62,854 nt of DNA from contig NZ_UXAW01000083.1 in assembly GCF_900609055.1 (NCBI RefSeq), forward strand, positions 1-62,854. The letters are read 5' to 3'. The notes under the pieces were generated by a model. That model made no database searches, had not been told where the DNA came from, and was given only the letters and a program-made list of their open reading frames with translations. Positions within the stretch are counted from its first letter, which is position 1; each line of letters opens with the position of its first letter. This document shows positions 1 to 62,854 of this stretch, piece after piece. The position numbers and the translations under genes were made by a program. Origin of the DNA: Pseudogemmobacter humi. GTDB taxonomy: Bacteria; Pseudomonadota; Alphaproteobacteria; Rhodobacterales; Rhodobacteraceae.

Positions 1-1
1 C

Positions 2-1771
2 TGCCCCCCCTGCCCCCCCCTGCGCCTGGCCCGGCTGGCCGCAAGGCCAGTCGGAGATCAGGAGCAGGGGCGCATCCGCGGGCAGGCGTTGCGCAATGTC
101 CCCGGAACTCAGCACGATGACCGGCTGCGCCATCGACAGGATCTTCGCCAGCCGCTCGGGCGGGTGCTCGGGGTCGAGCGGCAGGTAAGCCGCCCCGGCC
201 CGCATCGTGGCCAGCAGGCCCAGCGACAGTTCGAACGAGCGGTCCAGCGCCACCGCGACGATCTTCTCCGGCCCGGCGCCGCGCCGCACGAGTTCGGCGG
301 CCAGCGCGGCGGTGCGGCGCTCAACATCAGCGTAGGTCAGCGTCTGGTCGCCGTAAGTCAGCGCGGGCGCCCCGGGGGTGGCGGAGATCTGCGCCTGGAT
401 CAGATCGACCAGCGTGGTCTGCGGTACCGGATGGCTGGCCCGCGCCGCGAAGGCCTGCTGCGCCCGGGTCTCGTCGGGGCTGGCGGTCGGCACCTCGGCC
501 AGCCGCTCCGCGGTCAGTGCCGAAGCGAGGAAAGCCAGCAGCCGGGCGGAATGCGCGGCGGTGTCTTCCGCGGAATACAGCCCCGGATTGGCGTCGGTCT
601 CGAACAGGATCCCGGCTTGGGGATCGCCGCGGAAGGTGAAGGTCAGATCCTCGACCGCGCCCGCGCCGAGGATATGCAGCCGCACGTCGAGGCCCGGGAA
701 CACCGGCGGCCGGTCGAAGGGCTGGACGTTGACCAAGGGCCCGTGCAGCCGCCGCGCGCCGCCGATCAGGCCGAGGTCGCGGCGCAACTGCTCGGAACGG
801 TAAAGCCCGTGTTTGCGCGCCTCGCGCATCGCGCTTGCAGCCTGCGCGAGCCAGGCCGCAAGCGGCGCGTCCTCGTCGGGGCGTAGCCGCAGCGGAAGCA
901 CGTTCATCGCCATGCACGGCAGCCGCGCGATCTTGCGGCCCATCCGCGCCATGAAGGGCATGCCGATCACCGCCTCGCCGCCTGACCAGCGCGCGAGATA
1001 GGCGCCGGTCAGCGCGGTCAGCACATCGGGCCAGCCGAGTTTCTGCGCCGCCGAGACCGCCTCCAGCCGTGCCGCCAGATCGGGGGCCAGCCAGGCGCTT
1101 TCGCGGCGGAAGTCATGCGCGCTGACCGCGCGCTCGCCCTGGAGCGTGCCGGGGCTGGTGATCTCGGGCAGCCCCTCCATCGCGGCGCGCCACCAGGCGG
1201 CGTCCGAGGCACGCCGTTCCGAGGCGCGATAAGCGGCATCCTCGTCATCGGCGCGCGAGAGCGGCGGGAAGGGCAGCGGCGCCGCGCCCGCCCCAGTCAG
1301 ATGGCCGTAATGCTCGCCGATCCGGTTGGTCACCAGCACCATGCCGTAGCCGTCGATGGCGAGATGATGGATGCGTTCATAGAGGAACACCCGCCCGCCG
1401 GGCAGCAGGAACAGGGTGAAAGCGGCGGCGGGTTCCTGCGCCAGATCCGGGGCGCGGGCGCTGTCGGCCCGCATCAGGCGCAGCGCCTCGGCCCCGGCCT
1501 CCGGGTGGGCGGTCAGATCGACCTCGCCCGCCACCACCGTGCCCGGCGCCAGCCATTGTTCCGGCCCGGTGTCCCCGGCGCGGAACCGCAGATGCAGCGC
1601 CTCGGATTCCAGGATGGTGCGCGCCAGCGCCTCGCGCAGGGCGGACAGGTCCACCGGTCCGGAAAGCTCCAGATACTGCCCGGTGTTCAGGATCGGGCTG
1701 GCCGGGTCCAGCGCCTGGAAATACCAGAGCCCCTCCTGCGCTTCGGTCAGCGGGCGCGGCTGCGCGGCCAT
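2..1771 (-). CDS. EntF-like non-ribosomal peptide synthetase, N-terminal part (condensation + start of adenylation domain), truncated by window edge
   Basis: The minus-strand frame opens at an ATG (1769-1771) and runs off the left edge without a stop, giving 590 residues. Residues about 5-430 form a condensation domain; the active-site HHxxxDG motif reads HHLAIDG at about 135-141. From about residue 450 the start of an adenylation domain is seen (LTYGDQTLTYADVERR, then AAYLPLDPEHPPERLA). A C-A order with no N-terminal carrier matches EntF, which condenses an aryl-loaded carrier protein with an amino acid. The start lies one base after the stop of the carrier-protein gene, so the two are cotranslated. 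The substrate-specifying A-domain pocket and any T/TE domains lie outside the window, so the product cannot be named. Confidence 0.88.
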   Translation of the reverse strand, partial: MAAQPRPLTEAQEGLWYFQALDPASPILNTGQYLELSGPVDLSALREALARTILESEALHLRFRAGDTGPEQWLAPGTVVAGEVDLTAHPEAGAEALRLMRADSARAPDLAQEPAAAFTLFLLPGGRVFLYERIHHLAIDGYGMVLVTNRIGEHYGHLTGAGAAPLPFPPLSRADDEDAAYRASERRASDAAWWRAAMEGLPEITSPGTLQGERAVSAHDFRRESAWLAPDLAARLEAVSAAQKLGWPDVLTALTGAYLARWSGGEAVIGMPFMARMGRKIARLPCMAMNVLPLRLRPDEDAPLAAWLAQAASAMREARKHGLYRSEQLRRDLGLIGGARRLHGPLVNVQPFDRPPVFPGLDVRLHILGAGAVEDLTFTFRGDPQAGILFETDANPGLYSAEDTAAHSARLLAFLASALTAERLAEVPTASPDETRAQQAFAARASHPVPQTTLVDLIQAQISATPGAPALTYGDQTLTYADVERRTAALAAELVRRGAGPEKIVAVALDRSFELSLGLLATMRAGAAYLPLDPEHPPERLAKILSMAQPVIVLSSGDIAQRLPADAPLLLISDWPCGQPGQAQGGAGGA

Positions 1772-1772
1772 C

Positions 1773-2009
1773 TCAGCCCGCCGCTCCGCTGCGCGAGACC
1801 GCCGCCCACCATTCGCCGAGCGTCGCACTCTCGGCGAAGACCGCGAAATCGAGCTTCACGCCGTCCTGCTCCCAGGCCGTCACCAGTTGCATCAGGCGCA
1901 GCGAATCCAGCCCGAGGTCGGGCAGATGGTCACCGTCGCCCACTTCGGCGGGGTCGAGGTCGATCAGCCGCGCGATATCCGCGCGCATCTTTTCCAGCGT
2001 GAGGGTCAT
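1773..2009 (-). CDS. Free-standing aryl carrier protein (ArCP) for siderophore synthesis
   Basis: A 78-residue acidic protein with the phosphopantetheine attachment motif LGLDSLRLM (Ser36). The C-terminal pattern (VTAWEQDGVKLDFAVFAESATLGEWWAAVSR) resembles the ArCP domain of EntB/DhbB, where it follows an isochorismatase; here it stands alone. It would accept 2,3-dihydroxybenzoate from the neighbouring ligase and present it to the condensation domain of the next gene. Its ATG overlaps the ligase stop codon (ATGA), and its own stop is one base from the NRPS start. No isochorismatase, isochorismate synthase or DHB dehydrogenase is seen in the window; they may lie to the left. Confidence 0.88.
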   Translation of the reverse strand: MTLTLEKMRADIARLIDLDPAEVGDGDHLPDLGLDSLRLMQLVTAWEQDGVKLDFAVFAESATLGEWWAAVSRSGAAG

Positions 2010-3637
2010 TTGGCGGCTTCTTCCTCAAGATAGCGGGCACGGAGTTCCGCGCGCAAAGTGTTGCGGCTGACCTTTCCAACGGCGGTGGTGGCGAATTCCG
2101 TCACGAAGACAACCTGGTCGGGCACCTTGAATTCGGCAAGCCCGCGGCCGCGCATGAAAGCCTTGATTTCCACGGGCTTCGGCTTCTCGCCTTTCGGGAC
2201 GATGAAGGCGCAGGACCGCTCGCCGAGGAAGGCGTCGGGGATCGAGACCACGGCGGCGTCGAACACCGCCGGATGCGCCAGCAGATGATCCTCGATCTCT
2301 TCGGCCGAGATCTTCTCGCCGGCGCGGTTGATATGGTCGCCCGCCCGGCCCTGGACCGAGAGATAACCGCCCGGCAGCCGCTTCACGATGTCGCCGGTGC
2401 GGTAGAACCCGTCCGGGGTGAAACTGCGGGCGTTTGCCGCAGGCTCGTTGTGATAGGCGCGGATCGTATAGGGGCCGCGCGTCAGCAGATGCCCGGGCGT
2501 GCCGTCGGGCACCGGCTGGCCCGAGTCGTCGAGGATCAGAACCTCGTCATCCCCGCTGATCGGGCGGCCCTGCGTGTTGACGATGATGTCCTCGGGGTCG
2601 TCGGGGCGGGTGTAGTTCACCAGCCCCTCGGCCATGCCGAACACCTGTTGCAGCGTGCAGCCGAGCGCGGGCTTCACCCGGGCCGCCGCCTCGGGGGTGA
2701 ATTTCGCGCCGCCGACCTGGAGGATCTTCAGGCTGGAAAGATCATGCGGCGTGTTCGCCGCCGCCTGCATCCACAGAAGCGCCAAAGGCGGGACGAGGCC
2801 GGTGATCGTCACCCGCTCGCGTTCGATCAGCGCGAAGGCGGTGGCGGGGGTGGGGTTCGGGCTCATCACCACCCGGCCCCCGGCGGCGAGCGTGCCGAAG
2901 ACGCCGGGCGAGGACATCGGGAAGTTATGCGCCGCAGGCAGGGCGCAGAGATAGACGCTGCCCTCGTCCAGCCCGCAGATCGCAGCGCTTTCGCGGAAGC
3001 TGTAGATGTAATCGTCATGGGTGCGGGGGATCAGTTTCGACAGCCCCGTGGTGCCGCCCGAGATCTGCATGAAGGCGACCGAAGAGGCATCCACCCGGGG
3101 CAGGGGGCCGCTGCCTTGCAGGCTGTCGAACGGGATCAGCCCCTCCGCCTGGCCGATCACCACCAGATGGCGCAGTTCGGGCACTTCGTCCCGGACCATC
3201 CGCGCCAGCGGGCGGTAGTCGAACCCGTCGAGCCGATCCGCCACGACCAGCGCCTTCGCGCCCGAGCGGCGGGCGAAATGCGCAAGCTCGGTCTGGCGAT
3301 GCGCGGGCAGGGCATAGACCGGGATCAGCCCGGCCAGAAACAGCCCGAACACCGCCGGGAAGAAACCGGCGATATTGGGGATCTGCACGATCACCCGGTC
3401 GCCGGGCGCAAGACCGAGGCCGAGGAAACCATGCGCCGCCCGTTCGGCCTGCGCGAGCAGATCGCCGTAGCTCAGCCGGGTCTCGCCCCCCACCACCGCG
3501 ATGCGGTCGGGGTGCGCCTCTGCCAGCCGGCGCAGCATGTCGCCGAAGCTCTCGCCCGCCCAATAGCCCTTTTCGCGGTAGCGGCGGGCGAAGTCCTCGG
3601 GCCAGGTCTGGCGGGGGGGCTGGCTCTCATCGGCCAT
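2006..3637 (-). CDS. 2,3-dihydroxybenzoate-AMP ligase (EntE/DhbE family)
   Basis: A 543-residue ANL-superfamily enzyme that would activate an aryl acid with ATP and load it on the ArCP. The AMP-binding loop SGGTTGLSK is at about 193-201. The aryl-acid pocket motif HNFPMSSPG (237-245) has the Asn that in DhbE contacts the 2-hydroxyl of DHB, so an aryl substrate is strongly supported; DHB over salicylate is likely but not proven. The C-terminal lysine motif TTAVGKVSRN is present. First gene of the leftward operon; a promoter is visible upstream (3730-3758). Length is normal for EntE (about 540). Confidence 0.92.
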   Translation of the reverse strand: MADESQPPRQTWPEDFARRYREKGYWAGESFGDMLRRLAEAHPDRIAVVGGETRLSYGDLLAQAERAAHGFLGLGLAPGDRVIVQIPNIAGFFPAVFGLFLAGLIPVYALPAHRQTELAHFARRSGAKALVVADRLDGFDYRPLARMVRDEVPELRHLVVIGQAEGLIPFDSLQGSGPLPRVDASSVAFMQISGGTTGLSKLIPRTHDDYIYSFRESAAICGLDEGSVYLCALPAAHNFPMSSPGVFGTLAAGGRVVMSPNPTPATAFALIERERVTITGLVPPLALLWMQAAANTPHDLSSLKILQVGGAKFTPEAAARVKPALGCTLQQVFGMAEGLVNYTRPDDPEDIIVNTQGRPISGDDEVLILDDSGQPVPDGTPGHLLTRGPYTIRAYHNEPAANARSFTPDGFYRTGDIVKRLPGGYLSVQGRAGDHINRAGEKISAEEIEDHLLAHPAVFDAAVVSIPDAFLGERSCAFIVPKGEKPKPVEIKAFMRGRGLAEFKVPDQVVFVTEFATTAVGKVSRNTLRAELRARYLEEEAAK

Positions 3638-3729
3638 GGAGGCACCTTTCTCACGACTCCCGCGACGGCTTTCGCGGCTTTCGGCGTATCGGTTCCGGGG
3701 CAGGAACCCGGTCCGGCCTTCTGACGGCG

Positions 3730-3758
3730 GGGATAGTGCCGCCAGGAAAAATAGTCAA
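3730..3758 (-). promoter_or_regulatory. Probable sigma70-type promoter of the siderophore operon
   Basis: On the minus strand a -35 box TTGACT (3758-3753), a 17-base spacer and a -10-like box TATCCC (3735-3730) are seen. Transcription would start near 3723, leaving a leader of about 85 bases before the ligase ATG. Iron control is expected for such an operon, but I cannot name an operator with confidence. Confidence 0.45.
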
Positions 3759-3843
3759 CTTTGCGTCAGCCGGTTGGCGCGGCCCGTATATTCGACTAGG
3801 CGAAGATATGACGCGCGCCCAGCACACTTATCGAGGTGATTTC

Positions 3844-4416
3844 ATGACCCGGACAAGCCTGCCCCTGAAAGACACGCCGCGCGCCTATGGGCGTGTGACC
3901 CGCATTCTGCACTGGTCGATCGCGGCGCTGATCCTGTGGCAGTTCACGACGATGATCCTGAAGAACGGGCTCGGCTGGTCGCCGCGCGACAGCGCGGTCG
4001 TCGGCTCGCATGGCATGGTGGGGACGGCGGTCTTCGGGCTGATCGTCCTGCGGGTGCTCTGGGCGCTGATCAACCGCGGCAACCGGCCGGATCACGGCGC
4101 GGGGCTGATCGGGATCGCGGCCAAGGCGGGGCATGGGCTGCTGTATCTGGTGATGCTGATCGTGCCGCTGGCGGCGCTGTCGCGCGCTTTCGGCAGCGAA
4201 AGGCCCTTCGGTCCGTTCGGCTTCGAGCTGTTCCCGGCGCGCGAGGAGCCGATCGCCTGGATGGTCGCTTTCGGCGATGCGGTTCACGGCGAGCTCGGCT
4301 GGGTGCTGGGGCTGCTGATCCTCGGCCATATCGCGATGGTCGCGGTGCATGAGGGCATGTGGCGCGACGGCACGCTGGCGAAGATGGCCGGGCGTCGCGC
4401 GCTGGCGAAGGGCTGA
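3844..4416 (+). CDS. Cytochrome b561 family membrane protein
   Basis: A 190-residue protein with four hydrophobic segments. Histidines that can ligate haem are H23 (RILHW), H56 (VVGSHGMVG), H97 (KAGHGLL), H148 and H162 (ILGHIAMV), the usual b561/YodB pattern. Such proteins pass electrons between the quinone pool and periplasmic acceptors. The start at 3844 has GAGGTG 6-11 bases upstream; an earlier in-frame ATG (3808) has no such site. It is transcribed divergently from the siderophore operon, 206 bases apart; a shared iron link is possible but only inferred. Confidence 0.85.
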   Translation: MTRTSLPLKDTPRAYGRVTRILHWSIAALILWQFTTMILKNGLGWSPRDSAVVGSHGMVGTAVFGLIVLRVLWALINRGNRPDHGAGLIGIAAKAGHGLLYLVMLIVPLAALSRAFGSERPFGPFGFELFPAREEPIAWMVAFGDAVHGELGWVLGLLILGHIAMVAVHEGMWRDGTLAKMAGRRALAKG

Positions 4417-4458
4417 GCCTCTTGCAGGCCGCGCAAGGCCAGGGCAGGGTCCGGGGCC

Positions 4459-5499
4459 ATGCGCATCGTTTCCGTCACTTCGGTCAGGGATGAGGGGCCG
4501 TTCCTCCTGGAATGGATCGCCTGGCACCGGCTGATCGGGGTGACGGATTTCCTGATCTTCTCGAACGACTGCCGCGACGGCACCGGCGCGCTGCTCGACG
4601 CTCTGGCCGGGGCGGGGGTGGTGAGCCACCGGCCCCAGCTCCCGGCGGGCGGCAAGAGCATCCAGTGGCAGGCGCTGAAATCGGCCTGGGCCGATCCTCT
4701 GCGCAAGGCCGCCGACTGGATGCTGATCTCGGATGTCGATGAATTTCCCGTGGTTCATTGCGGGGCAGGGCGGCTGGCCGACCTCATCTCAGCCCTTCCC
4801 GAAGGGACCGATGCCGTCACGCTGGCCTGGCGGCTGTTCGGCGCCGGGGGCAGGGTGGAGTTCACCGGCCAGCCGGTGACGCAGGGCTTCACCCGCTCGG
4901 CGCCCGGTGACATGCTGCATCCGGTCTCGGCCACCATGTTCAAGAGCCTGTTCCGCCCGGCTGCCTTCCAGCGGCCCGGCGTCCACCGGCCCGGGCGCCG
5001 CCCGGGCGCCCCCGCCGCCCTCTGGGTCGATGGCAGCGGCCGCGCGCTGCCCGGCCATATCGCCGGAGACGACAAGCGCCTGTCGCTGATTCCCCTGCGC
5101 GATCACCGCAGGCTCGCCGAGATGCACCATTACTCGCTGCGTTCGGTTGAGAGCTATATCGTCAAGGCGGAACGCGGCCTGCCCAACCGCAGCACGAAGA
5201 AGATCGACCTGCATTACTGGGTCGAGCGCAATTTCAACAACCAGCCGAACGAGGCCGCCTTGCGTCATGCCGATGCGCTGGCCCGCGGGATGGCTGAACT
5301 GATGGCGCTGCCCGGCGTCGCCGCGCTGCACGATGCCGCCTGCGCCTGGCATCGCGAGAGTTTCGCGCGTCTGATCCGCGAGCCCGTATATTACCGGCTC
5401 TGGACCGGGTGCCTGCATGCGGGGGGCAGCGCGGCTTTGTCCGATCCGCTGGCGCTGAAAGTGCTGCGCGGTTTCCAGGCGCTGGAAAGCGGCGGCTGA
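4459..5499 (+). CDS. Glycosyltransferase family 2-like protein
   Basis: A 346-residue soluble protein. The N-terminus (VTSVRDEGPFLLEWIAWHRLIG) and the metal/nucleotide-sugar motif DVDEF (92-96) are typical of the GT2_4 group found in Rhodobacteraceae, usually linked to exopolysaccharide or surface glycan genes. No membrane segment or signal peptide is visible. It lies 42 bases after the cytochrome gene on the same strand and 158 bases before ftsW, with no other glycan gene nearby, so the acceptor is unknown. Confidence 0.8.
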   Translation: MRIVSVTSVRDEGPFLLEWIAWHRLIGVTDFLIFSNDCRDGTGALLDALAGAGVVSHRPQLPAGGKSIQWQALKSAWADPLRKAADWMLISDVDEFPVVHCGAGRLADLISALPEGTDAVTLAWRLFGAGGRVEFTGQPVTQGFTRSAPGDMLHPVSATMFKSLFRPAAFQRPGVHRPGRRPGAPAALWVDGSGRALPGHIAGDDKRLSLIPLRDHRRLAEMHHYSLRSVESYIVKAERGLPNRSTKKIDLHYWVERNFNNQPNEAALRHADALARGMAELMALPGVAALHDAACAWHRESFARLIREPVYYRLWTGCLHAGGSAALSDPLALKVLRGFQALESGG

Positions 5500-5657
5500 G
5501 CACAACAGCGCGGGGCGGGACGCCGCTCAGGCACAAACTCCGGTTCCCCGCCGCCCGGTTTCTGCTGGCCAAGCCGCCGTTTTGGCTTTAGAGTTTTCCG
5601 TCACGGACCCGGGGGACACATCCGGGCCAGAGGCGGAAAATTCGAGGCGGTATCCCC

Positions 5658-6821
5658 ATGACTGAAATGGTCTATGGTTCATCACCCGTTGCCGTGCGCG
5701 AGCCTGTGCTGCCGCGCTGGTGGCGCACGGTCGATCGCTGGACGATGACTTCGGTTTTCGTGCTGTTCGGGATCGGGCTGCTTCTGGGCCTTGCGGCTTC
5801 GGTGCCGCTTGCCAGCCGGAACGAGCTGAACCAGTTCTTCTATGTCCAGCGCCAGGCGGTGTTCGGCATGATGGCGCTGGTGGTGATGCTGGGGATCTCG
5901 ATGGCGCCGCCGGGGCTGGTACGCAGGCTGGGGATCCTTGGTTTTCTGGGCGCGCTGATCCTTGTGATCGCGCTGCCGTTCGTGGGCGAGGATCACGGCA
6001 AGGGCGCGGTGCGCTGGCTGTCGGTCGGCGGCTTCTCGCTGCAACCGTCCGAGTTCCTCAAACCCGGTTTCGTCATCGTCACCGCCTGGCTGATGGCCGC
6101 CGCGCAGCAGGTGGGCGGCCCGCCGGGGCGGCTGATTTCCTTCGTGCTGCTGATCCTCGTGGTCGGATTCCTCGCCATGCAGCCCGATTTCGGCCAGTCG
6201 GCGCTGATCGTGTTCTCCTGGGGCGTGATCTATTTCGTCGCCGGGGCGCCGATGCTCCTGATCTGCGTCGTTGCCGGGATCGTCGCCTTCGGAGGCTTCA
6301 TCGCCTATGGCGCGTCCGAGCATTTCGCCCGCCGCATCGACGGGTTCCTCTCGCCCGATGTCGATCCGCGCACCCAGCTTGGCTATGCGGCGAACGCGAT
6401 CCAGGAGGGCGGTTTCTTCGGCGTGGGCGTGGGCGAGGGCCAGGTGAAATGGTCGCTGCCCGATGCGCATACCGATTTCATCATCGCGGTCGCGGCCGAG
6501 GAATACGGGCTCGTCCTTGTCCTTGTGATCCTTGCCTTGTTCGGCATCGTGGTGGTGCGCTCGCTCCTGCGGCTGACGGCCGAGCGCGACCCCTTCACCC
6601 GGCTGGCCGGATCGGGGCTCGCCTGCATCTTCGGCGTCCAGGCCATGATCAACATGGGCGTGGCGGTCCGGCTGCTGCCCGCCAAGGGGATGACGCTTCC
6701 CTTCGTCTCTTACGGCGGCTCGTCGATCATCGCCGCCGGGATCACGGTGGGGATGCTTCTCGCGCTGACCCGCACCCGCCCGCGCGACCGCATGGCCGAG
6801 CTTTTCGGGCGGAGGCGCTAG
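5658..6821 (+). CDS. ftsW: Peptidoglycan glycosyltransferase FtsW (SEDS family)
   Basis: A 387-residue polytopic protein that polymerises lipid II at the division septum with a class B PBP. SEDS signatures are seen: a conserved [25 protein letters not shown] stretch, and the C-terminal [19 protein letters not shown] motif. First gene of the division cluster here; murG follows one base after its stop. The usual upstream members (mraZ, mraW, ftsI, murE, murF, mraY, murD) are not next to it in this window; the 158-base gap to the glycosyltransferase probably holds its promoter. Confidence 0.95.
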
Positions 6822-6822
6822 A

Positions 6823-7917
6823 ATGGCGGCGCGGCTTTTGCTGATCGCGGCGGGCGGCACCGGCGGGCATATGTTCCCCGCGCAGGCGCTGGCCGAGGCG
6901 ATGCTGGCGAAGGGCTGGCGGGTGAAGCTGTCGACCGACGAGCGCGGCGCGCGCTATGCGGGCGGCTTCCCGGCGGCGGTGACGGTCGAGAAGGTGTCTT
7001 CCGCCACTTTCGCGCGCGGCGGCGTGACGGGCAGGCTGATGGCGCCGTTCCGCATCGCGGCGGGCGTGGTTTCGGCCGCTGCGAAGATGATGTCCGAGAA
7101 ACCCGCCGTGGTGGTGGGCTTCGGCGGCTATCCGACCATCCCGGCGCTGACGGCGGCCTGGATCCTGCGCCGCCCGCGGATGATCCATGAACAGAATGGG
7201 GTGCTGGGCCGGGTCAACCGGCTTTTCGCCCCGCGGGTGGACCGTGTGGCCTGCGGCACCTGGCCTGCCGATCTGCCCCGCGGGGTGGAGGGCGTGCCCA
7301 CCGGCAACCCGGTGCGCGCCGCGGTGCTGGAGCGCGCGGCCGCCCCCTATATCCCGCCCGGCGACTATCCGATGAGCCTTGTGGTGATCGGCGGCAGCCA
7401 GGGCGCGCGGATCCTTTCCGATGTGGTTCCCGCCGCGGTGGCCGCGCTGCCCGAAGCCTTGCGCGGCAATCTGCGCGTGGCGCATCAGGCCCGCGCCGAG
7501 GATGCGGAACGCGCCGCGAGCGCCTATGCCGCCGCCGGCATCTCCGCCGAGATCGAGCCCTTCTTCGCCGACATTCCCCGCCGCCTCTCCGAGGCGCAAC
7601 TGGTGATTTCGCGCTCGGGCGCCTCTTCGGTCGCGGATATATCCGTCATCGGCCGGCCCTCGGTTCTGATCCCCTACGCCGCCGCGACCGGAGACCACCA
7701 GAGCGCGAATGCCCGGGGCCTGACCGAGGCCGGGGCGGCGGTGCTGATCCCCGAGAAGTTGCTTGACGCGGCCTCCCTCAGCGCGCAGATGGCGGCGGTT
7801 CTGGGCAACCCCGCTGCGGCGCAGCGAATGGCTGCCAATGCGCTGGCCCAAAGCAGGCCCGATGCGACCGAAAGGCTGGTCGCGCTCGTCGGGGACCTGG
7901 CAGGAGAAAAACAATGA
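6823..7917 (+). CDS. murG: UDP-N-acetylglucosamine--undecaprenyl-pyrophosphoryl-muramoyl-pentapeptide GlcNAc transferase MurG
   Basis: 364 residues, the usual length. It adds GlcNAc to lipid I on the inner face of the membrane to make lipid II. The N-terminal glycine loop [10 protein letters not shown] (11-20), the [12 protein letters not shown] stretch, the second glycine loop [11 protein letters not shown] and the donor-site region [28 protein letters not shown] are all present. The stop overlaps the murC start (ATGA, 7914-7917). Confidence 0.96.
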
Positions 7918-9341
7918 ACGCCGCCACCAAACTGCCGCTCGAACTCGGGCCGATCCATTTCGTCGGTATCGGCGGTATCGGCATGTCGGGGATCGCCGAG
8001 GTGCTGCTGACGTTGGGCTACCGGGTCCAGGGCTCGGACAGCAAGGCGTCGAAAATCACCGCGCGGCTGGTCTCGCTGGGCGCCGAGTTCTTCGAGGGGC
8101 AGCGGGCGGAAAACATCGGCGACGGCGTGTCGGTGGTGGTGATTTCCTCGGCGATCAAACGCGGCAACCCCGAGCTGGAAGAGGCGCGGCGCAGGAAGCT
8201 GCCGGTGGTGCGCCGGGCCGAAATGCTGGCCGAACTGATGCGCCTTCGCTCGAACATCGCGGTCGCGGGGACGCATGGCAAGACCACCACGACGACCATG
8301 GTGGCGACGCTTCTGGACAAGGGCGGTTTCGATCCGACCGTGATCAACGGCGGCGTGATCCATGCTTACGGCTCGAACGCGCGGGCAGGGGCGGGCGAGT
8401 GGATGGTGGTCGAGGCCGACGAGAGCGACGGCAGCTTCAACCGTCTGCCCGCGACCATCGCCATCGTGACCAATATCGACCCCGAGCATATGGAGCACTG
8501 GGGCACCATCGACGCCCTGCGCCGCGGTTTCCTCGATTTCGTCTCGAATATCCCGTTCTACGGCGTGGCGGTCTGCTGCACCGATCACCCCGAGGTGCAG
8601 TCGCTGGTCGGCAAGGTGACCGACCGCCGGGTGATCTCTTTCGGCTTCAACGCCCAGGCCGATGTGCGGGCGGTGAATGTCCGTTTCGAGAACGGCAAAT
8701 CCTGCTTCGACATCCTGTTGCAAAACGAGGAAGAGGGCTCCGCCATCGAGGGCTGCGAGCTGCCGATGCCCGGGGATCACAACGTCTCGAACGCGCTGTC
8801 GGCGGTGGCGGTGGCGCGGCATCTGGGGATGAAGAAGGAAGAGATCCGCGCCGCGCTGGCCGGATTCGCCGGCGTCAACCGCCGCTTCACCCGGGTGGGC
8901 GAGGTGAACGGCGTCGCCATCATCGACGATTACGGCCACCATCCGGTCGAGATTTCCGCGGTGCTGAAAGCCGCCCGCCAGGCCGTCTCGGCCACGCCGG
9001 GCGCGCGGGTGATCGCGGTGCATCAGCCGCACCGTTACTCGCGGCTGGCGAACCTGTTCGAGGATTTCTGCACCTGTTTCAACGAGGCCGATGTGGTCGC
9101 CATCGCCGAGGTCTATGCCGCGGGCGAGGATCCGCTGGCGGGTGCCAGCCGCGACGATCTGGTCGCCGGGCTGATCGCCCACGGCCACCGCCACGCCCGC
9201 GCGGTGATCGACGAGGAGGACCTCGCGCGGCTGTTCCGCGAACAGGCGCGGCCGGGCGACATCTTCGTCTGCCTCGGCGCCGGGACGATCTCGGCCTGGG
9301 CCAATGGCCTGCCCGCGAAGCTGATCGGCAAGGCCGCCTGA
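7914..9341 (+). CDS. murC: UDP-N-acetylmuramate--L-alanine ligase MurC
   Basis: 475 residues, normal for MurC. N-terminal Rossmann part [17 protein letters not shown] loop GTHGKTTTT (118-126), central motif [11 protein letters not shown], and the C-terminal YGHHPVEI stretch match the family. It adds L-Ala to UDP-MurNAc in the cytoplasm. Coupled to murG by a 4-base overlap and followed 4 bases later by a small membrane-protein gene. Confidence 0.97.
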
Positions 9342-9345
9342 GCGG

Positions 9346-9681
9346 ATGGAACTCGCAGGAATTTATCTGGCGGCGGTCGTCAGCGCGGCGCTGGCAGGCG
9401 GGCTGGCCTTTGTGCTCTGGCGGCGGGGCCTGCGATGGCTGGTCGTAGCGGCCTGGGTGGCGGTGGTGGGGCTGGCGGCGCTGTTCTGGCATCTCGCCTC
9501 GGTCGCCACCGGGGCGTTTCTCGCTGGCCTCGGCGAGACGATCATTGCGCTCTGGCTGGCGCTGGCTTTCGTGCCCGGGATCGCGCTTGGCGCGGCACTG
9601 GCGCTTTCGCGGCCCCTGGGGCTGGGCCTGAGCGTCGCTTATGCCCTTGGGCTGGCGGCTTATTTCGTGACGATGGCCTGA
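9346..9681 (+). CDS. Small membrane protein of unknown function within the cell-wall cluster
   Basis: 111 residues, almost wholly hydrophobic, with three to four predicted transmembrane segments (about 5-25, 30-52, 58-80, 86-108) and a short basic turn RRGLR. I do not recognise the family. It lies 4 bases after murC in the same operon, so its transcription is tied to peptidoglycan synthesis. Confidence 0.72.
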   Translation: MELAGIYLAAVVSAALAGGLAFVLWRRGLRWLVVAAWVAVVGLAALFWHLASVATGAFLAGLGETIIALWLALAFVPGIALGAALALSRPLGLGLSVAYALGLAAYFVTMA

Positions 9682-9740
9682 GAGGGGGGACGGACGAATG
9701 ACTGCAAACCCCGGCCCCCGCAGCGACGGAGAGGCGTGAG

Positions 9741-9974
9741 ATGTCGCTGCCGCTGATCCTTGGCTTTCTCTGGCTCGTCACCGCCAATCTGGCCGCCATG
9801 CTGCCCTCGCGCAGCCATCAGGAGCGGGCGGTGCCGGTGCTGATCGCGCTTGGCATTCCGCTTCTGGGCTGGCTGACCTGGGCCTCGGGGCCGCTCTGGG
9901 GGCTGATGTTCCTGTTGGGCGGCGCCTCGGCTTTGCGCTGGCCGCTGGTCTGGCTGTGGCATCGCCCGCGCTGA
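9741..9974 (+). CDS. DUF2484 family small membrane protein
   Basis: 77 residues with two hydrophobic segments around a central [16 protein letters not shown] loop and the C-terminal [11 protein letters not shown]. This pattern matches DUF2484, a family known from Rhodobacterales between murC and murB. The start at 9741 has GGAGAGG upstream. Function unknown; its fixed place in the operon suggests a lineage-specific envelope role. Confidence 0.78.
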
Positions 9975-10033
9975 CCGGCGCGCCCCCTGCGGGGGATTGC
10001 GGCCCGGGCGCTTTCCCGGCTAACCCTGTCGCC

Positions 10034-10990
10034 ATGACAACGCTTCCCACCCCCCGCGGCACCCTGACCCCGAACCGTTCCCTGGCCGATCTGACCTGGC
10101 TGCGGGTCGGCGGCCCGGCCGACTGGCTGTTCCAGCCCGCCGACGAGGCCGACCTCGCCGCCTTCCTGCGCGACCTGCCGCCCGGGGTCGCGGTCTTTCC
10201 GATGGGGGTGGGCTCGAACCTGATCGTGAGGGACGGCGGCATCCGCGCGGTGGTGATCCGCCTGGGCCGCGGCTTCAACGGCATCGCGGTCGAGGGCGAG
10301 CGCGTCACCGCAGGGGCCGCCGCGCTCGACGCCCATGTCGCGCGGAAGGCCGCCGAGGCCGGGCGCGATCTGACCTTCCTGCGCACCATCCCCGGCAGTA
10401 TCGGCGGCGCGGTCAGGATGAATGCGGGCTGCTACGGGCTGTATGTCGCCGATCATCTGGAGGAGATCCGCCTGATCACCCGCCAGGGCGAGGCGCTGAC
10501 CCTGCCCGCCCGCGATCTGGCGCTGCGCTATCGCCAGTCCAGCCTGCCCGAGGGCGCGGTGATCGTCTCGGCCACCTTCCGCGCGCCCGCGGGCGATCCG
10601 GCGGAACTCGCCGCGCGGATGGAGGAGCAACTGGCGAAACGCGACGCCAGCCAGCCCACCAAAGAGCGCAGCGCCGGCTCCACCTTCCGCAATCCGGCCG
10701 GGTTCAGCTCGACCGGCCGCGCCGACGACAGCCACGATCTGAAGGCCTGGAAACTGATCGCCGACGCCGGGATGCGCGGCGCGCAGGTGGGGGCTGCGCA
10801 GATGTCGCCGATGCACGCCAATTTCATGATCAACACCGGCGGGGCGAATGCCGCCGATCTCGAATCGCTTGGCGAGGAAGTGCGAAAAAAGGTGTTCCAA
10901 TCCAGCGGGATCACGCTAGAATGGGAAATCATGCGGGTCGGCGAAGCAGCCCCCCTGCACGAGAGTCAAGAAGAAAAGTCCGGGGCCTGA
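10034..10990 (+). CDS. murB: UDP-N-acetylenolpyruvoylglucosamine reductase MurB
   Basis: 318 residues. FAD-binding PCMH-type domain with [12 protein letters not shown] and the [17 protein letters not shown] stretch; the C-terminal catalytic region [10 protein letters not shown] carries the conserved Ser, and [19 protein letters not shown] is present. Reduces the enolpyruvyl ether to UDP-MurNAc. I chose the ATG at 10034 (MTTLPTPRG) because the frame further upstream lacks family similarity. A short GC hairpin sits at its stop codon. Confidence 0.95.
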
Positions 10991-11038
10991 GGCCCGGGAA
11001 AACATATAAGGGGTCGCCAAAGACCCCGTGAGGCAGTG

Positions 11039-11956
11039 ATGGCGGGCGGATCGGGCAGATTTCCCCGCGTGGCGGTTCTGAAAGGTGGCTTGTCCGCCGA
11101 GCGGGAGGTGTCCCTCTCGTCCGGTGCGGGTTGCGCCCAGGCCCTGCGTGAGACGGGTTACGAGGTGGTCGAGGTCGATGCCGGCCACGACCTTGCCCTG
11201 CGCCTGTCCGAGATCGCCCCCGATGTGGTGTTCAACGCGCTGCATGGTCGCTGGGGCGAGGACGGCTGCGTTCAGGGTATCCTCGAATGGCTGCGCATTC
11301 CCTATACCCATTCGGGCGTCTTGTGTTCGGCCCTCGCCATGGACAAGACCCGCTCGAAGGATGTGTTCCGCGCCGCCGGTATCCCGGTGGTGGACAGCGT
11401 TCTGGCCTCGCGCGAGGAAGTGTCGGAGCGCCACGTCCTGCCGCCGCCCTATGTGGTGAAGCCGAACAACGAGGGCTCTTCGGTCGGCGTCTATATCGTG
11501 CGCGAGGGCGCGAACGCGCCGCGTCTGGCCGAAACCATGCCGCAGCAGGTCATGGTGGAAACCTACGCCCCGGGGCGCGAGATGACCGTGGCGGTGATGG
11601 GGGGCAGGGCGCTTTGCGTCACCGATATCGTGACCGACGGCTGGTATGACTACGATGCCAAATACAAGACCGGCGGCTCGCGCCATGTGGTGCCCGCCGA
11701 TCTGCCGGCCGGGATCACCGAGGCCTGCCTGCGGCTGTCCGAGCGCGCGTTTGAAGTGCTCGGCTGCCGTGGTCTCGCCCGTGCCGATTTCCGCTGGGAC
11801 GAGGCGCGCGGCCTTGCCGGGCTGATCCTGCTGGAGATGAACACCCAGCCCGGGATGACGCCGACTTCGCTTGCGCCCGAACAGGCGGCGCATATGGGCA
11901 TTTCCTACGGCGAGCTGTGCGACTGGCTGGTGAGGGATGCGTCATGCGATCGCTGA
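11039..11956 (+). CDS. ddl: D-alanine--D-alanine ligase
   Basis: About 305 residues with ATP-grasp features: N-terminal [31 protein letters not shown], the flexible loop [26 protein letters not shown], and the metal site [15 protein letters not shown]. It makes the D-Ala-D-Ala dipeptide for the stem peptide. GTG (11036) and ATG (11039) are adjacent possible starts. It overlaps ftsQ by 13 bases. Confidence 0.95.
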
Positions 11957-12894
11957 TCCCGTTCCGCCTGCGCCCCGCGCGGCCCGCCAGACAGACCTGG
12001 GCGCGGCCCGAGCCGCCCCTGACCCGCGCGCCCGTGCGCCACGATCCGGCCCCCAGTCTCTGGGCCTACCGGATGCAAAGGGTGATGCTGACGCCTTACC
12101 TGCGCGCGCTGTTGCGGGTGGGGCTGCCCAGCTTCGCCGTGCTTTTCGCCTGCGCGCTTTACATCGCCGACGAGGACCGCCGCGCCGGGATCACCGCCGT
12201 CTTCACCGACCTGCGCGAGAAATTCGAGCAGCGGCCCGAATTCATGGTGACGCTGGCCTCGGTCGAGGGCTGTTCGCAGGATCTGGCCGATGCGGTGCGG
12301 GCGCGGCTGAACCTGAACCTGCCGCAAAGCTCGTTCGATCTGGATCTGGAAGCCGCCCGCGCCCGGATCGAGGATCTGGATGCGGTGAAATCGGCCGAGT
12401 TGCGGGTGCGCTCGGGCGGCGTGCTCCAGGTGCTGGTGACCGAACGCGAGCCGGTGGCGATCTGGCGCCAGGCCGAGGGGCTGACGCTCGTCGACGAGAC
12501 CGGCCACCGCGTCGCCAGCCTGATCGAACGCTCTGACCGCGCCGATCTGCCGCTGATCGCGGGCGAGGGCGCCGACCGCGCCACGCCCGAGGCGCTGGCG
12601 CTGCTGGCCGCCGCCGGGCCGGTCGCCCCCCGTATCCGCGGCCTTGTCCGCATGGGCGAACGGCGGTGGGACATCGTGCTCGACCGCGACCAGCGCATCC
12701 TTCTGCCCGAGGACAATCCGGTGCGGGCGCTGGAACGGCTGCTGGCGCTGGATCATGCCCAGGACATCCTTACCCGTGACCTTGCCGCGGTCGATCTCAG
12801 GATCGCCGCGCGCCCGACCCTTCGCCTGACCCCCTATGCGATGAACGAACTGCGCCGATCCAGGGGGCTTGAGATCGTGGAGACCGAACTGTGA
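11944..12894 (+). CDS. ftsQ: Cell division protein FtsQ
   Basis: 316 residues. A cytoplasmic N-terminus of about 55 residues rich in Arg/Pro, one transmembrane segment (about 57-74, [18 protein letters not shown]), then a periplasmic POTRA domain ([19 protein letters not shown]) and the beta domain. A scaffold linking early and late divisome proteins. Starts inside ddl (13-base overlap); its stop overlaps the ftsA GTG start. Confidence 0.92.
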
Positions 12895-14225
12895 CCGACC
12901 TCTATCAGACTCAACGCGCCATGCGGAACATGCGCCGGGCTGCCATGCAGCGCGGCGTCATCGCGATCCTCGACGTGGGAACGTCCAAGATCGCCTGTCT
13001 CATCCTGCGCTTCGACGGCGAGGCGCGATTGCGCGAGACCGAGGGCGTCGGCCCGATGGCCGGCCAGTCGCAGTTCCGCATCATCGGCGCGGCCACCACC
13101 CGCTCGCGCGGGGTGCGCTTCGGCGAGATCGCGGTGATGAACGAGACCGAGCGCGCGATCCGCACCGCGCTTCAGGCCGCGCAGAAGATGGCGAATGTCC
13201 GCGTCGATCACGTGATCGCCTGTTTCTCGGGGGCCGAGCCGCGCAGCTACGGCCTCGCGGGCGCGATCGACCTTGAGGACAACGTGGTCACCGAGCAGGA
13301 CATCGCCCGGGTGCTGGCCTCGTGCGACGTGCCCGATATCGGCCCGGGGCGCGAGGTGCTGCACGCCCAGCCGGTGAATTTCGCGCTGGACCACCGCTCC
13401 GGCCTTGGCGATCCGCGCGGCCAGATCGGCCACCGCCTCGCCTGCGACATGCACCTTCTGTCGGTCGATGCCTCGGCGATCCAGAACCTGCTCTACTGCA
13501 TTCAGCGCTGCGATCTGGAACTGGCGGGGATCGCCTCCTCGTCCTATGTCTCGGCGATCTCCAGCCTCGTCGAGGACGAGCAGGAACTCGGCGCGGCCTG
13601 TATCGACATGGGCGGCGGCGCGACCGGCATCTCGATCTTCATGAAGAAACACATGATCTATGCCGATTCCGTGCGGATGGGCGGCGATCATGTCACCTCG
13701 GACATCTCGAAGGGCCTCCAGATCCCGATGGCCGATGCCGAGCGGATCAAGACCCGTCACGGCGGGCTGTTCGCCACCGGCATGGACGACCGCGAGATGA
13801 TCGAGCTCGGCGGCGATTCCGGCGACTGGGAGAAGGACCGCCGCCAGATCAGCCGCACCGAGCTGATCGGCATCATGCGCCCGCGGGTCGAGGAAATCCT
13901 GGAAGAGGCCCGCTCCGTGCTGGATGCGGCCGGTTTCGACCATCTGCCCAGCCAGCAGATCGTGCTGACCGGCGGCGGCAGCCAGATTCCGGGGCTCGAC
14001 ATGCTGGCGGGGCGCATCCTCGGCCACCGGGTGCGCCTTGGGCGGCCTTTGCGCGTCCAGGGCCTGCCGCAGGCGGCGACCGGGGCGGCTTTCGCCTCGG
14101 CGGTGGGGCTTTGCATGTTCGCGACGCATCCTCAGGACGAGTGGTGGGATTTCGAGGTTCCCGCCGATCGTTATCCGGCTCGGTCTTTGCGCAGGGCGTT
14201 CAGATGGTTCAAAGACAACTGGTAA
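12891..14225 (+). CDS. ftsA: Cell division protein FtsA
   Basis: 444 residues, actin-like ATPase that tethers FtsZ to the membrane. Phosphate-1 loop AILDVGTSKIAC, the SHS2/1C subdomain, phosphate-2 motif CIDMGGGATGISIF, adenosine motif VLTGGGSQIPGLDMLA, and a C-terminal basic amphipathic membrane helix (SLRRAFRWFKDNW). The GTG start overlaps the ftsQ stop by 4 bases. Confidence 0.96.
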   Translation: MTDLYQTQRAMRNMRRAAMQRGVIAILDVGTSKIACLILRFDGEARLRETEGVGPMAGQSQFRIIGAATTRSRGVRFGEIAVMNETERAIRTALQAAQKMANVRVDHVIACFSGAEPRSYGLAGAIDLEDNVVTEQDIARVLASCDVPDIGPGREVLHAQPVNFALDHRSGLGDPRGQIGHRLACDMHLLSVDASAIQNLLYCIQRCDLELAGIASSSYVSAISSLVEDEQELGAACIDMGGGATGISIFMKKHMIYADSVRMGGDHVTSDISKGLQIPMADAERIKTRHGGLFATGMDDREMIELGGDSGDWEKDRRQISRTELIGIMRPRVEEILEEARSVLDAAGFDHLPSQQIVLTGGGSQIPGLDMLAGRILGHRVRLGRPLRVQGLPQAATGAAFASAVGLCMFATHPQDEWWDFEVPADRYPARSLRRAFRWFKDNW

Positions 14226-14459
14226 CCCCAGGATACGGCGCAGTCTGCGAAATCCCGCCTGCCGGGCGGCGAAATCCCCCATATTTTGTGGGCGGACGGC
14301 TTTTTTCTCGTGACCTCGGGGAGCGATACCGGTAGAGTTGCGGACAATCCGGCGGGTCCGGCCTCGGGACAGGGCTGCCCATCGGCGAGAAGGCACCGGC
14401 AAGAGACCCGGGGGCTGAAGACCCTCAGTGGCGGCACAAGAAACGGACAGGCGGATTCC
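14226..14459 (+). promoter_or_regulatory. ftsZ leader/promoter region
   Basis: 234 bases without a gene between ftsA and ftsZ. It holds a repeated CGAAATCCC word (near 14248 and 14270), a small hairpin CCGCC/GGCGG near 14254 and a run of six T at about 14303-14308 in a less GC-rich patch. In related bacteria ftsZ has its own promoters here; I cannot place a -10/-35 pair with confidence. Confidence 0.4.
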
Positions 14460-16142
14460 ATGGCACTCAATCTGACGATGGCGAACCAGCGTGAAGAGCT
14501 GAAGCCGCGCATCACCGTCTTCGGTGTGGGCGGCGCGGGCGGCAACGCCGTCAACAATATGATCGAGCAGGCGCTCGAAGGCGTGGAATTCGTGGTGGCG
14601 AACACCGACGCCCAGGCCCTTCAGCAATCGAAGGCCCATGCCCGGATCCAGATGGGCGTGAAAGTGACCGAGGGGCTGGGCGCGGGCGCGCGGCCCTCGG
14701 TCGGCGCCGCCGCGGCCGAAGAGACCATCGAAGAGATCGTCGATCATCTGGCGGGGGCGCATATGTGCTTCATCACCGCCGGGATGGGCGGCGGCACCGG
14801 CACCGGCGCCGCGCCGATCATCGCCCAGGCCGCGCGCGAGCTGGGCGTGCTGACCGTGGGCGTCGTCACCAAGCCGTTCCAGTTCGAGGGCGGCAAAAGG
14901 ATGCGTCAGGCCGAGGAGGGGATCGAAGCCCTCCAGAAGGTCGTGGACACGCTGATCATCATTCCCAACCAGAACCTGTTCCGGCTGGCGAACGAGCGCA
15001 CCACCTTTACCGAAGCCTTCGCCATGGCCGACGACGTGCTGTATCAGGGCGTCAAGGGCGTGACCGATCTGATGGTGCGCCCCGGCCTGATCAACCTCGA
15101 TTTCGCCGATGTGCGTTCGGTGATGGACGAGATGGGCAAGGCGATGATGGGCACCGGCGAATCCGAGGGCGAAGACCGCGCCATCCAGGCCGCCGAGAAG
15201 GCCATCGCCAATCCGCTGCTCGACGAGATCAGCCTGAACGGCGCCAAGGGCGTGCTGATCAACATCACCGGCGGCCATGACCTGACCCTGTTCGAGCTGG
15301 ACGAGGCCGCGAACATCATCCGCGAGAAGGTCGACCCCGAGGCGAATATCATCGTCGGCTCGACGCTCGACGGCTCGATGGCGGGGCGGATCCGCGTCTC
15401 GGTGGTGGCGACCGGCATCGACGCCAGCGCCCAGGCCAAGCCGGAACTGCCGATCACGCGGCGCCCGATGGCGCAGCCCCTGCAACTGCAACCCGCGCCG
15501 GAACCGGCCCCGGTGCGCCGCGAGGCGCCCGCGGCTTATGCGCCCGCTCCGGTCGCGCCGCAGCCGGCTCCGGTGGCGCAGCCCGCCGCTCCGATGCCGC
15601 AGCCGGTGGCGCAGCAGGACTACAGCGAGCAGGATCTGTTCGGCGCCGGCGACATGACCGCCCCGGCCTTCGCGCCGCAAGAGGAAGACCCGCATGCGGG
15701 CCATGATCTGCCGCCGCCGGCCTACCGCCCGCAGCAGCAGGCCCCCGCGCAGACCATGCGCCCGGCGCCCGCCTCGATCGAGGCCGATGCCGCCGCTTTC
15801 GTGGCGCCGCGCCCCAGGGTGCCCGGCCAGCCCTCGCCCGAGGCGATGGCCCGGCTCCAGGCCGCGGTGAAGAAGAACCCGGCCCCGGGCGCCGCCCATG
15901 CCGCGCCGCAGCCCCGCGCGGCCGAGCCGCAGCCCGCCGCCGCGGCGCGTCCGCGCTTCGGGATCGGCTCGCTGATCAACCGGATGGCGGGCCATCTGGA
16001 AGGCGGCCAGGCCGAGCGCGCCCCGGCGCCCCAGGGACATCGCCAGCAACCGCCGGTGACCGCCTATGACGACGAAGCCGAAAGCGGCCCCGATCAGGAC
16101 CGGATCGAGATTCCGGCATTCCTGCGCCGCCAGGCCAACTGA
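14460..16142 (+). CDS. ftsZ: Cell division protein FtsZ
   Basis: 560 residues, tubulin-like GTPase forming the Z ring. GTP-binding motif [10 protein letters not shown] at about 110-119 and T7 loop [11 protein letters not shown] are present. After the globular core (to about residue 325) there is a Pro/Ala/Gln-rich linker of over 200 residues, longer than the E. coli linker and typical of alphaproteobacteria, ending in the FtsA-binding tail [14 protein letters not shown]. An intrinsic terminator follows directly. Confidence 0.97.
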
Positions 16143-16167
16143 TAACAGGCAGGAAGAAACCTAGGGA

Positions 16168-16192
16168 GGGGCCGGGAAACCGGCCCCTTTTT
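16168..16192 (+). terminator. Rho-independent terminator after ftsZ
   Basis: Perfect 8-bp stem GGGGCCGG/CCGGCCCC with a GAAA tetraloop followed by five T. It ends the division operon. Confidence 0.93.
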
Positions 16193-16216
16193 CCTTGCCG
16201 TATCAATGGGTTGTGA

Positions 16217-16237
16217 TTGTGACACCTGGTGTCACAA
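16217..16237. promoter_or_regulatory. 21-bp perfect palindrome upstream of lpxC (probable operator)
   Basis: Two perfect 10-base arms, TTGTGACACC and its complement, around a single T. It lies 106 bases before the chosen lpxC start and 25 bases after the ftsZ terminator. Further GTGA words flank it (16211 and near 16256). The spacing of the TGTGA/TCACA ends (9 bases) differs from a CRP site (6). The binding protein is unknown. Confidence 0.6.
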
Positions 16238-16342
16238 ACGGTTGCAAAAGGTGAATTGTGATCGGTGCAACACTTTACTAACTACTCTGGCAGACAGGGC
16301 GGCGCCAATGCGCCCCTGAGCAAGACAGACGTGCAAGGCAGA

Positions 16343-17290
16343 ATGGAAGGCACTCAGGTGCAGAACACACTGAAAACGGCAGTCAGCTTCTCCGGCGTGG
16401 GGCTCCACACCGGGCAGCCTGTGCGCATGACGGTGCGTCCCGCTCCGGCGGATCACGGAATCTGGTTCCGCCGCACCGATATTGCCGGCCCGGACGCCGA
16501 TATTCCGGCGATCTGGTCGGCGGTGACGCCCTCGCGGCTGTGCACGGTGGTGGAAAACGCCGAAGGCGTCGCGGTCTCGACCATCGAACATCTGATGGCC
16601 GCGCTTGCGGGCTGCGCCATCCATAACGCGGTGATCGAAATCGACGGGGGCGAGGTGCCGATTCTCGACGGCTCGGCCGAGCCCTTCGTCGCCGCCTTCC
16701 TTGCCGCCGGTCTGCGCGAGCAATCCTCCGAGATCTGCGCCATCCGCGTGCTGCGCCCCGTCGAGGTGCGCGAGGGCGAGGCGGTCGCGCGGCTGGAACC
16801 GGCCGATATGCTGGAGATCGACTTCCGCATCGACTTCACCGACGCCGCCATCGGCACCCAGGCGCGCCATCTGCGCATGTCCAATGGCGCTTTCGTGCGC
16901 GAACTGTCCGACAGCCGCACCTTCTGCCGTCAGGCGGATGTGGATGCGATGCGCGAGAAGGGCCTCGCGCTCGGCGGCACGCTTGAGAATGCCGTGGTGT
17001 TCGACGGCGCCCGGGTGGTCTCGCCCGGCGGTCTGCGCCACCAGGACGAGCCGGTGCGCCACAAGATGCTGGATGCGGTGGGCGATCTCTCGCTTGCGGG
17101 CGGGCCGATCCTTGGCCGCTACACCGGCATTCGCGCCGGTCACGCCATGACCAACCGCCTGCTGCGCGCGCTGTTCGCCGACCCGGATAATTACCTGATC
17201 GAGGGCTGCTCCGGCCGCATCGGCGGAAAACTGCCGGGGATCGGCGTCCATTCCGGTGATCTGCCCTCGTCTCGCCGCCGCGCGGCCTGA
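16343..17290 (+). CDS. lpxC: UDP-3-O-acyl-N-acetylglucosamine deacetylase LpxC
   Basis: About 315 residues; the committed, zinc-dependent step of lipid A synthesis. Signatures: NTLKTAVSFSGVGLHTG at the N-terminus, STIEHLMAALAG (first zinc His), DEPVRHKMLDAVGDL (His and Asp zinc ligands), RAGHAMTN (catalytic His). ATG 16343 and GTG 16358 are both plausible starts; the frame is open further upstream but without family similarity. Own transcription unit, since a terminator lies between ftsZ and lpxC. Confidence 0.95.
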   Translation: MEGTQVQNTLKTAVSFSGVGLHTGQPVRMTVRPAPADHGIWFRRTDIAGPDADIPAIWSAVTPSRLCTVVENAEGVAVSTIEHLMAALAGCAIHNAVIEIDGGEVPILDGSAEPFVAAFLAAGLREQSSEICAIRVLRPVEVREGEAVARLEPADMLEIDFRIDFTDAAIGTQARHLRMSNGAFVRELSDSRTFCRQADVDAMREKGLALGGTLENAVVFDGARVVSPGGLRHQDEPVRHKMLDAVGDLSLAGGPILGRYTGIRAGHAMTNRLLRALFADPDNYLIEGCSGRIGGKLPGIGVHSGDLPSSRRRAA

Positions 17291-17472
17291 CCAGGCGCCC
17301 CGGCTGCGCCGCTCCGCAGGTGCCGCCGGGTGGTGAAAGGCGTTTTGCGCAGCGGATTTTTCTGTGCTAGGACGAGGCAAATCGCCGGGGGCGCAAGCAC
17401 CACCGATGCGCGGCAGAGGCAGCCGGGCAGGGGCGGATCCCGGCAAGGAAGTCAGGTTTGGGTAGGCGGAAG

Positions 17473-18318
17473 ATGGCAGGCAAGGCACCGGGACTGCGGA
17501 TCGGAGCGGTCATGCTTCTCGCGGTCACGCTTTCGGCTTGCGGCGGGAATCGCGGTTCGGAAAGTGAATCGCTGGAGAACCTCACCGCGGAAGAAATCTA
17601 CCGCAAGGGCGAGCTGGAGCTGGAAACCTCGCGCAAGGCCGGGGATTCGCTGCGCTATTTCCAGGAGGTCGAGCGGCTTTATCCCTATACCGAATATGCC
17701 CGCCGCGCCCTGATCATGCAGGCCTTCGTCAATCACAAGACGAAGAAATACGAAGAGGCCCGCGCCGCCGCGCAGCGCTTCCTCGATTTCTATCCCGACG
17801 ACGAGGATGCGGCCTACGCGCAATATCTGATGGCTCTGTCCTATTACGACCAGATCGAGGATGTCGGCCGCGACCAGGGCCTGACCTTCCAGGCGCTGCT
17901 GGCGTTGCGCGAAGTGATCGAGAAATATCCCGACAGCGAATACGCCAGTTCCGCGATCCTGAAATTCGATCTCGCTTTCGACCATCTGGCGGCGAAAGAG
18001 ATGGAGATCGGCCGCTTCTACCTCAAGCGGAGGCATTACACCGCGGCGCTGAACCGGTTCCGCACCGTGGTGCAGGACTACCAGACCACGACCCATACCG
18101 CCGAGGCGCTCTATCGTCTGATCGAGATCTATCTGGTGCTGGGCTTCGAGGCCGAGGCGCAGACCGCGGGCGCCATTCTCGGGCACAACTACCAGTCCTC
18201 GCCCTTCTATCAGGACGGCTACAACCTCCTGAAAGGCAAAGGGCTTGCGCCCGAGGCGCGCGGCGACAGCTGGCTGTCGCAGATCTACCGCCAGATGATC
18301 CGCGGCGAATGGCTGTGA
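17473..18318 (+). CDS. bamD: Outer membrane protein assembly factor BamD (lipoprotein)
   Basis: 281 residues. Signal peptide with lipobox LSAC (residues about 20-23), so a lipoprotein. TPR-like repeats follow (KGELELETSRKAGDSLRYFQEVERLYPYTEYARRA, then FVNHKTKKYEEARAAAQRFLDFYPDDEDAAYAQYLMALSYYDQ), the typical BamD/ComL pattern. It is an essential BAM complex member. ATG 17473 gives a proper signal peptide; an upstream TTG adds five residues. recN follows after 43 bases. Confidence 0.95.
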   Translation: MAGKAPGLRIGAVMLLAVTLSACGGNRGSESESLENLTAEEIYRKGELELETSRKAGDSLRYFQEVERLYPYTEYARRALIMQAFVNHKTKKYEEARAAAQRFLDFYPDDEDAAYAQYLMALSYYDQIEDVGRDQGLTFQALLALREVIEKYPDSEYASSAILKFDLAFDHLAAKEMEIGRFYLKRRHYTAALNRFRTVVQDYQTTTHTAEALYRLIEIYLVLGFEAEAQTAGAILGHNYQSSPFYQDGYNLLKGKGLAPEARGDSWLSQIYRQMIRGEWL

Positions 18319-18361
18319 CGGGGCGGGCCGCGGCCCGCTCCCTTGCGCGAACAGGGTCCAG

Positions 18362-20005
18362 ATGCTGATCTCGCTCGACATCCGCGACATTCTGATCATC
18401 GATCGGCTCTCGCTGGAACTGGGGCCGGGGCTCAACGTGCTGACCGGCGAGACCGGGGCGGGGAAGTCGATCCTTCTGGATGCGCTCGGCATGGTGCTGG
18501 GCTGGAAGGGCCGCGCGGATCTTGTGCGCCAGGGGGCGGAGAAGGGCGAAGTCACCGCCGTTTTCGATCTGCCGCCCGGCCATCCCGCGCGGGCGGTGCT
18601 GGACGAGGCCGGGGTGGATCCCGGCGACGAACTGATCCTGCGCCGCGCCGCCCATGCCGACGGCCGCCGCCAGGCCTGGGCCAACGACCGCCGGGTCTCG
18701 GCCGAGGTGTTGCGCGGCCTGTCCGAGACCCTGGTGGAACTGCACGGCCAGCATGACGACCGCGGCCTTCTGAACCCGCGCGGCCACCGCGCGCTGCTGG
18801 ACGCTTTCGCCGGCTATGACCTCTCGCCCCTGCGCAGCCTCTGGACCGCGCAGCGCCAGGCCCGCGAGGCTCTGGCCGCGGCCGAGGCGCAGATCGCCCG
18901 CGCCCGGTCCGAGGAGGATTTCCTGCGCCATGCGGTCGAGGAACTGGACAAACTCGCGCCGCAGCCCGGGGAAGAGGCCCAACTCGATGCGAAGCGGCGG
19001 CTGATGCAGGCGGCGGGCCGGATCCGCGAGGATGTCGCCCGCGCGCTGGCCGCCCTGTCGGACGAGGGCGCCGAGGGAAGGATGCGCGACGCTTCGCGCT
19101 GGCTGGAGGGGGCGGCGGACCGCGCCGGCGGCCGGCTGGAAGAGCCGCTCGCGGCGCTGTCGCGGGCGATGATCGAATTGTCCGAGGCCCAGGCCGGGGT
19201 GGAGAGCTGCCTTGAGGCTCTGGACTTCAACCCGGCCGAGCTGGAGGCCGCCGAGGAACGCCTGTTCGCGATCCGCGCGCTCGCGCGCAAACACGGCGTC
19301 GCGCCGGACGATCTGGCCACCCACGCGGGCGGGCTGCGCGCCCGGCTGGAGGCGCTCGACGCCGGCGAGGCCGGTCTCGGGCGGCTCGCGGGGGCGCTGA
19401 CGGCGGCGGAAGCGGATTACACGCTTGAGGCCGGGCGCATCGGCGCGCTGCGTCGCGCGGCGGCAGAGCGGCTCGATGCCGCGATGGCCGCCGAACTGGC
19501 GCCCCTGAAGATGGAACGCGCCGTCTTCCGCAGCGTGGTCGCCCCCGGCGAGCCCGGCCCCGAGGGCCGGGATCAGGTCACTTTCACCGTCGCCACCAAC
19601 CCCGGCGCGCCGTCCGGCCCCCTGAACCGCATCGCCTCGGGCGGCGAGCTTTCGCGCTTCCTGCTCGCGCTCAAGGTCTGCCTGACCGGCGGCGGCCAGG
19701 GGCTGACGATGATCTTCGACGAGATCGACCGCGGCGTCGGCGGCGCCACCGCCGATGCGGTCGGCCGCCGCCTCCAGGCGCTGGCGCTCGGCGCCCAGGT
19801 GCTGGTCGTCACCCATTCGCCCCAGGTCGCCGCCCTCGGCCGCCATCACTGGCGGGTGCAGAAGGCGGTGGTGGACGAGGTGACGCTCTCCACCGTGGTG
19901 CCGCTTTCCGAGCGCGAGCGGGTCGAGGAGATCGCCCGGATGATCTCGGGCGACCGGGTGACCGACGCCGCCCGCGAGGCCGCCCGCGCCCTGATCGGCG
20001 CCTGA
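18362..20005 (+). CDS. recN: DNA repair protein RecN
   Basis: 547 residues, SMC-like ATPase in double-strand-break repair. Walker A GETGAGKS near residue 32, two coiled-coil arms, signature SGGELSRFLLALK, and Walker B MIFDEIDRGVGG are present. Follows bamD in the same direction; a palindromic repeat cluster separates it from purQ. No clear LexA box is seen just upstream. Confidence 0.96.
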   Translation: MLISLDIRDILIIDRLSLELGPGLNVLTGETGAGKSILLDALGMVLGWKGRADLVRQGAEKGEVTAVFDLPPGHPARAVLDEAGVDPGDELILRRAAHADGRRQAWANDRRVSAEVLRGLSETLVELHGQHDDRGLLNPRGHRALLDAFAGYDLSPLRSLWTAQRQAREALAAAEAQIARARSEEDFLRHAVEELDKLAPQPGEEAQLDAKRRLMQAAGRIREDVARALAALSDEGAEGRMRDASRWLEGAADRAGGRLEEPLAALSRAMIELSEAQAGVESCLEALDFNPAELEAAEERLFAIRALARKHGVAPDDLATHAGGLRARLEALDAGEAGLGRLAGALTAAEADYTLEAGRIGALRRAAAERLDAAMAAELAPLKMERAVFRSVVAPGEPGPEGRDQVTFTVATNPGAPSGPLNRIASGGELSRFLLALKVCLTGGGQGLTMIFDEIDRGVGGATADAVGRRLQALALGAQVLVVTHSPQVAALGRHHWRVQKAVVDEVTLSTVVPLSERERVEEIARMISGDRVTDAAREAARALIGA

Positions 20006-20035
20006 GTCCGCGGCCCGGCCTGAAGCCCGCCGCGC

Positions 20036-20060
20036 GGGGATATTCCGGGCAGGATGAAAG
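20036..20060 (+). repeat. Palindromic-repeat family, degenerate half copy
   Basis: GGGGATATT...GGGCAGGATGAAAG resembles one arm of the repeat family described at 20103-20154, with changed central bases. Confidence 0.5.
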
Positions 20061-20102
20061 CGCAGCCGGTTGCGCCCGGCGCAGGTCGGGGAACGCTCCG
20101 CG

Positions 20103-20154
20103 GGGGGTATTTATATCAGGATGAAAGCCCTTTCACCTTGATATAAATACCCCC
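20103..20154. repeat. Palindromic intergenic repeat (REP/BIME-like), full inverted pair
   Basis: Two 25-base arms face each other across CC. Each arm reads GGGGGTATTT-ATATCA-xxx-TGAAAG, with two mismatches between arms. The same arm, single or paired, recurs at 29535, 36089, 41271, 49106 and 50876, always between genes. It lies between recN and purQ and is flanked by GCCGGAGGC, as in other copies. Confidence 0.85.
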
Positions 20155-20262
20155 GCCGGAGGCATCCGCACTTTCCACCCGCGCCGCTGTCAGCCACTGG
20201 CAACCCTTCGCGGCTTGCGCTATGAGAGGGCCATCCCGTCAGCAGCCGCCGGAGTGCCGCCC

Positions 20263-20931
20263 ATGAAAGCCGCCGTCATCACCTTTCCCGGGTCGAACTG
20301 CGACCGCGATCTGGCCGTGGCGTTCGGGAAGGCCGGCTTTCAGGTCACCCGCGTCTGGCACAAGGACAGCGACCTGCCCGAGGGCACCGACATCGTCGGC
20401 GTGCCGGGCGGCTTTTCCTATGGCGACTACCTGCGCTGCGGCGCCATCGCCGCGCAATCGCCCATCGGCGCGGCGGTGAAGAAGCATGCGGACCGCGGCG
20501 GCTATGCCCTCGGCATCTGCAACGGCTTTCAGATCCTGACCGAGATGCGGCTGCTGCCCGGCGTTCTGATGCGCAACAAGGGGCTGAAATACATCTGCCG
20601 CACGCTTACGCTGAAGGTCGCGACCACCGAGAGCGCCTTCACCTCGGGCTATCGCGCGGGCCAGGAGATCCGTGTGCCGATCGCCCATCACGACGGCAAT
20701 TACACCCTGGACGACGAAGGGCTGAAACGGCTGGAAGGTCAGGACCGCATCGCCTTCACCTATGGCGACAACCCCAACGGCTCGATGGGCGATATCGCGG
20801 GCGTGCTGTCGGAGAACCGCCGGGTGCTCGGTATGATGCCGCATCCCGAGCGCGCTTACGAGCCGCTCCATGGCTCCTCCGATGGTGCGGCGCTGTTTGC
20901 CTCGCTCATGGGCGGGTTGGCGCTGGCCTGA
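20263..20931 (+). CDS. purQ: Phosphoribosylformylglycinamidine synthase subunit PurQ (glutaminase)
   Basis: 222 residues, class I glutamine amidotransferase. Catalytic Cys in LGICNGFQIL, His/Glu in MMPHPERAYE, and N-terminal VITFPGSNCDRD are present. It gives ammonia to PurL in purine synthesis. ATG 20263 (MKAAVITFPGSNC) matches the family start; the open frame before it does not. purS and purL are not adjacent, but purC is elsewhere in this window (40179-41159). Confidence 0.95.
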   Translation: MKAAVITFPGSNCDRDLAVAFGKAGFQVTRVWHKDSDLPEGTDIVGVPGGFSYGDYLRCGAIAAQSPIGAAVKKHADRGGYALGICNGFQILTEMRLLPGVLMRNKGLKYICRTLTLKVATTESAFTSGYRAGQEIRVPIAHHDGNYTLDDEGLKRLEGQDRIAFTYGDNPNGSMGDIAGVLSENRRVLGMMPHPERAYEPLHGSSDGAALFASLMGGLALA

Positions 20932-20977
20932 GGGGCATTGCCTTGAGGGGCCGCCGGGCGCAATCTAGTTTAGCGCC

Positions 20978-22750
20978 ATGTTCAGCGAGCGCGCATCCGG
21001 CATGACCGACCAAACCGCCGAGACGCCCCAGGGCCTGCCCTGGCGGGTCAAGCTGGTCGTGCTTTTGCTGATCCTTGCGGCCATCGGCGTGGTGCTGGTC
21101 TCGAACCGCTGGCTGACCGAGCGATTCATCGATTCGACCCGCAACCGCAGCGACGTGCGGCTGGCGCTGTATTCCGGCAACCTCGTCTCGGAATTGCAGC
21201 GCACCTCGGTGGTGCCGCTTTTGCTGGCGCGCGACCCCGATCTGATCCAGGCGCTGAAGGACGGGAATTTCTCGCGCACCCCCGCCAAGCTGATCGCGCT
21301 GCAATCCGAGATCGGTGTGGCCTCGATCCGGCTGCTCGACGGCGACGGGCGGGTGGTGGGGGCGACCAACCGCAACATCCTTGGCGCCAATTTCCGCTCG
21401 GAAAGCTATTTCATCGACGCGCAACGCACCAACGAGACGATCTTCACCTCCACCCCGCGCGACTCGGGCGGCTATGATTTCAGCTATTCCCGCGCGATCC
21501 GCGGCGATGGCAAGGTGCTGGGCGTCATCGTCGTCTCGGTCGATCTCCTGAAATACGAGCGCGCCTGGTCGGGGCTGAACGACGCGGTGGTGGTGACGAA
21601 CAGCGAGGGCACGGTCATTCTGACCACGGTGCCGTCCTGGCGCGGCAAGGCGCTGAACGACGCCATGGCCGAGACCGAGCCCACCAGCGCGCTGGAACGC
21701 GCCTTCCAGGCCTCGACCGACTGGGCGCGGCCCAGGCCCGACGCCTGGATGCAGGGCGTGCCGGTGATGAAGACCGAGGCGCGGATCCCGTTCCGCGGCT
21801 GGCGCATCGTCACCTTCACCGATTACGTCCAGGTGCGCGAGAAGGTGAATGGCATCCTCGCGCTGGAAATCATGGGTTTCGCGATTCTGATGTCCATCGC
21901 GTTTTATTTCCTGACCCGGCGGGCCTGGTCGCGGTCGCTCAGCCTGCAACGGGAATCGGCCGAGCTGCGCGCCCTGAACGCGCGGCTGCAACGCGAGATC
22001 GCCGAGCGCGAGAAGGTCGAGGCCAACCTCCAGGTCGCCGAGCAGACGCTGGAGCAATCCTCTAAACTCGCCGTGCTGGGCGAGATGTCGGCCGCCGTCA
22101 GTCACGAATTGAACCAGCCGCTTGCCGCGATGAAGACCTATCTCGCCGGGGCGCGGCTGTTGTTGCAGCGGCGGCGCCCGGACGAGGCTTTGTCCTCGTT
22201 CCAGCGCATCGACGATCTGATCGAGCGGATGGGCTCGATCACCCGGCAGCTCAAGAGCTATGCGCGGAAGGGCGGCGAGGCGTTCGAGCCGGTCGATCTG
22301 CGGATGTGCATCTCTTCGGCGCTGGCGATGATGGAGCCGCAGCTCAAAAGCCGCGTGGTGCGCATCACCCGTGGCCTGCCGCGCCAGCCGGTCATGGTCA
22401 TGGCCGACCGGATCCGGCTGGAGCAGGTGATCATCAACCTTCTGCGCAATTCGCTTGACGCGATCAAGGACGTGTCGTCGCCGCAGATCGACCTGCTTCT
22501 TTCGGCGGGCGAGACGGCGACGCTGACGGTGCGCGACAACGGTCACGGGATCACCGATCTCGACCATCTTTTCGAGCCGTTCTACACGACGAAGAAACCG
22601 GGCGAGGGGGTCGGGCTTGGCCTGGCGATCTCGTCGGGGATCGTCACCGATCTGGGCGGACGGCTCACCGCCCATAATGGCGAGGAGGGCGGCGCGGTGT
22701 TCGAGATGCAGCTGCCGATCCTGGGCCACGAACAGCAAGCAGCGGAGTGA
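20978..22750 (+). CDS. DctB-like sensor histidine kinase
   Basis: 590 residues. One transmembrane segment (about 24-43), a periplasmic double-Cache domain (NLVSELQRTSVVPLLLARD ... FTSTPRDSGGYDFSYSRAI) and a second transmembrane segment (about 292-312), then a coiled linker. HisKA has phospho-acceptor His376 in AAVSHELNQPLAAMKTYLAGARLLL; HATPase_c shows N and G boxes (INLLRNSLDAI, VRDNGHGITD, GVGLGLAISSGIV). The layout matches DctB, which senses C4-dicarboxylates, but no dctA or dctPQM gene is in the window, so the ligand is inferred. The partner regulator starts 7 bases after its stop. Confidence 0.88.
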   Translation: MFSERASGMTDQTAETPQGLPWRVKLVVLLLILAAIGVVLVSNRWLTERFIDSTRNRSDVRLALYSGNLVSELQRTSVVPLLLARDPDLIQALKDGNFSRTPAKLIALQSEIGVASIRLLDGDGRVVGATNRNILGANFRSESYFIDAQRTNETIFTSTPRDSGGYDFSYSRAIRGDGKVLGVIVVSVDLLKYERAWSGLNDAVVVTNSEGTVILTTVPSWRGKALNDAMAETEPTSALERAFQASTDWARPRPDAWMQGVPVMKTEARIPFRGWRIVTFTDYVQVREKVNGILALEIMGFAILMSIAFYFLTRRAWSRSLSLQRESAELRALNARLQREIAEREKVEANLQVAEQTLEQSSKLAVLGEMSAAVSHELNQPLAAMKTYLAGARLLLQRRRPDEALSSFQRIDDLIERMGSITRQLKSYARKGGEAFEPVDLRMCISSALAMMEPQLKSRVVRITRGLPRQPVMVMADRIRLEQVIINLLRNSLDAIKDVSSPQIDLLLSAGETATLTVRDNGHGITDLDHLFEPFYTTKKPGEGVGLGLAISSGIVTDLGGRLTAHNGEEGGAVFEMQLPILGHEQQAAE

Positions 22751-22757
22751 AAGCTGA

Positions 22758-24086
22758 ATGGCACGAGCGATGAAAGTGGCGATCGTCGATGACGAGGCGG
22801 ATATGCGGGCCTCGATCAGCCAGTGGCTGGCGCTGTCGGGGTTCGACACCGAGACCTACCCCTCGGCCGAGGATGCGCTGAAGGCGATCGGCCCGGATTT
22901 CCCGGGCGTGGTGGTGTCGGACATCAAGATGCCCGGCATGGACGGCATGGCGTTTCTGAAAAAGCTGATGAGCCAGGACAGCGGCCTGCCGGTGATCATG
23001 ATCACCGGCCACGGCGACGTGCCGATGGCGGTCGAGGCGATGCGGGTGGGGGCGTTCGACTTCCTGGAAAAGCCGTTCAACCCGGACCGGATGACCGAAC
23101 TCGCGAAGAAGGCCACCCAGTCCCGGCGGATGACGCTCGACAGCCGCGCGCTGCGAAAGGAGCTGTCGGACGGCTCGACCATCATGCACAAGCTGGTGGG
23201 CACCTCGCCCGCGATGGAGCGGCTGCGCGAGGATATCCTCGATCTCGGCCAGGCCGACAGCCATGTGCTGATCGACGGCGAGACCGGCACCGGCAAGACC
23301 CTGGTGGCCCATGCGCTGCATGCGGTGGGGCCGCGGGCCTCGAAGAAATTCGTCACCATCTCCTGCGCGGCCTGGTCCGAGGATCAGCTCACCGCGAAAC
23401 TGTTCGGCCCCGGCGAGGATGGCGCGATCCCGCTGGTCGAGGAGGCGCGCGGCGGCACGCTCTGTCTGGAAGATATCGAGGCGCTCAGCCAGGGTTTGCA
23501 GGCGCGGCTTCTGACCTTCATCAACGACCAGGGCCTGCCGCCCGAGACCCGGATCATCGCGATCCGCAACCAGCAGGCCCCGGATCTGACGCTGGAACAG
23601 GCTTTGCGGCCGGATCTGTTCTACCGGCTGGGCGCGATGACCATCGTGCTGCCGCCCTTGCGCGCGCGCGGCGAGGATATCCTGCAACTCTTCACCCGGC
23701 TCTCCGAGCAATTCGCCGAGGAATACGGCTGCGACGCGCCGCAGGTGACCGCGCAGGAGGCGGCGCAGCTTCTCCAGGCGCCCTGGCCGGGCAATGTGCG
23801 GCAGATGGTGAACATCGCCGAACGCGCGGTGTTGCAGAACCGGCGCGGCTCGGGTTCCATCGCGTCGCTGCTGATGGCCGACAACGAGGCCACCGGCCCG
23901 GCGATGACCACCGAAGGCAAGCCCCTCAAGGAATATGTCGAGGCCTTCGAGCGGATGCTGATCGACAACACCATGCGCCGCCACAAGGGCAGCATCGTCG
24001 CGGTGATGGATGAATTGTGCCTGCCGCGCCGGACGCTGAACGAGAAGATGGCGAAATACGGGCTTCAGCGGCAGGATTATACCTGA
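22758..24086 (+). CDS. DctD-like response regulator lacking the GAFTGA loop
   Basis: 442 residues. Receiver domain with phospho-acceptor D55 (VVSDIKMPG), AAA+ domain with Walker A GETGTGKT (174-181), and a Fis-type helix-turn-helix C-terminus (KGSIVAVMDELCLPRRTLNEKMAKYG). In NtrC-type proteins LFG is followed by HEKGAFTGA, which contacts sigma54. Here LFG (215-217) is followed by PGEDGAIPLVEEARGGTLCLEDI: the motif is missing, about seven residues are lost, and Walker B reads LED rather than LDE. The second surface loop near residues 255-265 is also short. It probably does not activate sigma54 promoters in the usual way. It forms a pair with the kinase upstream. Confidence 0.88.
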   Translation: MARAMKVAIVDDEADMRASISQWLALSGFDTETYPSAEDALKAIGPDFPGVVVSDIKMPGMDGMAFLKKLMSQDSGLPVIMITGHGDVPMAVEAMRVGAFDFLEKPFNPDRMTELAKKATQSRRMTLDSRALRKELSDGSTIMHKLVGTSPAMERLREDILDLGQADSHVLIDGETGTGKTLVAHALHAVGPRASKKFVTISCAAWSEDQLTAKLFGPGEDGAIPLVEEARGGTLCLEDIEALSQGLQARLLTFINDQGLPPETRIIAIRNQQAPDLTLEQALRPDLFYRLGAMTIVLPPLRARGEDILQLFTRLSEQFAEEYGCDAPQVTAQEAAQLLQAPWPGNVRQMVNIAERAVLQNRRGSGSIASLLMADNEATGPAMTTEGKPLKEYVEAFERMLIDNTMRRHKGSIVAVMDELCLPRRTLNEKMAKYGLQRQDYT

Positions 24087-24129
24087 AGATGCCCGGCTTC
24101 GGTCGGTATTTCGCCTGAAAACTGGGCGA

Positions 24130-24157
24130 GATCTCCTGCGGTATACCGCAGGAGATC
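24130..24157 (+). promoter_or_regulatory. 28-bp perfect palindrome containing the Shine-Dalgarno of the next gene
   Basis: The half-site GATCTCCTGCGGTA is followed at once by its exact complement. The AGGAGA ribosome-binding site of the membrane-protein gene at 24162 lies in the right arm (24150-24155), pairing with TCTCCT of the left arm. It could be a repressor operator or an RNA hairpin that limits translation. Confidence 0.8.
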
Positions 24158-24161
24158 ACAT

Positions 24162-24608
24162 ATGCGTTTCATCGGAAAGCTTTTGGCAACTATTCTGTTC
24201 GGCCTTCTCACCTTCGTGGCACTGACCCCTCTCGCCGCGGCGCTGCTGAAAGGCAATCAGGCGGGGCCGCCGCTTGTTGTGATTGCGGCGCTGGTCGTCG
24301 TCAGCGTAATGGCCTTCACCGCCCCCACCGGACGGCGGGCCTGGGGCCGCGGCAGCCTGATCGCAGGAGCCTGCTTCCTTGCACTGCCGCTGTCGATGAC
24401 GGTCCTCTCTGGCCTGGCCGCGCAAGAGGTCGTGGCGCAGGCCGGCGCCGGTCAGGAGGCTGTCGCGGCAGCTGGTGCGACCATTGGCGCGGGGATCATG
24501 GTCGGGGCTTCGGCCTTCTTTGGGTTTTTCCTCGGGACGATTTTCCTCGTGACCGGCCTCGTTCTGGTGCTGGGTGGCCGCCGCGAGGTTGTCATCGTCC
24601 AGGCCTGA
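24162..24608 (+). CDS. Membrane protein of unknown function behind a palindrome
   Basis: 148 residues with four predicted transmembrane segments (about 5-28, 36-54, 64-84, 110-140) and a short Arg-rich loop TGRRAWGRG. The third-fourth segment region is Gly/Ala-rich (AAAGATIGAGIMVGASAFFGFFLGTIF). I do not recognise the family. The start is set by AGGAGA six bases before ATG. It is 75 bases from the dctD-like gene and is probably controlled by the palindrome at 24130-24157. Confidence 0.75.
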   Translation: MRFIGKLLATILFGLLTFVALTPLAAALLKGNQAGPPLVVIAALVVVSVMAFTAPTGRRAWGRGSLIAGACFLALPLSMTVLSGLAAQEVVAQAGAGQEAVAAAGATIGAGIMVGASAFFGFFLGTIFLVTGLVLVLGGRREVVIVQA

Positions 24609-25105
24609 GACGGTTGCGCGGGCGGGGCCGGGACGGCGATCCCACAACGGAAAGGGGCAGAGCTGTCCCTTCCGGCTGGCCGGGCGAAAGCCGACATGCT
24701 GTCGCTGTATTTTATCATTGTGTTTTACCCCCCTTTCCTCCAGGTTCGGGCCAGGGCGGGCGTGAAGCCGCCTGAGGTATTCTCTCCCCTTCCTTCGTCC
24801 CGGCGCGATGATCCGTGCCGCGAATGACCGGGAGCCGGATCGGCCGCAAGGCTGTGCACATTGCCGGACGGATGCGGCGCGCAAGCGTTCGTCGCCCGCG
24901 AGGTCAGAAAGGCGGGGGGCTCTGTCCCCCTGAAAGTAACCGCGATGAGGCGCGCGAGCATTGCAGCGACAGGCGAGGTCTGCCCCACGGGCAGGGTCCG
25001 CCCGGCTGTGCCCGCCGCCCCCGCTCAGACAAGCCGCCCTGAAACGTATGATCCGCCTTCCGGTCCGCCGGGAGGCGCTTTGCGCTTGGGGCGCAATGGA
25101 ACATT
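24609..25105 (+). promoter_or_regulatory. Long leader region of RNase E (497 bases without a gene)
   Basis: No gene is supported here. An AT-rich patch near 24705-24730 (TATTTTATCATTG) may hold a promoter. A GGGGG/CCCCC hairpin with a CTCTGT loop lies near 24918-24935. E. coli rne has a long autoregulated 5' leader; a like role here is inferred from length and position only. Confidence 0.4.
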
Positions 25106-27940
25106 ATGGCTAAGAAAATGCTCATCGACGCCACCCATGCGGAAGAAACCCGCGTGGTGGTGGTGGACGGAAACAAGGTCGAGGAGTTCGACTTTGAAAC
25201 CCTGAACAAGCGGCAACTGGCGGGGAACATCTACCTTGCCAAGGTGACGCGGGTCGAACCCTCGCTTCAGGCGGCCTTCGTGGATTACGGCGGGAACCGG
25301 CACGGTTTCCTCGCTTTCGCGGAAATCCATCCCGATTACTACCAGATCCCGGTCGCCGACCGTCAGGCGCTGCTTGCCGAGGAACGGGCGCTCGCCCGCG
25401 AGGAAGAGGAAGAGGACAACCGCCGCTCGCGCCGCCGCAAACCCGCGCCGCGCGCCGAGCGGGCGGCCGCCGATCCGGTGGTGTCGGGCGATGCGCCGTC
25501 AGAGACGGCCTCCGAGGCGATGGAAGTGATCGACCTCGGTGACGAGGGCGCGCATGGGATCATCGGCGACGAGGAACCGCAGGGCAGCATCGGCAACGAG
25601 GGCCCGCACGGGCGCGCCGACGACGGCGCGGAGGCGGAATCCTCCGCGGCCCCGGCCGAAGAGAACGGTGACGAGAACGGCGAGAACGGCGGCATCACCC
25701 CGGCCTCCGACCGGGCCGACGAGATCGAGTCGATCGCCGAAGAGGATGTGGCGGAAGAGATTTCCGCGCCGCGCCGCCCGCGTCTGCGCAAATACAAGAT
25801 CCAGGAAGTGGTCAAGGTCCGGCAGATCATGCTGGTCCAGGTCGTCAAGGAAGAGCGCGGCAACAAGGGTGCGGCGCTGACCACCTATCTCTCGCTCGCC
25901 GGCCGTTACTGCGTGCTGATGCCCAACACCGCGCGCGGCGGTGGCATCTCGCGCAAGATCACCCAGGCGACGGATCGCAAGAAACTGAAGGAAATCGCGG
26001 GCGAGCTGGAGGTGCCGGAAGGCGCCGGGCTGATCATCCGCACCGCGGGTGCCAAGCGCACCAAGCCGGAAATCCGGCGCGATTACGAATACCTCATGCG
26101 GCTCTGGGAACAGATCCGCGATCTGACCCTGCGCTCGGTCGCGCCCGCCGCGATCTATGAGGAAGGCGATCTGATCAAGCGCACGATCCGCGATCTCTAC
26201 ACCCGCGAGATCGACGAGGTGCTGGTCGAGGGCGAGGCGGGCTACCGCACCGCCAAAGACTTCATGCGCATGATCATGCCCAGCCACGCCAAACAGGTGA
26301 AGCGCTACGACGAGCCGAACCCGCTCTTCGCCCGCTTCCAGGTCGAAAGCTACCTCGGCGGCATGTTCAACCCGGTGGTGCAGCTGAAATCCGGCGGCTA
26401 TATCGTGATCGGCGTCACCGAGGCGCTGGTCGCCATCGACGTGAACTCGGGCCGCGCGACCAAGGAAGGCTCGATCGAGGACACCGCGCTCAGGACCAAC
26501 CTGGAAGCCTGCGACGAGGTGGCCCGCCAGCTGCGCCTGCGCGACCTCGCCGGTCTGATCGTGATCGACTTCATCGACATGGAAGAGCGCAAGAACAACG
26601 CCGCCGTCGAGAAGCGCCTGAAAGACAAGCTGAAAACCGACCGCGCCCGGATCCAGATCGGCCGCATCTCGGGCTTTGGCCTGATGGAGATGTCGCGCCA
26701 GCGCCTGCGGCCCGGCATGCTGGAATCGACCACCCAGCCCTGCCCGCATTGCCACGGCACCGGGCTGATCCGCTCGGATGATTCCATGGCGCTGACCATC
26801 CTGCGCGCGCTTGAGGAAGAGGGCACCCGCAAACGCTCGAAAGAGGTGCTGCTGAAGGCGCCGGTTGGCATCGTGAACTATCTGTTCAACCACAAGCGCG
26901 AGCATATCGCCCTGATCGAGACCCGCTACGGCATGGCGGTCAGGATGGAGGCCGACCCCTCGCTGGTCTCGCCCGATTACGCGATCGAGAAGTTCAAGAC
27001 CGCCACCCGCAACGTGCCCGAACCGAGCCAGGTGATCTCGGGCCATGCCGGGCTGATGGGCGCGCCGGTGGATGAAGAGGACGAGGATCTCGTCGACGAG
27101 ATCGAAGGAGAAGAGGACGTGGAGGAGGCCGTCGTGGCCGGAACCACGGCTGCGCCGGTTGCCGCCGCCTCTGAAGAAAACGGCGATGCGGGCGGCAAGA
27201 AGAAGCGCCGCCGCCGCCGCCGCCGCCGGGGGGGCAGCCGCGACGGGCAGGGCGCCGAGGGAGGTGCCACCGATTCGGGCGATGAGGCCGATGACGAGGA
27301 CGGTTTCGAGGATGGCGAAGAGGGCGAAGCGGTTTCCGAACAGCCGGACGAGGCCGCAGAAGCCGTTGTGCCGGTGACCGCGGAAGCCGCCCCGGAAGCG
27401 GCGCCGAAGCCGAAACGCGCCACCCGCTCGCGCAGCAAGGCCAAAGCGGCGGAGGCCGCCGCCGATGCGGTGGCCGCACCCGCAGAGGATGCGGCCGTGG
27501 CAGGCGCAGAGGCAGAGGCAGAGACGCCCGCGCCGAAAGCCGCGAAAGCCCCGGCGAAACGCAGCAGCAGCCGCACGAAGGCCGCGGCGGCTCCGGTCGA
27601 AGCGGACGGGGGCAGCGAGGCGGCGGAAAAGCCGGTGAAGGCGGCCGCGAAGCCGAAGACCACCCGCACCAGCAGCTCGCGCGCGAAAAAACCGGTGGCG
27701 GAAGCGCCGGCGCCTGAAGATGCCGCAGCCGTGCCGGCCGTCGCCGAAGCCCCTGCCGCGCAGGCGCTGCCGGAACTGGTCGCCGATCCGGGCCTCGTGG
27801 CCCAGGAGGCTGCGGCCGGGGCGCTTCAGACCGATCCCGGTTTCGCCGAAACCGCGCCCGCCGAGGCAGAGACGGAGGCCGAAGCCGATGACGACGGGTC
27901 GAAACCCCGCCGCAAGGGCTGGTGGTCGCTCGGCCGCTGA
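25106..27940 (+). CDS. rne: Ribonuclease E
   Basis: 944 residues, the main mRNA-decay and rRNA/tRNA-processing endonuclease. The S1 domain is split by an acidic insertion (about 92-228, many Glu/Asp and Gly). The DNase I-like catalytic domain has D445 (AIDVNSGRA) and D491 (VIDFIDMEE), the metal-binding residues. The zinc link CPHCHG is at 546-551. The C-terminal half (from about 665) is disordered and alternates acidic and Lys/Arg/Ala stretches, as in RNase E scaffolds that bind RNA and partners. A bidirectional terminator follows. A RraB-like inhibitor is encoded at 61865. Confidence 0.96.
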   Translation: MAKKMLIDATHAEETRVVVVDGNKVEEFDFETLNKRQLAGNIYLAKVTRVEPSLQAAFVDYGGNRHGFLAFAEIHPDYYQIPVADRQALLAEERALAREEEEEDNRRSRRRKPAPRAERAAADPVVSGDAPSETASEAMEVIDLGDEGAHGIIGDEEPQGSIGNEGPHGRADDGAEAESSAAPAEENGDENGENGGITPASDRADEIESIAEEDVAEEISAPRRPRLRKYKIQEVVKVRQIMLVQVVKEERGNKGAALTTYLSLAGRYCVLMPNTARGGGISRKITQATDRKKLKEIAGELEVPEGAGLIIRTAGAKRTKPEIRRDYEYLMRLWEQIRDLTLRSVAPAAIYEEGDLIKRTIRDLYTREIDEVLVEGEAGYRTAKDFMRMIMPSHAKQVKRYDEPNPLFARFQVESYLGGMFNPVVQLKSGGYIVIGVTEALVAIDVNSGRATKEGSIEDTALRTNLEACDEVARQLRLRDLAGLIVIDFIDMEERKNNAAVEKRLKDKLKTDRARIQIGRISGFGLMEMSRQRLRPGMLESTTQPCPHCHGTGLIRSDDSMALTILRALEEEGTRKRSKEVLLKAPVGIVNYLFNHKREHIALIETRYGMAVRMEADPSLVSPDYAIEKFKTATRNVPEPSQVISGHAGLMGAPVDEEDEDLVDEIEGEEDVEEAVVAGTTAAPVAAASEENGDAGGKKKRRRRRRRRGGSRDGQGAEGGATDSGDEADDEDGFEDGEEGEAVSEQPDEAAEAVVPVTAEAAPEAAPKPKRATRSRSKAKAAEAAADAVAAPAEDAAVAGAEAEAETPAPKAAKAPAKRSSSRTKAAAAPVEADGGSEAAEKPVKAAAKPKTTRTSSSRAKKPVAEAPAPEDAAAVPAVAEAPAAQALPELVADPGLVAQEAAAGALQTDPGFAETAPAEAETEAEADDDGSKPRRKGWWSLGR

Positions 27941-27958
27941 TCATAGCATGACGATCCG

Positions 27959-27983
27959 AAAGGGGGCCGCAGGGCCCCCTTTT
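27959..27983. terminator. Bidirectional terminator between rne and the DUF486 gene
   Basis: Stem GGGGGCC/GGCCCCC with a 4-base loop, followed by TTTT on the plus strand and preceded by AAA, so it can serve both convergent genes. Confidence 0.88.
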
Positions 27984-27993
27984 CACATCCGCC

Positions 27994-28350
27994 TCAGCCC
28001 CATTCGTGGAAGATGAAGAACGCTCCGAGGGCGATGAAGGCGAAGCCGGTCAGATGGTTCCACATCAGCGGCTCTTTCAGGTAAAGCACCGAGAAAGCGG
28101 CGAAAACCGTCAGGGTGATCACCTCCTGGATGGTCTTGAGCTGCGCCGCGCTGAAATGGCCGTAACCGATGCGGTTCGCCGGAACCATCAGGCAGTACTC
28201 AAAGAAGGCGATGCCCCAGCTGATCAGGATGACCTTCATCAGCGGCGCCTCCATGCCGTCTTTCAGATGGCCATACCAGGCGAAGGTCATGAAGATGTTC
28301 GACGCGATCAGCAGCAGGATCGTGACGAGCGGAACGGGCAGGCTGAGCAT
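27994..28350 (-). CDS. DUF486 / DMT-type small membrane protein
   Basis: 118 residues with four transmembrane segments. The motifs ASNIFMTFAWYGHLK, FFEYCLMVPANRIGYG, FSAAQLKTIQEVITLTVFAAFSVLYL and the end IFHEWG are typical of DUF486. The chosen ATG (28348-28350) fits the family length; the frame is open upstream without similarity. The function is unknown; some members are called multidrug transporter-like on topology alone. Confidence 0.88.
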   Translation of the reverse strand: MLSLPVPLVTILLLIASNIFMTFAWYGHLKDGMEAPLMKVILISWGIAFFEYCLMVPANRIGYGHFSAAQLKTIQEVITLTVFAAFSVLYLKEPLMWNHLTGFAFIALGAFFIFHEWG

Positions 28351-28632
28351 TCGGCGCACCGATAACAGGGGAATCGGCCGCAGCCTGATCCGGCGCGCGG
28401 CCGCGCGCAAGGGGGATGCGGGCCAGGGATTCGCGCGCCTTTGCGCACCGGGGAAACCATGCGGGGAAATTCCCGCGCCGCCGCGCGTAAAACGCCAATT
28501 CCGTTCTTTCGGATGCGGTTTGAACGAAACGCTGTTCCTTTGCGAAGGCTTGCACCTTTTCCCCGCCGGGAGGATATTCCGCACAGCTTGCGGCGGGGCT
28601 GTTCCGCCGGTTTACCGAACGAGGCCGAGGCT

Positions 28633-29433
28633 ATGACATCGCTTTTCACTCTGACCCGCCGCGCCGCGCTGGCGCTGGCCGCCGCCGCGCTGGCGGCGCC
28701 GCTGGCCCATGCCGATACCACGAAGCTGAAGGTCGGCATCATGGGCGGCGAGGACGAATCCGTCTGGGCCGTGGTGGCCGAACAGGCGAAACCGCTCGGG
28801 CTTGAGATCGAGACGGTGATCTTCAACGACTACACCCAGCCCAACGAGGCGCTGGCCCGCAAGGAAATCGACGCCAACGCCTTCCAGCACGGCCCCTATC
28901 TCGACGCGCAGATCGCGGCCCATGGTTATGAGATCTCGATCGCCATCGACACGGCGATCTTCCCGATCGGGCTCTATTCCAGGAAATACGACAGCATCGA
29001 GGCGCTGCCCGAGGGCGCGGTGATCGGCGTGCCGAACGATCCCTCGAACGGCGGCCGCGCGCTCAAGGTGCTGGAACAGCTCGGCCTGATCACCGTCCGC
29101 CCCGAGGCCGGCATCCTCGCCACCGTGATCGACGTGAGCGAGAACCCCAGGAACTACGACCTGCGCGAGCTGGATGCGGGCGTCGTGGGCCGCGCCATCG
29201 ACGATCTGGATGCGGCGGTGGTCAACACCGACTGGGCGGCCAAGGCCGACCTGCTCGACCACCGGATCGCCCAGGAAGCGGGCGAGAACAACCCCTATAC
29301 CAACTTCATCGCGGTGCGGACCGAGGACAAGGACGCGCCCTGGGTCGCCGCTCTGCAACAGGCGTTCCAGAACGATGCCGTGAAACAGGCCTATGCCGAG
29401 GCTTACAAGGGCGCGGCGGTTCCCGCCTGGTAA
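28633..29433 (+). CDS. MetQ/NlpA family substrate-binding protein
   Basis: 266 residues. Signal peptide of about 26 residues with a twin-arginine-like start (LTRRAALALAAAALAAPLAHA) and an AHA cleavage site; no lipobox Cys, whereas E. coli MetQ is a lipoprotein. The mature part has family motifs (LKVGIMGG, NDYTQPNEALARKEIDANAFQHGPYLD, GAVIGVPNDPSNGGRAL, AVVNTDWAAKA). It would deliver methionine or a related amino acid to the MetN-MetI importer encoded downstream. Confidence 0.9.
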   Translation: MTSLFTLTRRAALALAAAALAAPLAHADTTKLKVGIMGGEDESVWAVVAEQAKPLGLEIETVIFNDYTQPNEALARKEIDANAFQHGPYLDAQIAAHGYEISIAIDTAIFPIGLYSRKYDSIEALPEGAVIGVPNDPSNGGRALKVLEQLGLITVRPEAGILATVIDVSENPRNYDLRELDAGVVGRAIDDLDAAVVNTDWAAKADLLDHRIAQEAGENNPYTNFIAVRTEDKDAPWVAALQQAFQNDAVKQAYAEAYKGAAVPAW

Positions 29434-29534
29434 GAACCAGGATATGAGACCAGATCAGGGCGCCCGGCCACCCCGGGCGTTCTGGTTTTCTGCTTCGGAC
29501 GCAAGCCATGGGCGGAAACCGGGAAGCCTCCGGC

Positions 29535-29583
29535 GGGGGTATTTAAGTCAAGGTGAAAGCCCTTTCACCCTGATCCAAATACC
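29535..29583. repeat. Palindromic intergenic repeat, full inverted pair inside the met operon
   Basis: Arms GGGGGTATTT-AAGTCA-xxx-TGAAAG and the reverse complement of a sibling arm (CTTTCACCC, TGATCC, AAATACCC) face each other across CC. It lies in the 283-base gap between the binding-protein and ATPase genes. Confidence 0.85.
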
Positions 29584-29716
29584 CAAGGGGGGTGAGCGCC
29601 GCAGGCGCGAGGGGTGAAGATGCCGTCGCCATTGGTTCAGGCCTGCATTTTCGAGAGCCCCCTTTCCGGCGGACGGACCCGGGCGCGCGCTGCCCGATGG
29701 ATCGAAGGAATGAGAA

Positions 29717-30769
29717 ATGACCACAGCGCAAGCGGCCGCCGCGCCCGTCGTGCGGCTGGAAAACGTCGTGCGGCGGTTTTCGGACCGGCCAGCGCTGGAT
29801 GACATCTCGCTGACGCTTGCGCGTGGCGAGATCGTCGGGCTGATCGGTCGCTCGGGCGCCGGGAAATCGACGCTGATCCGCTGTCTGAACGGGCTGGACC
29901 GGCCGCAGGCGGGGCGGGTGGTGATCGACGGAACCGATATTTCCACGCTGTCGGAACAGGCGCTCAACCCGGTGCGCCGCCGGATCGGTATGATCTTCCA
30001 GCATTTCAATCTGCTGTCGGCAAAGACCGTGGCGCAGAACGTGGCCCTGCCCCTGAAAATCGCCGGGGTGGAGAAGGCGGCGCGGCTGCGGCGGGTGATG
30101 GAGCTGCTGGATCTGGTCGGCCTTGCGGACAAGGCCGATATGTATCCCGCCCAGCTTTCCGGCGGGCAGAAGCAGCGCATCGGCATCGCCCGGGCGCTGG
30201 CGCCCGAGCCGCTGCTGCTCTTGTCGGATGAGGCGACCTCGGCGCTTGACCCTGAGACCACCCAGTCGATCCTCAATCTTCTGGGCGATGTGAACCGCCA
30301 GCTCGGCCTGACCATCCTGATGATCACCCACGAGATGGAGGTCGTGCGCCAGATCGCGCATCGGGTGCTGGTGCTGGACGCCGGCCGCATCGTCGAGGAG
30401 GGGCCGGTCGCCCGCGTCCTCGCCTCGCCGCAGACCGATACGACGCGCAGCCTTCTGCGCGGCCTGTCGCCGGTGCTGCCCGCCGATCTCGCGGCGCGGA
30501 TCGCGCCCCAGGGGGATCAGGCGCTGATCCGGGTCGATGTTTACGGCCCCGCCGCGCGGCGCCCGCTGCTGGCGGAGATCGAGGCGATCACCGGCCGCCC
30601 GGCGCGGCTGGTTCATGGCGGGCTGAACGATGTCCAGGGCGAGCCCTACGGGCGGCTGTTCCTCGCGCTCGGGACCGGCGATCCGGCGCTGGTCGGCGCG
30701 GTCACCGCCCGGCTGCAACCTGAAACCACCGCGATCGAGGTGCTGGGCTATGTCCCCTCAGACATTTGA
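29717..30769 (+). CDS. metN: Methionine-type ABC transporter ATP-binding protein MetN
   Basis: 350 residues. Walker A GRSGAGKST, Q-loop MIFQHFNLLSAKTV, signature LSGGQKQRIGIARAL and Walker B LLLLSDEATSALD are complete. The C-terminal part (about 260-350) has the NIL/ACT-like domain that in MetN binds methionine and gives trans-inhibition (LIRVDVYGPAARRPLLAEIEAITG). The permease gene starts inside its 3' end. Confidence 0.93.
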   Translation: MTTAQAAAAPVVRLENVVRRFSDRPALDDISLTLARGEIVGLIGRSGAGKSTLIRCLNGLDRPQAGRVVIDGTDISTLSEQALNPVRRRIGMIFQHFNLLSAKTVAQNVALPLKIAGVEKAARLRRVMELLDLVGLADKADMYPAQLSGGQKQRIGIARALAPEPLLLLSDEATSALDPETTQSILNLLGDVNRQLGLTILMITHEMEVVRQIAHRVLVLDAGRIVEEGPVARVLASPQTDTTRSLLRGLSPVLPADLAARIAPQGDQALIRVDVYGPAARRPLLAEIEAITGRPARLVHGGLNDVQGEPYGRLFLALGTGDPALVGAVTARLQPETTAIEVLGYVPSDI

Positions 30770-31442
30770 TTTTCTGCTGGGCTGGGCGATGACGCGGCCG
30801 ATGTTCGACCTGCTGTTGCGCGGCATATGGGAGACGGTGGTGATGACCGGCATCTCGGGGGCGCTGTCTTTCGTGATCGGCCTGCCGCTCGCGCTGGTGC
30901 TGGTCACCACCGACCGCGGCGGCATATTCCAGAACCTCTGGATCAACCGCAGCCTCGGCGGGCTGGTCAACGCTTTGCGCTCGGTTCCGTTCATCATCCT
31001 GCTGGTTGCGGTGATTCCGCTGACCCGGCTGATCGTGGGTTCGGCCATCGGCATCGCGGCGGCCATCGTGCCGCTGACGCTCGCGGCGGCGCCTTATTTC
31101 GCCCGGGTGGCCGAGGTGTCTTTGCGCGAGGTGGACCGCGCCCTGATCGACGCCGCCCGCGCCATGGGGGCGACGCGGGCCACCATCCTGCGCGAGGTGC
31201 TGATCCCCGAGGCGCTGCCCGGGATCGTCTCGGGCTTCACCGTGACCATGGTGACTCTGATCGGCGCCTCGGCCATGGCGGGGGCGGTGGGGGCCGGCGG
31301 CCTCGGCGATATCGCCATCCGCTACGGCTATCAGCGGTTCGAGACCGCGGTGATGGTGGCGGTGGTGGTGATCCTGATCGTGATGGTTTCGATCATGCAA
31401 TGGGCCGGAGATGCGCTTGCACGGCGCATCGACCACCGCTGA
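30750..31442 (+). CDS. metI: Methionine-type ABC transporter permease MetI
   Basis: 230 residues with five transmembrane segments. The EAA-like loop (DAARAMGATRATILREVLIPEALPGIVSG) contacts MetN. Family motifs LRSVPFIILLVAVIPLTRLIVG and GAVGAGGLGDIAIRYGYQRF are present. ATG 30750 has GAGGTG 8 bases upstream and overlaps metN by 20 bases; ATG 30789 would give the 217-residue E. coli length but has no visible ribosome site. Confidence 0.92.
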   Translation: MSPQTFDFLLGWAMTRPMFDLLLRGIWETVVMTGISGALSFVIGLPLALVLVTTDRGGIFQNLWINRSLGGLVNALRSVPFIILLVAVIPLTRLIVGSAIGIAAAIVPLTLAAAPYFARVAEVSLREVDRALIDAARAMGATRATILREVLIPEALPGIVSGFTVTMVTLIGASAMAGAVGAGGLGDIAIRYGYQRFETAVMVAVVVILIVMVSIMQWAGDALARRIDHR

Positions 31443-31521
31443 GGCGTGATGCGGCGCATCGCCCTGGCTAAGCCGGGCTGCGCAATGATCTGATTATCCG
31501 TGGGAATTTCAGATCCGGGAC

Positions 31522-31596
31522 TGGAGCGGGCGAGGCGATTCGAACGCCCGACCCTAACCTTGGCAAGGTTATGCTCTACCCCTGAGCTACGCCCGC
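31522..31596 (-). tRNA. tRNA-Gly (anticodon GCC)
   Basis: Minus-strand cloverleaf: acceptor GCGGGCG/CGCCCGC, D arm GCTC/GAGC, anticodon arm TAACC-TTGCCAA-GGTTA, T arm with TTCGAAT loop, and encoded CCA at the 3' end (31522-31524). Total 75 bases. Confidence 0.96.
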
Positions 31597-31663
31597 GCCG
31601 GTCCCGGATGGCGGTGATCTAGCGAAGCCGGGCGGCGCCCGCAAGGGGGGATGTGAAAAATCC

Positions 31664-32359
31664 TCATCTCAGCCGTGCGGCGATTTCGGCCAGCATCGCG
31701 GCGGTCTCCTGCGGGCGCGCGAAGAAGGGCGAATGGCCGCAGTCCAGACGGAAGCGATTCGCGGGCGGGATGGTGCGCGCCATCTCTTCCTGCGCCTCGG
31801 GCGGGATGGCGCGGTCTTCCTCGCAGAGCAGGGCGAAATGCGGCAGATCCTGCGAGCGTGCGCTGACGCGCAGCGGGGTTTCCTGCGGGGCGATAGGCTC
31901 GGGGCAGAGATTGCGGGCGGCGAGGGCGTAATCCTCGTCGCTGCAATCATGGTAAAACAGGTCGCGCAGGCGGTCGGGGGCGAAGCTGTAGCTGTCTCCG
32001 GCGACGCGGATCGCGGGCGGCAGCGGCTGGCGGCTTTGCGCGCGGCGCAGGCTGGCGACCGAGGCGCCGTCATGCGGGATAAAGGCGCAAAGCCAGACCA
32101 GGGCGCGGATGCGGGCGGGATCTGTCTCGGCGGCGGCGGTGATGGGCAGGCCGCCGGCGGAGTGGCCGAGCAGGATCGCGGGGCGCGGCAGCGCGGCGAG
32201 GATCGCCCCGGCCTGGTCTTGCAGGCTGACGCCTGGGTGGCGCGGCAGGTCGATGGCGCGGGCCCGGTGGCCGCGCTCCGCCAGCGCCGGAATCAGGCGA
32301 TGCCAGCACCAGGCGCCGTGGCAGGAGCCGTGGATCAGCAGGAACTCCGCCTCAGACAT
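31664..32359 (-). CDS. Alpha/beta hydrolase (methylesterase/SABP2-like)
   Basis: 231 residues. Oxyanion region LLIHGSCHGAWCWHRLIPAL, nucleophile motif GHSAGG (Ser67), acid region LLCEEDRAIPPE, and His in LDCGHSPFF. This pattern matches the small esterase group with plant SABP2-like enzymes and bacterial EstC. The substrate is unknown. It is the last of three tandem hydrolases; its start overlaps the stop of the previous one by 8 bases. Confidence 0.85.
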   Translation of the reverse strand: MSEAEFLLIHGSCHGAWCWHRLIPALAERGHRARAIDLPRHPGVSLQDQAGAILAALPRPAILLGHSAGGLPITAAAETDPARIRALVWLCAFIPHDGASVASLRRAQSRQPLPPAIRVAGDSYSFAPDRLRDLFYHDCSDEDYALAARNLCPEPIAPQETPLRVSARSQDLPHFALLCEEDRAIPPEAQEEMARTIPPANRFRLDCGHSPFFARPQETAAMLAEIAARLR

Positions 32360-33137
32360 GGCCGATGCCGGTCAGGAACTCGCGGATCGCTTCGGCGTAA
32401 TCGTCGGGGCGCTCGGCCATGGGGATATGGCCCGCGCCGCGGATCAGGCGGAAGCGGTGGCCGGGGATCAGCTCTGCCGTCTCGCGCACCAGATCCGGCG
32501 GGGTCGAGCCGTCATGCGCGCCTGCGATGGCCAGCGCCGGCAGGCGCAAAGTGGCGGTGGTTTCGTAGAAGTCGGTGCCGGCGATGGCGGCGGCGCAGCC
32601 GGCCCAGCCCTCGGGATGGGTGGCCAGCAGCCGCGCGCGCAGATCGGGCATTGCGGGCGAGGCGCGCCAGTTGCGCCCCAGCCAGCGCTCCATCGTGGCA
32701 TCGGCCACGGCCTCCAGTCCCTGCTCGCGCACCAGCGCAATGCGATCGTGCCACCCGGCCGCAGTGCCGATCCGCGCGGCGGTGTTCGACAGCACGAGGC
32801 CGCGCACCAGGTCCAGCCGTTTGACCGCGAGACCCTGGGCGATCATCCCGCCGATCGACAGGCCGATCACCACCGTCTCTTTCAGCGCGAAATGATCGGC
32901 GAGGCGCTCGGTATCGCGGATCAGACTGCCCATCGTATAGGGCGCGGGCGGGCGGTCGCTGGCGCCATGACCGCGCAGATCAAAGCGCAGGATGCGGTGA
33001 CCGGGCAGGCGCGCGACCAGAGGATCCCAGATCTCATGGCTCAGCCCGAGCGCATGGATCAGGATCAGGGGCGGCCCGCCCTCGGGGCCATCGAGCCGGG
33101 TGTTGAGGCGCAGATCGGGCAGGTAAATCAGCGGCAT
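32352..33137 (-). CDS. Alpha/beta hydrolase, 3-oxoadipate enol-lactonase (PcaD)-like
   Basis: 261 residues. Typical PcaD-like pattern: LILIHALGLSHEIWDPLVARL, RFDLRGHGASDRPPAPYTMGSL, nucleophile GLSIGGMIAQ (Ser94), VLSNTAARIGTAAGWHDRI, and His in RGAGHIPMAERP. PcaD acts in the beta-ketoadipate pathway, but no pca gene is nearby, so the exact reaction is not shown. Middle of three hydrolase genes; the upstream one ends 6 bases before its start. Confidence 0.85.
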   Translation of the reverse strand: MPLIYLPDLRLNTRLDGPEGGPPLILIHALGLSHEIWDPLVARLPGHRILRFDLRGHGASDRPPAPYTMGSLIRDTERLADHFALKETVVIGLSIGGMIAQGLAVKRLDLVRGLVLSNTAARIGTAAGWHDRIALVREQGLEAVADATMERWLGRNWRASPAMPDLRARLLATHPEGWAGCAAAIAGTDFYETTATLRLPALAIAGAHDGSTPPDLVRETAELIPGHRFRLIRGAGHIPMAERPDDYAEAIREFLTGIGHV

Positions 33138-33143
33138 GTTCGA

Positions 33144-34037
33144 TTATGTAAAACCAGCAGGTGAATTTGCGGCGGTATCCGCCGCGGAATGTTCGGTTTC
33201 CCTGATCAGCCTGAGCCAGGCTTGCAAAACCTCCACCGCGGGCGGCTCGTTCAGGAAGGGCACATGGCCACGGTCCGGCACATCGGCAAAGATCAGATCG
33301 GGGCGGGTTTCGCGCATCCTTTCGACGGTCGCAAGGCTCAGCAGATCGGAGTTCGCGCCGCGGATCAGCGCGACCGGCAGCCCCGCCGCCGCCTGCCACC
33401 AGGGCCAGAGATCCGGGGGCGGGGCCTCGGGGTCGAACCCGGCGAGGAAGCTCTCGCGCAGGGCCGGGTCGTAGCGCAGGGCGAGCCCTTCGGGCGTCTC
33501 GCGAAACAGCCGCGCCGCCATCGCCTGCCAGTCCGGCGCGGGCACGTCCCGGAACCCCGGACTGCCCCGGGCCAGCAGCGCGGCCATCTCGTCCAGACTG
33601 CGCGCCTGCGGCGGCAGGCCGAGGTAATCGAGGATACGCAAAAGCCCGTCGCGCTCCACCACGGGCCCGATGTCGTTCAGACAGAGGCCCAGAAGCCGGT
33701 CCTTCGCATGCGCCGCCAGCAGCATCCCGATCAGCCCGCCGCGCGAGGTGCCCAGCACCGCCGCCCGCGCCACGCCCAGATGATCGAGCAGCGCCAGCGC
33801 ATCCGCGGCCTCCTGCGCCGGGGTATAGCTGGCGGCGCTGGTGAAGGCGCTCTCGCCCCGGCCGCGGTAATCCATGCGGATCACCCGCGCGCCGGTCAGC
33901 GCCGGCAGGGCAGGGTCGAAATCCTCTTTCCCGCGCGTGAGCCCCGCGAGGCACAGGACCGGCAGTCCCGCCCCCTGATCCAGCCAGGCCAGCCGCGCCC
34001 CGTCGGCGGCGGTGAAGAATTGCGTTCCGGACGACAT
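33144..34037 (-). CDS. Alpha/beta hydrolase
   Basis: 297 residues. LCLAGLTRGKEDFDPALPAL, RMDYRGRGES, nucleophile GTSRGG (Ser98, with Arg after it), and His in VPDRGHVPFLNEP. First gene of the three-hydrolase operon; divergent from the ABC exporter gene, 129 bases away. The open frame continues far upstream against the ABC gene, but only the part from the ATG at 34035-34037 looks like a protein. The substrate is unknown. Confidence 0.87.
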   Translation of the reverse strand: MSSGTQFFTAADGARLAWLDQGAGLPVLCLAGLTRGKEDFDPALPALTGARVIRMDYRGRGESAFTSAASYTPAQEAADALALLDHLGVARAAVLGTSRGGLIGMLLAAHAKDRLLGLCLNDIGPVVERDGLLRILDYLGLPPQARSLDEMAALLARGSPGFRDVPAPDWQAMAARLFRETPEGLALRYDPALRESFLAGFDPEAPPPDLWPWWQAAAGLPVALIRGANSDLLSLATVERMRETRPDLIFADVPDRGHVPFLNEPPAVEVLQAWLRLIRETEHSAADTAANSPAGFT

Positions 34038-34166
34038 CGGCGCTCCTTGTTTGAGGGCCAGATTGCAACCCCCGGGCCGCGAGGAAAAGGGGGCGCGGCA
34101 ATCCAGCGCTTGCCCGGGGGGCGCGCAGGCCTTAAATCCGCCCGGACCGAGCGAAAAGGACGCCCC

Positions 34167-35966
34167 ATGGCCCGCAAGCCGAAGACAGCCAGCGCCGAAA
34201 CCGGGGACCGCGCGCCCTCGCGCCAGGTGGCGGCGCTTGGGGGGCTGGCCCCGTTCCTGCGGCCCTATCGCGGCATGATCGCGCTGGCGCTGTTCGCGCT
34301 GGTGCTGACGGCGGGGGTCAGCCTTGTGCTGCCGCTCGCGGTGCGCCGGGTGGTGGACGGGTTCGGCGAGCACCAGCTTTCCATGCTCGACGATTATTTC
34401 GGGGCCTTCCTGCTGATCGCGGCGCTGCTCGCGCTTGGCACCGGGCTGCGTTACTATGTGGTGACGCGGCTTGGCGAGCGGGTGGTGGCCGATATCCGCC
34501 GCAAGGTCTTTGACCGGGTGACCGGCCTGTCGCCCGCCTTCTTCGAGAAAACGCTGACCGGCGAGGTGGTCTCGCGCATCACCACCGATACGACGCTGAT
34601 CCTGTCGGTGATCGGCTCTTCGGTCTCGGTCGCTTTGCGCAACCTGCTGATGCTGATCGGCGGCATGGTGATGCTGCTTCTGACCTCGGCCAAGCTGACC
34701 GGGCTGGTCCTGCTGATCGTGCCCGCCGTGGTGGTGCCCATCGTGGTGCTGGGGCGGCGGCTCAGGCGGCTGTCGCGCGAGAACCAGGACTGGATCGCCA
34801 GTTCCTCGGGCATGGCGGCCGAGGCGCTGTCGGCGGTGCAGACCGTGCAGGCCAGCACCCATGAAGACGCCACCCGCGCCGATTTCGCGCGCGTCACCGA
34901 GGAGAGCTTCCGTTCCGCGAAGACCCGGATCGCCACCCGCGCGGTGATGACGGTGATCGTGATCTTCCTCGTCTTCGCCGGGGTGGTCGGTGTCTTGTGG
35001 ATCGGCGCGCGCGACGTGCGCGAAGGCGCGATGAGCGTGGGCGAGCTGATCCAGTTCGTGATCTATGCGGTGATCGTCGCCGGATCCGTCGGCGCGCTTT
35101 CCGAGATCTGGGGCGAGTTGCAGCGCGCCGCGGGCGCGACCGAGCGGCTGGTGGAACTGCTTGAGATCGAGGACAGCGTGCAGGATCCGCCCGCGCCGCG
35201 CGCCCTGCCGCGCCCGGTGCGCGGCGCGATCGCTTTCGAGGATGTCACTTTCCGCTATCCGACGCGGCCCGGCACCGCGGCGCTGGAAGGGATCACGCTG
35301 ACCATCCGCCCCGGCGAGACGGTGGCGCTGGTCGGGCCGTCGGGGGCGGGGAAATCCACCATCCTGCAACTGCTGTTGCGCTTTTACGATCCGCAGGCGG
35401 GCCGGATCACGCTGGACGGGATCGCGCTCCCCGAACTGGCGCGGGCCGATTTCCGCGAGGCAATCGCCCTCGTGCCGCAGGATCCGGTGATCTTCGCGGC
35501 CACCGCGCGCGAGAACATCCGCTTCGGCCGCCCCTCGGCCTCGGATGCCGAGGTCGAGGAAGCCGCCCGCGCGGCGGCCGCGCATGAGTTCATCGCCGGC
35601 CTGCCGCAGGGCTACGACAGCCCGCTGGGCGAGCGTGGCGTGATGCTTTCGGGCGGCCAGCGTCAGCGCATCGCCATCGCCCGCGCGATATTGCGCGATG
35701 CGCCGGTGCTGCTTCTCGACGAGGCCACCTCGGCGCTGGACGCCGAAAGCGAAAGCGCGGTGCAGCGCGCGTTCGAGACGCTCTCGCAGGGCCGTACCAC
35801 GCTGGTGGTGGCGCATCGGCTGGCGACGGTGAAACGCGCCGACCGGATCGTGGTCTTCGACCAGGGCAGGATCATCGCCGAGGGCAGCCATGATCAGCTG
35901 GTCTCGGGCGGCGGGCTCTATGCGCGGCTGGCGCGGCTGCAATTCACCGACGGCGCCGCGGCCTGA
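34167..35966 (+). CDS. MsbA-like ABC exporter (fused membrane and ATPase domains)
   Basis: 599 residues, half-size exporter acting as a homodimer. Six transmembrane segments in about 1-320, then the nucleotide-binding domain: Walker A GPSGAGKST, Q-loop VPQDPVIFAATARENI, signature LSGGQRQRIAIARAI, Walker B LLLDEATSALD, H-loop AHRL. The ATPase is of the MsbA/lipid-and-drug exporter type. A short basic cytoplasmic N-terminus precedes the first segment. AAAGGA lies upstream of the ATG. The cargo cannot be read from sequence. Confidence 0.92.
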   Translation: MARKPKTASAETGDRAPSRQVAALGGLAPFLRPYRGMIALALFALVLTAGVSLVLPLAVRRVVDGFGEHQLSMLDDYFGAFLLIAALLALGTGLRYYVVTRLGERVVADIRRKVFDRVTGLSPAFFEKTLTGEVVSRITTDTTLILSVIGSSVSVALRNLLMLIGGMVMLLLTSAKLTGLVLLIVPAVVVPIVVLGRRLRRLSRENQDWIASSSGMAAEALSAVQTVQASTHEDATRADFARVTEESFRSAKTRIATRAVMTVIVIFLVFAGVVGVLWIGARDVREGAMSVGELIQFVIYAVIVAGSVGALSEIWGELQRAAGATERLVELLEIEDSVQDPPAPRALPRPVRGAIAFEDVTFRYPTRPGTAALEGITLTIRPGETVALVGPSGAGKSTILQLLLRFYDPQAGRITLDGIALPELARADFREAIALVPQDPVIFAATARENIRFGRPSASDAEVEEAARAAAAHEFIAGLPQGYDSPLGERGVMLSGGQRQRIAIARAILRDAPVLLLDEATSALDAESESAVQRAFETLSQGRTTLVVAHRLATVKRADRIVVFDQGRIIAEGSHDQLVSGGGLYARLARLQFTDGAAA

Positions 35967-36268
35967 GCCCCGGGAAAATCGGCCCGGCCCCCCGCGGGCG
36001 CCGGATGCGCATTCTCGTCAGCAGGCAGCCACGGGCCGCGCTTTGCCCCGCGCAGCAGCGCGGCGGCGCCCCTCCTGCCGTGACGGGGCTTTCATCCTGA
36101 CCCAAATACCCCCCGCGCGGCGCGCAACCGGGCCGCAAGGCCCGGTGGTCTGACCCCGGTGGTCTGACGTTGCGTTTCGCGCCCGATTTCCGGTTGGCAA
36201 CCGCGTCCCGTCCCGGCACATTCGATGAAGCCCCCGGCGGGAGACGGGGGGCGAAGGGGAGGAAGACC
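35967..36268. other. Intergenic region of 302 bases
   Basis: No gene. It holds a palindromic-repeat half copy (36089-36113) and a GC hairpin GGGCC-GCAA-GGCCC with a GGTGGTCTGAC word repeated just after it. The acyl-CoA synthetase ribosome site GGGGAGGAAG is at its right end. Confidence 0.5.
36089..36113 (-). repeat. Palindromic-repeat family, half copy
   Basis: CTTTCATCCTGA-CCC-AAATACCCCC, one arm of the family; followed by GCGCGGCGCGCAA and the GGGCC-GCAA-GGCCC hairpin, a module shared with the copy at 41271. Confidence 0.75.
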
Positions 36269-38161
36269 ATGACGATCTTTGCGACGCTGGCCGATATGCG
36301 CGGGCTTGAGGCGGAAGCCCCCTGGCAGGACCGCGATGTCGCAAAGACGATGTATGACTATCTCTCGCGCGCGAAGGCCGCGCATGGCGCGCGCCCCGCG
36401 ATCAGCTATCAGCTTTTTTCCGCCCCCGATGCGCCGAAAGTCACCGTGAGCTGGGCGGAGCTTCACACCCGGGTCACCCGCGCGGCCAATCTGTTCCGCA
36501 GCCTCGGTGTCGGGCCGCAGGATGTGGTGGCCTATGTGCTGCCGAACACGATGGAAACCGCCGTCACCCTGCTGGGCGGCATGGTCGCGGGGATCGCCAA
36601 TCCGATCAATCCGCTGCTGGAGCCCGAGCAGATCTCGTCGATCCTGCGCGAGACGAAGGCGAAGGTGGTGGTGACTTTGCGCGCCTTTCCCAAGACCGAC
36701 ATCGCCCAGAAGGTGGCCGAGGCGGTGCGCCACGCGCCGGGCGTCAGACATGTGCTGGAAGTCGATCTGCTGACGTATCTGACCGGCGTGAAGAAATTCA
36801 TCGTGCCGCTGGTTCGCCCGAAGAACCCGGTGCAGCATACCGCGGTGGTGCGCTCGTTCCATGCCGAACTCGCCCGCCAGCCCGGCGACCGGCTGAGCTT
36901 TACCGACGATCCCGCCGACCGGGTGGCCGCCTATTTCCACACCGGCGGCACCACCGGCATGCCCAAGGTCGCGCAGCACAAGGTCTCGGGCATGGTCTAC
37001 AACGGCTGGATCGGCGGGACGCTTTTGTTCCGCGAGACCGATGTGGTCATGTGCCCCTTGCCGCTGTTCCATGTCTTCGCGGTCTATCCGATCCTGATGT
37101 CGATGATCGCTTCCGGCGCCCATGTGGTCTTTCCCACCCCCGCCGGCTATCGCGGCGAGGGGGTGTTCGACAATCTCTGGAAACTGATCGAGCGCTACCG
37201 CTGCACCTATCTGATCACCGTGCCGACCGCGCTGGCCGCGCTGATGCAGCGCAAGGTCGATGCCGACATCTCCAGCCTGAAGAACGGCTTCTCGGGCTCG
37301 GCGCCCCTGCCGGTCGAGCTGTACAACCGCTTCAAAAAGGAAACCGGGGTCGAGATCGTCGAGGGCTACGGGCTGACCGAATGCACCTGCCTCGTCTCGG
37401 TCAACCCGCCCGAGGGCGAGAAGAAGATCGGCTCGGTTGGCCTGCCGTTCCCCTATACCCATGTGAAGATCCTCAACCGCAACGGCAACGGCGGCTTCAC
37501 CGAGGCGGCCACCGACGAGGTGGGCGAGATCTGCGTCGCCAGCCCCGGCGTGTTCGAGGGCTCGACCTATACCGAGATCGACAAGAACCGCGATCTCTTC
37601 GCCGAAGGCCGCTTCCTGCGCACCGGCGACCTCGGGCGGATCGACCCGGACGGCTATCTGTTCATCACCGGCCGCGCCAAGGATTTGATCATCCGCGGCG
37701 GCCACAACATCGACCCGGCGGTGATCGAAGAGGCGCTGATGGGCCATCCCGCCGTCGCCATGGTCGGCGCGATCGGCCAGCCCGATCTGCATGCGGGGGA
37801 ACTGCCCTGCGCCTATGTCGAACTGGTCGCGGGCTCCACCGCGACACCCGCGGAACTGATGGACTATGCCGCGCGCCATATTTCGGAACGCGCGGCCGAG
37901 CCGAAGTTCATCGGCATCCTGCCGGAGCTGCCGAAAACCGCGGTGGGCAAGGTGTTCAAACCCGATCTGCGCCGCCTCGCCATCACCCGGATCTATGACG
38001 AGGCCCTGCGCAAGGCGGGCCTGCAACTGAGCGTGGCCGAGGTGATCGAGGACAAGAAGCGCGGCCTCGTCGCGCGGATCGCGAAGTCGGGCGGCACCGA
38101 CCGCGCGGCGGTCGACGCGGTGCTGGGCGGCTTCACCCGGCCGTGGGAATGGGCGGAATAA
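36269..38161 (+). CDS. Acyl-CoA synthetase (AMP-dependent, FadD-like)
   Basis: 630 residues of the ANL superfamily. AMP loop HTGGTTGMPKVAQHK, adenine site EGYGLTECTC, hinge TGDLGRIDPDGYLFITGRAKDLIIRGGHNIDP, and the C-terminal catalytic Lys in KTAVGKVFKPDLR. This is the medium/long-chain acyl-CoA synthetase type common in Rhodobacteraceae. The ATG at 36269 follows GGGGAGGAAG. No beta-oxidation genes are adjacent. Confidence 0.9.
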   Translation: MTIFATLADMRGLEAEAPWQDRDVAKTMYDYLSRAKAAHGARPAISYQLFSAPDAPKVTVSWAELHTRVTRAANLFRSLGVGPQDVVAYVLPNTMETAVTLLGGMVAGIANPINPLLEPEQISSILRETKAKVVVTLRAFPKTDIAQKVAEAVRHAPGVRHVLEVDLLTYLTGVKKFIVPLVRPKNPVQHTAVVRSFHAELARQPGDRLSFTDDPADRVAAYFHTGGTTGMPKVAQHKVSGMVYNGWIGGTLLFRETDVVMCPLPLFHVFAVYPILMSMIASGAHVVFPTPAGYRGEGVFDNLWKLIERYRCTYLITVPTALAALMQRKVDADISSLKNGFSGSAPLPVELYNRFKKETGVEIVEGYGLTECTCLVSVNPPEGEKKIGSVGLPFPYTHVKILNRNGNGGFTEAATDEVGEICVASPGVFEGSTYTEIDKNRDLFAEGRFLRTGDLGRIDPDGYLFITGRAKDLIIRGGHNIDPAVIEEALMGHPAVAMVGAIGQPDLHAGELPCAYVELVAGSTATPAELMDYAARHISERAAEPKFIGILPELPKTAVGKVFKPDLRRLAITRIYDEALRKAGLQLSVAEVIEDKKRGLVARIAKSGGTDRAAVDAVLGGFTRPWEWAE

Positions 38162-38251
38162 AGGCCCGCGATCATGACGGGAGTTTTCATTTGCCGATTC
38201 CCGTCTTTCCCCGCAATCTGGCTGCGAGAAGACAGATGAAGGAACCCGAAG

Positions 38252-38788
38252 ATGCTTTTCGGCAGGTTTTTCGCAGGGCTGGCAATCGCCGCCAGCGTGG
38301 CGTTACCGGGGCTGGCGCAGCAGTCGGAGGTGCTGTTCCAGCACAAACACTGGAAAGTGGATATCCACGCCTGGGATGACGGCGACATCGCCTGCCGCGC
38401 CATGGTCGGATCGGATGCCGAGAATTTCGCGATCTGGGTGTTCCAGGATTCCGCGATCCAGTTGCAGTTCTTCTCGACCGCCTGGGATTTCGGCTCGGGG
38501 CAGAATGCCGATCTTCAGGTGCAGATCGACAAAAAGCCGAAATGGGATCTGACCAACGCGCGGCTCAGCCAGAATTCGGTGCAGTTCACCTTGCCCGACA
38601 GCGATGCGGCGGTGGATTTCGTGATGGAGATCGCCAGGGGCAACACGCTGTTTCTGCGCGCAAAAGACGGGCGCGATGTGCAGAGCTATTCGCTGGCGGG
38701 CTCGCGCGCCTCGATCGACGCGCTGATCGAATGCGGCGGCACCATAACCTCGGGCAGCCCGACCGCGCCGTCCAATCCGTTCAACTGA
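38252..38788 (+). CDS. Secreted protein of unknown function
   Basis: 178 residues with a signal peptide (about 1-22, cleavage near GLAQ). The rest is soluble with several beta-like stretches, two Cys (IACRAMVG and LIECGGT) and a Ser/Thr/Pro-rich C-terminus (TSGSPTAPSNPFN). I do not recognise a family; similar short periplasmic proteins occur in Rhodobacteraceae. 90 bases after the acyl-CoA synthetase. Confidence 0.75.
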   Translation: MLFGRFFAGLAIAASVALPGLAQQSEVLFQHKHWKVDIHAWDDGDIACRAMVGSDAENFAIWVFQDSAIQLQFFSTAWDFGSGQNADLQVQIDKKPKWDLTNARLSQNSVQFTLPDSDAAVDFVMEIARGNTLFLRAKDGRDVQSYSLAGSRASIDALIECGGTITSGSPTAPSNPFN

Positions 38789-38806
38789 GGCTTGCGGCTG
38801 AAAGGC

Positions 38807-39250
38807 TCAGGGCTGGGCGGTGTCGATCCAGATCGTCACCGGCCCGTCGTTGATCAGGCTCACCTGCATATCGGCGCCGAAGATGCCGGTCTGGTTCGGC
38901 ACCCCCTCGCGCGCAAGGGCCGCCGCGAAATGCTCGTAAAGCCGCTGGCCCTGTTCGGGGGCGGCGGCGGTCGAGAAACCGGGGCGGTTGCCGCGCAGAT
39001 CGGCGGCGAGGGTGAACTGGCTGACCACCAGCGCGCTGCCGCCGGTGTCGCGCACCGAGAGGTTCATCTTGCCCTGATCGTCTTTGAAGATCCGCATCTT
39101 CGCGATCTTCGCCGCCAGCTTTTCCGCCGCGGCCTCGTCGTCGCCCTGCATGGCGCAGACGAGGATCATCAGCCCGGGGCCGGTCCGGCCCACGGTTTCG
39201 CCGTTCACCGCGACTTCGGCGCGGAGGACACGTTGCAGGATGGCTCTCAT
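38807..39250 (-). CDS. dtd: D-aminoacyl-tRNA deacylase
   Basis: 147 residues, the usual length. Both family motifs are present: SQFTL (77-81) and the cross-subunit Gly-Pro motif in NDGPVT (134-139). It hydrolyses D-amino acids (and Gly) mischarged on tRNA. Last gene of purC-pfkB-dtd; its ATG overlaps the kinase stop by 4 bases. Confidence 0.95.
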
Positions 39251-40182
39251 GCTTTCTCTCCCAGCTCGTGACGCCAGGGCGGATCGGCGCCCGGACGCGA
39301 AACGGTGACGGCCGCGGCGCGGATGCCGAGATCGAGGCAGCGCGCCAGCAGCGCCGCATCCGCCGAGGCGACGGCGGCTTTGGTCAGCGCGCCGGCCTCG
39401 TGCAGCGCGGCCAGCACGCCCGCGTTGAACGTATCGCCCGCGCCGACCGTATCCGCCACGGTGACCGCCCGCGCGGGCAGGCGGCAATCATGTTCGGCGC
39501 CGAAGGCGCGGGCGCCTCGCGCGCCTTCGGTCAGGAACACGAGTTTCGGCCCGCGGGTCAGGATCGTGCGGGCCTGTGCGGCGCGATCGCCTTCCCCCTC
39601 CAGCCAGCACAGATCGTCTGTCGAGAGCTTCACGATATCGGCCCGCTCGATCATCCGCGCCAGCCGCGCGCGGGTCGCCGCCTCGCGCCCGGCGATGAAG
39701 CCGGGCCGGATATTGGGATCGAGCATGATCAGCCGCGAGGGCGCCGCCTTTGCCTGCAACGCCTCATAGGCGCTCGCGGCGGGCTCGCTCACGAGGGAAA
39801 TACCGCCGAAGAACAGCGCGCTGATGTCCGGCGTCAGTTCGGGCAGATCGGCCTCGCAAAGCATCCGCCCCGCGGTGTTCTCGTCGTAAAAGGCATAGCG
39901 CGCCTCGCCGCCGTCGAGCGTCACGAAGGCCAGCGTCGTCGGGCGCCCCGAGCGCGCGAGCCGCGAGATGTCCACGTTCGAGGCCCGCAGCGCCTCAGTC
40001 AGCATCCCGCCGAACAGATCCGTCGAGACGCCCGAGAAGAAGGCCGAAGGCGCGCCGAGCCGCCCGAGCGCGATCGCCGTGTTGAACACCGCGCCGCCGG
40101 GGCAGGGCAGGAAGCCGCTTTCGCCCGCAACCGTGGCGCGCGGCAGCATGTCGATCAGCGCCTCGCCGCAGCTGAGGATCAT
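39247..40182 (-). CDS. PfkB family sugar kinase (fructokinase-like)
   Basis: 311 residues. The N-terminal [10 protein letters not shown] and [16 protein letters not shown] and the C-terminal PfkB signature [17 protein letters not shown] (catalytic Asp) are complete. The GEALID start and NIRPGF motif are typical of fructokinases (ScrK group). Middle gene of an operon, with 4-base overlaps on both sides. The sugar is not certain. Confidence 0.88.
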
Positions 40183-41159
40183 CTCTGGAAGTAAGGCGCG
40201 AGATTTTCCCGCAGCCGCGCGAGCGGCGTCTCTCCGCTGGTGTCGGGCAGGAAAGCCTCGCCGGTGATGCGCTCGTAAGCCTCGATATAGACTCCGGCGG
40301 TCTGCGCGATCATCTCCGGCGGGATCTCGGGGACCGGATCCTTGTAGGGATCGCAGCGTGCCGCCACCCAGGAGCGGATCACATCCTTGTCGAAGGAGGG
40401 CGGCCTGGTGCCGCCCGCGAGCGCCGCCTCGTAGCCGTCGGCGATCCAGTAGCGGCTGGAATCCGGGGTGTGGATCTCATCGGCGAGCAGGATCCTGCCG
40501 GTCTCGTCCACCCCGAATTCGTATTTGGTGTCGACGAGGATCAGCCCGCGCTCTGCCGCAACCCGCTGCCCGAAAGCGAAGAGTTTCAGCGCCTTGTCGG
40601 AGACCTCCTCCCATTGCGCCTGGGTCAGCAGGCCCTGGGCAAGGATGTCGGCGGCGGTCAGCGGCTCGTCATGACCGCCGTCGAAGGCTTTCGAGGTGGG
40701 GGTGATGATCGCATGGGGCAGGGCTTCGTTGTCCCTCAGCCCCTCGGGCAGGCGGTGGCCATACATCTCGCGCGCGCCCTTGCGGTATTGCGTCAGGATC
40801 GAGGTCGAGGTGGTCCCGGCCAGATAACCGCGCACCACGACTTCCACCGGCAGGATGCTCACGCGCCGCCCGATCACCGCGTTGGGGTCCGGGTAGGCGA
40901 CGACATGATTGGCGCAGATGTCTGCGGTGCGGTCGAACCACCAGCGCGCGACCTGGGTCAGCACCTGGCCCTTACAGGGGATGGCGGCGAGGATGCGATC
41001 GAAGGCCGAGATCCGGTCCGACGAGATCAGGATCCGCCGCCCGTTGGGGAAACCGTCCGAGGGCGGCAGATCGTAGCAGTCGCGCACCTTGCCGAAATAG
41101 GGGTTGGGCAGTTCGGGGATCCGGGCCTCGGGCAACACGCGGGAAAGATCGATCACCAT
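40179..41159 (-). CDS. purC: SAICAR synthase (phosphoribosylaminoimidazole-succinocarboxamide synthase)
   Basis: 326 residues, the longer PurC type seen in some bacteria and in yeast Ade1. Motifs: [84 protein letters not shown]. It joins aspartate to CAIR in purine synthesis. First gene of the operon; a full palindromic repeat lies about 110 bases upstream. Confidence 0.95.
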
Positions 41160-41270
41160 GATGCGGCCTCGCTGGGGTTGATGTCCGCGCTGCTATGGGC
41201 AGAGCGCGCGCCTCTGTCAACGGGCGGAGGGGGGCGCCGCCCCCGTCTGCGCGCCGCGCAGACTCCCCCC

Positions 41271-41320
41271 GGGGTATTTGGGTCAGGGTGAAAGGGCTTT
41301 CATCCTGATCCAAATACCCC
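41271..41320. repeat. Palindromic intergenic repeat, full inverted pair
   Basis: 24-base arms (GGGGTATTTGG-GTCAGG-GTGAAAG and its near-complement) around GG, with three mismatches. Upstream is a GC-rich stretch; downstream is the GCGCGGAGCGCAA plus GGGCC-GCAA-GG hairpin module also found after the copy at 36089. Lies between the convergent/divergent borders of purC and the zinc-ribbon gene. Confidence 0.85.
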
Positions 41321-41361
41321 CGCGCGGAGCGCAAACCGGGCCGCAAGGTCCGGTCGTCTTT

Positions 41362-42498
41362 TCAGTCCAGCCAGTCGAGGCCGGGCCCGCCGTCGAAGGA
41401 CACCCCACCTTCCTGTGCCAGATACCAGATACCGGCGGCAAGGATCGCCGCCACGGTCGCGGCGAACAGGATCTTCCACACCGACCACGGCCGCTCGCCC
41501 TGGACCTCGCCGGTCTGGCCATTGACGAGGAAGCGGTAGCTCTTGCCGTTGTATTTATAGGCCGCCATCCAGACCGGCAGCAGGATATGCTTGAAGGTCT
41601 CGGCGGAGAACTCGGTCGAGACATTGTCGATCCTCTGCTCGTCGCCGCCGATGTCGCGGCGCACGTCCTGGCGGATGACTTCGGCCATCCGCTCCTTCGC
41701 TCCGGCATCGGCCTCGGCCAGGGGCACCGTATAGCCCTCGGCGGTGAAACCGGCGAGGTAGTCTGGCCGCCAGGGCACCAGCGCGCCCAGATCCCAGGGC
41801 GTCAGCTCGTTCCCGAGCCGGGCGGGCAGCGAGGCCGATCCCATCACCAGCACGTCGTCGAAATCGCGCTCCACCCGGCCCGAGGCGGGGCTCCAGCGGA
41901 TCCGCCGCTCCTGACGGGTCTGCTTCTTGCCGTTCACGGTGACGGTGCGGGTGACGTAATAGGCGTCGCCGCGCTGGCCGCTATAGCGCGAGCGGGTCTC
42001 GGCGTCGAAGGTCCAGAACGGGACATAGACCCCGTTCATCGCCCGGCCGCGGCGGGTGTATTCCAGCAGGCGGTTGGGCGCGAACCACAGGCTGCCCAGC
42101 CATTTCACCAGTTGCCCGCGCGCCTCACGTTCGGAAAACACGAAGGGCACCAGCGCCTGGGGTTTGATCTGCCTTGTCTCGCCGGTACCGGTCACCACCG
42201 GCGTCGCGCAGAACGGGCATTCGGTGGCATGGATGGCGCCTTCAAACTCGATCAGCGCGCCGCAGGAGGTGCAGCGCGTGGTGCGCACCACCTCCATATC
42301 GCTGCCAGACAGGTCGTCGCGCAGCCCGGCGGCGAGGTCGTGCTCTTTCAGCGCGGCATCCCGGTCTTCCAGCGCCGCGTCGGGCAGGTGCTGGACATGG
42401 CCGCAATGGTCGCAGACCAGCTCGCGCTGGCCGGGCGCGAAGCGCAGTTGCGCGCCGCACTGGCTGCATGGCCAGCGATGTTCTCCCGTCTGCGGCAT
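41362..42498 (-). CDS. Double zinc-ribbon membrane protein (YdjG/TFIIB-ribbon-like)
   Basis: 378 residues. Two zinc ribbons at the N-terminus: CSQC/CDHC (11-14, 29-32) and CTSC/CPFC (76-79, 94-97), each CxxC-x14-CxxC. Then a soluble beta-rich part (VYVPFWTFDAETRSRYSGQRGDAYYV) and one transmembrane segment near the C-terminus (about 345-363). This architecture resembles B. subtilis YdjG and proteins often misnamed primosomal helicase-like. It starts 2 bases after the SPFH gene, so the two act together. Its molecular role is unknown; membrane-stress function is inferred from the pairing. Confidence 0.8.
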   Translation of the reverse strand: MPQTGEHRWPCSQCGAQLRFAPGQRELVCDHCGHVQHLPDAALEDRDAALKEHDLAAGLRDDLSGSDMEVVRTTRCTSCGALIEFEGAIHATECPFCATPVVTGTGETRQIKPQALVPFVFSEREARGQLVKWLGSLWFAPNRLLEYTRRGRAMNGVYVPFWTFDAETRSRYSGQRGDAYYVTRTVTVNGKKQTRQERRIRWSPASGRVERDFDDVLVMGSASLPARLGNELTPWDLGALVPWRPDYLAGFTAEGYTVPLAEADAGAKERMAEVIRQDVRRDIGGDEQRIDNVSTEFSAETFKHILLPVWMAAYKYNGKSYRFLVNGQTGEVQGERPWSVWKILFAATVAAILAAGIWYLAQEGGVSFDGGPGLDWLD

Positions 42499-42500
42499 GA

Positions 42501-43604
42501 TCAGCCGGCGGGCGGCGGGGGCGGCGGAACCCGGGCGAAGAGCGGCGCGAGGTCGGTCTCGCCGGCGGGTTTCCAGCCCTCCATCCCGGCGCTCCAGACC
42601 ATGGTGGTGCGGCTCAGCCCGCCCGAGGCCACTATCCCTGCCAGCGCCGCCTCGTCGAACGGGCCTTTGGTGGCGCCGTTCTCGGCGATATGCCATTCGC
42701 GGGCGGCAGGCGGCGGGGGCGGCGGCGTATGCTGCGCGGCGGGAGGCGCGGCGGGCGCCCCCCAGGGCCCCATGTTCTGCGCCATGCCCATCCCGACGCC
42801 GAGACCCGCGCCGGTGGCCATCGCGGAACCCGCGCCGGAGGCGGGGTTGCCCATGGCCTCGGCGGTCTGGAACTGCATATATCTGTTCAGATCGCCCACC
42901 ACGCCCATCGAGGTGCGGCGGTCGAGCGCCTTCTCGACTTCCTCGGGCAGCGAGATGTTCTCGATGTAGAATTCCGGGATCGACAGCCCGTATTCGGCCA
43001 CTTTCGGTCCGATCGCCCCGGCGATCACCTTGCCCAGATCCCCGGTATTCGCCGCCATGTCGAGCACCGGAATCCCCGATCCGGCCAGCACCTGGCTTGC
43101 CGCCTGGACGATGACGTTGCGGATCTGGAGGCTGATCTCGTCGGCGGTGAACTCGCCATCGGTGCCGACCACCTCGGTCATGAACCGCCCCGGATCGGTG
43201 ACGCGCATCGAATAGGTGCCGAAGGCGCGCAGCCGCACCGGGCCGAATTCCGGGTCGCGCGCCATGATCGGGTTCTTGGTGCCCCATTTCTGGTCGTTGA
43301 ACCGGGTGGTGTTGACGAAATAGACCTCGGATTTGAACGGCGACTGAAAGCCGTGGTCCCAGTGTTGCAGCGTGGTCATGACCGGCAGGTTGTTGGTCTC
43401 CAGCATGTAGAGACCGGGGCCGAAGACATCGGCAAGCTGGCCTTCGTGGATGAAGACCGCGGCCTGGCCCTCGCGCACCGTCAGCTTGGCGCCGTATTTG
43501 ATCGCCTGGCCGCGGCGCTCGAACCGCCAGACCATCGTGTCGCGGGTGTCGTCGAGCCAGGAGATGACATCGACGAATTCGCCTTTGAGGAAATCGAAGA
43601 CCAT
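42501..43604 (-). CDS. SPFH-domain protein with C-terminal GYF_2 domain (YdjI-like)
   Basis: 367 residues. Residues about 30-250 are a YdjI-type SPFH/virion-core-like domain (KLTVREGQAAVFIHEGQLADVFGPGLYML ... FRAFGTYSMRV-like strand ... EYGLSIPEFYIENISLPEEVEKALDRRTSMGVVGDLNRYMQFQTAEAM). Then a Gly/Ala/Pro-rich linker and a GYF_2 domain (about 310-357, EWHIAENGATKGPFDEAALAGIV ... MVWSAGMEGWKPAGE), ending in PPPPPPAG. No transmembrane segment. SPFH proteins form membrane-bound oligomers. Its zinc-ribbon partner follows at 2 bases; the DUF4241 gene ends 100 bases upstream. Confidence 0.85.
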   Translation of the reverse strand: MVFDFLKGEFVDVISWLDDTRDTMVWRFERRGQAIKYGAKLTVREGQAAVFIHEGQLADVFGPGLYMLETNNLPVMTTLQHWDHGFQSPFKSEVYFVNTTRFNDQKWGTKNPIMARDPEFGPVRLRAFGTYSMRVTDPGRFMTEVVGTDGEFTADEISLQIRNVIVQAASQVLAGSGIPVLDMAANTGDLGKVIAGAIGPKVAEYGLSIPEFYIENISLPEEVEKALDRRTSMGVVGDLNRYMQFQTAEAMGNPASGAGSAMATGAGLGVGMGMAQNMGPWGAPAAPPAAQHTPPPPPPAAREWHIAENGATKGPFDEAALAGIVASGGLSRTTMVWSAGMEGWKPAGETDLAPLFARVPPPPPPAG

Positions 43605-43704
43605 GGCCTCAGCCTTTCTGTGATGCCGCGCAGGCCACAGGATAACGAGGACGCGGCGGGATTGAAGGGGAAAAGCGCGGGCGGCGCGGCTTGCCGCCTG
43701 CGGC

Positions 43705-44376
43705 TCAGACGCCGGTGCAGGATGCGGGCAGCAGCCAGTCGCCGGCCTCGTTCCGGCCCATGAAATCGGCGTAGATCGCCACCACCTGGCCGGTGCCCGA
43801 TTGCAGCGCGACGACCGGATAGCCGCCGTCGCCCCAGCCCGAGGACGACATCGGAATCACGGTGCCATCGGGCAGGGGCAGCAGATGGCCGACCACCCAT
43901 ATCTCGCCGATCAGCTCGTGGAACCAGTCGTTGTAGAGATCCTTGCCGGGGCCGAGCACCGTCTGCGCCCGCCCGAGGGCCTCGCTCATCGGCTGGTCGA
44001 GGAAGGACACGAGCCCGGTGTCCACCCCGACCGTCGCTACATCGGCGCCGCACAGGACCGGAGCGTCGGAAAACACCAGCATCGCCTTGGAGACGCGCTG
44101 TTCCGCCGGGTCGATGGCGAGGATGAGCCTCGCCTCGCCCGAAGGGGCTGCGATGAAGGGCCAGCCGTAACCCGGATCATAGGTCAGCGGATCGACGACG
44201 ATCACCCCGCCGGGGGCGACGGCGACCGGCCCCGCCGTGCGGAAGTCCAGCGGCAGGGCGCTTTCCCCGGCCATCCAGGCCAGCGCGCCGGTCGTGCCCG
44301 GATCGGCGATGGGGCTGCCGGGCATATCCGCCAGAGCGGGGCCCGCGCTCAGCAGCAGGGCAAGGAGGCGGATCAT
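43705..44376 (-). CDS. DUF4241 domain secreted protein
   Basis: 223 residues with a short signal peptide (about 1-16, LLALLLSAGPALA). The C-terminal two-thirds match DUF4241: VGVDTGLVSFLDQP, YNDWFHELIG, SSSGWGDGGYPVVALQSGTGQVVAIYADFM. Two Cys (APVLCGAD and ASCTGV) may pair. The function of the family is not established. Its ATG overlaps the DUF2927 stop (ATGA). The periplasmic location links it to the envelope operon. Confidence 0.8.
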   Translation of the reverse strand: MIRLLALLLSAGPALADMPGSPIADPGTTGALAWMAGESALPLDFRTAGPVAVAPGGVIVVDPLTYDPGYGWPFIAAPSGEARLILAIDPAEQRVSKAMLVFSDAPVLCGADVATVGVDTGLVSFLDQPMSEALGRAQTVLGPGKDLYNDWFHELIGEIWVVGHLLPLPDGTVIPMSSSGWGDGGYPVVALQSGTGQVVAIYADFMGRNEAGDWLLPASCTGV

Positions 44377-45332
44377 GCCCCGCCGCCCACCAGCCGGGTG
44401 GCCAGCGCGCGCACGATGGGGCGGGCCTCGGCCTCGGTCATGCCGGGGCGCAACTCGCGGCTGTAGAGGATCTTCAGCAAAAGCTCGTCCTGCTTCGTCA
44501 GCAGCGCGAATTCCTCGTCGTCGTTGAAGATCGACGGGCGCGCGCGCGGGCTGTCGTTGGCAAGCCCCAGACCTTGCGCGATTTCCTCGTGGAAACAGGA
44601 CTGGCGCAGCAGGTCCGGGTGTTCGGCGCGCACCACCGCCACCGCGCGGGTGTAGCGGCCGGTGTTCCCCTCGGACAAGGCGTAGACCATGCAATAGGTG
44701 GTGGGCGACATCCGGGTGACATCGGACACATCCTGCGGCGACAGGCCCGGCATGTCGCGCCGGAGCGCCGGCCCAAGCGCCTCGCGCTCGTCCTCGGACA
44801 CCACATGCAGCACGAAATTGCCGCCCTGGTCGACGAGGCTGATCGGATGGCCGGTGATCTGCGACAGCCGCGCAAGATACGAGGCGATCCGCGCCCGGTC
44901 GGTCGCGCGCCGCTCCGCCGGTACCGAGGCGCCGAAGCGGATCTGGAAGCGCACCGGCACTTCCCAGCGGCGCAGGACCGATGTGGTCTCGCCGCGCACG
45001 AAGCCGCCGCCGGTGCGGGAATATTCGTCGTAAAGCGCGATACGGACGAAGTTTTCGGCCAGCATCCGGTCGTCGAACGGGGTATCCGGCCCGCCGCCGT
45101 CGGTGCGCAGCAGGCCCTGCGACAGCAGCGTGCGCTGCACCTCGGCGTAATAGGCGCGGGCCGCGGCGCTGCGCGGCGTGTCCGCGGCCGGGGCCGCCGG
45201 GCGCTCGGGGCGCGGCGGCGGCGCGGGGATGCGCGCCTGGTCGGGCGCACCGGCGGGCACGCAGGCCGACAGCCCCGCCGCCAGCAGGGCAGCGGCGGGC
45301 CATGTGTTCAGCAGGGGCCGGGCAGGTTTCAT
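44373..45332 (-). CDS. DUF2927 lipoprotein with metzincin-like core
   Basis: 319 residues. Signal peptide with lipobox LSAC (about 21-24), then a Pro-rich spacer and the DUF2927 domain. The HEEIAQGLGL stretch followed by ARPSIFNDDEEFALLTKQDELLLKILY looks like the active-site helix, Met-turn-side segment and downstream helix of zinc metalloproteases, but a full HExxHxxGxxH is absent. The stop overlaps the DUF4241 start, and its own ATG overlaps the telA stop, each by 4 bases. Confidence 0.82.
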   Translation of the reverse strand: MKPARPLLNTWPAAALLAAGLSACVPAGAPDQARIPAPPPRPERPAAPAADTPRSAAARAYYAEVQRTLLSQGLLRTDGGGPDTPFDDRMLAENFVRIALYDEYSRTGGGFVRGETTSVLRRWEVPVRFQIRFGASVPAERRATDRARIASYLARLSQITGHPISLVDQGGNFVLHVVSEDEREALGPALRRDMPGLSPQDVSDVTRMSPTTYCMVYALSEGNTGRYTRAVAVVRAEHPDLLRQSCFHEEIAQGLGLANDSPRARPSIFNDDEEFALLTKQDELLLKILYSRELRPGMTEAEARPIVRALATRLVGGGA

Positions 45333-46504
45333 GCCTGGGGCGGGGGCGTGATCTGCCGCGCGCGCGCCGAGGCGAGGGTGTCGCGCAACTCGGATTCCAT
45401 CTTCTGCAATTCCTCCTCGGCCCGGGCGCGGCGCGCCTTGCCCTCATCGGCGATGGCGAGGCTTTCGTTGATCGTGGCGATCAGGGTGTCGTTCGCCTTC
45501 TTCACCGTCTCGATGTCGAAGACGCCACGCTCCATTTCCTCGCGCACGGTGCGGTTGGCCTCCTGGAGGTTCTTCGCATTCGCTTCCAGCAGTTCGTTGG
45601 TCAGATCATTGGCGCCGCGGATCGATTCCGCCGCCTCTTTCGAGCGCTGGATCGTCACCGCCTGGGCAAGCTGGGTTTCCCACAGGGGCACGGTGTTCAC
45701 CAGCGTCGAGTTGATCTTGGTGACCAGCGATTTGTCGTTCTCCTGCACGAGGCGAATGGAGGGCAGCGACTGCATCGTCACCTGGCGGGTGAGTTTCAGG
45801 TCATGCACCCGGCGCTCCAGATCGTCGCGGGCGGCGCGCAGGTCGCGCAGCTCCTGCGCCTTCAGCACCTTGTCGTTCTCGGGCGCGGCGGCCACTTCGG
45901 CCTCTTTCGCCGGGATGTCCTGCTCATCGGCCTGTTTCAGCCGCGCCTCGCCCGCGGCGATATAGAGGCCAAGCTCGTCGTAGAATTCCAGCGTACGGGC
46001 GTAGAGGATATCGAGCGACTTGATATCCTTCAGAAGTTTCGTCTCGTGGCCCAGCAGTTCCTGGGTCACCTTGTCGATCTGGCTCTGCACGTCCTCGTAT
46101 TTCGCGACGAAATCCGCAAAGGGCGCGGCGCGGCCCAAAAGGCGCTCCCACCATGAGGTTTCGCGGCGCAGATCCAGCTCGCTGGTGGAAAAGCCGCGGA
46201 TCGTGGTGACGATCTTCCTGAGGCTGTCGCCCGCCGGGCCGACATCCTTGTTCTTCACGTCCTGGAGCATTTCCTGGCTGATCACCTGCAATTCGGCCTG
46301 GGCGGACGAGCCGAAGGAGATGATCGACTGCGTGCTCGACAGATCCAGTTCCGCCATCCGGCGGCGGATTTCTCCGGCTTTTTCCGGTGCGGCGCGCTCC
46401 AGCGTCACGACCTCGCCCACCGGCTCGGGCAGGATCACCGCCGAGACTTTCTCGACCTCGCTCAGCAGGGCTTCGGCTTCGCTGCGGTTGGTGTCGTTCG
46501 CCAT
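45329..46504 (-). CDS. Toxic anion resistance protein TelA family
   Basis: 391 residues, wholly alpha-helical with long coiled coils; SSTQSIISFGSSAQAELQVISQEMLQDVKNKDVGPAGDSLRKIVTTIRGF and WWERLLGR are family hallmarks, as is LKLTRQVTMQSLPSIRLVQENDKSLVTKI. TelA/KlaA proteins were named for tellurite resistance, and B. subtilis YaaN and YceH belong here; the biochemical role is unknown. Starts 10 bases after xpaC; overlaps the DUF2927 gene by 4 bases. Confidence 0.92.
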   Translation of the reverse strand: MANDTNRSEAEALLSEVEKVSAVILPEPVGEVVTLERAAPEKAGEIRRRMAELDLSSTQSIISFGSSAQAELQVISQEMLQDVKNKDVGPAGDSLRKIVTTIRGFSTSELDLRRETSWWERLLGRAAPFADFVAKYEDVQSQIDKVTQELLGHETKLLKDIKSLDILYARTLEFYDELGLYIAAGEARLKQADEQDIPAKEAEVAAAPENDKVLKAQELRDLRAARDDLERRVHDLKLTRQVTMQSLPSIRLVQENDKSLVTKINSTLVNTVPLWETQLAQAVTIQRSKEAAESIRGANDLTNELLEANAKNLQEANRTVREEMERGVFDIETVKKANDTLIATINESLAIADEGKARRARAEEELQKMESELRDTLASARARQITPPPQA

Positions 46505-46514
46505 GATACTGGTC

Positions 46515-47417
46515 TCACACTTGGGGCGGAGTGGTGCCGCGGGTGGGGGTCTCGGCCTTCAGCCGGTCGCGCAGGACCGCGATCTCCACGTCGAGCTGAT
46601 CGCGGTCGTTGCCGAGCAGCTTTTCCGAGCGCCCGGCGAAGGTGGTTTCAAGATCGCTCAGCAGCGTCTCGTAATCGGCGCGGGCCTTCGGATCGCGGTT
46701 CGCGGCCCAGAGACCCGCGAATTTGATCGTCGCGTCGCGCGCGCCCTCAAGATAGACCGAGAGATATTTGCGCGCCGCGGTCAGATCGCCGGGATCTTCC
46801 TCGACCCGGCGAAACAGGGCGCGGGCCTCGCTGGCGAAACGCTCGACCCGGGCTTCCAGCTGGCGGTCGCGGGTGCGCAGGATCGCGTCCTTCATCTGCG
46901 CCAGAACCTGCTCGGCCCCGGCGATGGCGCGGGCGACGCGGTCGGTCTGGAAGCGGTCGATCCCCTCCATCCCCTTGTCGCGCATGGGGTCCAGCCCGAA
47001 GGCGCCCAGATGCAGCGCCGCGCCGGCAAGGGCGTAGAGCGCGGGGTAAACCGAGACGCCATGCGCGATCAGCCCGCCGGTGAACAAAGCCGCCCCGGTG
47101 GCCACCGCCCCGAACAGGATGCGCGGAATCGCCGGGCGGCGGGCGAGGCGGCGGGCGTCGAATGCCGCGCGGGCGCGCATCCCCTCGCGCGTGAGCCAGG
47201 CCGAAAGCACCAGCATTCCCCCGGCGGCAAGACCCATCAGCATCTCGGCCGGGGTGCCGCGAAAGGCGGGGAACAGGAAGGCGAAGGCGGTCAGGAACAG
47301 GATGCGCGCGCGCCAGAGCCCTTTGGGCTTCTCATCGCCCGGGGCCGCGCGGGGGACGGGTGTGTCGTTGCCGGTGGGGTCGGGGCTGAATTTGCCGCCA
47401 AAGCGCCTTGACGCCAT
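46515..47417 (-). CDS. XpaC-family membrane protein (5-bromo-4-chloroindolyl phosphate hydrolysis family)
   Basis: 300 residues. A charged N-terminus, two hydrophobic hairpins (about 37-75 and 100-140), then a helical soluble domain (RFQTDRVARAIAGAEQVLAQMKDAILRTRDRQLEARVERF ... RKYLSVYLEGARDATIKFAGL). This is the XpaC pattern; XpaC genes commonly precede telA-type genes, as in B. subtilis xpaC-yaaN. The ATG shares its A with the stop of a 27-codon gene upstream (TGATG), pointing to translational coupling. Confidence 0.85.
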   Translation of the reverse strand: MASRRFGGKFSPDPTGNDTPVPRAAPGDEKPKGLWRARILFLTAFAFLFPAFRGTPAEMLMGLAAGGMLVLSAWLTREGMRARAAFDARRLARRPAIPRILFGAVATGAALFTGGLIAHGVSVYPALYALAGAALHLGAFGLDPMRDKGMEGIDRFQTDRVARAIAGAEQVLAQMKDAILRTRDRQLEARVERFASEARALFRRVEEDPGDLTAARKYLSVYLEGARDATIKFAGLWAANRDPKARADYETLLSDLETTFAGRSEKLLGNDRDQLDVEIAVLRDRLKAETPTRGTTPPQV

Positions 47418-47500
47418 CAGATGCCCCCCGAACCGGCGACGTAGAAAACCAGCGCCACCAGAAGCGCCAGCGAGAGGGTGCGAAGGCCGGATTCGGACAT
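47417..47500 (-). CDS. 27-residue membrane peptide coupled to xpaC
   Basis: ATG at 47498-47500 and TGA at 47417-47419; 27 residues: a short polar start (MSESGLRT), a hydrophobic stretch LSLALLVALVFYVAGSG, and end GGI. GGAG (47506-47509) lies five bases before the ATG. The stop overlaps the xpaC start as TGATG. The size, membrane segment, ribosome site and coupling support a real single-pass peptide; its role is unknown. It may be a subunit of the XpaC complex or a leader that sets xpaC translation. Confidence 0.7.
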   Translation of the reverse strand: MSESGLRTLSLALLVALVFYVAGSGGI

Positions 47501-47613
47501 GGATGCTCCGCCACGGTCGGTTTCCCTGCGATCCTAGCGAATGGGCCGCAGGCTTGCCAGCGCGAGCGCTGCGGCATGGCGGGAATTTTCCATCTTCCCG
47601 CCATATGCCGCCA

Positions 47614-49050
47614 TCAGCCGCGGCTGCGCGGCGGCCGTTTCAGCTTGCCGCCCTGCGGTGCGCGCGAGGGCGCGGGTTTCACGCCGCCGTCCCCGGTGGC
47701 AGGCTTGCCGCTGCCCGTCCTGCCGGAAGCCGTCTTGCCGGCGGGTTTTGCGGCGGCTTTGCCCTTAAGGGCGGCGGCGCTGCGCGCCGGTTTGCCGCGC
47801 GCGGCCTCGGGGGGCGTGGCAGTGCCCGGTCCGGAGCGGGCTGTGGCGGCCGGAGCCGCCCTTTTTGCCGCGGGCGCCGCCGCGCGCCGTGCGGAGGTCG
47901 CAGGTTTCCCGCCGCGCGGTGAGGGAGCCTCGTCCTGTTTTGCCTTCGCGGCAAGGCGAGGGGCCCTGGCCGGGGAGGCGGTCTTTCCCGCGGTTCGCAC
48001 CGCCGCGCCGCCGCGCGGAGGCAGAGCCTCGTCCGGCCTCGACCTGGGGGCGGTGCGCGAGGTAGTGGCGGGTTTCGCAGCCCCCGAAGCGGCGGCGCCG
48101 GTGCCGGTGCGCGGTTTGACCCGGGGGCCGGGGCGCGGTGTGGTGGCCTCTTTCCAGGCGGCGGAGAGCGCCTCGACCCCGGCGCCGGATTTCGTCACGG
48201 CGCGGCTGCCGGGCTTCGTTGCGGGTTTCGCGGCAGGTTTGCGGGCGGGCGATCTGGCGGCGGCGCGGGGGGCGGGTCCGGTATCGGGTCCGTCATCGGA
48301 TCCGGTCTCGCCGAGCTGGTCGCGCAGCACGCGGGCCTTGATCTCCTCGACCTGGCCGGGTTCCAGCTCGCCCAGCCGGAACGGGCCGTAAGACACCCGG
48401 ATCAGCCGGTTCACGTAAAGCCCGACCGCCGACATCGCCCGGCGGATCTCGCGGTTCCGGCCCTCGCGCAGGCCCACGGTCAGCCAGGCGTTGGCGCCCT
48501 GCTGGCGGTCGATGGTGACCTGCATCGGCTTGAACCGCTCTCCCTCGATGGTGATGCCGTCGCGCAGGGGCTGGAGTTTCGGGTCGTTCACCTCACCATT
48601 CACCCGCACCCGGTATTTGCGCAGCCAGCCGGTCGAGGGCAGCTCCAGCCGCCGCTTGAGTTCGCCGTCGTTGGTGAGCAGCAGGAGCCCCTCGGAATTG
48701 AGATCGAGCCGGCCGACCGACATGACGCGGGGCATATCCTCGGGCAGATGGTCGAAAACCGTGTCGCGGCCCTTTTCATCCGAGGCCGATGTCACCAGCC
48801 CCTCGGGCTTGTAGTAGAGCCAGAGCCGCGTGGGCTCGGCCTGCGGCAGCGGCTTGCCGGAAACCACGATCCGGTCGGCATCGGTCACGTTCAGCGCCGG
48901 GCTCGCGATCACCTTGCCGTTGACGCTGACCTCGCCCATCTCGATCAGCCGCTCGGCCTCGCGGCGGGAGGCGATGCCGCGGCGCGACAGCAGCTTGGCG
49001 ATGCGTTCGCCTTCGGGGGTGGCCTGAGCCTGCTTGTCTTTCGGCGCCAT
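47614..49050 (-). CDS. RNA pseudouridine synthase (RluB/RsuA family) with long basic tail
   Basis: 478 residues. N-terminal S4 RNA-binding domain (about 15-65, RIAKLLSRRGIASRREAERLIEMGEVSVNG), catalytic domain with Asp in GRLDLNSEGLLLLT (about 114-127), and REGRNREIRRAM. The core ends near residue 250; the remaining 225 residues are a disordered Ala/Pro/Lys/Arg/Gly tail. The likely target is 23S rRNA (RluB site), but RsuA-type activity cannot be excluded. Confidence 0.9.
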   Translation of the reverse strand: MAPKDKQAQATPEGERIAKLLSRRGIASRREAERLIEMGEVSVNGKVIASPALNVTDADRIVVSGKPLPQAEPTRLWLYYKPEGLVTSASDEKGRDTVFDHLPEDMPRVMSVGRLDLNSEGLLLLTNDGELKRRLELPSTGWLRKYRVRVNGEVNDPKLQPLRDGITIEGERFKPMQVTIDRQQGANAWLTVGLREGRNREIRRAMSAVGLYVNRLIRVSYGPFRLGELEPGQVEEIKARVLRDQLGETGSDDGPDTGPAPRAAARSPARKPAAKPATKPGSRAVTKSGAGVEALSAAWKEATTPRPGPRVKPRTGTGAAASGAAKPATTSRTAPRSRPDEALPPRGGAAVRTAGKTASPARAPRLAAKAKQDEAPSPRGGKPATSARRAAAPAAKRAAPAATARSGPGTATPPEAARGKPARSAAALKGKAAAKPAGKTASGRTGSGKPATGDGGVKPAPSRAPQGGKLKRPPRSRG

Positions 49051-49081
49051 AGTCGTGATCCTCGGCGCGGGGTGGCCAGCC

Positions 49082-49133
49082 CCGGGGGCCTTCTGCCCCC
49101 GGACCCCCGAGAGTATTTAAATCAGGGTGAAAG
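49082..49133. repeat. GC hairpin plus palindromic-repeat half copy in front of a deaminase gene
   Basis: CCGGGGGCC-TTC-TGCCCCCGG hairpin (49082-49102), then an arm GAGTATTT-AAATCA-GGG-TGAAAG (49106-49131) that runs up to the deaminase start region. Confidence 0.7.
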
Positions 49134-49144
49134 GGCAATCTGCC

Positions 49145-49594
49145 GTGGCGTTCCGGTCTTTCATGGAGATTGCGCTTGCGGAGGCGCGGGCGGCCGGAGA
49201 GCGGGGCGAGGTGCCGGTCGGGGCGGCGCTGATCTCGCCCCGGGGCAAGGTGGTGGCGCGGGCGGGGAACCGGACGCGCGAGCTGAGCGATCCGACCGCG
49301 CATGCCGAGATTCTGGCGATAAGGGCGGGATGCGCGGCGCTCGGGTCCGAGCGGCTGCCGGGCCATGTGCTTTACGTCACGCTGGAGCCCTGCCCGATGT
49401 GCGCCCATGCGATCTCGGCCGCGCGGATCGCCCGCCTGGTCTATGGCGCGGAGGATCCGAAATCCGGCGGCGTGGCGGCGGGCGCGCGGGTGTTCTCGCA
49501 TCCGCAATGCCACCACGCCCCCGAGGTCGTGGACGGGATCGGGGCGCCGGAAGCGGCGCGGATCCTGCGCGATTTCTTCGCCGGGCGGCGCTGA
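49145..49594 (+). CDS. tadA: tRNA-specific adenosine deaminase (TadA-like)
   Basis: About 149 residues from GTG 49145 (MAFRSFMEIALAEARAAGERGEVPVGA). Zinc-site motifs HAE (53-55) and PCPMC (Cys83, Cys86) are complete; the SHPQCHHAPEVVDGI region is typical of TadA, which makes inosine in tRNA-Arg(ACG). Other starts are ATG 49163 and GTG 49127; the last lies in the repeat arm. Convergent with the CBS gene. Confidence 0.88.
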   Translation: MAFRSFMEIALAEARAAGERGEVPVGAALISPRGKVVARAGNRTRELSDPTAHAEILAIRAGCAALGSERLPGHVLYVTLEPCPMCAHAISAARIARLVYGAEDPKSGGVAAGARVFSHPQCHHAPEVVDGIGAPEAARILRDFFAGRR

Positions 49595-49610
49595 GGATCA
49601 GGCCGGCGGG

Positions 49611-50036
49611 TCAGGCCGAGGGGCCGCGCAATTCGCGGAAACGCTCATACATGACGCGGTATTCCGCCGGAATGTCGCGCACCGACAGAAGCCCGGTGCA
49701 GGTGCCCGCAGCATCGACCACCGGCAGATGGCGGAAATGCCCGGCCTCCATCCTGGCGATGGCCTCGGCCAGCGGATCGTCCTCGTGCACGGTGACGGGA
49801 TCCGGGGTCATCGTCTCGGCCACTTTGGCGCCGTCGGGCGCGCGGCCCTGGCCCACCACCTTGCGCAACACGTCGCGCTCGGACAAGAGCCCGACGAGGC
49901 GGCTGCCGTCGATCACCACCAGTGCGCCGATGTCGAACTGTTCGAGGATTTCCGCCGCCTCGCGGATGCTGGCCCAGGGGGCGACGGCGGGAACTGCGCG
50001 GCCGGCGATGACGTTTTTGACCGAACGGATCAGCAT
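49611..50036 (-). CDS. CBS-domain pair protein
   Basis: 141 residues made of two CBS domains (about 10-60: DIGALVVIDGSRLVGLLSERDVLRKV; about 75-130: TVHEDDPLAEAIARMEAGHFRHLPVVDAAGTCTGLLSVRDI). Such stand-alone proteins bind adenosyl nucleotides and sense energy state; the target is unknown. It lies 31 bases after the UPF0173 hydrolase gene in the same direction. Confidence 0.9.
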   Translation of the reverse strand: MLIRSVKNVIAGRAVPAVAPWASIREAAEILEQFDIGALVVIDGSRLVGLLSERDVLRKVVGQGRAPDGAKVAETMTPDPVTVHEDDPLAEAIARMEAGHFRHLPVVDAAGTCTGLLSVRDIPAEYRVMYERFRELRGPSA

Positions 50037-50067
50037 GGAACACCTGTGTTGTGGGGCAGGGGGAAGG

Positions 50068-50763
50068 TCAGAAGCCGATCGGCTCCAGCACCTCGGGCTC
50101 GATCACCTCAATGCCGGGCGGCAGGCCCGCGCGCAGGGCGTCGGCGGTTTGCGCGAGGATCGGGAAGGTGCGGTAATGGCAGGGAATCACCCAGCGGAAG
50201 TTGAAATATTTCCGCGCGGCCCAGGCGGCGCGCTCCATATCCATCGTGTAATGGCCGCCGCAGGAGAGGATGCCGATCTCGGGCTGGTGCAGTTCCGCCA
50301 TCCAGGCCATGTCGGCCATGATATCGGTATCGCCCGAGACATAGATCGTGCGGCCCTCGCCGCGGATCATGAAGCCCGCGGCCGATCCCGCGGGCAAAAG
50401 CGCGCCGCCGCCGAAATCGACTGAGGCCGAATGGCTGGCGTTGACCATGGTCACCTTCGCGCCGCCGCAGTCGATGGTGCCACCCTTGCCGAAGCCGGTC
50501 GTTTGCGCGCCCTGGCCGCCCAGCCAGGTGGCGAGTTCATGGATACAGGCGACCGGAACGCCCAGCTCCTGCGACAAAGCCGCCGCATCCGAGGCGTGAT
50601 CACCATGGGCATGGGTCAGCAGGATATGGGTCGCGCCTGCCACCGCCTCGGCCCGCCGCGCCTCGGGGAACATCGGATTTCCGGTGAGCCAGGGGTCGAT
50701 CAGCAGCACCGCCTGTTCGATCTCGATGCGGAAACCGGAATGGCCAAGCCAGGTGATCTTCAT
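50068..50763 (-). CDS. Metal-dependent hydrolase, UPF0173 (MBL fold)
   Basis: 231 residues. KITWLGHSGFRIE start, metal motif LLTHAHGDHASD (HxHxDH), VSGDTDIMADM and the C-terminal IPCHYRTFP. This is the UPF0173 group of metallo-beta-lactamase-fold hydrolases, whose substrate is not established. The ATG at 50761-50763 matches the family start; the longer open frame upstream is antisense to gatC. Confidence 0.92.
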   Translation of the reverse strand: MKITWLGHSGFRIEIEQAVLLIDPWLTGNPMFPEARRAEAVAGATHILLTHAHGDHASDAAALSQELGVPVACIHELATWLGGQGAQTTGFGKGGTIDCGGAKVTMVNASHSASVDFGGGALLPAGSAAGFMIRGEGRTIYVSGDTDIMADMAWMAELHQPEIGILSCGGHYTMDMERAAWAARKYFNFRWVIPCHYRTFPILAQTADALRAGLPPGIEVIEPEVLEPIGF

Positions 50764-50875
50764 CGCCGTTTCTCCCGTTCTTAATTCGTGCGGCGGCACT
50801 TTAGCGGCCGAATGTGACAGGATGCCAGCCGATTCCGAACCGTCCGGTCTGGAATCGCGCCCGCCTGCGCTTTGG

Positions 50876-50909
50876 GCTTCATCCTGACCCAAATACCCCC
50901 GCCGGAGGC
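50876..50909 (-). repeat. Palindromic-repeat family, half copy
   Basis: GCTTCATCCTGACCC-AAATACCCCC followed by GCCGGAGGC, as at 20154. Lies in the 234-base divergent gap between the UPF0173 gene and gatC. Confidence 0.75.
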
Positions 50910-50997
50910 GCAGGCCGGCCCCGGCGCGCGCCGCCGGTGCCTTGCGCGCCGGGGCAGCGGCGGCTAAACGGGGCCAAAGAGTCAGAGGGTCTTTCCC

Positions 50998-51285
50998 ATG
51001 TCGATCGACACCGATACCGCGCGGAAAGTGGCGAAACTCGCCCGCATCCGGGTGGAGGAAGCCGCGCTGCCGGAGCTTGCGCGCGAGCTGTCCGGCATCC
51101 TCACCTTCATGGAACAGCTGAACGAGGTCGATGTGACCGGCATCGAGCCGATGGTCTCGGTCACGCCGATGCGCCTGCGCCGCCGCGCGGATGTCGTCAC
51201 CGACGGCGGCATCCAGGCCGAGGTCCTGAAAAACGCCCCCCTCGCGCGCGAGGGCTTCTTTGCCGTGCCGAAGGTGGTGGAATGA
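50998..51285 (+). CDS. gatC: Aspartyl/glutamyl-tRNA amidotransferase subunit C
   Basis: 95 residues, the usual size. [40 protein letters not shown] and the C-terminal [20 protein letters not shown] are family marks. It stabilises GatA in the GatCAB complex. Stop overlaps the gatA ATG (ATGA). Confidence 0.95.
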
Positions 51286-52769
51286 GCGCCGGATCCGCAA
51301 ATACCTGGACGATCGAAAAGGCGCGCGATGCGCTGCGCAAGGGCGAGATTTCCGCCGTCGATCTGACCATGGCCTGCCTCACCGCGATGGATGCGGGCGC
51401 GCCGCTCGGCGCCTTCGTCCACAAGACGCCCGAGATCGCGCTGGATCAGGCCCGCGCGGCGGATCAGCGGCTGAAGGCGGGCGATGCGCCGTCTTTGTGC
51501 GGCATCCCTCTGGGGATCAAGGATCTGTTCTGCACCAAAGGCGTGAACAGCCAGGCGGCCTCGGGCATCCTGAACGGGTTTAAGCCGGAATACGAATCCA
51601 CCGTCACGACGAAGCTGTTCGCGGATGGCGCGGTGATGCTCGGCAAGCTGAACATGGACGAATTCGCCATGGGCTCGTCGAATGAGACCTCGGTCTACGG
51701 CCCCGCGGTGAACCCCTGGAAGGTGGACGAGCGCAAGCTGACCCCGGGCGGCTCTTCGGGCGGCTCGGCGGCGGCGGTGGCGGGGGATCTCTGCCTTGCC
51801 GCGACCGGCACCGACACCGGCGGCTCGATCCGCCAGCCCGCGGCCTTCACCGGGATCGTGGGCATCAAGCCGACCTATGGCCGGGTCTCCCGCTGGGGGA
51901 TCATCGCGTTTGCGTCCAGCCTCGACCAGGCCGGGCCGATGACCAAATCGGTGCGCGACGCCGCGATCTTCCTGCAAAGCATGGCGGGGCACGATCCGAA
52001 GGATTCGACCAGCGCCGAAATCGCGGTGCCGGATTTCGAGGCCGCGCTGACTGGCGACATCCGCGGGAAAGTGATCGGCATCCCGAAGGAATACCGGCTC
52101 GACGGTATCCCGGCCGAGATCGACGCGCTCTGGCAGCAGGGCATCGACATGCTGAAGGACGCGGGCGCCGAGGTCCGCGAGATCAGCCTGCCGCATACGA
52201 AATACGCGCTGCCCGCCTATTACGTGATCGCCCCGGCCGAGGCGTCCTCGAACCTCGCGCGCTACGACGGAGTGCGCTACGGCCACCGGGCGAAACTCGC
52301 CCAGGGCGACGGCATCACCGAAATGTATGAAAAGACCCGCGCCGAGGGCTTCGGCAAAGAGGTCCAGCGCCGGATCATGATCGGCACCTATGTGCTGTCC
52401 GCGGGCTTCTACGACGCCTATTACAACCGCGCCCGCCGGGTCCGCGCGCTGATCAAACGCGATTTCGAGACCGTGTTTGCCGAAGGGGTGGACGCGATCC
52501 TGACGCCCGCCACGCCGTCGGCGGCCTTCGGTCTGGGCGAGATGGCCTCGGCCGATCCGGTCGAGATGTATCTCAACGATGTCTTCACCGTGACGGTGAA
52601 CCTTGCCGGTCTGCCCGGGGTCTCGGTTCCGGTGGGGCTGGACGCGAAAGGGCTGCCTCTGGGGCTGCAACTGATCGGCCGGCCCTGGGATGAGGGCGGG
52701 CTTCTCAATCACGCCTATGTGCTGGAGCGTGCGGCTGGATTTGTAGCCAGGCCACAAAAATGGTGGTAA
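51282..52769 (+). CDS. gatA: Aspartyl/glutamyl-tRNA amidotransferase subunit A
   Basis: 495 residues, amidase-signature enzyme that frees ammonia from glutamine to convert mischarged Glu/Asp-tRNA. Catalytic Lys80 (GIKDLF), cis-Ser158 in [11 protein letters not shown] and nucleophile Ser182 in [10 protein letters not shown]. Coupled to gatC by a 4-base overlap. gatB is not in the window. A strong hairpin follows. Confidence 0.96.
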
Positions 52770-52783
52770 CCGCCCTTTAAGAT

Positions 52784-52822
52784 GCGCCCCCGTGCGACAG
52801 CACGATTCGGGGCGCCTCTTTT
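52784..52822 (+). terminator. Intrinsic terminator after gatA
   Basis: Two-part stem: GCGCCCC/GGGGCGC outside and CGTGC/GCACG inside with a GACA loop and a 4-base bulge, followed by CTCTTTT. Confidence 0.82.
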
Positions 52823-52851
52823 GCGTGAGGCAGAGCTCTTTTGCGTGAGGC
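52816..52851 (+). repeat. Two 16-bp tandem direct repeats with duplicated ribosome site
   Basis: CTCTTTTGCGTGAGGC occurs at 52816-52831 and 52836-52851. Each has GTGAGG; the second copy serves the lipoprotein gene at 52856. The first copy overlaps the T tract of the gatA terminator. Confidence 0.85.
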
Positions 52852-52855
52852 GAAG

Positions 52856-53599
52856 ATGACCACCCGTTCCCTGGTTCTGTTGCTGATTCCGGCGCTGGCC
52901 GCCTGCACGCCCTCGGTCCCCGATTCCGGCGCCGGCGTGGGCTTTCAGGATTACAACAGCTATATCCGCAACACCTCGGTCCCGCCGCCCGCCGCCGCGC
53001 CGGTTTCCGTGGCACCCGCCACCGGCTTCGATCCCGCCGCCGCCGCCGCCGCGATCGACCGCGCCGAGGGCATCGCGCCCGCCGCCGCCGCTCCGGGGCA
53101 GGTCGTGATCGACACCGGAACCAGCGGCATGGGAAGCACCGGGGCCACCGGCACGCGGCCGCGCGGCAATGCCCCGGCCGGGATCCAGGAGCAGAACGGC
53201 GAGATGATCCACGCCAATCCGGGCATCTCGGACGAGAACGACTTCAACGCCGTCGCCGCGCGCGAGACCATCAAGAGCGACGCCGAGCGCATCGCCCGCA
53301 ACCGCTCGGAATATGTCGTGGTGCAGCCGAAGGATCTGCCGCAGCGCCCCGGCGATACCGGGCCGAATATCGTGGAATTCGCGCTGGCCACCACCCATGC
53401 GCCGGGCGTGCAGATGTATGACCGCGGCCGCGCCAGGGACGCGATGGCCGCCTGCGCGAAATTCGCCTCGCCCGATCTGGCGCAGCAGGAGTTCCTCGCC
53501 CGCGGCGGCCCGGACCGCGACCGGCTCGGTCTCGATCCCGATGGCGACGGCTTCGCCTGCGGCTGGGATCCGCGCCCGTTCCGCTCCGCGCTTCAGTGA
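52856..53599 (+). CDS. Lipoprotein with C-terminal excalibur-like calcium motif
   Basis: 247 residues. Signal peptide with lipobox LAAC (about 15-18), a long Ala/Pro/Gly-rich region, then a domain ending in the acidic motif LDPDGDGFACGWDPRPF, like the DxDxDGxxCE loop of excalibur domains. The family of the middle part is unknown. The stop overlaps the GTG start of the amidase gene, so the two are coupled. Confidence 0.75.
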   Translation: MTTRSLVLLLIPALAACTPSVPDSGAGVGFQDYNSYIRNTSVPPPAAAPVSVAPATGFDPAAAAAAIDRAEGIAPAAAAPGQVVIDTGTSGMGSTGATGTRPRGNAPAGIQEQNGEMIHANPGISDENDFNAVAARETIKSDAERIARNRSEYVVVQPKDLPQRPGDTGPNIVEFALATTHAPGVQMYDRGRARDAMAACAKFASPDLAQQEFLARGGPDRDRLGLDPDGDGFACGWDPRPFRSALQ

Positions 53600-54231
53600 C
53601 CGCCTTCCCCTCGCCGAATTTCGGCGAGCGGCGGGGCGGCGCGACCCCCTCGCTGATCGTGATCCATTACACCGCGATGGCAAGCTGCGCCGCCGCGCGC
53701 GCGCGGCTCTGCGATCCCGCGGCCGAGGTTTCGGCCCATTGGCTGATCGCGGAAGACGGCGCCACCGAGGCGCTGGTGCCCGAGGAGGCGCGCGCCTGGC
53801 ATGCCGGGCAGAGCTTCTGGCGCGGCATCAGCGACGTGAACAGCCATTCCATCGGCATCGAACTGGCGAATCGCGGCGACCACCCGTTCCCCGAGCCGCA
53901 GATGGCGGCGCTGGAACGGCTTTTGCGCGAGATCATGGCGCGCTGGTCCATCGCGCCGCGGGGCGTGCTGGCGCATTCCGACATCGCCCCGGGCCGTAAA
54001 TCCGACCCCGGCCCGCGCTTCGACTGGAGGCGCCTTGCGCGGCAGGGGCTGGCGGTCTGGCCCGAACCCGCCGCGCCGGGGGAGCTGCGCCGCGATCTCA
54101 TGGCCTTCGGCTATGCCGATCTGCCCGATGATCTGCTGCTGGCGGCGTTCCGGCTGCGCTTCCGCCCCTGGGCCGAAGGCCCGGCCGATGCGCAGGACGC
54201 GGCGCTCGCCGCCGGTCTCGCCGCCGGCTGA
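53596..54231 (+). CDS. N-acetylmuramoyl-L-alanine amidase (AmiD/AmpD type)
   Basis: 211 residues, Amidase_2 domain. Zinc site His in VIHYTAM (about 23-26), the SAHWLIAEDG and SIGIELANRGDHPFP motifs, and HSDIAPGRKSDPGPRFDW with the second His and catalytic Lys. It cuts the bond between MurNAc and L-Ala of peptidoglycan fragments. No signal peptide is seen, so cytoplasmic AmpD-like recycling is more likely than AmiD. GTG start overlapping the lipoprotein stop (GTGA). Confidence 0.88.
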   Translation: MTAFPSPNFGERRGGATPSLIVIHYTAMASCAAARARLCDPAAEVSAHWLIAEDGATEALVPEEARAWHAGQSFWRGISDVNSHSIGIELANRGDHPFPEPQMAALERLLREIMARWSIAPRGVLAHSDIAPGRKSDPGPRFDWRRLARQGLAVWPEPAAPGELRRDLMAFGYADLPDDLLLAAFRLRFRPWAEGPADAQDAALAAGLAAG

Positions 54232-54235
54232 GGCG

Positions 54236-54472
54236 TCAGAGCCGCGCCTCCACCTCGGCCAGCAGGGCGGACAGCGGCAGGCCCAGCCCCGCGCTGAGAC
54301 CGCGCAGGGTGGCGAGCGTCGGCTGATGGCGGCAGCTTTCCAGCAGCGAGACATAGCGCATCGACAGCCCGGCGCGATGCGCCAGCTCTTCCTGCGAAAG
54401 CCCCATGCTCTTGCGCTTCTCTCTGAGGACCAGCGCGAGGGCGGCCAGATAAGGGTCGTTTTTCCCGTCCAT
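54236..54472 (-). CDS. XRE-type helix-turn-helix regulator
   Basis: 78 residues from ATG 54470-54472 (a GTG at 54502 would add 10). HTH_3 domain: LALVLREKRKSMGLSQEELAHRAGLSMRYVSLLESCRHQPTLATLRGLSAGLGLPLSALL. Convergent with the amidase gene, 4 bases apart; its promoter would lie in the less GC-rich stretch 54500-54535 (AGTATACTGTG). The target is unknown. Confidence 0.82.
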   Translation of the reverse strand: MDGKNDPYLAALALVLREKRKSMGLSQEELAHRAGLSMRYVSLLESCRHQPTLATLRGLSAGLGLPLSALLAEVEARL

Positions 54473-54587
54473 GCCAAGGGCATTTCCGGGCTTCCCTGAC
54501 ACGTCTATGAAGTATACTGTGAATTGGTGATTTTAACGAGTGCTCCGGCGCGGTGGAACGGATTGCCGTGCTGCCCGCCTTTTCTTC

Positions 54588-54615
54588 TTGACGAAAGCAG
54601 GGCGCAATCTTACCC
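54588..54615 (+). promoter_or_regulatory. Probable promoter of rnpB
   Basis: -35 box TTGACG (54588-54593), 16-base spacer and a weak -10 TTACCC (54610-54615), about 8 bases before the first base of the RNase P P1 helix. Confidence 0.5.
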
Positions 54616-54623
54616 CGGCCCCT

Positions 54624-55020
54624 GCGCGGATGGCCGGATGACCGCGGGGGCGGTGACGCCCGCGAGGAAAGTCCGGACTCCATGAAGTAAGGGCGCCGGG
54701 TAACGCCCGGCCGGGGCAACCCGAGGGAAAGCGCCACAGAGAAGAGACAGCCCCGCTTGCCGGGGTGATGGTGAAACGGTGGGGTAAGAGCCCACCGCGC
54801 GACTGGCAACAGAAGCGGCACGGCAAGCCCCGCCCGGAGCAATGCCGAATAGGGGCCTCGCGCGGGGGCCGGTGGGGCAACCCATACCGCCCGCAGGGAC
54901 GCTTCAGCCCGAGAGGCCCGGGTTGGCAGCCAGACCCTTTCCGTAAGGAAAGGGCAAGAGGAATGGTCATCCAGGGCGGTCCGCCGCCTGGACAGAATCC
55001 GGCTTACAGGCCATCCGCGC
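54624..55020 (+). ncRNA. rnpB: RNase P RNA (M1 RNA, type A)
   Basis: About 397 bases. The ends form the P1 helix: GCGCGGATGGCC (54624-54635) pairs with GGCCATCCGCGC (55009-55020). Universal core blocks are seen: GAGGAAAGTCCGGACTCC near 54664, the ACAGAA words, GAGAGGCCCGGGTTGG and AGAGGAATGGTCATC near 54956, and CAGAATCCGGCTTACAGG near the 3' end. Catalytic RNA that matures tRNA 5' ends. Exact ends may differ by a few bases. Confidence 0.95.
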
Positions 55021-55247
55021 GTTTTCGACGGGCCGGGCAGGGGGCTCTGCCCCCGTCCTCGCTTTGCCCTTGTCCCTGGGTGCCGCAGGGCCGCGTCCAC
55101 CTGCTTCCCGAACCGATGGCGAAACCGGCAGACGGCCCGGGATATCTGAGGACAGAAGATCAGCGGATACGGCTTGCCGTGTTGCTCTCGGTTCGGGATC
55201 ATCCCACGAGGGCGCGTCCTGAAGAGGCGATAAGCTCATTTTCTGTC

Positions 55248-55269
55248 TCAAAATATCCCCGCCGGAGGC
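55248..55269 (-). repeat. Degenerate palindromic-repeat end
   Basis: TCAAAATATCCCC followed by GCCGGAGGC matches the outer end of the repeat family; the inner TGAAAG part is lost. Confidence 0.5.
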
Positions 55270-55340
55270 TCCCGCGGCCGCATCCTGGCGAAGGCGGCGG
55301 GCAGGGGCGCGAAATCTGGCGCGCGGGGGCGGTTTCGCTG

Positions 55341-55368
55341 TTGACTCTGGGGCCGGGCTCCTTAAAAG
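55341..55368 (+). promoter_or_regulatory. Probable rpmG promoter
   Basis: TTGACT (55341-55346), 16-base spacer, TAAAAG (55363-55368); start would fall about 50 bases before the rpmG ATG. Confidence 0.45.
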
Positions 55369-55425
55369 GCAGGCTTCAGGATTTCGCGGGAAAAGGCGTC
55401 TTTTCCCGATGCAGGAGAGACGACT

Positions 55426-55593
55426 ATGGCGAAGCCGACGACGATCAAGATCCGTCTGAACTCGACGGCGGGCACCGGGCACTTCTATGTGACCAAGAAG
55501 AATGCCCGCACCATGACCGAGAAAATGGTCGTGCGCAAATACGACCCCGTGAAGCGCGAGCATGTCGAATACAAGGAAGGCAAGATCAAGTAA
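55426..55593 (+). CDS. rpmG: 50S ribosomal protein L33
   Basis: 55 residues starting [23 protein letters not shown] and ending with KEGKIK, the full L33 pattern. It has no Cys, so it is the zinc-free form. AGGAGAG lies 8 bases before the ATG. It is followed by an intrinsic terminator and so is a single-gene unit. Confidence 0.96.
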
Positions 55594-55618
55594 GATCTGC
55601 CGAACCTTTTGATGACAG

Positions 55619-55648
55619 GGCCGTGCCTTCGGGCGCGGCCTTTTCTTT
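55619..55648 (+). terminator. Intrinsic terminator after rpmG
   Basis: 9-bp stem GGCCGTGCC/GGCGCGGCC (one G-U pair) with a TTCG loop, followed by TTTTCTTTT. Confidence 0.92.
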
Positions 55649-55988
55649 TGCCGGTTGAGGGCCGGGCGGCAGCGTCAGAAACCGCCGCCCGCCGGGTTCC
55701 GCCGTCCCCGGATGACCATCGCAAGAGGGCAGGGCTTGCGGCTCGCGGGCCATTGAAACGGGTCGTTCTGTCGTCCCCGAATGGCGGGATTGCTGCCGCC
55801 AGAGGGTGGTCTTTCAGCATCACCTGACGGCACGCGCAGGCGGACGGGGGCGGGGCAATGAGCCCGGGCTCAGACTGGAGAGCGCCTTTCCCTTCCTGCG
55901 CAGGAGGGCCGCCTCCGGGGAGGGAAAGCCGGTCGGGGCGCCCCCGGGGCGGTGGGCAGAAGCGCGGGATATAGGCGGGGGAAGAGCA
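55649..55988. other. Intergenic region of about 340 bases
   Basis: Between the rpmG terminator and the P-loop gene I see no gene, RNA or repeat that I recognise. Confidence 0.4.
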
Positions 55989-56501
55989 ATGAAGCGGATC
56001 ATGATCGTCGGCCAGCCGGGCTCTGGCAAATCCACGCTGGCGCGGGAGCTGGGGCGGCGCACCGGGCTGCCGGTGGTCCATATCGACCTGATCCACTGGC
56101 AGAGCGGATGGGTCGAGCGCGACCGCGCGGAAAAGACCCGGCTCTGCCATCAGGCCGAGGCGGGCGAGACATGGATCTTCGAGGGCGGGCACTCGGCCAC
56201 CTGGGACAACCGGCTGGCGCGGGCGGATCTGCTGATCTGGCTCGACCTGCCGCTCGGGCTGCGGTTCCGGCGGGTGCTCCTGCGCACCATCCGCTGGCAT
56301 GGCAAGAGCCGCCCCGACCTGCCCGAGGGCTGCAACGAGCGGTTCGACCGCAATTCGCTGGAGTTCTGGGCCTTCATCTGGCGCAGCCGTCACTCGTCGC
56401 GCGCGGCGATGGCGCGGCTGGCGGCGGGGGCGGGGAAGCCGGTGGTCCGTCTGCGCTCGCCCCGCGAGGTGAGGCGCTGGCTGGAGGGGTTTCGCAAATG
56501 A
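55989..56501 (+). CDS. P-loop NTPase, DNA topology modulation protein (FlaR)-like
   Basis: 170 residues. Walker A GQPGSGKST (8-16), then VVHIDLIHWQSGWVERDR and the LIWLDLPLGLRFRRVLLRTIRWHGKSRPDLPEGCNERF stretch, the pattern of FlaR/adenylate kinase-like proteins. These are predicted small-molecule kinases; the substrate is unknown. The ATG at 55989 gives the family start MKRIMIVGQPGSGKS. A bidirectional terminator follows. Confidence 0.85.
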   Translation: MKRIMIVGQPGSGKSTLARELGRRTGLPVVHIDLIHWQSGWVERDRAEKTRLCHQAEAGETWIFEGGHSATWDNRLARADLLIWLDLPLGLRFRRVLLRTIRWHGKSRPDLPEGCNERFDRNSLEFWAFIWRSRHSSRAAMARLAAGAGKPVVRLRSPREVRRWLEGFRK

Positions 56502-56535
56502 AAAGGGCCGGTCCCTGCGGACCGGCCCCCTTCTT
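56501..56535. terminator. Bidirectional terminator
   Basis: 10-bp perfect stem GGGCCGGTCC/GGACCGGCCC with CTGC loop, AAAA on the left side and TTCTT on the right; shared by the convergent P-loop and BI-1 genes. Confidence 0.9.
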
Positions 56536-56549
56536 GTCCGTTCCTGCGA

Positions 56550-57287
56550 TCACTCGCGGTTGCCGAGGAATTGCAGCAGGAACATGAACAGGTTGATGAA
56601 GTCGAGATAGAGGTTCAGCGCGCCCATGATCGCGGCCTTGCCGAGCCATTCCTGGTCCATCGCCATCGCATGTTCGACATAGGTCCGCTTGATGTTCTGC
56701 GTGTCATAGGCGGTGAGGCCCGCGAAGATCAGCACGCCGATCACCGGGATCGCGAAGGCCAGCCCCGAGGATTGCAGGAACATGTTGACGATCATCGCGA
56801 CGATCAGGCCCACAAGGCCCATCATCAGGAAGGTGCCCATGCCCGACAGATCGCGCTTCGTCACATAGCCGTAGAGCGACAGCGACAGGAAGGCGACCGA
56901 GGTCACGAGGAAGGTCGCCGCGATCGAAGTGTCGGTGAAGGCACGGAAGATCCAGGCCAGCGACAGACCCATGGCAGCGGCGAAGACGTAGAAGAACAGC
57001 TGCGCGGCGGCCGCCGACATGCGGTTGATCATTGCACCGAAGGCGAAGACCATCACCAGCGGCAGGAACATCACGATCCAGCCGAGGATGTTCGGGCGCA
57101 GCGTCATCGGGTCGCGGAAGATCTGCAACAGCACGTCCGAGGTGCCGACCGCCCAGGCCACGCCGGCGGTGACCACCATCGCCACGGACATCAGCCCGTA
57201 GACCTTGTTCATATGGGCGCGAAGCCCTTCGTCGATCTGGGCGCGGGCACCGACGCCGACGCCGCGGACCGTTTCAAATTGAGCCAT
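56550..57287 (-). CDS. Bax inhibitor-1/YccA family membrane protein
   Basis: 245 residues with seven hydrophobic segments. Family motifs: VYGLMSVAMVVTAGVAWAVG, FLPLVMVFAFGAMINRMS, GYVTKRDLSGMGTFLMMGLVGLIVAMIVN, and the C-terminal ALNLYLDFINLFMFLLQFLG. BI-1 proteins are pH-sensitive calcium leak channels or protease partners (YccA with FtsH). A 140-base AT-richer region upstream probably holds its promoter. Confidence 0.93.
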   Translation of the reverse strand: MAQFETVRGVGVGARAQIDEGLRAHMNKVYGLMSVAMVVTAGVAWAVGTSDVLLQIFRDPMTLRPNILGWIVMFLPLVMVFAFGAMINRMSAAAAQLFFYVFAAAMGLSLAWIFRAFTDTSIAATFLVTSVAFLSLSLYGYVTKRDLSGMGTFLMMGLVGLIVAMIVNMFLQSSGLAFAIPVIGVLIFAGLTAYDTQNIKRTYVEHAMAMDQEWLGKAAIMGALNLYLDFINLFMFLLQFLGNRE

Positions 57288-57429
57288 AACAAGCCTCCGA
57301 TGTTGTCCCTAAGGGCAACGCCGGGGGGACCGGCGCACCACGTGGTCTGAATATCGGGAAGAAAGCCCCGAAGTTCAAGAATTTCCCCGGAAAAACATCG
57401 CGAAATCAGAGTGAAATTCCCGTTATCCT

Positions 57430-57609
57430 TCACTGCCGCCAGTGGCAGGGCGCGTCCCAGAAGGCAGAGGCGCCTTCTTCGCGGCGCAGACCGATGTCTT
57501 GCAGCATGCGCCGGTCCAGCGCCTCGGGCCGGTCGCGGCGGCGGAAGGCCGCGAAAATCCGGACGAGCCAGCGCAGCGGCGGGCGGCGGGCGGGGAGGAG
57601 GATGGTCAT
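57430..57609 (-). CDS. DUF1127 family small protein
   Basis: 59 residues, Arg-rich (11 or more Arg). Helical RWLVRIFAAFRRRDRPEALDRRMLQDIGLRREEG matches DUF1127 (RxLxDIGL). Small DUF1127 proteins bind RNA and affect phosphate, carbon or stress responses in alphaproteobacteria. GGAG lies upstream of the ATG. Divergent from the LysR gene. Confidence 0.82.
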   Translation of the reverse strand: MTILLPARRPPLRWLVRIFAAFRRRDRPEALDRRMLQDIGLRREEGASAFWDAPCHWRQ

Positions 57610-57741
57610 GGCGGGGTCTCCGGATTTGCATTCCATTTTCTGATGAACCTGCCAGAGAGCATCAGGGGTGTTGATATACTCGCCAAAGATCGTGCATAAC
57701 GGAAACGAATGATTGTGACGTGAAACATCAGGATCCGTGAT

Positions 57742-58593
57742 ATGCCGCGCAACATCGACCTGACCGCTCTGCGCGCCTTCGTGACCGTCGCCGATGTCGG
57801 TGGCGTCACCCGGGCGGCGGGGCTTCTGAACCTGACGCAATCGGCGGTGTCGATGCAGATCAAACGGCTGGAAGAGGCGCTCGGCCAGCGCCTGTTCCTG
57901 CGCGCCGCGCGCAGGCTGGCGCTCTCGGCCGAGGGCGAATTGCTGCTGTCTTACGGGCGGCGGATGCTGGCGCTGAACGACGAGGCGCTGACCAGGCTGG
58001 GCGAGGACGCTTTCGAGGGCGAGATCCGTTTAGGGGTGCCCTGCGACGTGGTTTACCCCGCGATCCCGCCGATTCTGAAGCGGCTGGCGCAGAATTATCC
58101 GCGGATGCGGATCAATCTGGATTCATCCTTCACATTGTTGCTGAAACAGGAATTCGCCCGCGGCCGGTTCGACGTGATCCTGACCACCGAGGAACGCCCC
58201 GACCCCGGTGCCGAGGTGCTGGGCGCCTGGCCCCTGCATTGGGTGGGGGCGGTGGACGGCTCCGCCTGGCAGCGCCGGCCGCTGCGGCTCGGCTTCCGGC
58301 AGAACTGCATTTTCCGGCCGCTGGCGCAATCGGCGCTCGATGCCGCGGGCATTCCCTGGGAGATGGCGGTGGATGGCGAGAGCGAGCAGGTGATCGACGC
58401 CTCGGTCGCGGCGGATCTGGCGGTGACGGTGCGGATCGCGGGCGCGCTGCCCGAGGGCACGCAGCCCGTCACCGGCGACAATGCGCTGCCCGCGCTCGGG
58501 GTGACCCGCATCGGGCTCTACACCGCCGACACCTTGGGCGGCGAGGTGGCGGCGGCGCTGGTTTCCGAGCTGCGCTGCGCCTGGTCGGCCTAG
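57742..58593 (+). CDS. LysR family transcriptional regulator
   Basis: 283 residues. N-terminal winged HTH (LTALRAFVTVADVGGVTRAAGLLNLTQSAVSMQIKRLEEALGQRLFLR), then a substrate-binding domain (IRLGVPCDVVYPAIPPILKRLAQNYPRMRINL). Divergent from the DUF1127 gene with a 132-base gap and convergent with the oxidoreductase gene (4-base overlap of stops). The inducer is unknown. Confidence 0.93.
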   Translation: MPRNIDLTALRAFVTVADVGGVTRAAGLLNLTQSAVSMQIKRLEEALGQRLFLRAARRLALSAEGELLLSYGRRMLALNDEALTRLGEDAFEGEIRLGVPCDVVYPAIPPILKRLAQNYPRMRINLDSSFTLLLKQEFARGRFDVILTTEERPDPGAEVLGAWPLHWVGAVDGSAWQRRPLRLGFRQNCIFRPLAQSALDAAGIPWEMAVDGESEQVIDASVAADLAVTVRIAGALPEGTQPVTGDNALPALGVTRIGLYTADTLGGEVAAALVSELRCAWSA

Positions 58594-59558
58594 GCGCAGG
58601 TCAGCACCAGCTTGCCGGTGGCGCGGCGCGAGCGGATCGCCTCCAGCCCGTCGGGCAGGCGCCCGAACGGCAGTTCTTCGGAAATCAGCGGGCGGATGCG
58701 GCCCGTCTGCCACCAGGCGATCAGTTCGGCCAGGCTGTCGGTGAGCTGATCGGGCGCGAACGACAGGTAGCCGCCCCACCACAGCCCGATCACGGTGATG
58801 TTGCGCACCAGAAGCTGGTTGAGCGGCACCTGCGGCACCTCGCCCCCGGCGAAGCCGATGGCGAGCATGCGCCCTCCGGGCCGCGTCGCGCGCATGGCGG
58901 CGTCGAATCCGGGGCCTCCCACGGTGTCATAGGTCACATCCACGCCGCCGAGCGCGCGCAGAGCGCCCTTCAGGTCGGGCGTGTCGCTGTCGATGATCTC
59001 ATCCGCCCCGGCGGCGCGGGCGATTTCGGCCTTTTCCGGCCCGCGCACCGAGGCGATCACCCGCGCGCCCATCAGATGGCCGATCTCGACCGCGGTCAGC
59101 CCGACGCCTCCGGCGGCGCCGGTGACGAACAGCGTCTCGCCCGGCGCAAGCGCAGCCTTGCGCAAAGCCAGATGCGAGGTGCCGAAGGCGATCTGGAATC
59201 CGGCGGCGGTGGCGAAGGGCATCTCTTCGGGCAGCACCAGCAGCCGCGCCACCGGCACGACGGCATATTCGGCGAAGGCGCCGCCGCTGACATGGGCGGC
59301 GACGCGGGTGCCGGGCGGCGGCCCTTCGGTCCCGGGTCCGAGCCCGGCAATGGTGCCCGCCAGTTCCAGCCCGGCGGTGAACGGCGGCTCGGCGCGGACC
59401 TGATAGCGGCCCTGGGCCATCAGGAGATCGGCGAAGTTCAGCCCGGCGGCATGGATGCGCACCAGCGCCTCGCCCGGGCCGGGCCGGGGCAGCGCCACGC
59501 GCACCAGCGCGGGCTCTTCCCCCAGAGCATTGATCTGCCACGCTTTCATCTCGCTCAT
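58590..59558 (-). CDS. NADPH:quinone oxidoreductase (zinc-free MDR, Qor-like)
   Basis: 322 residues. MDR family without zinc-ligand Cys: GLNFADLLMAQGRYQVRAEPPFTAGLELAGTI, cofactor motif VTGAAGGVGLTAVEIGHLMGARVIA, VDVTYDTVGG. ATG at 59558 has GGGAG at suitable spacing; ATG 59549 is also possible. Ends overlap the LysR gene end to end. Confidence 0.9.
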   Translation of the reverse strand: MSEMKAWQINALGEEPALVRVALPRPGPGEALVRIHAAGLNFADLLMAQGRYQVRAEPPFTAGLELAGTIAGLGPGTEGPPPGTRVAAHVSGGAFAEYAVVPVARLLVLPEEMPFATAAGFQIAFGTSHLALRKAALAPGETLFVTGAAGGVGLTAVEIGHLMGARVIASVRGPEKAEIARAAGADEIIDSDTPDLKGALRALGGVDVTYDTVGGPGFDAAMRATRPGGRMLAIGFAGGEVPQVPLNQLLVRNITVIGLWWGGYLSFAPDQLTDSLAELIAWWQTGRIRPLISEELPFGRLPDGLEAIRSRRATGKLVLTCA

Positions 59559-59952
59559 CATCCGCTCCCACCCTTGCCGGAAATGCCTGTGCAGACTGCC
59601 GCGCGGCCACCCGAAATCCAAGATGCGGCAGATAATATTCTCACCATGATGTTTATTCTCAAAATGAGAGGCATTATGATATTATCCTGTAAGGCGAGTC
59701 CGTACTTCCCCTGGCACGTTTGGGTTATAATCGCCAAAGCCGGGCATCGCCCTATACGTTTGGATAACAGACCGCGCCCAAATCGCCGGCTTTCTTTGGT
59801 TGAGGGGCCAGACAATAAAAATATCCTGGGTGTGACCGATGAATGGCACGCTTTATGCTTATAGGGAAAGCAAGGGGCTTTTTCCCCCGTAACAGGGGAC
59901 AGAACCCCGGGTAATCAGTGTGTTCAGTCGGTTCAGCAGTCCGGAGTAAAAG
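59559..59952. promoter_or_regulatory. AT-rich divergent regulatory region (394 bases)
   Basis: No gene, but base use is much more AT-rich than its surroundings. It has TCTCA-AAA-TGAGA (59657-59669), a TATAAT -10-like box (59726-59731), two direct ACGTTTGG words (59717 and 59756), and an inverted CGCCAAAGCCGG/CCGGCTTT pair. It probably carries promoters of the oxidoreductase and PraR-like genes. Confidence 0.45.
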
Positions 59953-60312
59953 ATGAAGCATCCCGTTGACGCCCATGTTGGTAAGCGCATTCGCCATCGC
60001 CGCTGGATGCTGGGAATGACCCAGCAGCAGCTTGCCGACCGGGTCGGAATCAAATTTCAGCAGATTCAGAAATACGAAACCGGCATGAACCGGGTCAGCG
60101 CCTCGCGGCTGTGGGACATCGCCGATGCGCTTGGCGTGCAGGTGGCCTTCTTCTTCGAGGGCCTTGCCGAGGCCACCGGGGTGTCCGTGCCCCAGGGCGA
60201 TATGATGGCCGACAAAGAGGCGCTGGAACTGGTGCGCTCGTATTACGCCATTCCCGAGGCGCAGCGCCGCCGTCTGTTCGATCTGGCCCGCGTGTTGTCC
60301 GACGCGGCCTGA
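59953..60312 (+). CDS. PraR-like XRE family transcriptional regulator
   Basis: 119 residues. VDAHVGKRIRHRRWMLGMTQQQLADRVGIKFQQIQKYETGMNRVSASRLWDIADALGVQVAFFFEGL is very close in pattern to rhizobial PraR and to the Rhodobacteraceae HTH proteins of that type; then a short helical tail. PraR represses quorum-sensing and biofilm genes in Rhizobium, but the targets here are not shown. No luxI/luxR gene is in the window. Confidence 0.87.
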   Translation: MKHPVDAHVGKRIRHRRWMLGMTQQQLADRVGIKFQQIQKYETGMNRVSASRLWDIADALGVQVAFFFEGLAEATGVSVPQGDMMADKEALELVRSYYAIPEAQRRRLFDLARVLSDAA

Positions 60313-60378
60313 GCCGGCTCTCCTTGACGCGCCCTCCGGCCGGGTCTAGCCGCCGGGGGGCAGCAAAGGACCGCCCCC

Positions 60379-61191
60379 ATGCCTGATTCCCGCCGTTTTG
60401 CGCCCGAAACCGCCGCCGGGCTGATCGCCACCGCGCATGAACTGGCCGATGCGGCGCGGCGGGTGACGCTGGAGTATTTCCGCCGCCCGGATCTGACCGC
60501 CGATACCAAGGAAACCGCCCGTTTCGATCCGGTGACCGAGGCCGACCGCGGGGCCGAGCGCGAGATGCGTGAAATCCTCGCCCGGCGCCGCCCGGATGAC
60601 GCGATCCTCGGCGAGGAATTCGGCCCCACCCCCGGCACATCCGGCCTGACCTGGGTGCTCGACCCGGTCGACGGCACCCGGGGGTTCCTGACCGGCACCC
60701 CGACCTGGGGCGTGCTGATCGCGCTTTCCGATGAAAACGGCCCGCTTTACGGGCTGATCGACCAGCCCCATATCGGCGAGCGGTTCGAGGGGGGCCTGGG
60801 CCTCGCCCGTGTCACCGGCCCGCGCGGCGAGGCGGCGCTGGCCTGCCGCCCGGGGCGCGCGCTGAGCGACGCTTTCCTGTTCTCGACCTTCCCCGAGATC
60901 GGCACGCCCGGGGATGCCCGCGCCTTCGCCCGGGTCGCGGAGCGGGTGAAACTGGTGCGCTATGGGCTCGACTGCTACGCCTATGCGCTGCTGGCGGCGG
61001 GGCAGATCGACCTCGTGATCGAGGCCGGGCTTCAGGCCTATGACATCCAGGCGCCGATGGCGGTGATCCGCGCTGCCGGCGGGATCGTCACCGACTGGCA
61101 GGGCGGCGACTGCGCGCAAGGGGGAAGGGCGATCGCCGCCGCCAATGCGGAGGTTCACGCCGCCGCGCTGGACCTGCTGGCGGGAAGCTAG
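60379..61191 (+). CDS. Inositol monophosphatase family protein, histidinol-phosphatase (HisN)-like
   Basis: 270 residues. Metal motifs KETARFDPVTEADRGAE, ILGEEFG, VLDPVDGTRGFLTG and the C-terminal YDIQAPMAVIRAAGG are complete. The RGFLTG variant and length fit HisN-type histidinol-phosphate phosphatase; suhB or cysQ activity cannot be excluded. 66 bases after the PraR-like gene. Confidence 0.87.
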   Translation: MPDSRRFAPETAAGLIATAHELADAARRVTLEYFRRPDLTADTKETARFDPVTEADRGAEREMREILARRRPDDAILGEEFGPTPGTSGLTWVLDPVDGTRGFLTGTPTWGVLIALSDENGPLYGLIDQPHIGERFEGGLGLARVTGPRGEAALACRPGRALSDAFLFSTFPEIGTPGDARAFARVAERVKLVRYGLDCYAYALLAAGQIDLVIEAGLQAYDIQAPMAVIRAAGGIVTDWQGGDCAQGGRAIAAANAEVHAAALDLLAGS

Positions 61192-61682
61192 CGCCGGGCG
61201 AAACCGATCAGCCCGGCCATAAGCAGCACCAGGGAGCCGCCCGCCCAGATCCAGGCTCCGGTGCCCGGGATCCGGGTCAGCAGATCGGCGATCTGCCCGC
61301 CATCGCTGAAATCGACCTCGACGCGCACAGGCAGCCGCGCGGCGCCGTTGCGGATCTGCCAGGCGGTATAGCCGATCAGACCGACCCCAAGCCCGCCCGC
61401 CAGCAGCGCGATCAGCCGCGAGGGGATGTTGAACAGCACCAGCGCCAGAAACAGCGCGGCCAGCGCGATGCTGGCGAAAAGCGCCACCAGTTCGACCGGC
61501 GAGCGCCCAACGAAATCGCGCATCGCCTGGACATCGGGGTCCAGCGCGCGGATCAGCTCCCAGGGCGTCAGGCCGGTTCCGGTGATCTCGGGCCGGATCC
61601 AGGGCAGGAACAGGCTGACGATCATGGCGGCGGCGGAAAGGATGGCGATGGCGCGCAAGGCGGGCTCCGGTCTGCTCTTCAC
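61188..61682 (-). CDS. Membrane protein of unknown function
   Basis: About 164 residues from GTG 61682 (the frame is open to a TTG at 61721). Four hydrophobic segments (near 10-30, 65-87, 91-110, 140-160), with a soluble loop containing TPWELIRALDPDVQAMRDFVG. I do not recognise it. Its stop overlaps the HisN-like stop region by 4 bases (convergent). Confidence 0.65.
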   Translation of the reverse strand: MKSRPEPALRAIAILSAAAMIVSLFLPWIRPEITGTGLTPWELIRALDPDVQAMRDFVGRSPVELVALFASIALAALFLALVLFNIPSRLIALLAGGLGVGLIGYTAWQIRNGAARLPVRVEVDFSDGGQIADLLTRIPGTGAWIWAGGSLVLLMAGLIGFARR

Positions 61683-61864
61683 GCCGATGTGATCCCCGCG
61701 CCGGCCCCGGGTCAAGCGCAAATCCGCGCCGGGCGCTCTTCCGCCCTCACGGGCGTCATCGCTGAGCGAAGAGGCCCGTCAGGGCCGATGAGCGGCCCGG
61801 CGGCTTCCCCCGCGGCGCTCAAAGCCCGATTGAGCCCGGCGCCGCCCCGCGCTATCACAGGCGC

Positions 61865-62182
61865 ATGAGCCATGATTTCGCCTTTCAGCGCCGGGAAACC
61901 TTCGACACCTTCCGCCAGTCGAAAGGGGTGGCGCTGCCCGCGCGCGCCATGGTCGATTACGCCTTTTTCGTCGAGGAAGAGGATGCCGACTGGGCCGGAT
62001 TCGAGCGCGCGCTGAAGGCGAAGGGATTCCGCACCGCGCGTCCCGATGAGGACGAGACGCTGATCGCCTCGGTCGGGCCGATCGCCGTCACCGCCGAAGA
62101 GATCTGGAAATGGGAGGAAATCGCCACCCGGATCGCGCTGGAGTTCGATTTCTTTCCCGATGGCTGGGAACTCGATCTCTGA
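61865..62182 (+). CDS. RraB-like ribonuclease E inhibitor family protein
   Basis: 105 residues, acidic. The pattern (VDYAFFVEEEDADWAGFERALKAKGFRTARPDED ... WEEIATRIALEFDFFPDGWELDL) matches the RraB family, including the C-terminal YDGW-like motif FPDGWE. RraB binds RNase E and changes its degradosome; the RNase E gene is at 25106 in this window. The acting partner is inferred. Confidence 0.75.
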   Translation: MSHDFAFQRRETFDTFRQSKGVALPARAMVDYAFFVEEEDADWAGFERALKAKGFRTARPDEDETLIASVGPIAVTAEEIWKWEEIATRIALEFDFFPDGWELDL

Positions 62183-62399
62183 CGGATTTCCGCATTTGAC
62201 AGCCCGGCGGCGCCTGGCGCAGCATCCCCGGCCGGAGCGGGGTCCGAAAAGGGGTGAAGCGCGTCCCGCGCCAGGCTATAGAAGGAATGCCGCGCGGCTG
62301 CGCGGCCAGGACCGGAACGGGCGTGGCTTGCGCCCTTGAAACCGGCGGGCTCTGCTGCATGGGCTGCGGGGCTGCGAACGGAGGCGTGGAGAGGCTAAG

Positions 62400-62854
62400 G
62401 TGATCGGCAGGTTCCTTCTGGGTGCGGGTTTGGGCGGTCTTGTCGGCACCGGGCTGCTTGCGCTGTTGTCAGTATCGTTTTCCGGCCCCTTTCCGCGACC
62501 GGGCGGCGGGGTCGTGCCGCCGGTGCAGGAGGCGCCGGCAGGGGCGGGCGCAGGCGCGCCGCCCGCTGTTTCGGCCCCCGAACCGGCTTCGCCCGAGGAA
62601 AGCCCCACCGGCGATATATCTGTGCAGGACGCGGCCCCCGCGCCGGTGGCGGAAGCCGCGGCTTCCGCGCCGCCCGACGCCCCGGGCGGCGAAAGCGCCG
62701 CTCTGAGCGGCAGCGCCCCGGCACAGCCTGAACCACCGGCGGCAGCGGCGAGCGCGCCCGCCGCACCGGCCACGCCCGCCGCGGCGCCCGACATCGCGCC
62801 GCCTGCCGCGCCGGATGCCCCCGCTCCGCCCGGCGATACCGCCCGCCCCGAGAC
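62400..62854 (+). CDS. Membrane-anchored Pro/Ala-rich protein, truncated at the right edge (possible divergent polysaccharide deacetylase)
   Basis: GTG start at 62400 with GGAGAGG upstream; 151 complete codons run to the edge. N-terminal transmembrane segment (about 4-27, FLLGAGLGGLVGTGLLALLSVSF), then a low-complexity Pro/Ala/Glu-rich stretch. Such N-termini occur in Rhodobacteraceae divergent polysaccharide deacetylases, but the catalytic domain is outside the window, so this is a guess. Confidence 0.6.
   Translation, partial: MIGRFLLGAGLGGLVGTGLLALLSVSFSGPFPRPGGGVVPPVQEAPAGAGAGAPPAVSAPEPASPEESPTGDISVQDAAPAPVAEAAASAPPDAPGGESAALSGSAPAQPEPPAAAASAPAAPATPAAAPDIAPPAAPDAPAPPGDTARPE

Follow-up and report, generated by a model that had tools for sequence, protein, structure and literature searches.

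Gene content and protein features

The window, a stretch of 62,854 nucleotides from the genome of Pseudogemmobacter humi, contains a locus of seven open reading frames (ORFs) at positions 41362-47500, all on the minus strand (Table 1). From the microprotein gene to the gene of the double zinc-ribbon protein (ZnR), the intergenic gaps are -1, +10, -4, -4, +100 and +2 bases. The seven minus-strand genes of the earlier note, with their junctions and domains, are borne out by the ORF coordinates, the measured gaps and the Pfam matches. TM-like helices were called by hydropathy over a threshold of 1.6. One each was found in the microprotein, XpaC (100-118) and ZnR (343-361, the single helix of this protein, C-terminal), and none in TelA or the SPFH protein at this threshold.

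Table 1. Features of the locus and of its upstream region in the window
Feature	Position	Strand	Matches and remarks
Promoter-like element CTGGCAAG-N16-TAGGAT	47531..47560	-	upstream of microprotein
Microprotein, 27 residues	47417..47500	-	stop overlaps xpaC start (TGATG)
XpaC, membrane protein	46515..47417	-	PF10112 1.8e-24
TelA	45329..46504	-	PF05816 5.4e-105
DUF2927 lipoprotein	44373..45332	-	PF11150 1.4e-66
DUF4241 protein, signal-peptide-like start	43705..44376	-	PF14025 7.5e-9, 36.4 bits, cut-off 27
Promoter-like element TTCAAT-N16-TATCCT	43639..43666	-	before SPFH gene
SPFH/Band_7_1 protein, C-terminal GYF_2 domain	42501..43604	-	PF13421 8.2e-102; GYF_2 3.9e-17
ZnR, double zinc-ribbon protein	41362..42498	-	zinc-ribbon models matched only below curated cut-offs

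The names TelA and XpaC are old and uninformative, referring to toxic anion resistance and indolyl phosphate hydrolysis. The mechanism of TelA is still called unknown in a study of Listeria (PMC12791056), and a metaproteome listing gives the protein as expressed by Paracoccus (PMC11962581). The TelA of the operon is the sole TelA in the window genome. A sequence search for solved relatives of TelA, DUF2927, ZnR, XpaC and DUF4241 gave none that is convincing; TelA has matches to cytochrome b562, with E 0.048 at best, but these resemble helical noise.

In the SPFH protein, the GYF_2 domain sits between two PPPPPP runs. Residues P295, P296, P298, P360-P362 and P364 and many GYF residues are invariant in 25 sequences, and the GYF part matches the solved AglX domain 7z3c_A (1.1e-6). 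A search of the open-access literature for GltJ together with GYF found no paper. Eight cysteines of ZnR (C11, C14, C29, C32, C76, C79, C94 and C97) are invariant in 28 aligned sequences, that of the window included.

Conservation of the joined locus

The family sample comprised 100 Rhodobacteraceae genomes, one per genus. TelA and a full-length Band_7_1 SPFH protein are both present in 89 of them, and the remaining 11 are alike without either. The pairs xpaC-telA and SPFH-ZnR lie on the same strand within 6 kb in 79 of the 89 family loci, which upholds the earlier proposal of two joined modules and shows the join to be conserved; the joined locus is not peculiar to the genome of P. humi. A search of gene order in other genomes, for which rare neighbourhood of the modules had been set beforehand as the outcome speaking against the proposal, found them to be neighbours in most related genomes. 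Five of the 89 loci are splits, all of which break between xpaC-telA and SPFH-ZnR and retain both halves. Separate from these clear splits is one locus (L030) with ZnR on another contig and 2.6 kb of sequence past SPFH. The xpaC gene adjoins telA in 87 loci; in the remaining two it was not found beside telA in the sequence fetched. ZnR follows SPFH in 81, and in the fetched stretch of the other eight SPFH and/or ZnR was not found. The flanking rluB gene is frequently retained too (136 loci).

Beyond the family, xpaC, telA, SPFH and ZnR are consecutive, without DUF2927, in four genomes of three other families of the class. In a genome outside the class (L236), the gene after xpaC-telA encodes a GYF_2 protein that matches Band_7_1 weakly. 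Paracoccus ferrooxidans carries telA, DUF2927, SPFH and ZnR together on a 1.46 Mb plasmid. Outside Rhodobacteraceae, SPFH mostly occurs without TelA: in the phylum sample 5 of 17 genomes with SPFH also have TelA, and TelA was shown near SPFH in none of these five. The gene order exceeds chance, since about 90 genera and three other families preserve it. Distances for TelA and for SPFH correlate across 38 loci (partial r 0.46), but this was discarded as evidence of correlated evolution because the control pair rluB-frk (r 0.03) is too poor a yardstick.

Of the two periplasmic proteins placed in the operon by the earlier note, DUF2927 proved to be core in the family, but DUF4241 occurs in only 5 of the 89 loci, in one of them (L061) between SPFH and ZnR. 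DUF4241 is therefore an accessory insert and DUF2927 the only core periplasmic member. Within Rhodobacteraceae, DUF2927 is missing from two genomes (L022 and L087). It carries the motif HEExxQGLGLxND, and Cys24, H248, E249, E250, Q253, G256, N259 and D260 are invariant in 28 sequences. Assignment as a metalloprotease was not adopted, because the motif has no counterpart of the second His in HExxH, and a paralogue encoded outside the operon (L259) has Gln in place of the first.

The 27-residue membrane peptide noted earlier is a real conserved gene. In two sets of loci with xpaC, a hydrophobic ORF ending at the xpaC start is present in 81 of 87 and in 77 of 78, respectively. Its pN/pS is 0.27, whereas the other frames give 1.28 and 2.35. 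The microprotein has no Pfam match. The first half of the promoter-like element before it (CTGGCAAG or TAGCAAG, with close variants) lies upstream in 47 of 153 non-redundant loci, compared with a mean of 4.8 and a maximum of 14 in shuffles; the pattern was picked after an enrichment scan and the counts cover this first half only. Its position is 51-80 nt before the microprotein start in 41 of the 47. Upstream patterns for the known regulators sigma-E, RpoH, EcfG, CpxR and sigma-70 did not exceed the largest of 50 shuffles.

The second promoter-like element, whose pattern was chosen after the gap sequences had been read, occurs only in the window and in three close relatives (L141, L142 and L143), that is, in 4 of 76 DUF2927-to-SPFH gaps examined; 51 of the 76 gaps are no longer than 60 bases. 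Its presence in the 100-base gap suggests that separate transcription of the SPFH-ZnR half may occur as well in this genus, and to this extent the earlier description of the seven genes as one operon needs correction. The microprotein and DUF4241 genes contain terminator-like patterns on the minus strand.

The PspA-like protein that had been remarked on as missing is indeed absent: neither the operon nor the window genome as a whole gave a PF04012 match. In the family sample PspA is over the cut-off in 20 of the 100 genomes; among the 89 with TelA, 18 have such a match and 71 do not. TelA as a sequence relative of PspA was rejected at profile level (hhalign probability 1%).

A proposed PspA-free scaffold and its alternatives

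The locus is tentatively read, at somewhat less than even confidence, as one PspA-free scaffold for surveillance and maintenance of the inner membrane, which would be the Rhodobacteraceae counterpart of two stress modules kept apart in B. subtilis. The modules meant are xpaC-yaaN and the ydjGHI half of pspA-ydjGHI. Starting from what is observed, namely which genes are present, their order, conservation and shared presence or absence, a microprotein that is coding and the lack of PspA in the window genome, this reading would have the products interact physically in the topology given here, with TelA in the role of PspA and induction by envelope stress. The soluble SPFH-GYF protein would oligomerize, with adjacent subunits or rings possibly connected through the GYF domain and the two poly-proline runs. 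The zinc-ribbon TM protein, of YdjG-like architecture, would keep SPFH at the membrane. XpaC, accompanied by the microprotein as a small TM partner whose translation would be coupled, would anchor TelA as a sub-membrane layer in place of PspA. The DUF2927 lipoprotein would add a contact to periplasm and outer membrane in Rhodobacteraceae, with DUF4241 as an optional add-on.

A single scaffold is supported by the occurrence of TelA and strong Band_7_1 SPFH in the same 89 genomes, by the retention of both halves in the five split genomes, by the consecutive core in three more families, by the gene arrangement in L236, by the block on the P. ferrooxidans plasmid, and by the 71 TelA-bearing genomes without PspA over the cut-off. 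Against it stand the lack of sequence kinship between TelA and PspA, the 18 genomes that have both, the usual occurrence of SPFH without TelA outside the family and the two loci in which xpaC was not found beside telA. The promoter-like element before SPFH in this genus hints at separate control, and the internal terminator-like patterns also speak against a single scaffold. It is rather doubtful that TelA, XpaC and the microprotein form a PspA-independent membrane-repair coat with SPFH-GYF/zinc-ribbon as its dedicated recruiter, which would make the Rhodobacteraceae operon the complete machine with a lipoprotein arm to the outer membrane. The overall reading of the earlier note is upheld in part: the join, which is conserved, and the absence of PspA stand, whereas DUF4241 is accessory and the SPFH-ZnR half may also be expressed by itself.

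The position of the five clear splits also suits a somewhat unlikely reading in which XpaC-TelA and SPFH-ZnR are two independent envelope modules with separate jobs, brought together by ancestral linkage and convenient co-expression. SPFH-ZnR pairs without TelA beside them occur on a Vibrio and a Tsukamurella plasmid, and others in f149 genomes without a TelA match; XpaC-TelA is accompanied by a solute-binding/VWA protein in other alphaproteobacteria. The promoter-like element between the halves in this genus and the frequent retention of rluB fit two modules as well. However, the identical presence and absence of TelA and SPFH in 100 genomes, the joined core amid other genes in three more families and the block held together on a plasmid argue against independence.

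TerC is encoded upstream, in the same orientation, in 15 of the 89 family loci and in 13 of 80 genome_contigs loci. This would agree with a reduced Ter-like barrier that keeps out toxic compounds or phage, in which TelA forms a sub-membrane layer, TerC stands beside it in some genomes and SPFH tunes the membrane. In Ter systems TelA is described as one of the components that form structures beneath the membrane, and jumbo phages have it too (PMC7824862); a Listeria lmo1967 (telA) mutant is cited as more sensitive to nisin and tellurite (PMC12791056). Such a barrier is nevertheless improbable. The six larger proteins have no match to PADLOC defence models at E <=0.001, the ZorA match to TelA (0.0044) and the NCBIfam MAD4 match to XpaC (12.8 bits, cut-off 160) are weak, the operon has no TerB, TerD or VWA protein, and the finding of a single strong TelA in each genome with TelA, in 89 of 100 genera, would be unlike a mobile defence island.

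Very improbable is a metalation or secretion-quality unit, in which TerC-type metal export and XpaC-TelA would help exported proteins to fold or to acquire metal and DUF2927 would be the client or a protease-like partner: the TerC neighbours in some family loci, the metalation of exoenzymes by TerC proteins reported for B. subtilis (PMC10550928) and the conserved HEExxQ motif are opposed by the three TerC copies of the window genome all lying outside the operon, the absence of DUF2927 from joined loci of other families, the Gln for the motif His in one paralogue and the lack of a convincing solved relative of DUF2927.

Comparison with known systems

The reading as a PspA-free scaffold draws on B. 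subtilis, where the sigma-W regulon is listed as including both xpaC-yaaN and pspA-ydjGHI (PMC3498285); by analogy, this shared membership supports a membrane-stress role of the locus. Elsewhere, a bacteriocin is reported to raise xpaC/telA about 1.5-fold in Listeria (PMC12791056) and a liaR mutation to raise xpaC 7-fold in Enterococcus (PMC10269926), and a table for membrane-protein overproduction in Lactococcus gives xpaC and telA as both raised (PMC3139573).

In Ter systems TelA is common to the window, and TerC is found upstream in a minority of relatives, whereas no TerB, TerD, TerF, VWA, phosphoribosyltransferase or HAD family and no enzyme that makes a signal was found among the operon's seven proteins. 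Other alphaproteobacterial XpaC-TelA operons share both proteins with the window, but have a solute-binding/PF13531-VWA protein (VWA tested in L134), and the surroundings of TelA gave no SPFH-ZnR match. In the xpaC-yaaN (telA) pairs of Bacillota, PF10112 adjoins PF05816 as in the window, where the pair is joined to SPFH-ZnR and DUF2927 and has the microprotein in front.

The pspA-ydjGHI operon likewise encodes a soluble SPFH protein beside a one-TM double zinc-ribbon protein; ZnR resembles YdjG in this architecture. YdjI is described as a soluble SPFH protein that requires YdjG and YdjH for membrane recruitment and is itself required to bring PspA to the membrane (PMC8581546). PspA is encoded there but not in the window operon or genome, and the TPM domain of YdjH has no family counterpart among the operon's seven proteins. 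The B. subtilis SPFH protein ends in a zinc ribbon according to PMC11237479, that of the window in GYF and poly-proline, and XpaC-TelA, the microprotein and DUF2927 are extra in the window. Two modules known separately from membrane stress elsewhere are here joined and supplemented by a microprotein. The gain is a conserved microprotein without a family entry, a link of TerC to the same locus, and a locus, kept in about nine-tenths of the sampled genera of a family that includes laboratory strains, that ties TelA/XpaC to an SPFH/zinc-ribbon pair; in B. subtilis the corresponding pair recruits PspA. It can therefore be tested whether TelA does here the job that PspA does in B. subtilis.

Operon layout and protein families

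Seven minus-strand reading frames lie in the window as the earlier note had described them. They encode, in order, a membrane peptide of 27 residues (the microprotein), XpaC, TelA, a DUF2927 protein, a DUF4241 protein, an SPFH protein and a double zinc-ribbon protein (ZnR), with gaps of -1, +10, -4, -4, +100 and +2 bases between successive genes. XpaC (PF10112), TelA (PF05816) and DUF2927 were confirmed with Pfam; the DUF4241 match is weak, but above the cut-off. The SPFH protein combines Band_7_1 with a C-terminal GYF_2 domain, which is flanked by two poly-proline runs with several invariant residues (n=25 sequences). ZnR gives only below-cut-off matches to Pfam zinc ribbons, and contains four CxxC pairs with all eight cysteines invariant (n=28 sequences). 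Upstream of the operon lies the gene for an S4-domain pseudouridine synthase, which we take to be RluB; downstream are a SAICAR-synthetase-like gene, presumably purC, and a pfkB kinase gene. The best of 80 named relatives of TelA is that of Pseudogemmobacter hezensis (88%), in a list that may omit records very near the window. Locus L142 (L denotes a fetched TelA locus from a relative, here Paracoccus sp. IB05) has a TelA at 86% to the window, and groups with Pseudogemmobacter by TelA and by a promoter-like element before SPFH.

Positions of features in the window and in loci of relatives
Feature	Source	Position	Strand	Basis
Seven-gene operon	window	41362-47500	minus	
Terminator-like pattern, inside microprotein gene	window	47473-47455	minus	pattern scan
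Terminator-like pattern, inside DUF4241 gene	window	44096-44079	minus	pattern scan
Palindrome places	window	41271-41320, 20105-20152, 29537-29584, 36089-36111, 49111-49133, 50876-50898		
RNase P RNA class A gene	window	54626-55022	plus	
281-residue protein gene	L218	8056-8901		
TerC gene	L184	1930-2751		PF03741
Solute-binding and VWA protein gene	L134	3977-5548		Pfam

Conservation and origin of the gene order

The family sample comprised 100 Rhodobacteraceae genomes, one per genus and each at least 90% complete (G000 included; G denotes a sampled genome). TelA is present in 89 of them, and exactly these 89 also have strong Band_7_1. Full-length TelA and Band_7_1 are both absent from the remaining 11, among which G054 has a partial, weak Band_7_1 match and G088 an SPFH fragment with ZnR at a contig start. 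ZnR occurs in 90/100 genomes and DUF2927 in 96/100, mostly with a second copy elsewhere. Neighbours were counted in the window and the other 88 family TelA loci, using profiles built from those loci. Same-strand neighbours are xpaC and telA in 87/89 loci (xpaC not found in 2), telA and DUF2927 in 83/89 (DUF2927 not found in 5; L047 was missed, yet shows normal gene order), DUF2927 and SPFH in 80/89 (one of the pair not found in 9), and SPFH and ZnR in 81/89 (one of the pair not found in 8).

The joining of xpaC-telA to SPFH-ZnR, observed by the earlier note in the window, is confirmed and is general beyond the window genome, with both on the same strand within 6 kb in 79/89 family loci. The ten others include five splits inside long contigs, with both halves kept elsewhere in the genome (L013, L025, L060, L079, L081), two loci cut by contig edges (L062, L078), one contig that starts 2.6 kb past SPFH, with ZnR on a different contig (L030), and two fetched stretches with no xpaC (L028, L094). 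DUF2927 is missing from L022 and L087, where the other operon genes are in place. DUF4241 is encoded in the window operon as claimed, but is accessory: because it is present in 5/89 family loci and located between SPFH and ZnR in L061, it is an insert rather than a core operon gene. Some loci carry further, unrelated inserted genes. The SPFH-ZnR gap of 11 loci (e.g. L015, L039, L053) holds a gene for a small membrane protein, which by eye we take to resemble cytochrome b561; 12 such ORFs group by BLAST.

In a sample of the Alphaproteobacteria (192 genomes), strong Band_7_1 was found in six genomes outside the family, and TelA in all six; four of these, from three families (L125-L128), have xpaC-telA-SPFH-ZnR consecutive and DUF2927 absent there. 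In a sample of the Pseudomonadota (249 genomes) the modules are mostly separate. Outside the family, 17 of its genomes have SPFH (E 1e-20 or better), five of them with TelA; in four the two genes are widely separated on one contig or sit on two long ones, and the fifth (G353) has TelA on a contig of just 5951 bases, too short to show the distance. In L236, outside the class, the gene after xpaC-telA codes for a GYF_2 protein whose match to Band_7_1 is weak. The SPFH-ZnR pair is also found on one Vibrio and one Tsukamurella plasmid, and a large plasmid of Paracoccus ferrooxidans carries a telA-DUF2927-SPFH-ZnR block with no XpaC profile match beside it. This occurrence pattern in class, phylum and plasmids indicates that the operon core is two older modules, later joined; DUF2927 seems to have been added within the family.

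TelA operons of other alphaproteobacteria encode a solute-binding and VWA protein (Pfam on L134 only; similar by eye in L129, L138 and L140) and a protein of about 370 residues with no Pfam match (Pfam on L138 only).

The microprotein and putative transcription signals

Judged by sequence comparison, the 27-residue ORF upstream of xpaC is a real gene. In 81/87 family loci with xpaC and in 77/78 loci of a second set (genome_contigs), the xpaC start coincides with the end of a hydrophobic ORF 22-36 residues long, the ORFs being chosen for hydrophobicity and the two sets overlapping in some genomes. The pN/pS of gapless 27-residue copies is 0.27 in frame versus 1.28 and 2.35 in the other frames, and that of a 29-residue group 0.27 versus 1.21 and 2.55. 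The microprotein has no Pfam match, and none was detected in L125-L128, the four loci outside the family that have the joined core. Its stop lies within 3 bases of the window-expected xpaC start in most loci, which suggests translational coupling of the two genes. Ten loci, L218 among them, have a gene for a 281-residue protein 5' of the microprotein; by eye the protein resembles the N-terminal part of XpaC, and Pfam gave no match for the copy in L218.

The sigma-70-type consensus was found zero times in the operon region versus 0.5 from shuffles, and no terminator-like pattern was found in the 100-base gap before SPFH. Comparison of loci gave a promoter-like element 5' of the microprotein; the window has CTGGCAAG-N16-TAGGAT, and many roseobacters have TTCCCCCTAGCAAGC with CCTAAGTT. 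Its first half alone occurs in 47/153 non-redundant loci (shuffles 4.8, largest 14), 51-80 nt before the microprotein start in 41 of the 47. Like this element, TTCA[AC][TA]-N16-TAT[CT][CT]T was picked after inspection of the sequences; among 76 gaps before SPFH, 51 of them at most 60 bases long, it occurs only in the window and its close relatives L141-L143. From these elements and gap lengths, most of the family probably has a single operon; in Pseudogemmobacter an additional internal transcription start before SPFH is plausible.

Half-sites of a dispersed palindrome (arms of 24 nt, GGGTATTTGGNTCAGGNTGAAAG) match nine times, at six places and with at most 3 mismatches, against none in 100 shuffles. 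One full copy lies directly after the operon and may be its terminator.

Possible function and comparison with known systems

The absence of PspA pointed out in the earlier note extends to the whole window genome, where none was found. PspA is above the cut-off in 20/100 family genomes, 18/89 with TelA and 2/11 without, so the operon neither needs PspA nor rules it out. Proline-rich segments are the binding targets of GYF domains; since SPFH has both, it could possibly link to itself through its GYF domain and poly-proline runs.

A TerC gene lies upstream on the same strand, within about 2.6 kb, in 15/89 family and 13/80 genome_contigs loci. Examples upstream of microprotein and xpaC among these 28 loci are L184, L012, L017, L170 and L182, PF03741 having been tested on the L184 copy only and the others grouped with it by BLAST. 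The window operon contains no TerC, but the window genome has three TerC genes at other places. Because TerC proteins of B. subtilis metalate exported enzymes, according to an excerpt of PMC10550928, a secretion or metal role for the locus is possible.

No published description of the joined locus was found in the open-access literature, a scope outside which most subscription papers fall. The novel points are that two known modules are stably joined, the microprotein, and a setting free of PspA.

The following is taken from excerpts of the cited papers. In B. subtilis, xpaC-yaaN and pspA-ydjGHI both belong to the sigma-W regulon (PMC3498285); YdjI is a soluble SPFH protein that depends on two membrane proteins, YdjG and YdjH, and PspA needs YdjI in order to reach the membrane (PMC8581546). 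Listeria lmo1966-lmo1967 (xpaC-telA) is up about 1.5-fold under bacteriocin (PMC12791056), xpaC is up 7-fold in an Enterococcus liaR mutant (PMC10269926), and a Lactococcus table lists xpaC up 10.3-fold and telA1 up 3.4-fold (PMC3139573). For a biofilm on marine plastic, TelA of Paracoccus is listed among the expressed proteins (PMC11962581), and the excerpt of a Psp survey mentions neither TelA nor XpaC (PMC11237479). From the Bacillota parallels, the PspA distribution and the GYF and poly-proline makeup of SPFH, we favour with moderate confidence a reading in which the operon products would form a membrane-care scaffold, with TelA standing in the place of PspA.
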